NCBI GenBank assembly: GCA_021161185.1
Contig: JAGHBC010000021.1
Span: 1-36,312, forward strand
DNA: 36,312 bases
Source of the DNA: Fidelibacterota bacterium
Lineage (GTDB): Bacteria; Fidelibacterota; UBA2242
Reading direction: 5' to 3'
Shown: positions 1 to 36,312 of the stretch, piece after piece
Layout of the letters: each line of letters begins with the position of its first letter
How positions within the stretch are numbered: position 1 is the stretch's first letter
Notes under the pieces: model-generated
The model's input: only the letters and a program-made list of their open reading frames with translations
What the model was told of the DNA's origin: nothing
Database searches by the model: none
Program-made: the position numbers and the translations under genes

Positions 1-57
1 AAATTTATTGGAATTATGGATATACTTTGTAAATTTCCCCGCCGTAAGGAAAACATT

Positions 58-2286
58 ATGACAAAAAAACTATTGATTGTAGAATCACCGTCCAAAGCCC
101 GCACCATCAAGAAATATCTTGGGGCAGATTTTACCGTTCTGGCGTCGGTCGGTCATATCAGGGACCTGCCGGAAAAGGAATTGGGGATTGATATTGAAAA
201 GGATTTCAAACCCAAATATGTAACCATCAAGGGCAAAACGAAGATCATTCAGCGGTTAAAAGCCGCTGCCAAGGATGCGGATACTATTTACCTGGCGCCG
301 GATCCTGACCGCGAAGGGGAAGCTATTGCCTGGCATATTGCTACTGCTCTAAAAGTCCCCGAGGACCGCATTCTCAGAGTTCTTTTTAATGAGATCACTA
401 AAAGCGGAGTGCAGTATGGGATCAAACATCCCCGCAAAATTGATTTAAGTCTGGTGAATGCTCAGCAAGCCCGGCGAGTCGTTGACCGGCTGGTCGGTTA
501 TCAGGTAAGCCCGGTTTTATGGAAAACGCTTTATCGTGGGCTTAGCGCCGGGCGGGTTCAATCCGTAGCTCTGCGGATTATCTGTGAACGGGAAGCCGAA
601 ATTGACAATTTTGTTGCCAGGGAATTTTGGGATCTGACGGTTGATCTTGAAGCCACGGAAAACCGGCAGTTTAGCGCTAAATGTGTTAAAATTGCCGGGA
701 AAAAGCCGGACATCCCCGATGAAAAAACAGTTCGTCGGCATGAAACAGTTTTAAAAAATGCGACATATATCATTGATTCCGTAAAGGAAAAAGAGGTTTC
801 TAAATCACCGCCGCCGCCCTTTATAACCAGTACGCTCCAGCAGGAAACAACAAGGCGCTTTCACTATCCGGCGACGAAGACGATGAAGATCGCTCAGCAG
901 CTCTATGAAGGGATCGACATTGGTGGCGAACGGGTGGGTTTGATTACCTATATGCGGACCGATTCAGTGCGCATATCCAAGGAAGCCATTGACGGAGTGC
1001 GTGATTTTGTGGCAAAGCGTTTTGGATCGGAATATTTGCCGGACAATCCCAGATATTTTAAGACCAAGAAAAAGAATATCCAGGATGCTCATGAAGGTAT
1101 TCGCCCGACAAGATTTGATCTTTCACCGGACCAGATAGCCGAGCATCTTTCTCCCGAACAAAAGAAACTCTACCAGTTGATCTGGAACCGTTTTGCCGCC
1201 AGCCAGATGGCGCCCGCCCGTTACCGGCAAAAAACCGTTGATGTAAAAGCCGATGTTTATCTTTTCAGGACCGTCAGCAATGATCTTGTATTTGATGGTT
1301 TTCTCAGAACCTGGCGGGAGGAAAAGAAAGAAGAGGTCTCCGGAAAAATCCCGGAGAAACTGACTCAGGGAGAAGAGGTGGCGCTGGTTAAATTAAACAC
1401 CGAACAAAAATTTACCGAACCGCCCTCACGATTCAGCGAAGGAACGTTGATTAAGGAGCTGGACAACCTCGGAATCGGTCGTCCCAGTACTTACGCATCG
1501 ATTGTTTCGACAATATTGACCCGGAAATATGTGGAACGGAAAACCGGAACGCTTATGCCGACCGATTTGGGTAAAACCGTCAATCAGATCTTGGTTCAGA
1601 ATATGCCGGAAATCGTTAATGTGAAATTCACGGCGGAGATGGAAGAGGATCTGGATGATGTTGAAGGCAATAAAAAAGCCTGGCTCGATGTTATCCGGGA
1701 ATTTTATAAACCTTTCAAAGAGTCTTTGGATTCATTTGACACCCAGCGCCAGCAGATCAAGGCAAATCTGCACGAAAAGACCGGCGAAAAATGTGAACTG
1801 TGTGGATCGGAGATGGTTATTAAATGGAGCCGGAATGGAAAATTTATGGCTTGTTCCGGATTCCCGGAATGCCGTAATACCAAGCCTATTTTAGATACAC
1901 CGGCAGAGAATTTACCGGATAAAACATGCCCCAATTGCGATGGCAAAATGATTGTTAAACAGGGTCGATACGGTAAATTCTGGGCCTGTTCCAATTACCC
2001 GAAATGTAAAACTACCGAACCGTTTACGCTGAATATTAATTGCCCGGAGCCCGGTTGTGAGGGCAAACTCGTTGAGAAGAAAACCCGTAAAGGCAAGACC
2101 TTTTACGGATGCAGCGCTTACCCTAATTGTAAATTTGCCACTTGGAACGAACCGGTAGCAAAGGCATGTCCATCATGTAATTTCGGGATTTTAGAGCGTA
2201 AAGAAAGCCGGAGTAAGGGAACGATTATCATTTGCCCGAAATGCAAGACCGAATTTGACGAACAGGATGAACGATTTAAGAAATAG
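58..2286 (+). CDS. topA: DNA topoisomerase I (type IA), with four C-terminal Cys4 zinc-ribbon motifs
   Basis: TOPRIM start KKLLIVESPSKARTIKKYLG, PDPDREGEAIAWH, active-site region GLITYMRTDS, and repeated CxxC zinc motifs at the C terminus. ATG at 58 (MTKKLLIVESPSK) is a better start than 16. Confidence 0.97.
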   Translation: MTKKLLIVESPSKARTIKKYLGADFTVLASVGHIRDLPEKELGIDIEKDFKPKYVTIKGKTKIIQRLKAAAKDADTIYLAPDPDREGEAIAWHIATALKVPEDRILRVLFNEITKSGVQYGIKHPRKIDLSLVNAQQARRVVDRLVGYQVSPVLWKTLYRGLSAGRVQSVALRIICEREAEIDNFVAREFWDLTVDLEATENRQFSAKCVKIAGKKPDIPDEKTVRRHETVLKNATYIIDSVKEKEVSKSPPPPFITSTLQQETTRRFHYPATKTMKIAQQLYEGIDIGGERVGLITYMRTDSVRISKEAIDGVRDFVAKRFGSEYLPDNPRYFKTKKKNIQDAHEGIRPTRFDLSPDQIAEHLSPEQKKLYQLIWNRFAASQMAPARYRQKTVDVKADVYLFRTVSNDLVFDGFLRTWREEKKEEVSGKIPEKLTQGEEVALVKLNTEQKFTEPPSRFSEGTLIKELDNLGIGRPSTYASIVSTILTRKYVERKTGTLMPTDLGKTVNQILVQNMPEIVNVKFTAEMEEDLDDVEGNKKAWLDVIREFYKPFKESLDSFDTQRQQIKANLHEKTGEKCELCGSEMVIKWSRNGKFMACSGFPECRNTKPILDTPAENLPDKTCPNCDGKMIVKQGRYGKFWACSNYPKCKTTEPFTLNINCPEPGCEGKLVEKKTRKGKTFYGCSAYPNCKFATWNEPVAKACPSCNFGILERKESRSKGTIIICPKCKTEFDEQDERFKK

Positions 2287-2304
2287 AAGGGTTTTGAGGA
2301 CTTT

Positions 2305-3786
2305 ATGACAAAACAGGTGAAAAACGAGCAAATGGATAAACTGGGTTCTCTTTGTAAACGCAGAGGATTTATTTTTCAATCCAGTGAGATATACGGTGGT
2401 CTTGCCAGTACCTGGGATTACGGTCCCCTTGGTGTGGAATTAAAACGCCATGTCAAAGACCTCTGGTGGCAGGATATGGTTACCGGCAGGGAAGACGTGG
2501 TTGGTATGGATGCCAGTATTCTGATGCATCCAAAAGTCTGGGAAGCCTCGGGGCATGTTGAAAATTTCCATGATCCCCTGATTGATTGTAAAAGTTGCAA
2601 AACCCGCTTTCGGGCGGATAAAGGCGTTTTCTATTTCAAGTGTTCTGAATGTGATTTGAATTATCGTGTGAACAACGGGCTCCTTGAAACGCAGGATGAG
2701 TTTAAAAAATATTTTGACGCAGATCTCTTTGCCGAGGAACCGGATCACTATAAGAACTCCGATTGCCCTCATTGCGGCGGAAAGGGAACGGTTGACGCTG
2801 AAAAATTAGCCTGTCCAAAGTGCGGCAGTGCCGATTTGTCCGATGCCCGGCAATTTAATCTGATGTTTAAAACTCATTTCGGCGCTTCCGAAGATTCCGC
2901 CAGCGAAGTTTATCTTCGTCCCGAGACGGCACAGGGTATTTTCGTCAATTTTGATAATGTCATCAACACAGTGCGCGTCAAGCTGCCTTTTGGAATCGGG
3001 CAAATCGGGAAAGCCTTTCGTAATGAAATTACCACGGGTAATTTTATTTTCCGGTCCCGGGAATTTGAACAGATGGAGTTGGAATATTTTGTAAAACCCG
3101 AAGAGAGTCAGAAATGGTATGAATATTGGGTCAATGAGCGCTTCAACTGGTATAAAAAATTGGGTGTTCGTGCGGAAAACCTGCGTCTGAGACCTCATGA
3201 AAAAGAGGAACTGGCTCATTACGCCAAAGGTTGCACCGATGTTGAATACAAATTTCCCTTTGGATGGTCTGAATTGGAAGGAATTGCCGACCGGCAGACC
3301 TTTGATTTGGATCAGCATATCAAAGCCAGTGGCAAGAAACTCAGCTATTTCGAAACGGAAACCAACACTCATATCGTTCCGGCGGTTGTGGAAAGTTCAG
3401 CCGGGGTGGATCGTACGATCCTGACGGTTTTAGCCGATGCATACTGGGAAGATGACGAGCATAATCGCGTTGTACTGCGGCTGAACCCCCAACTTGCGCC
3501 GATAAAAGTTGCTATTTTACCGCTGGTTAATCGCGATGGAATGCCGGATATAGCAAAGAATATTTTCTATGATGTTAAGAAGCACATGGCGGCATTTTTC
3601 GATCAGAGCGGCTCAATCGGGAGACGCTACCGCCGCCAGGATGAGGCCGGAACACCCTTTGGTATTACGGTTGATTCCCAGACGCTGGAAGACGGAACAG
3701 TGACTTTGCGGGAGCGCGATACTCTGGAACAGATTCGAATTTCTGGTGATAATGTCGTCAAAGTTCTGAAAGAGAAGATCGCTTAG
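2305..3786 (+). CDS. glyS: Glycyl-tRNA synthetase, homodimeric (class II)
   Basis: LGSLCKRRGFIFQSSEIYGGLASTWDYGPLGVELK, Zn-binding CxxC insert, LRPETAQGIFVNF, and C-terminal anticodon-binding domain. Confidence 0.96.
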   Translation: MTKQVKNEQMDKLGSLCKRRGFIFQSSEIYGGLASTWDYGPLGVELKRHVKDLWWQDMVTGREDVVGMDASILMHPKVWEASGHVENFHDPLIDCKSCKTRFRADKGVFYFKCSECDLNYRVNNGLLETQDEFKKYFDADLFAEEPDHYKNSDCPHCGGKGTVDAEKLACPKCGSADLSDARQFNLMFKTHFGASEDSASEVYLRPETAQGIFVNFDNVINTVRVKLPFGIGQIGKAFRNEITTGNFIFRSREFEQMELEYFVKPEESQKWYEYWVNERFNWYKKLGVRAENLRLRPHEKEELAHYAKGCTDVEYKFPFGWSELEGIADRQTFDLDQHIKASGKKLSYFETETNTHIVPAVVESSAGVDRTILTVLADAYWEDDEHNRVVLRLNPQLAPIKVAILPLVNRDGMPDIAKNIFYDVKKHMAAFFDQSGSIGRRYRRQDEAGTPFGITVDSQTLEDGTVTLRERDTLEQIRISGDNVVKVLKEKIA

Positions 3787-4010
3787 CCTTTGCGTTTGAA
3801 TCAGATAAAACTTTTCTTCGGATGAGTTTTCGTAACCATAATTTGGTTTCTTCATTCGTGTCAGACCATATCTGATAATGCTTCTGCCGGTTTGCGCCAA
3901 AAACAGGTCTCCCAAATTTCTACTTTCAAATTTCAAGTTTCAAGCCGTGATCGGCGCCCAACCAAATTTACTAATAGTTTAATCAACTACGGAGGCGCGG
4001 TTAAAGCCTG

Positions 4011-4166
4011 CTACTGAATGTTATATTTTTTCATTTTATAGTGCAGCATACGTTGGGTGATGCCCAGTGTAGTTTTGCAAATGTTTTTTTCCGTCGTTAC
4101 CAAAGCAGTTGCCAGCTTTGATACATCAGCCCGATTCACCTTTTGAATTGCACGTTTTCTTTTGGG
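4011..4166 (-). pseudogene. C-terminal remnant of a sigma54-dependent (NtrC/NifA-type) activator: Fis-type HTH only
   Basis: Minus-strand translation between stops reads PKRKRAIQKVNRADVSKLATALVTTEKNICKTTLGITQRMLHYKMKKYNIQ*, resembling the terminal Fis HTH (..AxxLGxTxRxLxYKxKKYxI*). No AAA+ or receiver domain precedes it; the upstream part runs into the symporter gene in another frame. Confidence 0.6.
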
Positions 4167-5565
4167 TCAGCACACTGGTCAGAATAATCGCCGCAAATGC
4201 CAATAGATAGCTGACGAATCGCTCCGAAATGATACTGTTCAGCCCGGGTATATTTTTCCAGATGACGGTGCTTATCGATCCGGTTAGCATTCCGCCGATA
4301 GCAGCCTCTTTCGTCATTTTCTTCCAGTAAATCATGCACAACAGTACCGGACCAAAGCTGGCGCCCAGCCCGGACCAGGCATAGGATACCAGCGAAAACA
4401 CCAGATCAGTGGATGTGTACGCCATGACGAATGCGATTATGCCGACGACGATTGTGGACAATCTGCTGATTTTCAATAATTTTTCAGGTGACAGATCTTT
4501 CCTACCGACTTTATGGATAAGGTCTTCGGATATGGCTGATGCCGTTACCAGCAATTGCGAATCTGCTGTGGACATCATCGCCGCCATCGCGCCGGATATC
4601 AGTATCCCGGCAAACCATCCCGGCAACAGACTCGTCGCCATGAACGGCATCAAAAATTCCGGATCGGCAAACTTATCCGCTCCATAAAGGGCTACACCCA
4701 CGATGCCCATGAAAAACGCCCCGAAAAACGCCGGGATTGCCCATGAAAATGCGATTACTCTGCCCCGTTTTATTTCTCTGGAATCTTTAATAGCAATAAA
4801 CCTGGCAAGCAGATGCGGTTGTCCGGTATACCCGAATCCCCAACTCAGTCCGCCAAGCACCGCAAGCAATGCTGTTATCCCGGTTTTTCTCCCGGACAAG
4901 GAAAACATCGCCGGGGATAATTCGGTAAGATAATTGTGATCAGCCTGCGCTAATTCTATTACCCCGACAACCGGTAATATCACCAGTGTTGAAAACATGA
5001 TCATGGATTGGACGACATCTGTCCAGACAACAGCGCGGAATCCACCCAAAATCGTATAAAGCAAAATAATCCCGGCTCCGATAACCATACCCGATAATTG
5101 CGGGATGCCGAAGGTGACATTGAGTACTTTTCCCGCAGCATTGAATTGCGCCGCTACATAAAATATAAAGAAGAATGTGATGATCAGGGTAGAAATGATT
5201 CGCAGCAGTTTCGTTTCATCATTAAAAAAATTGGCGATCAAGTCCGGCAGGGTCAGAGAATCATATTTACCGGCTAATTCCCTTAACGGAACCGCAATGA
5301 ACAGCCAGGAAAAAATGATCCCGGCAAGACATCCGAAAACCGCCCAGATTTCCAGAAATCCCACCGCCAGCGCCGCGCCGGGCAGTCCGATCAGCAACCA
5401 CGCCGACTCACCGCTGGCGCGCTCCGAGAGAGCAATTGCCCAGGCGCCTAACTTCCGGTTGGCGATCAGATAGTCGGCGTGGGTTTTATTCTTACCGGTG
5501 CTTTTCAAACCGATAGACAAAACCACGATCAGATACAGAATAAGTCCGATTAAGATTGAATTCAT
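4126..5565 (-). CDS. Sodium:solute symporter (SSS family, PutP-like)
   Basis: 479 aa polytopic membrane protein; GGFRAVVWTDVVQ, GISGAMAAMMSTADSQLLVTASAISEDL-like core and LGGLSWGFGYTGQPHLLARFIA are SSS family hallmarks. Confidence 0.92.
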   Translation of the reverse strand: MNSILIGLILYLIVVLSIGLKSTGKNKTHADYLIANRKLGAWAIALSERASGESAWLLIGLPGAALAVGFLEIWAVFGCLAGIIFSWLFIAVPLRELAGKYDSLTLPDLIANFFNDETKLLRIISTLIITFFFIFYVAAQFNAAGKVLNVTFGIPQLSGMVIGAGIILLYTILGGFRAVVWTDVVQSMIMFSTLVILPVVGVIELAQADHNYLTELSPAMFSLSGRKTGITALLAVLGGLSWGFGYTGQPHLLARFIAIKDSREIKRGRVIAFSWAIPAFFGAFFMGIVGVALYGADKFADPEFLMPFMATSLLPGWFAGILISGAMAAMMSTADSQLLVTASAISEDLIHKVGRKDLSPEKLLKISRLSTIVVGIIAFVMAYTSTDLVFSLVSYAWSGLGASFGPVLLCMIYWKKMTKEAAIGGMLTGSISTVIWKNIPGLNSIISERFVSYLLAFAAIILTSVLTQKKTCNSKGESG

Positions 5566-5624
5566 CGCGTATCACCATATTTTTTTTTGCCGTCTCTATA
5601 ACCGTAGAAATATAGAAAAGAAAA

Positions 5625-5645
5625 TTCCCGGCTGCAAGCCGGGAA
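5625..5645 (-). terminator. Hairpin with U-rich tail in the 5' region of the symporter gene (terminator or attenuator candidate)
   Basis: Perfect 9-bp stem TTCCCGGCT-GCA-AGCCGGGAA; on the minus strand it is followed by TTTTCTTTTC. It lies about 60 bp upstream of the symporter ATG. Confidence 0.45.
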
Positions 5646-5734
5646 CTCATTGAAAATGAATATAGACCCTACCATTGATCGTAAAAAAATAACTTCTCTG
5701 AATATTCCGCTTGAAATACCTGAAAAAATCAAAT

Positions 5735-5900
5735 AGATTAGGTCGTTATTTTAGATATGGGATTCATACAGGGAAGCTCGTGAAAATCGGGCACAGCCCC
5801 GCTACTGTAACCGGGTACGCTGCTACAAAAACCACGGTTCCGTTACCGGAATTGGAAGGTGTGGCATCGCGGTCGATCCGGAAGTCAGGATACCTGTCTA
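5735..5900 (+). promoter_or_regulatory. Cobalamin (adenosylcobalamin-type) riboswitch
   Basis: Canonical core: GGGAAgcTcGTGaAAATCgGGCaCAGCCCCGCtACTGTaACcgGG ... GAAgtCAGGAtACCtg; located directly upstream of a TonB-dependent receptor gene. Confidence 0.93.
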
Positions 5901-5905
5901 TTCCA

Positions 5906-5942
5906 TTCTAATCTCTTTGCGCGGGCAATAAAAGGATTAGAA
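5906..5942 (+). promoter_or_regulatory. Putative riboswitch expression platform (SD-sequestering hairpin)
   Basis: 8-bp perfect inverted repeat TTCTAATC (5906-5913) / GATTAGAA (5935-5942); the 3' arm overlaps the candidate SD AAAGGA (5931-5936), just before the TTG start at 5945. Confidence 0.6.
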
Positions 5943-5944
5943 AG

Positions 5945-8056
5945 TTGATCAAAAATATTTCCTCAAATTATAAATTCCATATTTATTCCAATATAGTCTT
6001 GATACCGGGGCTATTTCTTCTGCTGTCATTGGGAAATCTGCATAGCAAACCCCTTATTTCCGGAATAGTTACCGACTCGCGGAATAATCCAATCCCCTTC
6101 GTGACAATCCATAATATTTCAACAAATTCATGGTTAACTACGGATGAGAAGGGTGAATTTATCCTATCAACAAAATTTATGGTCGGCGATACGCTGGAAA
6201 TTACCAGGATCGGATATAAAAAAACCAGCGCGGTTATTCCCGTAAACAACTCGGCGATTGTTATCAAGCTTCCTTTAGATCCCGTTGCTTTAAAATCAAT
6301 AGAAGTCAGTGGCAGAAAACCAACCGGTTTGCAACGAACCGATCACTTTGCCGAGATGACAATCTCTCCGCAAATGGGACTGCTTGAGCGTCAACAGATA
6401 TTTTCAGCGATCCCGGGGATTTATATTAAATCTTATGGCGGGGCAGCCGGTGTCAGCACTCTTAGCCTCGATGGGGCTCCGTCATCGCATACAAGCATCA
6501 CATTTGGCGGATTTGACATAACAAATGCTCAAAATGGTCTGTTGGACATTTCTCAACTTCCAATGCCGCTTATGAATAAAATTAGTTATTCGCCCCTTTT
6601 AAACACCAATAATCCCGAATCCGGTAGTTCTGAAGGAAGTATTGAGATTCATCCCGATTTGTCGAAAACCGGTTTTACGATTAGCGCCGGTTCATTTGAA
6701 CATTATTCTCTGTCTGGTACTGCCGACTTCCATTACCAACGATTGAAAGGTCACATTATTATCGGAAAACGGCACGATGGTGGCAATTATCCGGCAACAA
6801 ACCCTGTTTCAAATTCAATTAATAAGAGACAAAATAATAAATTTAGTCAGCAATTTATCGCCTCAAGCTTATTAATAACCACCAGCCGGCGATCCTTTTT
6901 GCGTTTCTTGGCGCTAAGTACGCAGCAGGAGAGAGGCATTGCCGGACTGGTATGGTCGCCGACTCCTGACGCCAAACGCAACGACTTACTTCAAATGATC
7001 GGCTCGAAATTCGGCTGGACGAACAGGCTTGGATACGGCTATTCACAATTCCTGTTCCGTCAATCGAAAGATCATTATGTTAATCCGCAAAATTACATTG
7101 ATACTCGTCATACCTTACAAACGTACCAACTTCTGATCAAACAATTTGGACAGTTGAGCGATAATCTTGATTTATTGGTTTACTTGGAATCGAAATATGA
7201 TTATATAAATAGTTCTTCCACAGATATACATGATAAAATCAGTTATAAGGCGGTTGTGTCGTTAACCTACCGGCTATTTGATCATTTGTCAATCCTTCCG
7301 GGTTATATGTATAATCATTCTCCCGATAACTATTCAAAATCCGACTATGACCTCAGGTGCCAGCTTCATTTGATGGATAATAAAACTAATTTTTATATAA
7401 ACGTCGGGAATTTTTATCGTTTTCCTAACTTTAATGATCTTTACTGGCAGCCCGGAGGAAATCCAAATTTAAAACCGGAAAGCACCCAAAAGATTGCTAT
7501 TGGTACAGACATAACGCCTTTGAAAAATATAACTTTCAGCGCTTTAGCCTTTTCAAAAGAGAGTCGAAATCTTATACTATGGACGCCTTTGCAATCCTAC
7601 TGGCAGCCCAAAAACATCCGCCAGTCTGTCAGAAAAGGCTACAAATTTATAATAAACTGGAATAGCCGCCGATTCCCGGTCTCCGGCAATTTTCACTACA
7701 GTTACAACATTTCTGAAGACAGAACGCCCGGTGATTATTATAAAAAACCGCTCCGCTATGCTCCGAAACATTCTTCATCTTTTTCGTTGACCTGGCGCCC
7801 TTCGCAATTTTTATTTCACTTTCAACTTAATCATGTTGGCAAACGAATCGCTATGTACAGCTGGCCGGAAGATATCGCGCTAAAAGCATATAATGATATT
7901 TCGTTCAGTTCATCTTATACTTGGGACAAGCGGTTTGGCGCCTTGATCTTTACCGCTGCTGTCACCAATCTGATGGATACAGCCTATGCGACTTTATTGG
8001 GTTATCCGGAGCCGGGACGGTCATTCCGATTAACTATGACGTATGAATTTAATTAA
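5945..8056 (+). CDS. TonB-dependent outer-membrane receptor with N-terminal carboxypeptidase-like regulatory domain, probable cobalamin receptor (BtuB-like)
   Basis: Signal-like N terminus, ISGIVTDSRNNPIPFVTIHN..TTDEKGEF regulatory domain, plug-like region (FSAIPGIYIKSYGGAAGVSTLSLDG), beta-strand-rich barrel with ..YWQPGGNPNLKPESTQKI; downstream of a B12 riboswitch. TTG start. Confidence 0.88.
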   Translation: MIKNISSNYKFHIYSNIVLIPGLFLLLSLGNLHSKPLISGIVTDSRNNPIPFVTIHNISTNSWLTTDEKGEFILSTKFMVGDTLEITRIGYKKTSAVIPVNNSAIVIKLPLDPVALKSIEVSGRKPTGLQRTDHFAEMTISPQMGLLERQQIFSAIPGIYIKSYGGAAGVSTLSLDGAPSSHTSITFGGFDITNAQNGLLDISQLPMPLMNKISYSPLLNTNNPESGSSEGSIEIHPDLSKTGFTISAGSFEHYSLSGTADFHYQRLKGHIIIGKRHDGGNYPATNPVSNSINKRQNNKFSQQFIASSLLITTSRRSFLRFLALSTQQERGIAGLVWSPTPDAKRNDLLQMIGSKFGWTNRLGYGYSQFLFRQSKDHYVNPQNYIDTRHTLQTYQLLIKQFGQLSDNLDLLVYLESKYDYINSSSTDIHDKISYKAVVSLTYRLFDHLSILPGYMYNHSPDNYSKSDYDLRCQLHLMDNKTNFYINVGNFYRFPNFNDLYWQPGGNPNLKPESTQKIAIGTDITPLKNITFSALAFSKESRNLILWTPLQSYWQPKNIRQSVRKGYKFIINWNSRRFPVSGNFHYSYNISEDRTPGDYYKKPLRYAPKHSSSFSLTWRPSQFLFHFQLNHVGKRIAMYSWPEDIALKAYNDISFSSSYTWDKRFGALIFTAAVTNLMDTAYATLLGYPEPGRSFRLTMTYEFN

Positions 8057-8075
8057 ATAAAAGAAAGGACTTACA

Positions 8076-9125
8076 ATGAAAAAATTTGGTTTTGTTTTGC
8101 TGACATTTCTGATAGTTTCGATTTTTATAATCAGCTGCTCTGATAACCCTGTCAAAAGTGAAGGGTCGGATGGTGAATTGATAAACGCGTTTGTGCTTTG
8201 CGAAGGCAATTTTAACAGCACGAATGCATCGCTGTGGTCAATCAATTCCGATCATTCCGCCATAAACGGCCCAATTTACTGGGATCCGGCTGTTAATCCT
8301 CTCGGCGATACCGGTCAATCACTGAAGATTCATAATAACAAGCTGTATATTGTGATGAATAATTCCAACACGATAGAGATTGCCGATATTTCAGATGGAT
8401 TCCAATATGAAAATACGATCGAGGTACCCTTTGCCGGTCCCCGGGATATTGAAATTATCGATAATATCGCCTATATATCCTGTTGGTATTTAAATGGAAT
8501 TCTTCTTGTTGATTTATCAACCCAAACTTTCATCGATACTTTAATGGTCGACGGCTTACCGGAAGATTTGCTTTACTTTAACGATAAATTATACGCTTCC
8601 ATAACCATGAATTCCAACTGGACCTCGGCGGACAAAGTGATTGCGATTGACGTTTCAGGTGCAGAACCGGTGATTACGGAGACTTTTACCGTTGTTAGCG
8701 GACCGGGACAACTTTTGGGGTATCAATCCGATCTTTATGTAGCCAGTACATACTACGACGATAACTGGAATACTTATGCAGGAAACTCAAGAATTAATTT
8801 ACAAACGGGTCAGGTCTCTAAGATGGATTTTGGGATTAATTTTCAATTTGGTGCCGATTTAACCCTTTTGAATGATAAGATTTACAGAGTCTATAACGGT
8901 GGTGCCTGCCCTGTAACTGAATCCCTTACAATGGACACCCTAAATCAAATCGGTCATTACAACAATATTTATTCAATGGCGTCTAATAACGATTTATTAT
9001 ACTTCGGCTTAAGCGATTATATTGCCCCTGATAATATAACTATTGTCAATCAAAACGGAACCGAATTGGCAAATTTCCAGGTAGGGGCATGCCCGGGCGC
9101 CTTTGCCTTTTATAACGAAAATTAA
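8076..9125 (+). CDS. Beta-propeller surface lipoprotein, BtuG/YncE/DUF5074-like
   Basis: Lipobox-like IISC at the N terminus; repeated propeller blades (GQSLKIHNNKLYIVMNNSNTIEIADI, GPRDIEIIDNIAYISCWYLNGILLVDLST, LPEDLLYFNDKLYASIT); 19 bp downstream of the B12-riboswitch-controlled receptor. Confidence 0.72.
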   Translation: MKKFGFVLLTFLIVSIFIISCSDNPVKSEGSDGELINAFVLCEGNFNSTNASLWSINSDHSAINGPIYWDPAVNPLGDTGQSLKIHNNKLYIVMNNSNTIEIADISDGFQYENTIEVPFAGPRDIEIIDNIAYISCWYLNGILLVDLSTQTFIDTLMVDGLPEDLLYFNDKLYASITMNSNWTSADKVIAIDVSGAEPVITETFTVVSGPGQLLGYQSDLYVASTYYDDNWNTYAGNSRINLQTGQVSKMDFGINFQFGADLTLLNDKIYRVYNGGACPVTESLTMDTLNQIGHYNNIYSMASNNDLLYFGLSDYIAPDNITIVNQNGTELANFQVGACPGAFAFYNEN

Positions 9126-9157
9126 AATGGCTCCTTCTCGTTTAGAGCAGGTAATTT

Positions 9158-9417
9158 CGTTCCGCGGGGCTCTGCTCCGGAACGTATTCGTGTAACATAG
9201 AAGGCAGAATAAAAAATAGTGTTCACTATCGCACTATACAGGGGATATTTAGTATAAACCGTTGAAACGGTAGATAGGTGGACTTCCAGGTTATCGAATT
9301 TTACCATTTTAAAACAGGGTGTTGCCTCAATTCCAGAGTTGGTCATATTGGGGCAACACCCGAATTCATTCGGGTGATCAGATACTGTTATCCAACCGGA
9401 TAACCGCTTCAGCGGTT
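9158..9417. repeat. Intergenic island of micro-palindromes
   Basis: Inverted repeats: CGTTCCG/CGGAACG (9158-9184), ACCGTTGAAACGGT (9258-9271), GGGTGTTGCC/GGCAACACCC (9317-9361), CCCGAATTCATTCGGG (9359-9374), AACCGCTTCAGCGGTT (9402-9417). Confidence 0.75.
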
Positions 9418-9586
9418 TATAATTGGAATATAATGAAAACATCCTGTCTGGGGGATAACGCTCCGTGTCAATTGACTCTTTATTGTACAGAAAACAACGG
9501 TTTTTATAAAGGTAAATATTGCTTAACTTATCTCGGTTTTTAAAAATTCCAGTTTACAAAGCCATTTGATACAAAAAAGGCAGATT

Positions 9587-10654
9587 ATGGCACGCAATAT
9601 TGTACACATCGTCGGCACGGGCACTGTCGGAGCTCCCTTAATCGGAATTCTGGCAAGCCGGCGTAAAAAATTGGGAATAGAGGAAGTCACTTTCAAACCG
9701 GAAGAGGCGGAAATCCGCAATGTGGCGCTGTTGAAAGGCATGGTTAATCTTGGCGCAAAATTGTGTATATCCGAAGAGAATACTGATGAATTTGCCAGTA
9801 TCGGTTGTAAAATTGATTATACGGCGAGCGAAGCGATTGATCGGGCGGGCGTAATTATTGATTGTTCAGCGCCCGGTTTGGCAACTGAAAACAAGGCGAA
9901 AATATATTCCCGGTATGCCGATTCGGATAAATTATTCATTGCCCAATCAAGAAATCCGGAATTTGGGAAGGATTACGCATTCTGTATTAATGATGATGCT
10001 CTGCAGCGCGATAAAGACAAATTTATCCGGATTGTCTCATGTAATGCGCATAATATCTCAAGTATTATCAAAACAATAGCTATCGAAGACAGAGTCTCAA
10101 ATCTCGAATGGGGGCGTTTCGTTTGTATCCGGCGCGCCAGCGACGTAAGTGAAGCCGAAAATTTTATTCCGTCACCCCAGATTGGTACTCACCAAAACGG
10201 AACTTACGGCACTTATCAGGCGGCTGATGCGGCATCATTATTCCATTCAATCGGTTTTGATCTGGATCTCTTTTCTTCCGCGATGAAAGTCAATTCCCAA
10301 TATCTGCACACCGTGTCTTTCGATATCAAATTAAAATCGGCGACAACCTTGCAAAAAGTGATTAACCGGTTTCAGGCAAATCCATTAATTGCCTTAACTA
10401 ATAAGCTCTTAGCGAGCCAGATTACAGCTTTCGCCAGAGATTTAGGGTACCATGGAAGAATCCTCAATCAGGCGGTAATTGTCGTCCCCGGCTTAAACCT
10501 GCGTAAACAAAACGAGTTGACTGGATTCAGTTTTTCCCTGCAAGACGGGAATTCTCTGTTAAGTTCGATTGCCGCTGCTGTCTGGTACTTTTTTCCACGA
10601 AGTTATAAAGAGAAGCTGATAGAGATGAATGACTTGATTTTCGGTGAAATTTAA
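9587..10654 (+). CDS. Divergent type II (archaeal-like) glyceraldehyde-3-phosphate dehydrogenase homologue
   Basis: Rossmann start IVHIVGTGTVGAPL; VIIDCSAPGLATENKAKIY; RIVSCNAHN with candidate catalytic Cys (codon 10040-10042); VCIRRASD; DGNSLLSSIAA near the C terminus, aligning by eye with archaeal GAPDH DG.P..IGKxN, VVSCNTTGL, RRAADP and QES.VIPENI. ATG 9587 preferred over TTG 9566. Confidence 0.62.
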   Translation: MARNIVHIVGTGTVGAPLIGILASRRKKLGIEEVTFKPEEAEIRNVALLKGMVNLGAKLCISEENTDEFASIGCKIDYTASEAIDRAGVIIDCSAPGLATENKAKIYSRYADSDKLFIAQSRNPEFGKDYAFCINDDALQRDKDKFIRIVSCNAHNISSIIKTIAIEDRVSNLEWGRFVCIRRASDVSEAENFIPSPQIGTHQNGTYGTYQAADAASLFHSIGFDLDLFSSAMKVNSQYLHTVSFDIKLKSATTLQKVINRFQANPLIALTNKLLASQITAFARDLGYHGRILNQAVIVVPGLNLRKQNELTGFSFSLQDGNSLLSSIAAAVWYFFPRSYKEKLIEMNDLIFGEI

Positions 10655-10670
10655 AAAAAGGAAGTCCGGA

Positions 10671-11297
10671 ATGATTATTGACTCAATTGTAACCGGTTCA
10701 TTTGTAGAAAACACCTGGATTTTAAGCGATGACGTCAACAGGCATGCGGTTATCTTCGATCCCGGCGATAATGTTTCCAGCATTGTTGGGAAGATAGACG
10801 AACTAAAACTGACGCCTGTTTTTATTCTTAATACCCATGCCCATCCCGATCATATCGGAGCAGCGGCAGAATTGCAAAAGCGTTACGATTTACCCTTTGC
10901 CCTTCATGAAAAAGAGTTGGATATTTTTAACTCTGCAAAAAACATTGCCCAGTATCTGGGTATCCAAAATTTCCAGCTGCCGGAAGTTACCACACTTTTG
11001 AGTGACGGACAGGTATTGGAAGTGAATAGCATGCACCTACAGGTTTTACATACTCCCGGTCATACGCCGGGAAGTGTTTGCTATATTACCGATAAACATC
11101 TTTTTGCCGGAGATACATTATTCAGAGGAACGGTTGGCAGGACCGATCTCCCGGGCGGTTCCCTGAAACAGCTGAACGAAAGTCTGCTGCGACTGAGCCA
11201 ATTAAACCCGGATACTAAAGTCTATCCCGGGCACGGGGAGGCAACTTCTATCACGGAGGAACTGAAGTCCAACCCTTTCTTGAAAGATTTATTATAA
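10671..11297 (+). CDS. MBL-fold metallo-hydrolase (glyoxalase II-like)
   Basis: NTHAHPDHIGAAAEL (HxHxDH), HTPGHTPGSVCY, FAGDTLFRGTVGRTDLPGG, VYPGHGEATSI. Confidence 0.92.
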   Translation: MIIDSIVTGSFVENTWILSDDVNRHAVIFDPGDNVSSIVGKIDELKLTPVFILNTHAHPDHIGAAAELQKRYDLPFALHEKELDIFNSAKNIAQYLGIQNFQLPEVTTLLSDGQVLEVNSMHLQVLHTPGHTPGSVCYITDKHLFAGDTLFRGTVGRTDLPGGSLKQLNESLLRLSQLNPDTKVYPGHGEATSITEELKSNPFLKDLL

Positions 11298-11314
11298 CGC
11301 CTAAAAATATTCTT

Positions 11315-12712
11315 ATGAACCAGGGCGACCGTAATTTATATCAGCAATTCCACTCATTTATTCGGCAAAAGCAGCTGCTTGAGCAAGTCGATTATATCAT
11401 TTTGGGCGTTTCCGGTGGTGTGGATTCTATGGTATTGCTGCACCTGTTCTTGCAATATAGGCAGCAACATAAAATAGATATTCTGGCAGCCCACTTAAAT
11501 CACTCCCTGCGCGGTCAAAAAGCGGATAAAGATGAATCTCTGGTAAAGGCATATTGTCAGTCGATCAATTGTGCTTATACCTCCAGAAAGGTTAATGTTC
11601 GCGCTTATGCTAAAAAAAATAATTTATCGCTTGAAATGGCGGGGCGTGAGTTGCGATATAATTTTTTTGAGGAGCTTGCCAGGGAAAATCCCCGGTCTTT
11701 GATTGCCACGGCTCATACGAAGGACGATCAGGTCGAGACGATTCTATACAGAATCATCAGGGGCGCCGGCGTCAAGGGACTCGCAGGCATTCAATTAAAG
11801 CGTGGAAACATCATCCGTCCTCTTCTGTTCGCGTCCAAAGAGCAATTATATGAATATGCCGCTCAACATCAGATTCCTTTTAGTGAAGATCACACCAATC
11901 GGGATGAGAAGATCCAGAGAAATTTTATCAGACAAAGCCTGATTCCGTCGATTAAAGCGAACTTAAATCCCTCTTTTGATACCGCCGTTTTACGTTTATC
12001 GACCATCTCCGAAGACGTCACCAAATTCATCCATAATGCCGGAACAGAAGCTTTAGACGATTGTTTTGTGTATTCAAATTCAATAGAAATTGCTCTTGAT
12101 ATTTCTCGTCTAAAAAAGTATTTTACAACGGTTAAAATAGAGGTCGTCCGGGAGTGTTTCAATCGCTTAAATTATCCATATCCGGCAGTTGATTACAATA
12201 TGCTGACCAGAATCGTACAAATCGCCGAAGAGGGAACCACGGGTAAACGCCTGAGAATTGCAGCTAATTTACAGGCTTATGTTGATCGCGGTAATTTGAT
12301 TTTTGAGTATGATAAAAATCCTCATTGGCAGGCGCTGCAAATTGTTCCGGGAATGGAATATAAAACCGATTATTTTCGTTTTGCTTCGGAAATCGTCAAA
12401 GATCGGGATTACTCAGAGGGCATTGAACAACGCACTATTGAATACCTTGATCTTGATAAGTTAGGTGAAAATTTAGTCTTGCGCCCGTGGGAAAAATCCG
12501 ATCGAATCAAACCCCTGAACGCTCCTTATACAAAAAAAGTAAGTGATATCTTCATCGATCAGAAGATACCGCTGAATAAGAAAAAACGGATACCGATACT
12601 CGAATCCGACGGCAAAATTGTCTGGGTCTGTGGTTTGAAACTTTCTGATGAATTTAAGCTCAAACCAATGACTCGGCGAACATTAAAAGTTTATTATGAG
12701 GAATTGTTATAA
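11315..12712 (+). CDS. tilS: tRNA(Ile)-lysidine synthetase
   Basis: PP-loop VSGGVDSMVLLHLF; HLNHSLRG; ATAHTKDDQVETILYRIIRGAGVKGLAGI; C-terminal TilS domain. Confidence 0.95.
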   Translation: MNQGDRNLYQQFHSFIRQKQLLEQVDYIILGVSGGVDSMVLLHLFLQYRQQHKIDILAAHLNHSLRGQKADKDESLVKAYCQSINCAYTSRKVNVRAYAKKNNLSLEMAGRELRYNFFEELARENPRSLIATAHTKDDQVETILYRIIRGAGVKGLAGIQLKRGNIIRPLLFASKEQLYEYAAQHQIPFSEDHTNRDEKIQRNFIRQSLIPSIKANLNPSFDTAVLRLSTISEDVTKFIHNAGTEALDDCFVYSNSIEIALDISRLKKYFTTVKIEVVRECFNRLNYPYPAVDYNMLTRIVQIAEEGTTGKRLRIAANLQAYVDRGNLIFEYDKNPHWQALQIVPGMEYKTDYFRFASEIVKDRDYSEGIEQRTIEYLDLDKLGENLVLRPWEKSDRIKPLNAPYTKKVSDIFIDQKIPLNKKKRIPILESDGKIVWVCGLKLSDEFKLKPMTRRTLKVYYEELL

Positions 12713-13284
12713 TGAAAAAGACTCTTGTACTGGATAATAATTTTGGAAAATTTAGCGGATTAACGCTCCACGAGCTGCTTTCTTACGAAACTATCCAGAA
12801 TCGCATTCGTGAAATGGCGGAATCTATTTCCAGAGATTACAAAGATTCCGTTCCGATCATGATCGGCGTGTTAAACGGTAGTTTTATATTTTTTGCCGAT
12901 TTAATTAGAGAAATGTCGATTTACGCCGAAGTTGATTTTATCAAGATTTCCAGCTATGCCAATGAAACCATGACCAGTGGAACCGTGCGGCTCTTAAAAG
13001 ATATAAGTTGTGATATTACCGGTCGGGATGTTATCATAATCGAGGACATTATCGATTCCGGTCTATCCATTAATTTTCTCAAGAAGCGTCTTGAAGGCAG
13101 TGAAACCAAATCCGTACGATTTGCTTCATTATTAATTAAAGAGTATACGAAGCTGGACTTTGACATTGATTATGTCGGATTTACAATCCCCGATAAATAT
13201 GTTGTCGGGTATGGTCTCGATCTGGCGCAAAAAATGCGAAGTCTGAAATCAATCTACTATTTAAACCAGGATGGAAATAAATGA
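12712..13284 (+). CDS. hpt: Hypoxanthine phosphoribosyltransferase
   Basis: PRPP motif [34 protein letters not shown]-terminal [16 protein letters not shown]. Confidence 0.94.
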
Positions 13285-15383
13285 CACTAACAAGCAATCA
13301 TTTGCAATCGGAATTGCCCAAAGATGGCGGTAAGAAAAAACCAATGATTCCGCCCAAAGGGAAACAATCACCAAAAAATAAACCAAAAGACAGTAACGAT
13401 GAATTTAAATGGAAGAAAGCCTCTAAAACTTCCCTAATGTGGATCGTCATTATTATCAGTTCCATTTTTCTCATTCAGATTCTGGGCAGCGGCTCAAAAG
13501 AAGAGGTTGTTATTACCTTTTCGCAGTATAAGGATCTGCTTGCCAATGAAATGATTTCCGAAGCAACAATCATTGAGCGAGAATTTCATGGTGTGTTAAA
13601 GGAAAAAACAACATTAATTATTGGTAACCGTCCCATTGAAGTTAAAAAAATCTATCTGATTCTGCCTCCCAATATCGGACCGGAAATGCTGGAAGAGTGG
13701 GATCGTTATAATCTGAAATACAATTTCAAAGAAAAAACCGTTAAATGGACAGACTATTTGGTTAATCTTTTACCGTGGCTTCTGTTTATCGGTATCTGGT
13801 TATTTTTCATGCGGCGCATGCAGGGGCAAAATAACAAGGGTATCTTTGGCTTTGGCAAAAGTAAAGCCCGGCTCTGGACGTCGGATCGACCAAAAGTAAC
13901 TTTTAATGACGTCGCCGGATGTGTCGAAGCCAAAGAGGAGTTGGAAGAAATCATCGAATTTCTCAAATCGCCGGGCAAATTTTCCAGGTTAGGCGGCAAA
14001 ATTCCCAAAGGCGCTTTGCTTTTAGGTCCTCCCGGAACCGGAAAAACGCTCCTGGCAAAAGCCGTTGCCGGTGAAGCAGGCGTACCTTTTTACAGTATCA
14101 GCGGTGCTGATTTTGTTGAAATGTTTGTTGGTGTCGGTGCTTCGCGGGTACGTGATTTATTCGAGCAGGGCAAAAAGAGCGCACCATGTATTATTTTTAT
14201 TGATGAAATCGATGCTGTCGGTCGGCATCGCGGTGCCGGTCTCGGCGGTGGACATGACGAACGCGAACAGACTCTAAACCAGCTTCTCGTTGAAATGGAC
14301 GGATTCGATGAAAATACAAACGTTATTATTATCGCGGCAACAAACCGGCCCGATGTGCTCGATACGGCATTATTACGTCCGGGCCGTTTTGACCGGCAGA
14401 TCGTTGTGGATGTACCCGATGTAAGAGGACGCGAAGGCATTTTGAAGGTTCATACGAAGAATATTCCCCTGGCAAAAGATATTAAATTATCCATAATTGC
14501 GAGAGGTACACCCGGTTTAGTCGGCGCCGATCTGGCAAATTTGGTTAATGAAGCGGCGCTTCTGGCTGCCCGCAAAAACAAAAAAGCCGTAGATATGTTG
14601 GATTTTGAAGAAGCCAAAGACAAAATCATGATGGGAGTTGAGCGCAAGAGTCTGCAGATCTCCGAGAAAGAACGTAATTTGACTGCCTATCACGAATCCG
14701 GTCATGTTCTCGTTGCCATGAATATTCCTGAAGCCGATCCGATTCACAAGGTGACTATCGTACCGCGGGGCCGGGCATTGGGAATTACCCATCAGCTGCC
14801 GATGGATGAAAGACACAATTATTCCCGGTCCTATATAACCGCCAGACTAAGCATCTTACTCGGTGGGCGGGCTGCGGAAAAAATCATTTTTAACGAATTA
14901 ACTACCGGCGCCGGGAATGACATTGAACGTGCTACCGAATTAGCGCGAAAAATGGTTTGTGAGTGGGGTATGAGCGATCGCCTGGGACCGCTGACTTTTG
15001 GCAAGCAAAATGAGGAAATATTCCTTGGCAGAGAGATTTCAAAACATCGGGATTTCAGCGAAGATACGGCAAAAATTATTGATCAGGAGGTTCATAAAAT
15101 TGTCGAAGACGCCGAGGAAGTTGCCGCAAAAATACTTAAAGATAAATTGGACGCCCTCAAGCTGTTAGCCGAATCTCTGTTAGAGTATGAAGTGATAGAC
15201 GGGGAAGACATTAAACGGCTCTTAAATGGAGGAAAAATTCATAAGCCTGTTAAAAAAATCAAAACCCGGAAACCACGCTCTAAATCAGCAAAAACGGAAT
15301 TGAAACGGGCGCGCCCGAAACCGCGTATTACTCAATCTAAAAAAGGAGTAAAAGACTCTGCTGAGACAGCTAAAAGTAAATGA
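13281..15383 (+). CDS. ftsH: ATP-dependent zinc metalloprotease FtsH
   Basis: Walker [44 protein letters not shown], zinc motif HESGH, TM segments near the N terminus. Confidence 0.97.
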
Positions 15384-15405
15384 TATCCCCCATTATATTG
15401 AGGAG

Positions 15406-16554
15406 ATGAAAACCTTGCCGGTGGATCCAGGGGGAATTGCGGCTATGGCTCCAAAAGGGGAATTCTTCATTCTTAAAACCGATCCGATCTCCTGTCCGGC
15501 TGCTAATATATTAAAACAGCAGATGCTGTCGGTTGGCGGGGAATGTGCCGTTAGCCGGGAAGCCACGACCTGCAATGTGGATAAAGCGCCCGCTATACTG
15601 TCCGGCACGAAGAAACAATTTGACAGGCTTATTAATAGTTTGAAATACCAGGATTTTGGATTAGATCGTTTACAGGCGGAATTAAGCGATTTCTTTGAGG
15701 ATAACTCCCGGCAGATTTACAATGTTAAAATTGGCAATTCGGTATTCGATACCCGAAAAAGAACCTATGTCATGGGAATCCTTAACGTGACTCCCGATTC
15801 GTTTTCGGATGGTGGTAAATATTTCGATGAAGATAAAGCCCTGAAAGCGGCTATGACAATGGAGCGGGAGGGAGCCGATATTATCGACATCGGAGGCGAA
15901 TCGACTCGTCCCGGCGCCGAATCAGTAGATATCCAAACCGAATCAGACCGGGTTATCCCTGTTATTAAAGCTATCCGGAAATATTCAGATATTCCGATTT
16001 CCGTAGATACATACAAGTCCGTAGTAGCGGAGGAAGCTCTGCAAAATGGCGCCAATATCGTCAATGATATCAGTGGCTTGACCTATGATCCGGAAATGAT
16101 TCCGATCATTAAAAAATATAATGCTACCGTCGTAATAATGCATATTAAGGGTACGCCCCGCAATATGCAGAATAATCCGGTTTACACTAATCTTATTGAT
16201 GAAATCATGCAGTATCTGTTTTCATCGGTTCAAAGGGCTATTGACGCCGGAATTTCCAGAAATCAAATAATAATTGATCCCGGATTTGGTTTTGGGAAAA
16301 CTTTTCAAGATAATTATACGTTATTAAGATATCTCGGTGAATTCCAATCCCTGGGACAACCAATTCTCGTCGGGCTTTCCCGAAAATCTTTTATTGGTAA
16401 GCGACTTGATCTGCCGGTGGATCAACGATTGGAAGGCAGTCTGGCATGTATGACCAGCGCTATAATGAATGGCGCCGGGTTTGTCAGAGTTCACGATGTT
16501 AGAGAGTCGGTTCGTGCCGTGAAGGTCGTGGATTCAATAATAGGGAAAAATTAA
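15406..16554 (+). CDS. folP: Dihydropteroate synthase
   Basis: MGILNVTPDSFSDGGKYF, GADIIDIGGESTRPGAESV, IIIDPGFGFGKTFQDNY, VGLSRKSFIG; the N-terminal VDPGGIAAMAPKGEFFILK..AANILKQQML extension is typical of one DHPS subgroup. The true start may lie upstream (see findings). Confidence 0.95.
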   Translation: MKTLPVDPGGIAAMAPKGEFFILKTDPISCPAANILKQQMLSVGGECAVSREATTCNVDKAPAILSGTKKQFDRLINSLKYQDFGLDRLQAELSDFFEDNSRQIYNVKIGNSVFDTRKRTYVMGILNVTPDSFSDGGKYFDEDKALKAAMTMEREGADIIDIGGESTRPGAESVDIQTESDRVIPVIKAIRKYSDIPISVDTYKSVVAEEALQNGANIVNDISGLTYDPEMIPIIKKYNATVVIMHIKGTPRNMQNNPVYTNLIDEIMQYLFSSVQRAIDAGISRNQIIIDPGFGFGKTFQDNYTLLRYLGEFQSLGQPILVGLSRKSFIGKRLDLPVDQRLEGSLACMTSAIMNGAGFVRVHDVRESVRAVKVVDSIIGKN

Positions 16555-16555
16555 C

Positions 16556-17332
16556 ATGCCCCTATTTACAATAAAATTTATTACGGTAACAATATGGGAT
16601 GTTCTCGATATTCTGATTGTTTACTGGATTTTTTTGAAGCTTTACCAATTTTTCAAAGGTTCCCGCGCTTCACAAATGATATTTGGACTGGCGATTATCT
16701 TATTATTATCCTTTCTGGCCCATATCTTCAATTTACAGAGTCTGTCATGGATCATGGGGCAATTACAGACAGTGTGGGTCATTGCATTTGTCATTGTTTT
16801 TCAGCCGGAATTGCGCCGGATTCTGATCATGATTGGTCAGAACCGTTTTTTGAGACGGTTTATAAGTGAACCGAAATCAAAAACAATCGAAGCCATTATC
16901 GAAGCTTCGTTGGAATTGGTCCGCCGGAAATGGGGCGGTTTATTTGTTCTTGGGCGGGAAATTCGCTTGAAATCTATTCGTGAGAATGCCATTACTATAA
17001 ACGCCGAGGTATCTTCCAGTCTGCTAATTTCAATATTTAACCCCGGCAGTCCGCTCCACGATGGGGCAGTGATTATTCAAAATGATATTGTCGAAGCAGC
17101 CGGAGCTATTTTACCGCTTTCGGATAATCCGGATCTGGATCCCCTCTTGGGCACTCGCCATAGAGCCGCACTGGGATTGTCGGAGGAAACCGACGCCGTT
17201 ATAGTTATCATCTCGGAAGAGACTCAGAAAATTGCCGTTGCCTACCAGGGAATATTTTATCGCAGCGTTGATGAAGACATGCTGCGGGGCCTTCTGAATA
17301 AATTATTCTTCACCGGGAATGGAAAACGGTAA
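16556..17332 (+). CDS. cdaA: Diadenylate cyclase (c-di-AMP synthase)
   Basis: DAC-domain motifs FNPGSPLHDGAVII (DGA) and LGTRHRAALGLSEETDAVIVIISEETQ (RHR); N-terminal TM helices. Confidence 0.95.
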   Translation: MPLFTIKFITVTIWDVLDILIVYWIFLKLYQFFKGSRASQMIFGLAIILLLSFLAHIFNLQSLSWIMGQLQTVWVIAFVIVFQPELRRILIMIGQNRFLRRFISEPKSKTIEAIIEASLELVRRKWGGLFVLGREIRLKSIRENAITINAEVSSSLLISIFNPGSPLHDGAVIIQNDIVEAAGAILPLSDNPDLDPLLGTRHRAALGLSEETDAVIVIISEETQKIAVAYQGIFYRSVDEDMLRGLLNKLFFTGNGKR

Positions 17333-17408
17333 ATCCGGGGCTGGAGAATAAACCGGAATAAAAATAGACCACAAAGACGCCAAGGCGCAAAGAAGCGGGA
17401 AAGGTTAA

Positions 17409-17526
17409 CCACCCAATTCATTGGTGGATACAGGATACGTGCCGCTTTCCCGAATTCATTCGGGTAACTTACCGACTAAAGTCGGAAACACGGTGGGCAG
17501 CCTTCATCCCTCGGTTAAAACCGGGG
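17409..17526. repeat. Second intergenic island of micro-palindromes
   Basis: CCACCCAATTCATTGGTGG (17409-17427), CCCGAATTCATTCGGGT (17449-17465, exact match to 9359-9375), CCGACTAAAGTCGG (17472-17485), CCCTCGGTTAAAACCGGGG (from 17508). Confidence 0.75.
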
Positions 17527-17561
17527 GTTAATCTTTTTTCCCACTCGTAATCGTATTGCGG

Positions 17562-17648
17562 GGTCTAAGGACCTGACGAAACTATAAACAAACTAATTTT
17601 CAGGGAGCGGAGCGAGCCAAATTGGTTTTAATCACCGGGACTTAGACC
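17562..17648. repeat. MITE-like imperfect palindrome or structured intergenic element
   Basis: Outer arms GGTCTAAG (17562-17569)/CTTAGACC (17641-17648); inner arms AACTAATTT/AAATTGGTT (one G-U pair) around GGGAGCGGAGCGAGCC. Confidence 0.45.
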
Positions 17649-17821
17649 TTCAAAAAGATGATAGGCATAACGTGGCAAGAAGAAAAAGGAAGCGAAAAAA
17701 AATATAGACATATTTTTCAGGTGTGTTAAATTAATCATGGCAATTATGAAGAACTTTTTATCAGGGAGACACACAGAATACATGTTTTTGTTATACCTGA
17801 CAGGTATTGAGGGAGACATTC

Positions 17822-20800
17822 TTGTACAATTCAGTATTTGCCTTAATTATCAATATACTTTTATTGATCCCGATTTTTAATCGCGTTGGTTTTTCAAATC
17901 CCCAATTCATAACAAACCAACAGTCAGCTAATTATTCCGATATATGGCTTGACGACAACAGCTGGATATGGCGGGGCTCAGTCGCCGCACCCGATTTTAT
18001 CATTACAGACGACGGCTTTATTTCAATTCGTGCCGCAGCGCTGGAAAACGACAGCCGGTTGGCTTATCCTTCACTTCCCTGTTTCAACAAAATATTTAAT
18101 GCAATGCCTGAAGATATCAGTTATCATATTAATGGCTCAAATCGGGTTGTTCTGCCTGTTAACGGTAAACCGGAACGATTTTCCGATAGATCAAAGCCGG
18201 ACAATACAGAGTTTGAATTCAATGATCAGACCGTTCCCGATATCGGCAATATATATCCCCGGGAAACCGTTATTATCACATTTCTGGGGTATGTCAACAA
18301 CCTGCCGCTTACAAGCGTACGAATTTATCCCTATCAATTAATCGACAACGGCAAGCAGTTACGCTATTATGAAGAGATGAGTGTTTCCGTATCAATTGCT
18401 AATAATTCAAATCTCAGGATACTCCCGAAAGCTGCTAAATCGAATCTGGAAAACGCCTTAGATCTGAACAGTCAGGTTCGGCAATCATTACCGGGAAAGA
18501 CTCTTATGAAACTGGGCAGCCATTTTTTGTTTGGTCGGAAACTGATGCGCATTACCGTTGATTCCACCGGCATTTACCGCATTACCCGCTCAGCTCTCAA
18601 AGACAGCGGTGCCGCGATCAGTAATGTTGATCCGCGGTCGTTGCAGCTGTTCAATAGAGGCAATGAAGTGCCGATTTATGTTAAAGGCGAGTCCGACGGT
18701 TCATTTGACAAATCCGATTTTATCGAATTCTACGGACAGCGCAATCCCAACAGCGTTGCCGATTACTATTATGATCCTTTTACGGATAAGAATATCTACT
18801 TCCTTACCTGGGGCGAGCAAGACGGTCTGCGTTACGCTGAGGAATCGGCTAAAACGACGATTAGCAGTAATAATGCAATTGTTCCTACGGATTATGAATA
18901 CACTGCCCATTTTGAAGAGAACAGGTATTTCGACAGACTTGGTAGAGTTGATACCGATCTCCCTACGCACACGCGTGATCACTGGTTCTTTGACAGTGGT
19001 ATCAACGGCGGAACAACCAGGAGTTATACATTCCCATTGATTTATCCGAATATGAATACCATTGAGCGGTTCAATATTGAAGTCGGCATGCACGGCTTGA
19101 CCTATCAAGCTGGTAAGCATACAGTTTCCGTTTATATTAATGATTACTATACTGCCACCGACAGCTGGAGCGATCAGGTTCCGCATATCATCCGGAACGA
19201 TGTCGGGCAGGTACTTCAGAACCGCTATTTGAAGCATGGAGAAAACAAAATCCAGTTGTCGGTTGCCGGTGACGATCCTACGAATAAATATGACAAAGTT
19301 CTTTTTGATTATCTGAACATTCGCTATAAACGGCTATATCGAGCACATAAGGATCGGATCGATTTTGCCCGCCCGGAAAATAAGCCGACCGGCATCTATC
19401 ATTTCAAAATCGGCGGTTTTGAAGATCCGGATATCTCAGTCTATAAAATCGGGAAAAGCAAACTGATGGACTTCAGCGTTGAGTACAGTACGCTGACGGA
19501 TAACTACTCGGTCCTGATTGAGGATTACATCCACGATGACAATACGCTCTATATTGCCGCTTCTCGAACCGGCATTATGCAGCCGCGCAGTATTCAACCC
19601 GACACAATTTTTGATATCAGCGCCGAAGGCAAATCAATTGATCTTTTGATAATATCGGATCAGCAATTTAAGTATAATCTCGCGAAATTGATTTCCTTTT
19701 ACCAGAGTATCGGCATAAATGCTCATGTTGTCGGAATCAGAGATATTTACAACGAATTCAACGACGGAATCGTTAGCCCTTACGCCATTCGTGACTATCT
19801 GGCTTACATTCATGAAAGTTGGACACACAAACCACAAGCGGTCCTTCTGATTGGGGACTCCAAAATCCGGGAGAAAGAGTCTGTTCCTGCTTTTTTTTAC
19901 CAGTCTTATAAATATGGCGCCTGTCCCAGCGATCATTGGTATGTGGTTCTCGATGAAAAATCCGGGATACCGGAGTATGGTATCGGACGCTGGCCGGTAT
20001 CGGATCGGGAAGAACTGGAGCTGGTTATTGACAAACGCATTAATTATACAAATGAAACCCCGGTCGGTCCCTGGCACAATGAGCTGCTTTATATCGCCGG
20101 TTACGAGGACGCATTCAAGAACCAGACTGAAAATATGATCAACCGGCAGATACCTAAGGAATTCAGCATCAACCGAATCTTCATCAATCCATCATCTGTA
20201 AAAACGCCCTTTTTCGGCGGGTCTGACACTCTGATATATCTCTGGAACAAAGGCCTGATACTGATCAATTTCATGGGACATGGCGGTGGAGCGGTATGGT
20301 CTGACCGCTCCCTTTTTAACACCTCACACATTGAGTATCTCGATAATTATAATAAACTGCCCTTTATCACCAGTCTGACGTGTTTTACCGCCGATTTCAC
20401 AAATGTAACCGGACTCGGAGAGCACCTTCTGATAGCCGAAAACGGCGGGGCGATAGGTCTCTGGGGAGCGACCAGTGTCGGCTGGATAAAAAACGACTAC
20501 CTGATGGCTAAACCCTTCTATGACGTCATTTTCAATCCGGGAATGACTGTTGGAGAGGCAATCCGGTATGCGAAAATCAAGTATCTGGCGGATCATTACT
20601 TCGATTATCTGAAATTTTCAATGGTCAATTCTTTTATGCTTATCGGCGATCCGACCATCGAGATTCCCTTTCCCGGAAAACAGTCAAATCTGACGATCAG
20701 CGAAAGTAATCCACAACCCGGTCAAACTATCGAACTTTCCGGCTTGACGCCGTTTACATCCGGTGAGATTTATACCCAGTTGTACGATTCTGCTACCTGC

Positions 20801-22693
20801 CGGGTATACCCGGAACCGCAAATCGGGCAAATCGAAAACGGTATGGTTCGGCAATCGATCGAACTGCCCTTAAACATAAATCCGGGCAATACGTTTATTA
20901 ATTACTACTTCCACAATGCTGAAGCGATAGACGACGGTCACGGAGTCACATTATTGAACATCCGGGGATTGAATTTCTACAATTTCAATACTCAGCCGGA
21001 ACTGCCGGAAAAAAACCAGGGTTTCATCATTTCAGTGCGGACAGAATTAGCGAACATCGATTCTATTATATGTGAGCTGGATACGGTCAATGCGTATGAG
21101 TACCTCGATGAAAACGGAATTGAGTATGTCAGCAGCTTTAATAATCCGGCGTCAATCACTAAACAAAAAATGGTTCAGGATATCGCAGAACCCAACCGCT
21201 GGCATTTGCAAAGTCCTCTGAAAATCGGCGGCGCCGGAAAATTGATCGGTGTCAGATTTGTTGCCTATGATAATTCCCAGAATCAAACCGTCAGTAACGC
21301 ATTTTCCGTCAAGATAAAACAAAATCCCGATCTCGCGGCAATAGGCATTTCACAGGGGGGAACAACATTCCCGGAATTATTGGTCGAGGTAAATTATAAC
21401 GGCGACGATACCCTGCAAACAGACATGATAGCATATAAAGTAAACGACAACGCCGAATCGATTTTCAATACCACCCAAATTCGACTGTTACCTAACCGCA
21501 AATCCACGCACCCAATTCCCGGAATATTAGGTACAGGCTGGCAACAATTTAAAATTGTTATCGATCCGTTAAATAAAATCAATGAATTGAATGAAGCGAA
21601 TAATACGTTAACCGATTCCCTCTATATTAACACATTCCCGGTGCTGCCGACAATCGGCACAAGCCTGAATGGTATAAATACCGACACATTGAAATTTGAC
21701 CGGTATTCAATTCTGATTGAACCAAACAGCCTGATGGATTCATCCGTATTGATTATCAACCGGAAATTCATATCACAGAACTCAAATCAGCCGCAATTTT
21801 TAATTCAGAACAGTATCCGCGGCGGGCAGCTCGAAAGTATTGATATTTCGCTGCCCAATGTTTCCGACACTCTTCTCAAGCCGTTGCTGGTTGAGATATT
21901 TTCTTCTGATACAACGGATCACGACGTATTCATTGCGCACCGGGATCCCTATCTGAGAATATGGATAAAACAAGCCACTCAGCACCGGCGTAGCAGTTAT
22001 GTGACCGAGTCATCCCGCCCCGGTCAATTTACGCTTATTAAATGCCTGGACACCGAACCGCCGGCGCTTGAGCTAAGCCTCGACGGACGACAGTTTTTCC
22101 AGAATTCTTTCGTCTCCAGGAAACCGAACATTTCCATTATCGCCGAAGATCAGAATGGAGTTTCATTCGACAGGACAGGACTGCGGGTTTTTCTGGATGG
22201 AAACGCCGTCAGTTTTTCTGATCTGAATATTCCGGATACTTTGACAAATAGCAATTACGTCTCTGCCCAATTCCGCCCGGAACTTGAATACGGCGATCAT
22301 GATATTGAAGTCACTATAAAAGATGCAGCCGGCAATCGCACTGCCGATCAGATCGTTTTTACCGTTAGCGATGAACTGAAACTGATCGATTACGGGAACT
22401 ATCCGAATCCTTTCAAAGACCGAACAACTTTCATATATGAGTTAACCCAGCGGGTTGAAAAATTCAAAATAAATATTTATGCGCCATCCGGGCGTTTAAT
22501 AAAAGTCCTGGAGGAAGCGACTATTTTCAGCGCCGGTTTGGATATGAATGAAGGCGGGTACCACGAAATTATGTGGGATGGTCTTGATAAAGACGGAAAT
22601 TTCATTGCCAACGGTGTATATTTTTATAAAATGATCGCAAAAAAACAAAATAAAAAGGCAACATCTATTGGTAAGATCGCAAAGGCCCGATGA
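17822..22693 (+). CDS. Gingipain-family (C25) cysteine protease with T9SS/FlgD-like C-terminal domain; PorU-type sortase candidate
   Basis: Catalytic-site motifs FMGHGGGAVWSDR (His codon 20279-20281) and ITSLTCFTADF (Cys codon 20381-20383), LLIAENGGAIGLWGATSVGW, and C-terminal YPNPFKDRTTFIYELTQ..GGYHEIMWDGLDKDGNFIANGVYFYKM. TTG at 17822 has SD GAGGGAG and is preferred over 17807. Confidence 0.85.
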   Translation: MYNSVFALIINILLLIPIFNRVGFSNPQFITNQQSANYSDIWLDDNSWIWRGSVAAPDFIITDDGFISIRAAALENDSRLAYPSLPCFNKIFNAMPEDISYHINGSNRVVLPVNGKPERFSDRSKPDNTEFEFNDQTVPDIGNIYPRETVIITFLGYVNNLPLTSVRIYPYQLIDNGKQLRYYEEMSVSVSIANNSNLRILPKAAKSNLENALDLNSQVRQSLPGKTLMKLGSHFLFGRKLMRITVDSTGIYRITRSALKDSGAAISNVDPRSLQLFNRGNEVPIYVKGESDGSFDKSDFIEFYGQRNPNSVADYYYDPFTDKNIYFLTWGEQDGLRYAEESAKTTISSNNAIVPTDYEYTAHFEENRYFDRLGRVDTDLPTHTRDHWFFDSGINGGTTRSYTFPLIYPNMNTIERFNIEVGMHGLTYQAGKHTVSVYINDYYTATDSWSDQVPHIIRNDVGQVLQNRYLKHGENKIQLSVAGDDPTNKYDKVLFDYLNIRYKRLYRAHKDRIDFARPENKPTGIYHFKIGGFEDPDISVYKIGKSKLMDFSVEYSTLTDNYSVLIEDYIHDDNTLYIAASRTGIMQPRSIQPDTIFDISAEGKSIDLLIISDQQFKYNLAKLISFYQSIGINAHVVGIRDIYNEFNDGIVSPYAIRDYLAYIHESWTHKPQAVLLIGDSKIREKESVPAFFYQSYKYGACPSDHWYVVLDEKSGIPEYGIGRWPVSDREELELVIDKRINYTNETPVGPWHNELLYIAGYEDAFKNQTENMINRQIPKEFSINRIFINPSSVKTPFFGGSDTLIYLWNKGLILINFMGHGGGAVWSDRSLFNTSHIEYLDNYNKLPFITSLTCFTADFTNVTGLGEHLLIAENGGAIGLWGATSVGWIKNDYLMAKPFYDVIFNPGMTVGEAIRYAKIKYLADHYFDYLKFSMVNSFMLIGDPTIEIPFPGKQSNLTISESNPQPGQTIELSGLTPFTSGEIYTQLYDSATCRVYPEPQIGQIENGMVRQSIELPLNINPGNTFINYYFHNAEAIDDGHGVTLLNIRGLNFYNFNTQPELPEKNQGFIISVRTELANIDSIICELDTVNAYEYLDENGIEYVSSFNNPASITKQKMVQDIAEPNRWHLQSPLKIGGAGKLIGVRFVAYDNSQNQTVSNAFSVKIKQNPDLAAIGISQGGTTFPELLVEVNYNGDDTLQTDMIAYKVNDNAESIFNTTQIRLLPNRKSTHPIPGILGTGWQQFKIVIDPLNKINELNEANNTLTDSLYINTFPVLPTIGTSLNGINTDTLKFDRYSILIEPNSLMDSSVLIINRKFISQNSNQPQFLIQNSIRGGQLESIDISLPNVSDTLLKPLLVEIFSSDTTDHDVFIAHRDPYLRIWIKQATQHRRSSYVTESSRPGQFTLIKCLDTEPPALELSLDGRQFFQNSFVSRKPNISIIAEDQNGVSFDRTGLRVFLDGNAVSFSDLNIPDTLTNSNYVSAQFRPELEYGDHDIEVTIKDAAGNRTADQIVFTVSDELKLIDYGNYPNPFKDRTTFIYELTQRVEKFKINIYAPSGRLIKVLEEATIFSAGLDMNEGGYHEIMWDGLDKDGNFIANGVYFYKMIAKKQNKKATSIGKIAKAR

Positions 22694-23700
22694 AAGTCAG
22701 ATTCCGAATTTTTATGCTAATGTTTGTTTGCGGGATAATTGCCCAGGGCGGGGAATATGCCGACTCCTTTCTTGAAACGGGAGTCAGCGCCCGCGCTCTG
22801 GCGATGGCTAATGCCACAGGTGCGCTTGACCGTAGCGCAACTTCTTTTTCGAGTAATCCCGCTGGTCTGGCATTCGTTCGGCAAACTCAAGTTGGATTAA
22901 TGTACACTTCCCAATTTGGGCTGGCAAATCATAATTATATCGGACTTGCCCTGCCCCTTTCAGAAAAATCTTCGGGAGCGGTCAGTTGGGTCCGATTCGG
23001 TGTGGATGATATTCCAATTCGACCGGATATTCTCAGAGAAGTCACTGATCCGGCGGCCCGGCGGGATTCCATTATTGCCCTGCAGAATTATCCATTTAAA
23101 ACATTTAGCGATCTTGAGGACGCTTTTTTTATCAGCTATGCTCGTCATATTTCAAAATCTGTTAGTCTCGGTTGGCGTTATTCACGCTTCACCATTGAAA
23201 TTCCCTGGGGCATTAATTTCAAAATAATCTATAAGAAACTTTATAATCTTGAAGCTTACGGTATTGGTATCGATATTGGCGGACGTTTATGTGTCAGCGG
23301 TGAAGAACTGTTTGAAATAAAGAAACTTGGGAAACTCAACGTCGGACTGGCATTGAAAGATGCGACCGGAACAGTAATCTATTGGAATACCAAACGGCAG
23401 GATGAGATTAGATTTTACCCGGTTTTTTCTTTTGGACTTGAACAGACTATCGAAAAATATCACATGCATTTAAATGTGGGAATAGAAAAGGATTATCGTC
23501 ATCAGGATAAAATGAGGTACGGTCTGGAGTGTATTGTTAAGGACAAAATAAGTTTCCGGGCAGGTATAAATAAAACTGGTATAACAACCGGATTAGGTTT
23601 AATTTATAAGGTGATGAATCGAATTATTAATACTGATTATACGTTTTTTAACCATGATCTTGGAGCAACCCACAGAATAGGAGTCGGAATCGAACTTTGA
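22690..23700 (+). CDS. PorV/PorQ-like (UPF0164-type) outer-membrane beta-barrel protein
   Basis: GGEYADSFLETGVSARALAMANATGALDRSATSFSSNPAGLAFV is the typical PorV/PorQ start; the rest is beta-rich; overlaps the stop codon of the upstream C25 protease gene. Confidence 0.78.
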   Translation: MKVRFRIFMLMFVCGIIAQGGEYADSFLETGVSARALAMANATGALDRSATSFSSNPAGLAFVRQTQVGLMYTSQFGLANHNYIGLALPLSEKSSGAVSWVRFGVDDIPIRPDILREVTDPAARRDSIIALQNYPFKTFSDLEDAFFISYARHISKSVSLGWRYSRFTIEIPWGINFKIIYKKLYNLEAYGIGIDIGGRLCVSGEELFEIKKLGKLNVGLALKDATGTVIYWNTKRQDEIRFYPVFSFGLEQTIEKYHMHLNVGIEKDYRHQDKMRYGLECIVKDKISFRAGINKTGITTGLGLIYKVMNRIINTDYTFFNHDLGATHRIGVGIEL

Positions 23701-24458
23701 AGATAATCTCACTATTAAAAATATTTTTAATGGTTTCAATGATAATAATAGTTCCCAATTGTGGTGAAAGTATCGAGGATCCCGACGCTCCCGCGCCGCC
23801 GGTATGGGTTTGCAAATCCGCGCCTACGGACACAATCGCCACCGGTATTCGCCCGTATAACGAAGGCAACGGAATTATACTGGAATGGCATCCAAACCTC
23901 GAAGAGGACATTTCAGGCTACAAGCTTTATAAGGCTGAGCAAGATATTGAAAACAAATTCACATTGGTGGCAGATATAAATGCATTTTCAGTGAGTGGTG
24001 CAGATACGTTTTTTGTCGATGATTCGGTAAAATTCGGGATCGATTATTACTATTACCTGAGAGCATATGATCAGGCTGGCAATAAAAGCAATCCTTCGGA
24101 TACAATACAATATGCAGTAATCAGCAAGGTTGAACCACGGAAACCAATCGGAACAATAACCGCTCAACCGATGATATTTGAATGGAATGACTTTTCAAAC
24201 CTGAATCCTGAATATGTTATCCGGCTTGAAAACTTAGAAACACATAATGTTATTTGGATTTCTCGCTTTACAACACCAAATTATGGAGATTTTTGCCAGT
24301 CGATAAATTTTAATTTTGATGGTTTAGCTGAACCCGGCGCTCTGTCATCCGGACAGTGGTATCGCTGGTGTATAAAATCTATAGTTTATGTTGATCCGCA
24401 TACCAATATTGATATCGAAGGTTCAGTCTCTAATTGGGAGTATTTCTCAATTGAATAG
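23697..24458 (+). CDS. Putative lipoprotein with fibronectin type III-like domain
   Basis: Signal-like IFLMVSMIIIVPNCGES (Cys after hydrophobic stretch); NGIILEWHPNLEEDISGYKLYKAE..FFVDDSVKFGIDYYYYLRAYDQAGNKSNPSDT is an FnIII pattern. TTG start overlaps the upstream TGA. Confidence 0.7.
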   Translation: MKIISLLKIFLMVSMIIIVPNCGESIEDPDAPAPPVWVCKSAPTDTIATGIRPYNEGNGIILEWHPNLEEDISGYKLYKAEQDIENKFTLVADINAFSVSGADTFFVDDSVKFGIDYYYYLRAYDQAGNKSNPSDTIQYAVISKVEPRKPIGTITAQPMIFEWNDFSNLNPEYVIRLENLETHNVIWISRFTTPNYGDFCQSINFNFDGLAEPGALSSGQWYRWCIKSIVYVDPHTNIDIEGSVSNWEYFSIE

Positions 24459-24470
24459 CAAGGGGAAAAT

Positions 24471-24971
24471 GTGAAAAAAGGCTTAATTGTCATATTCTTG
24501 ATTGTTTTTATAACGACCGGTTTTAGTCAGGAATCTTTGCGAACGCAAAGCGATTTAACGAATCGTCCAAGCGCTTCACGGTATATCCTCTCCGCGACAA
24601 ATGATGCGTTGTTAATGACCGTCAGAGTCTGGGGGGAGGTTAAGAAACCTGGCCTGTATGATGTCCCGATTGGAACCGATCTGGTTGAGTTGATCTCTTC
24701 AGCCGGAGGGCCGACGAACATGGCAAAATTAACTAAAATTAAGGTCATTCACTCGTCTCATAAGGATGAAGAAAATTATGTATCTGTTATTAATATCAAA
24801 GAATTTCTTGATACCGGTAATGCCGAACTAATCCCGGAAATCAGACCAAACGATACGGTTGTCGTACCCATTAAACCAACTCAATACATCCTAACCTCTC
24901 TATCGTGGACTCAACAATTATTAAGTCTGTTTTCTGCTTATGCGTTAATACAATACTACACCAGTAGATAA
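24471..24971 (+). CDS. SLBB (soluble-ligand-binding beta-grasp) domain protein
   Basis: N-terminal signal, then VRVWGEVKKPGLYDVPIGTDLVELISSAGGPTNMAKLTKIKVI..IRPNDTVVVP. GTG start. Confidence 0.75.
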   Translation: MKKGLIVIFLIVFITTGFSQESLRTQSDLTNRPSASRYILSATNDALLMTVRVWGEVKKPGLYDVPIGTDLVELISSAGGPTNMAKLTKIKVIHSSHKDEENYVSVINIKEFLDTGNAELIPEIRPNDTVVVPIKPTQYILTSLSWTQQLLSLFSAYALIQYYTSR

Positions 24972-25027
24972 TTAATTGATTTCAATGATTACTATATGAA
25001 TCTAAAAAAAAATAGGAGTTTCTAAAT

Positions 25028-25492
25028 ATGATTGACTCAATTGATGTACAAATTCTCGATATTCTTCAAAAAGACGGAAGAATTCAGCGGAATCGAATTG
25101 CCGAAAAAGTCGGATTAACTATTCCCGCTGTGAGTGAACGCATGCGGAAATTGGAAAAAAAAGGCATTATAGCCGGATATCATGCTAAAGTCAATAACGC
25201 AGCTATTGGAAAAGATGTAACCGCTTTTGTATTTGTTATGACATCTCCGTCAAAAAGACATGATGACTTTATCAAGAAAGCGCGTGAAGAAAACGATGTC
25301 ATAGAATGTCATTCAATAACCGGTGAAGGTTCACATTTATTAAAGATACAGACCGAAAACACGTCAACACTGGAAGGGTTATTATCGGAGATCCAATTAT
25401 GGCCTGGTGTATTACAGACACGAACTTATATTGTTCTTTCCAGTTACAAAGATTTTTCTTCTCTGAAACCTTCCAAGGCAATGTTGAAATAA
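25028..25492 (+). CDS. Lrp/AsnC family transcriptional regulator
   Basis: IDSIDVQILDILQKDGRIQRNRIAEKVGLTIPAVSERMRKLEKKGIIAGYHAKVN HTH followed by a RAM-type domain. Confidence 0.92.
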   Translation: MIDSIDVQILDILQKDGRIQRNRIAEKVGLTIPAVSERMRKLEKKGIIAGYHAKVNNAAIGKDVTAFVFVMTSPSKRHDDFIKKAREENDVIECHSITGEGSHLLKIQTENTSTLEGLLSEIQLWPGVLQTRTYIVLSSYKDFSSLKPSKAMLK

Positions 25493-25514
25493 GCCCAACT
25501 CTTTATTAAAAATA

Positions 25515-26625
25515 ATGATTAATGATATAAAATCAGAGATAGATACCCTTGAACCGAGGGTCAGTGAACTTCGGAGGTTCCTTTGACGTTGAATCGAAAC
25601 AACGTCAACTGAAAAAATATCAGGAAAAAATATCGGCAAGTGATTTTTGGAATGATCGGGAGAGAGCCCAGAATATCCTTCAGCAGGTTAGCTCTATAGA
25701 AACCGATTTGGAGCAATATCAATCCATTCAAACACTGTTCAGCGATATTGAAGAACTCATTGAATTAGCTATAGATGAAAAGGATGAGTCTGTTCTTGCC
25801 GATATTCAGTCGATGATCCGGGAATTAAATGACAATCTTGATAAAATTGAACTCCAGAACATGCTGAGTGATGATGACGATTCAAAGAACGCCATAATGA
25901 CTATACATCCCGGCGCCGGTGGAACCGAATCACAGGATTGGGCGGAGATGTTACTCAGAATGTATACACGCTGGTTTGAACGGTCCGGTATGAACGCCGA
26001 AATCATCAACCTGATCAAGGGTGACGAAGCCGGTATTAAAGAGGTTACAATAGAAGTTAAAGGACCTTATGCCTACGGCTATCTGAAGTCGGAAGCGGGG
26101 ATTCACCGTCTGGTACGAATTTCGCCGTTTGATTCCAATCGAAGGCGGCATACATCTTTTGCTTCGGTTTTTGTATACCCTGAAGTTGAAGAAGACATTG
26201 AAATTGAAATCAATACCGAAGATTTACGGGTTGATACTTACCGTGCCAGTGGCGCCGGCGGTCAACATGTCAACAAAACCGATTCCGCAATTCGGATCAC
26301 TCACATTCCAACCGGCATCGTGGTTCAGTGTCAAAACGAGCGTTCTCAGTTTAAAAACAAAGCTTCAGCTTTAAAGATTCTGAAAGCGCGCCTATATCAG
26401 TTAAGGAAAGAAGAACAGAAAAAGGAACAATCCGAGATAGAAAAAAACAAAAAAGATATTTCCTGGGGTAATCAAATTCGTTCCTATGTATTTCAACCCT
26501 ATACGATGGTCAAAGATCATCGCACTAAGTGTGAAAATACAAATATTCAGGCTGTCATGGACGGCGATATTGACGAATTTTTACGCCAGTATTTAATTTA
26601 TATCGCAAAAATGGGGAGAAAGTAA
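25515..26625 (+). CDS. prfB: Peptide chain release factor 2, expressed via programmed +1 frameshift (join 25515..25583, 25585..26625)
   Basis: Frame 0: MINDIKSEIDTLEPRVSELRRFL then TGA (25584-25586); +1 frame continues DVESKQRQLKKYQEKISASDFWNDRERAQ. Slippery CTT TGA C preceded by internal SD GGAGG. GGQHVNKTDSAIRITHIPTG motif downstream. Confidence 0.96.
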
Positions 26626-26627
26626 TC

Positions 26628-28127
26628 TTGAATAACCAGGAAAAGCAAATTGGTAAATCTCTAAGCGAAATCCTTCAAATCCGGAAAGAAAAAGTTCGAA
26701 AAATCCGGGAATTGGGCTTTGAACCTTATGCCTACAGTTTTCCTAAAAGTCACTCCAACAAGGCTATTCTCGATAATTTTGCCGAATTGGAAGAAACTAC
26801 TGTCGTTAAAATTGCCGGGCGCATCATGGCTATCCGAAAAATGGGGCGCGCCAGTTTTTGCCATATCCAGGATGATGATACCAGATTACAGATATATTTT
26901 CAGGAAGATAAAATCGGTAAGAAAAATTATGACCTTTTCCGGCTGCTGGACATCGGTGACATTATCGGCGTCGTGGGTAAAGTCTTCAAGACCCGTACCG
27001 GCGAGATTACTATTTATGCCGAAGAACTCCAACTGCTGACTAAAAATGTCCGCCCAATTCCGGTTGTAAAGGAAAAAGACGGTAACATATTTGACGCTTT
27101 TACCGATAAAGAACAACGTTATCGCCAGCGCTATCTCGATCTGATTGTCAATCCCGAAGTCAAGCAGACGTTCAAAATGCGGAGCTCCATTATCCAGTGG
27201 ACCCGGGATTTTCTCAACGACCATGGCTATTTGGAGGTGGAAACTCCTTCTCTCCAGCCGATCTACGGTGGTGCCTCGGCGCGTCCGTTTAGGACCCATT
27301 ATAATGCCCTGAATCGCGATGTTTATCTCAGAATTGCCGATGAGCTCTATCTCAAACGACTCATCATCGGCGGCTTCGAAAAGGTTTATGAAATTGCTAA
27401 GAACTTCCGTAATGAAGGTATCGATAAAACCCACAACCCGGAGTTTACCGCTTTGGAATTTTATCAAACTTACGTGGATTATCGCTTTCAAATGGATTTT
27501 GTCGAAGAACTGTTCCGGTACATTGCCAAAAAGATCGGTAGAACCGTTTATGAATACGGTGATTATACCATCGATATTGAAAAGCCTTTCCAGCGCCGGG
27601 AAATGTTTGACCTGCTGAAAGAGTATGTTGGCGTCGATGTTTCCGCATTATCGCAGAAGCAACTTGAAGAATTGTGCGTTGAGAAGGACCTGGAAGTCAA
27701 TCCGAAACTGGGCATAGGTAAAATGATCGAACTTCTTTTTGATAATTTTGTCGAAAATAAATTGGTTCAACCCACTTTTGTGACGGATTATCCGAAGGCT
27801 ATTTCCCCTTTTGCAAAATCCAAGCAGGGCGGTGATCCTGAAATCGTGGAACGCTTTGAACTCTATATCGCCGGGCAGGAATTTGTCAACGCTTTTAGTG
27901 AGTTGAACGACCCCTTTGATCAGAGAGAACGTCTCGAAAACCAAAACCAATTGCGTAATCTTGGCGATGAAGAAGCCCAGGCTATGGATGAAGAATTTGT
28001 CGTTGCCATGGAATACGGCATGCCTCCAACCGGTGGAGTAGGAATCGGCATTGATCGTATGGTGATGTTTTTTACCAATCAGAGCTCTATCAGGGACGTA
28101 ATTCTTTTCCCGCAACTCCGGACCTAA
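26628..28127 (+). CDS. lysS: Lysyl-tRNA synthetase, class II
   Basis: RYRQRYLDLIVNPEVKQTFKMRS, LEVETPSLQPIYGGASARPF, FRNEGIDKTHNPEFTALEFYQ, GMPPTGGVGIGIDRMVM. TTG start. Confidence 0.96.
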   Translation: MNNQEKQIGKSLSEILQIRKEKVRKIRELGFEPYAYSFPKSHSNKAILDNFAELEETTVVKIAGRIMAIRKMGRASFCHIQDDDTRLQIYFQEDKIGKKNYDLFRLLDIGDIIGVVGKVFKTRTGEITIYAEELQLLTKNVRPIPVVKEKDGNIFDAFTDKEQRYRQRYLDLIVNPEVKQTFKMRSSIIQWTRDFLNDHGYLEVETPSLQPIYGGASARPFRTHYNALNRDVYLRIADELYLKRLIIGGFEKVYEIAKNFRNEGIDKTHNPEFTALEFYQTYVDYRFQMDFVEELFRYIAKKIGRTVYEYGDYTIDIEKPFQRREMFDLLKEYVGVDVSALSQKQLEELCVEKDLEVNPKLGIGKMIELLFDNFVENKLVQPTFVTDYPKAISPFAKSKQGGDPEIVERFELYIAGQEFVNAFSELNDPFDQRERLENQNQLRNLGDEEAQAMDEEFVVAMEYGMPPTGGVGIGIDRMVMFFTNQSSIRDVILFPQLRT

Positions 28128-28142
28128 AAGGATAATGCGGCT

Positions 28143-29363
28143 ATGTCTCTGCCTTTTTTTATCGCAAAACGCCATCTATTTAATCGACATAAAATCGGCT
28201 ATATATCATTTATCGGTATTATTTCCACTATCGGATTAGCGGTGGGTGTAGCCGCGCTGATTATCACTATGTCTGTTTTAAACGGCTTCGAAAATGTCAT
28301 CAAAGAAAAATTAATCGGATTTGACGCCCACATCAGGTTAAGATTGTTTAACGGACAAACTTTCGAATCGGCAGACAGTATTTCAGCAAAATTAGCGGAA
28401 ATCCCCGCTATTCGGGAAATTGTACCTTATATTCACGCCACAGTAATGATTCGCTATAAGGGTGAAGCTGACGGCGTAGTTCTCGAGGGACTTAGGGAAG
28501 ACGATATTCATAAAACCCTTGATATTCAGCGATTTCTGAAAAGCGGTTCGGTGACTTTCCATACAGATGATAATGGTGACGGCATTGTCATCGGTAGAAA
28601 ACTGGCTAATTATCTGAACGCCAATATAGGTGACCGGATTTACCTTTTTGTTCTACATTCACTCTCGGAATCGTCGACCCGGCCCCGGGTTGGTACATTC
28701 ACAATTACCGGCATCTATGAATCCGGAATTGCCGATTATGATGATATTTTTGTATATACCAGCCTTGAGGCTGCCCAAAAACTATTTAATCTTGGTAACC
28801 AATTCTCCGGTTTACAGATGATTCTAAATAATCCTTATGATGCCGGTGTCATCACGGATCAGATCAATTCTACTCTGGGTTATCCCTATCATGCCATGAG
28901 CTGGCTCGATCTGCACATGAATCTTTTTGAATGGTTACGGGTTCAGCGGCTGCCGATTATGATTATCTTTGGATTGATTGCGCTAGTGGCGATTTTTAAT
29001 ATTATCAGTTCTCTGACGATGATTGTGATCGAAAAGACTAAAGATATCGGCGTGTTGAAAAGCATGGGTATAAATCGCCGCCAGGCCGGCACTGTTTTTT
29101 TTATTGAAGGCACAATCATTGGGATTGCCGGTACATTCCTTGGATTTATCATAGCCATCGCCCTGACCTGGATTCAAATGCGGTTTAATATCATATCCAT
29201 TCCTGAAGATGTATATTTTATGAACCAGCTACCCATTGAACCAAAACCGATCTATTTCATGGTTATCGGCGCAATTGCCATTCTCAGTTCTATGGCGGCA
29301 ACGATTTACCCCTCTTTGAAAGCTATGCGCCTGATGCCAACGGAAGCGATTAGATATGAATAA
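28143..29363 (+). CDS. Lipoprotein-releasing ABC transporter permease (LolC/LolE family)
   Basis: FIAKRHLFNRHKIGYISFIGIISTIGLAVGVAALIITMSVLNGFE, FtsX-like C-terminal domain, MPTEAIRYE end. Confidence 0.9.
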   Translation: MSLPFFIAKRHLFNRHKIGYISFIGIISTIGLAVGVAALIITMSVLNGFENVIKEKLIGFDAHIRLRLFNGQTFESADSISAKLAEIPAIREIVPYIHATVMIRYKGEADGVVLEGLREDDIHKTLDIQRFLKSGSVTFHTDDNGDGIVIGRKLANYLNANIGDRIYLFVLHSLSESSTRPRVGTFTITGIYESGIADYDDIFVYTSLEAAQKLFNLGNQFSGLQMILNNPYDAGVITDQINSTLGYPYHAMSWLDLHMNLFEWLRVQRLPIMIIFGLIALVAIFNIISSLTMIVIEKTKDIGVLKSMGINRRQAGTVFFIEGTIIGIAGTFLGFIIAIALTWIQMRFNIISIPEDVYFMNQLPIEPKPIYFMVIGAIAILSSMAATIYPSLKAMRLMPTEAIRYE

Positions 29364-30579
29364 ACGGTTATTAAACTGGATATCTTTGCGCTATTTCAGG
29401 TCCAAAAAACAGACCGGTCTGATATCCTTCACGTCCTATGTATCGATTATCGGCATTGCCCTGGGTGCGTTTGCCCTTTTGGTAACATTAAGCATCCTGA
29501 ATGGATTTGAATCGGAAATATCATCAAGAGTCATCGATCTGGAATCCCATATCCGCGTCACCGGTAAAGATATTACGGATGTGGAGTTAAAAGAAATCAT
29601 TTCTCTTCTTCAGCCCTATAACGTCAATGCTATTTATCCCTTTGTCATTAAAAAATCAGTTTTATCGACTTTAAACGCCGATGCGGTAGTCCGGCTTAAA
29701 GGCGTTGATTCAAAGATATTCACCGAGAAAATTATAAATGAAAAGGTTCTTATCCGGGGCAACAATACCTTTTTAGCGCCTACTTCCGACCTTCCTGGAA
29801 TTGTGGTCGGATACCGCCTGGCAGATAAATTGGGGCTCTATCTTGGTGATACAATCAATGTGGTGAATCCCCTGGATATTAAGAGCGCTTTTAGCATTCC
29901 CTATGTTGGGCGATTTGTACTTTGCGGGGTGTTTAAACTTGATCTTTTTGATTATGATGATAATCTGGCTTTTGTCGATATCAAAGAAGCCCAGAAAATA
30001 TTCAAATTAGACAGTCACTATTCCGGAATTGATATCCGGTTTGATAATTATAAGCACATTTCCCGGATCAAAGCGGTTTTACTGGACAATCTCGGTTCTG
30101 GTTTTGAAGTTATGAGTTGGGAGGATCTGCATAAGGATCTGTTTGGCGCCATGAAACTGGAAAAATACGGCAGCTTTCTGGCACTGAGTTTTATCATTTT
30201 AATCGCTATTTTTAACCTGACCAGTTCCCTGGTTATGCAGGTTATGGAAAAAATCCGGGAAATCGGTATGATGTTGACCTTGGGTATGAATCGTAAACAG
30301 ATTGGCGGTATTTTCCTGCGTATGGGATTTATAACCGGAAGTTTAGGATTGTCTGTCGGGCTTTTACTCTCACTATTACTCTGCCTGCTTCAGCAATATT
30401 TTCGGTTTATTCCTTTGCCATCGGTCTATATCATCCCCTATTTACCAGTTCAGGTTCATTTCCTTGATGTTATGGTAATCGCCGTTTCCGGTCTGATTTT
30501 AATTTATTTCGGCTCATTCTATCCCAGCTGGCGAGTCAGCAAGCTCGCTCCATTGGAGGCAATTCAATATGAAAAATGA
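29356..30579 (+). CDS. Lipoprotein-releasing ABC transporter permease (LolC/LolE family)
   Basis: ISLRYFRSKKQTGLISFTSYVSIIGIALGAFALLVTLSILNGFE; paralogous to the preceding ORF; LAPLEAIQYE end. Confidence 0.9.
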   Translation: MNKRLLNWISLRYFRSKKQTGLISFTSYVSIIGIALGAFALLVTLSILNGFESEISSRVIDLESHIRVTGKDITDVELKEIISLLQPYNVNAIYPFVIKKSVLSTLNADAVVRLKGVDSKIFTEKIINEKVLIRGNNTFLAPTSDLPGIVVGYRLADKLGLYLGDTINVVNPLDIKSAFSIPYVGRFVLCGVFKLDLFDYDDNLAFVDIKEAQKIFKLDSHYSGIDIRFDNYKHISRIKAVLLDNLGSGFEVMSWEDLHKDLFGAMKLEKYGSFLALSFIILIAIFNLTSSLVMQVMEKIREIGMMLTLGMNRKQIGGIFLRMGFITGSLGLSVGLLLSLLLCLLQQYFRFIPLPSVYIIPYLPVQVHFLDVMVIAVSGLILIYFGSFYPSWRVSKLAPLEAIQYEK

Positions 30580-31258
30580 TTCTCTTCCCCTACTCGATGT
30601 TGTCAATCTTTCAAAATCCTATCACACCGATGGAATTCTGGTGCCTGTTTTAAGGAATATTTCTTTTTCTATAAATGCCGGTGAAGTCATTGCCGTGACT
30701 GGACCTTCGGGAATCGGAAAATCGACCTTATTAAACCTGATTGGAACCCTTGATTATCCCGATTCCGGCGAAGTTAATTATCAGGGCGTCAATCCCTTTA
30801 CCCTCCCGGAAAAGGAGATTGCTCGGTTCAGGAATAAGACCATTGGTTTTGTTTTTCAATTTCACCATTTATTGCCGGAATTTACCGCTTTGGAAAACGT
30901 CATGATACCTTCCATGATATACCACCATAGGCCCGAATCGGCAAGATTAAAAGCAATCGAGATGCTGGAACGGGTTGGATTAGGTCATCGTATCAAACAC
31001 CGTCCCTCTGCCTTGTCCGGCGGAGAACGTCAGCGGGTCGCCGTTGCCCGGGCATTAATCAACGATCCTCTGGTCGTTCTTGCTGATGAACCATCGGGTA
31101 ACCTGGATAAAAATAATAGCGAAATGCTGATTAACCTGCTCCTTGATCTGAACCAACAGTTTAACCGGACTTTTATTATTGCTACACATAATTCGGATAT
31201 CGCCCATAGAGCCCATCGAATCCTTTCCCTAAACGATGGAACAGTCCGGTTTGAGTAA
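30569..31258 (+). CDS. lolD: Lipoprotein-releasing ABC transporter ATP-binding protein
   Basis: Walker A GPSGIGKSTLLNLIG, FQFHHLLPEFTALENVMIP, signature LSGGERQRVAVARAL, Walker B VVLADEPSGNLD. Confidence 0.93.
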   Translation: MKNDSLPLLDVVNLSKSYHTDGILVPVLRNISFSINAGEVIAVTGPSGIGKSTLLNLIGTLDYPDSGEVNYQGVNPFTLPEKEIARFRNKTIGFVFQFHHLLPEFTALENVMIPSMIYHHRPESARLKAIEMLERVGLGHRIKHRPSALSGGERQRVAVARALINDPLVVLADEPSGNLDKNNSEMLINLLLDLNQQFNRTFIIATHNSDIAHRAHRILSLNDGTVRFE

Positions 31259-31266
31259 AAGTTATA

Positions 31267-31296
31267 TTGACATTGGGCGCTCTCAGGTTTTATATT
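31267..31296 (+). promoter_or_regulatory. Sigma70-type promoter candidate for clpC
   Basis: TTGACA (31267-31272), 18 nt spacer, TATATT (31291-31296), starting 8 bp after the lolD stop and about 20 bp before the clpC ATG. Confidence 0.55.
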
Positions 31297-31318
31297 TAAA
31301 TAGAGGTATTAAAGAACT

Positions 31319-33778
31319 ATGAAAGAAGATTTCTCCAAACTGATTCAACAGATTATAAAGGATGCCCGTGATCAGGCGATCCGTCTGGGGCATGATTATG
31401 TCGATTCCGAACACCTGCTCCTGGCTGTTATTCATCATCCTCAAAGCCAGATAATTGAAATTTTATCTCGATTTGCCATTAATATCGATGAAGTGACCAA
31501 AGACATCGAAGATGCGGTTCAACCTGGTGGTGAAACCATGCAAATGGGACACCTTCCATTGACAAAGCGCGCCGAACAGATTCTCCGGAATACCTATTAT
31601 GAAGCACAGCAGCTCAATGCGGATGAAATCACCGATATTCATATTGTCCTGGCAATACTGAAACAGGGTGACGGAATTGCATATAAGGTTCTCCTTACTT
31701 TCGGTATTGATTACAATACGTTAAAAGAAGAATTAGTTGGCGGTGAATACAATCGGGGAATAAATCATACGCGGAAAAAGCACCCAAGCAGAACACCCGC
31801 CTTAGATCATTTTTCCAGGGATGTCACTGAGAAAGCCCGTAACGGGGAACTCGATCCGGTGATTGGGCGAAATAAAGAGATCGAACGGGTAGCTCAGATT
31901 TTATCCCGCCGGAAAAAGAACAACCCCGCCCTTATTGGTGAACCCGGCGTCGGTAAAACAGCAATTGCCGAAGGTCTCGCCATACGTATTATAGAGAAAA
32001 AAGTGCCGCGTCTGCTTTATAATAAACGCATTATTGACCTGGATCTGCCGGCAATTGTCGCCGGAACTAAATACCGCGGTCAGTTCGAGGAGCGGATGAA
32101 AGCGATAATGCAGGAACTCGAACATTCAAATGACATTATCCTGTTTATCGACGAGCTCCATACTATTGTCGGTGCCGGCGGAGCGTCGGGCTCTCTCGAT
32201 GCCGCCAACATGTTCAAACCAGCCCTGGCGCGTGGAGACATTCAGTGTATCGGTGCGACGACACTCGATGAATACCGTAAAGTTATCGAAAAGGACGGCG
32301 CATTGGAGCGGCGATTCCAGAAAATTATTGTTGATCCACCCCAAAAGGAAGAAACCGTGGATATCCTAAAGGGTCTCCAGAAACGTTATGAAGAACATCA
32401 CCGTATAAAATATACAACGCAGGCGTTAATTGCCGCCGTCGAATTAAGCGATCGTTACATTACCGATAAATTTTTACCCGATAAAGCTATTGACGTCGTG
32501 GATGAAGCCGGAGCGCGCGTTCACCTGCGAAATATCAATGTTCCCAAGTCTATCACGGACATGGAAGAGAAAGCCGATAAAATTAAAAAGGCTAAAGAAG
32601 CCTCGGTTATAGAACAGAATTTTGAAAAAGCCGCCGAATTTCGTGATAAGGAGCGTAAACTTCGCCAGCAAATTAAACAGAGCTATGAGCAATGGGAAAA
32701 AGAAACCGCCACATCAATCATTACCGTTACGGAAGATGATATAGCCGATGTGGTTGCCATGATGACTGGTATTCCGGTTAACCGCGTTGCAAAATCAGAG
32801 AATAAAAAACTGCTCAATATGGAAAAAGAACTAAAAAAGTACATCGTCGGTCAGGATGACGTTATCCGTACAATTTCCCGTGCCATCCGCCGATCCAGGG
32901 CGGGTATAAAAGATCCCAAGCGACCGATTGGCAGTTTTCTGTTCATGGGACCAACCGGCGTTGGTAAAACGGAATTGGCTAAGGTTATTGCCCGGTTTCT
33001 GTTTGACAGCAAAGACGCCCTGATAAAGATTGACATGTCCGAATATATGGAAAAGTTTGCGGTTTCGCGTCTCATCGGAGCGCCTCCCGGGTATGTTGGT
33101 TATGAAGAGGGTGGTGAATTAACCGAACGGGTTCGTCGCCATCCTTATGCTGTTGTATTATTCGATGAGATTGAGAAAGCTCACACCGATGTCTTTAATA
33201 TTCTCTTGCAGATTTTTGACGATGGAGTATTGACCGACAGCTTCGGCCGGAAAGTAGATTTTAAGAACACGATCATTATCATGACTACCAATCTCGGTTC
33301 CCGCAATATCTGCAGCGGAGGATTTGGGTTTACCAAAGCTGAACCGGGAAGTGACTACAAAATCATGCAGAAAAAGATGATCGAAGAGGCTCGTAGACTA
33401 TTTAATCCCGAATTCATTAATCGGATCGACGATCCGATTGTATTCCGGTCCTTAACCCGCGAAGATATCCTGAAGATTATTGACATTCAATTGAAAGATG
33501 TTAAAAAGAATCTGGCACACACAAATACTGACCTTATAATTAATAAAACGGCTAAAGAGATCATTTTTGAAGAGGGCTTTAAACCGGAATATGGTGCGCG
33601 CCCGTTAAGACGGGCAATTCAAACCCTGATCGAAGATCCGATTGCCGAAAGATTACTGGACGGATCGCTTATTAAAGGCAGACCAATAGAGGTTAAGGTT
33701 AAAAATAAGAGTAAACAGTTAACATTCAGGAATCATGAACCACGTAAATATATCAAATCAGTGACATTAAAAGAGTAA
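31319..33778 (+). CDS. clpC: ATP-dependent Clp protease ATP-binding subunit ClpC
   Basis: Clp N domain; [15 protein letters not shown] and [12 protein letters not shown] Walker A motifs; UVR-like [18 protein letters not shown] between the AAA+ modules. Confidence 0.94.
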
Positions 33779-33867
33779 GGACACAGCCTTTTTCCGACAT
33801 CTTTTCCGATTAATTTTTATTATTTTACCATATTAAAGTATAGTCTGACGTATTGTCTTAGCAAATT

Positions 33868-33908
33868 TTTGGCATAACATTTGTCATAATTACGCTGTCT
33901 TTTAAAAT
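33868..33908 (+). promoter_or_regulatory. dnaK promoter candidate with overlapping tandem operator-like repeat
   Basis: TTGTCA (33881-33886)-N16-TAAAAT (33903-33908); direct repeat TTTGGCATAA (33868-33877) / TTTGTCATAA (33880-33889), 12-bp period, overlapping the -35 box. Confidence 0.45.
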
Positions 33909-33956
33909 TGTGAAAATTAATAACAATACATAAAATGATTTAAAGGAGTTAAAAAG

Positions 33957-35879
33957 ATGGGAAAAATAATTGGAATCGACTTGGGCACAACCAACTCATG
34001 TGTCGCCGTAATGGATGCCGGAAAACCACGGGTTCTTGAAAATTCGGAGGGGCGTTCCGTTACACCTTCGGTCGTGGTATTCAAAAAAGATGGTGAACGT
34101 GTCGTGGGTGATACGGCGAAACGCCAGATAGTAACAAATCATGACCGAGCAATCTATTCAGTAAAACGCTTTATGGGTCGAATGTACAAAGAAGTTGACC
34201 ATGAAAAAGAGGAGGTGCCTTTTAAGACCGTTCAGGGGCCCAATGGCGATGTCCGCATTAGTGTGGCTAGTCATGATTACTCGCCGCCTGAAATCGCAGC
34301 TATGATACTTCAGAAGATGAAACAAACTGCCGAAGAGAAACTTGGCGAGAAAATTACGGAAGCCGTTATTACAGTTCCGGCTTATTTTAACGATTCTCAG
34401 CGCCAGGCGACCAAAGACGCCGGTAAAATTGCCGGTTTGGATGTCAAACGCATTATAAATGAACCAACAGCCGCCGCGCTGGCTTATGGTCTCGATAAGA
34501 AAAAAGATGAAAAGATTGCCGTATACGATTTTGGTGGTGGCACATTTGATATATCGATTCTGGAAATCGGTGATGGTGTCTTCGAAGTAAAATCCACCAG
34601 TGGCGATACTCATCTCGGTGGTGACGACCTGGATCAACGCATAATCAACTGGCTTATCGACGAATTTAAGAAAAAAGAGGGCGTTGATTTAAAAAAAGAT
34701 CCCATGGCTATGCAACGTCTGAAAGAAGCGGCAGAAAAGGCAAAAATTGAACTTTCTTCCAACACGGAAACTGAGATCAACTTACCTTATATCACTGCCG
34801 GAGCAGCCGGACCAATTCATATGCTTGAAAAACTGACCCGCGCAAAATTTGAATCGCTTGTGGAAGATCTCATTGAACGTACCCACAAACCTTGTTTGCA
34901 AGCGCTGAAAGATGCTAATCTGTCTACCGGTGACATTAACGAAGTTATTCTGGTTGGTGGTTCAACCCGTATTCCAAAAGTCCAGCAATTGGTAAAAGAA
35001 ATCTTTGGCAAAGAGGCTAATAAAAGCGTTAATCCCGATGAAGTTGTCGCAATTGGCGCTGCGATTCAGGGGGGCGTGCTTGGCGGTGAAGTTCATGATA
35101 TTTTATTGCTTGATGTTACGCCTCTCTCTCTCGGCATTGAAACCCTCGGCGGCGTGTCGACGAAATTAATTGAGCGTAACACAACCATTCCAACCCGTAA
35201 AAGTGAGATATTTTCAACAGCTGCCGATAATCAAACCACAGTGGAAATTCATGTACTGCAAGGTGAACGCGCTATGGCGGCTGATAACAAAAGCATCGGA
35301 AAGTTTCATCTGGACGGTATTCCGCCGGCACCGCGTGGTGTTCCCCAGATTGAAGTTACTTTCGATATAGACGCAAACGGTATCCTGAATGTGTCGGCTA
35401 AAGATAAGGCTACCGGCAAAGAGCAAAGTGTACGCATTCAAACATCCAGTGGATTATCCGATGATGAAAAAGAGCGCATGGTCAAAGAAGCTCAGTTACA
35501 CGAAGAGGAAGATAAACGACGTAAAGAGGAAGTGAATACACGCAATCAGGCTGATTCAATTATTTATCAAACCGAAAAGAACCTGACCGAATACGGTGAA
35601 AAACTTGAAGCCGAAGAGAAAGGTAAGATTAATAATGCTCTCGAACAACTGAAGAAAGCCCAGAGTGGAAATGATATCAAGGCTATGAAAGAAGGGATCG
35701 AAAATATCAATAAGGTCTGGTCGGAAGTATCAACAAAAATGTATGAACGCGTCAAAACCGAAACTCCTCCGCCAAGTGCCGAACAGCAACAACCCGGCGG
35801 TGAAGCTCAGGGTGCTGAAACTGCCGGTAAGGAAGATAATGTCGAGGACGCCGACTTCGAAGTTGTTGATGATAAATAA
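33957..35879 (+). CDS. dnaK: Molecular chaperone DnaK (Hsp70)
   Basis: [88 protein letters not shown]. Confidence 0.98.
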
Positions 35880-35901
35880 TATAGATGCTTCTTTTAGTTC
35901 A

Positions 35902-35940
35902 AAGGGGGAGAGAGAGTTTTTCTTTTTCCCCTTATTTTAT
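35902..35940 (+). terminator. Intrinsic terminator candidate after dnaK
   Basis: AAGGGGgagag...tttttCCCCTT hairpin followed by ATTTTAT. Confidence 0.5.
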
Positions 35941-36013
35941 CCCGGCATCGTTGAAAACTTTTGGTTTTTAGTGAATTTAATAGTACTTTAAAAGGCTATT
36001 TTAGAGTAGAAAC

Positions 36014-36086
36014 GGCGACGTACCCAAGCGGCTAAGGGAGCGGTCTGCAAAACCGTTATTCACCGGTTCGAATCCGGTCGTCGCCT
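36014..36086 (+). tRNA. tRNA-Cys (anticodon GCA)
   Basis: Acceptor GGCGACG/CGTCGCC, anticodon loop CTGCAAA, T arm ACCGGTTCGAATCCGGT; CCA not encoded. Confidence 0.95.
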
Positions 36087-36100
36087 CGTTATTTTTTAGT

Positions 36101-36185
36101 GCCGAAGTGGCGGAATTGGTAGACGCAAGGGACTTAAAATCCCTCGTAGATTTTCTACGTGCCGGTTCGAGTCCGGCCTTCGGCA
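36101..36185 (+). tRNA. tRNA-Leu (anticodon TAA)
   Basis: Acceptor GCCGAAG/CTTCGGC, D arm TGGCGGAATTGGTAGACGC, anticodon loop CTTAAAA in GGGACTTAAAATCCC, variable arm CGTAGATTTTCTACG, T arm GCCGGTTCGAGTCCGGC. Confidence 0.96.
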
Positions 36186-36194
36186 CAACTCTTT

Positions 36195-36226
36195 ACCCGT
36201 CGATAACGGCGGGTATTTCTGTTTTT
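36195..36226 (+). terminator. Intrinsic terminator candidate after the tRNA pair
   Basis: ACCCGTCG-ATAA-CGGCGGGT hairpin followed by ATTTCTGTTTTT. Confidence 0.6.
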
Positions 36227-36312
36227 AAATACCACCTTTACCCCTATCTTAAAAAACTCCAAAAAATGTATATTTATGTATATTTTGTAATCTGAAACCG
36301 GATACGGAACCG

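Follow-up and report, generated by a model that had tools for sequence, protein, structure and literature searches.

The occurrence of a cobalamin (B12) riboswitch ahead of the genes for a TonB-dependent receptor and a β-propeller lipoprotein raises the question of whether the BtuB-BtuG pair, reported until now only from Bacteroidetes such as gut Bacteroides, also serves another phylum. We examined such a locus in a window of 36,312 nucleotides (the whole stretch of DNA analyzed here). The source genome is a Candidatus Neomarinimicrobiota MAG (91% completeness, 160 contigs), and its relatives at 71-90% identity are also named as Candidatus Neomarinimicrobiota MAGs, in agreement with a preliminary description, which had placed the DNA outside Bacteroides. 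Neomarinimicrobiota are an uncultured, largely marine phylum. The riboswitch, the gene order, and the TTG start codon of the receptor gene were all found again in three related contigs (L003, L004, and L005). We consider it very likely that the locus is a B12-repressed outer-membrane cobamide-capture operon made up of the riboswitch, btuB, and btuG, with the following features.

5723 to 5915, forward strand: cobalamin (B12) riboswitch aptamer RF00174 (cmscan, 100.9 bits, full-length model); the same element is present in L003, L004, and L005
5798 to 5802, forward strand: CCCGC aptamer loop, the proposed kissing-loop partner (sequence)
5907 to 5941, forward strand: expression-platform hairpin, with some of the ribosome-binding site taken up in its 3′ arm (RNA fold, −11.1 kcal/mol, z −2.5)
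5921 to 5925, forward strand: hairpin-loop sequence GCGGG, the complement of CCCGC at 5798 to 5802 (sequence, phylum comparison)
5930 to 5936, forward strand: Shine-Dalgarno sequence AAAAGGA within the hairpin, 8 nt ahead of the TTG start (sequence, fold)
5945 to 8056, forward strand: BtuB-like TonB-dependent receptor, 703 aa, TTG start, N-terminal CarbopepD_reg domain (Pfam, NCBIfam, and PDB searches)
8076 to 9125, forward strand: BtuG-like β-propeller lipoprotein, 349 aa, lipidated Cys21 predicted (Pfam, PDB sequence and fold searches)

The riboswitch and its expression platform

The canonical riboswitch core claimed in the preliminary description was borne out by the Rfam comparison it had proposed, in which the match covered model positions 1 to 189 of 189 (E 2.7e-24; gathering score, 31.5). 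Downstream of the aptamer, the hairpin takes the GGA of the AAAAGGA Shine-Dalgarno sequence into its 3′ arm, and a similar fold was found in L003 to L005 (z −2.3 to −3.4). The two complementary loops recur across the phylum: CCCGC is present in the 43 compared aptamers that have enough downstream sequence, and 39 of these 43 riboswitches carry CGGG or CGAGGG at the place of the hairpin loop (shuffles expect 3.2), with a ribosome-site-like motif on the 3′ side of the hairpin in 34.

A kissing loop that blocks translation is a known cobalamin riboswitch layout, and the window riboswitch resembles it in its aptamer CCCGC loop, its downstream GCGGG hairpin loop, and the hairpin over the ribosome site; nothing essential differs, and the window locus and its three relatives use a TTG start. 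Read in this way, the sequence suggests ligand-dependent control, such that at high cytoplasmic B12 the aptamer would bind the vitamin and its CCCGC loop would kiss the GCGGG loop, stabilizing the hairpin and hiding the ribosome site, and btuB, with btuG on the same message, would then remain untranslated. At low B12, both BtuB and BtuG would be made.

The receptor

A TonB-dependent receptor had been described as starting right after the riboswitch, and the open reading frame there indeed encodes one, with a TonB_dep_Rec barrel (71.9 bits; cut-off, 27) and a CarbopepD_reg_2 domain (35.4 bits; cut-off, 32.2). The Plug score (17.1 bits) is below the Pfam cut-off of 23.9, but the region nonetheless aligns with the plug of solved BtuBs. 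All 10 PDB matches of the receptor are B12 receptors, with Bacteroides BtuB1-3 in the lead (E 1e-18 to 1e-20). The receptor missed the cut-off of the TIGR01779 BtuB equivalog (74 versus 599.7 bits); judged by this score, it is not the equivalog modeled there, and the score is as low as a divergent member would give. Such a BtuB would carry the corrinoid into the periplasm with TonB energy.

The propeller lipoprotein is a divergent homologue of BtuG

The lipobox-bearing β-propeller protein of the preliminary description is encoded 19 bp beyond the receptor stop codon, as had been stated. Its N-terminus reads MKKFGFVLLTFLIVSIFIISC, followed by SDNP, in which the segment FIISC forms a lipobox with Cys21, and its AlphaFold model is a propeller (pLDDT 93.8, pTM 0.92). 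The best Pfam match was DUF5074, with 24.8 bits, just below the cut-off of 27.2. In a phmmer search, the best PDB sequence match was 8blw_B (E 2.3e-11) and the first 12 matches were BtuG-type chains, and a BtuG profile built from 37 sequences of the phylum matched PDB BtuG chains with E values of 1e-28 to 1e-33 (best, 7e-33). A fold search of 350,542 PDB chains placed BtuG1, BtuG2, and BtuG3 at ranks 1 to 16 (TM 0.76-0.84) and the B12 binder BtuK1 at ranks 17 to 19, so that BtuG and BtuK together span TM 0.73-0.84; below BtuK1, the next entry had a TM of 0.56, and the other listed propellers were all below 0.70. The profile and fold tests that had been proposed thus favor BtuG, and they support the earlier claim of a BtuB-BtuG capture pair in another lineage. 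In the term “sequence-divergent BtuG analogue”, the word analogue understates the case, as sequence and fold both indicate a homologue. Of 293 aligned residues, 71 (~24%) are identical to the BtuG3 chain.

For the binding pocket, we aligned the lipoprotein with the BtuG3 chain 8p97_B together with 3DSM, a reference whose numbering fits 10 of the 11 residues that the BtuG2 paper names. The lipoprotein and the BtuG3 chain have in common EGN, GD..QS, N.S, PR, E180, and VG..PG. Three of the five aromatic residues of the BtuG2 pocket (W194, Y239, W272, Y316, and Y335; PMC10404256) are kept, W194, Y239, and Y335 corresponding to W182, Y227, and Y315 of the lipoprotein, while Y316 is replaced by I292 and W272 is without an aligned counterpart. 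By analogy with the solved proteins, the lipoprotein may bind corrinoid very tightly and form a lid complex with BtuB: it would be lipid-tethered at the cell surface, hold the corrinoid in its central pocket, and, as the lid on BtuB, hand it over. The sequence that begins with Cys21, CSDNPVKSE, has no clear lipoprotein export motif, the signal judged being of the Bacteroidetes type, which may not be that of this phylum.

BtuG is linked to B12 riboswitches across the phylum

Among 245 genomes of the phylum, 133 had BtuG profile matches, of which 119 were strong (123 places), and at least 188 had a cobalamin riboswitch. A riboswitch lies 1.8-3.0 kb upstream on the same strand, a distance of one btuB length, at no fewer than 56 of the 123 strong BtuG places, and at least 26 further places have one within 0.9 kb, with btuG directly behind it; several of the remaining places end at contig ends. 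Because this same-strand linkage is so recurrent, pairing of riboswitch and btuG by chance is excluded, and the linkage repeats across families with only 30-40% BtuG identity. When 50 riboswitches were read in context, the next gene was btuB in 28 cases and btuG in 13; it was unresolved in 7, and the other two were an ABC-ATPase gene in a FecCD locus and a 709-aa open reading frame.

Two further readings of the receptor and propeller have to be set against these data. The propeller might be a generic YncE/DUF5074 surface protein outside B12 capture, as its best Pfam match would allow, but we rejected this on the TM gap that separates BtuG and BtuK from other propellers in the fold search, and with btuG directly behind the riboswitch at so many places we give the idea hardly any weight. 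It might also be that receptor and propeller import some other ligand, a different metallophore or cofactor, and are merely placed behind a B12 riboswitch. Both TonB receptors and YncE-type propellers form large families, and the pocket does not retain Y316 and W272; however, the solved close relatives of both proteins are all B12 proteins and the riboswitch linkage survives the divergence of BtuG between families, so that we think a different ligand highly improbable.

BtuG has been stated to be exclusive to Bacteroidetes on the basis of human-gut genomes (PMC6143338), and in a literature search we found no paper that puts it in Neomarinimicrobiota. Its spread across this phylum suggests that surface B12 capture with lids of the BtuG type did not arise as a specialty of the gut, and such lids may shape competition for scarce B12 elsewhere.

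Two variant arrangements were seen along the way. In family f24 (L104, L105, L107, and L114, from genomes G166, G165, G163, and G161), btuG occurs without btuB in the stretch read and adjoins genes for an ArsP_1-HMA permease (PF03773) and a small heat-shock-like protein. At positions 22941-24740 of G209:C2, a second, weak BtuG-like propeller is encoded just ahead of a Peripla_BP_2 gene, a possible BtuF-like pair.

Lipobox and type-IX-like tail

The lipobox is kept in the BtuG homologues of L003 and L004 and lost in that of L005. Of 44 BtuGs with context, 28 carry a lipobox but no tail; in another 13, a plain signal peptide is combined with a PNPFN-type tail at the C-terminus. L004 alone carries both lipobox and tail, and two BtuGs carry neither. 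The Fisher p of this exclusion is 2.7e-8, in a statistic that ignores relatedness. The conserved LCEGN cysteine of the BtuGs is not the lipobox. Close relatives swap the lipobox for the type-IX-like tail (L004 5542-6903, L005 3778-4776, and L077-L096); L005 has neither, and no degraded tail was found downstream of its btuG. The L004 tail resembles Por_Secre_tail and FlgD_ig, with scores slightly under the cut-offs.

A type IX secretion route probably exists here, because SprA is found in 223 of the 245 genomes and Por_Secre_tail matches number 36 in the window genome. We infer that lipid and type-IX-like tail would be two interchangeable ways of holding the BtuG lid at the surface, in which case relatives whose BtuG has exchanged one anchor for the other offer a natural experiment in the tethering of surface lids. 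The window itself also encodes, at 17807-22693, a Peptidase_C25 protein of 1628 aa bearing a FlgD_ig tail, a candidate PorU-like type IX secretion sortase, and, overlapping that gene by 4 bases, a 336-aa protein (22690-23700) in the place usual for PorV.

The inner-membrane step

The preliminary description had seen no obvious periplasmic or inner-membrane B12 transporter in the window, and this extends to the genome: searches that were each positive in 13 of 14 control genomes found neither a FecCD (BtuC-like) permease nor a Peripla_BP_2 (BtuF-like) protein in the 91% complete window genome. BtuCDF could be hidden in an assembly gap, which would make the inner-membrane step ordinary and which a MAG of 160 contigs might permit, but full-length FecCD occurs in only ~14 of the 245 genomes and in 8 of the 119 with strong BtuG matches, and a BtuF-like protein is missing from 16 of 21 genomes searched (the window's own and relatives); such a gap is therefore a very unlikely explanation. 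As far as the window genome is assembled, the inner-membrane step would not be BtuCDF. A divergently transcribed symporter gene at 4126-5565 was rejected as a B12 importer, as its score is of the sodium/proline type and it does not recur as a neighbor. BtuCDF is missing from many Gram-negative users of B12 that do possess BtuB (PMC6072759), and the locus touches this gap, for which an ECF neighbor in related genomes is a concrete candidate.

A conserved block of three genes (L151 1001-4116 and L083-L134) encodes a YhaM-like protein, an ECF S component, and a predicted outer-membrane protein of ~550-600 aa for which no convincing Pfam, NCBIfam, or PDB match was found; in many families, the block converges on btuB/btuG. 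The S component, a small membrane protein, was recognized by PF12822 (38.3 bits versus a cut-off of 30.7 in L086). Such S components occur in 147 of the 245 genomes; of 143 places, at least 50 have a riboswitch or btuG no more than 8 kb away, the S gene always being encoded on the opposite strand. In our data, 42 strong-BtuG genomes have neither FecCD nor an ECF S component. At E values up to 10, the profile had a single PDB sequence match, CbrT 6FNP (E 2.2e-6), which belongs to ECF-CbrT of Lactobacillus delbrueckii (PMC5997447). The structural model matched the ECF S fold, with BioY, PanT, RibU, and FolT listed rather than CbrT. Compared with ECF-CbrT, the S component of sister genomes, of which 6FNP is the only PDB sequence match, has a diderm host, a remote similarity, and a putative substrate. 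In the window's family, the ECF block is separate from btuBG; the sister genome G216 has it, but a search of the window MAG did not find the S component, and a DNA search for the sister's block returned nothing beyond short, scattered matches immediately 5′ of its genes. The window MAG does hold an EcfT-like gene.

We think it rather likely that the S component carries a non-B12 substrate and that its position beside btuB/btuG in relatives is inherited synteny. In addition to the strand arrangement and the fold search, it forms a stable unit with the genes for the YhaM-like and outer-membrane proteins even far from btuBG, and in the loci read it is not itself behind a riboswitch. On the other side stand the match to CbrT, the proximity to riboswitch or btuG, and the fact that the S component is common where BtuC is missing. 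Among alternatives to BtuCDF in the phylum, an ECF transporter whose S component resembles CbrT is the likeliest. We regard the CbrT-like S component as a candidate replacement for BtuCDF and its B12 role as a lead, not a result, because in the window's family it stands apart from btuBG, searches of the window MAG did not find it, and its fold does not favor CbrT. A hybrid route, in which a riboswitch-controlled BtuB-BtuG pair, its BtuG held by a lipid or by the type IX secretion system, works with a CbrT-like ECF transporter instead of BtuCDF, is a tentative and somewhat doubtful proposal; if true, it would be a form of B12 import not described before.

Comparison with known systems

The locus shares with BtuB2-BtuG2 of Bacteroides thetaiotaomicron (PMC6143338; PMC10404256) a B12 riboswitch, adjacent btuB and btuG genes, a lipobox propeller of the same fold, and part of the central-pocket aromatics. 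In contrast to that system, it belongs to a different phylum, its BtuG identity is ~24% (measured on BtuG3), its lipoprotein is without an evident LES motif, its locus contains no btuCDF and none was found in the genome, and its relatives replace the lipid anchor with a type-IX-like tail. In single-sequence searches of the PDB, the lipoprotein matched best to 8BLW, which is BtuB1-BtuG1/BtuGH of B. thetaiotaomicron, and the receptor matched best to this entry and 8BMX; the window lipoprotein is without the fused BtuH domain. The data support the window locus as a BtuB-BtuG operon in a new phylum; given the alternative anchors of its relatives and the missing BtuCDF, it varies the known system and does not simply copy it.

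Use of B12 and neighboring genes

The window genome encodes MetH, which the imported vitamin would serve at least. The genome's second cobalamin riboswitch (L006 2013-4187, G000:C34; 114.8 bits) lies upstream of the gene for the B12-independent methionine synthase MetE and probably shuts it off when B12 is present; sparing MetE in this way is the usual regulatory logic. The neighbors of the operon in the window are mostly housekeeping genes, encoding topoisomerase I, glycyl-tRNA synthetase, TilS, hypoxanthine phosphoribosyltransferase, and FtsH, as well as a class-I release factor, a class-II tRNA synthetase, a ClpC-like ATPase, and Hsp70. At 9566-10654, the window also encodes a divergent relative of archaeal type II glyceraldehyde-3-phosphate dehydrogenase, with a score well under the curated cut-off.
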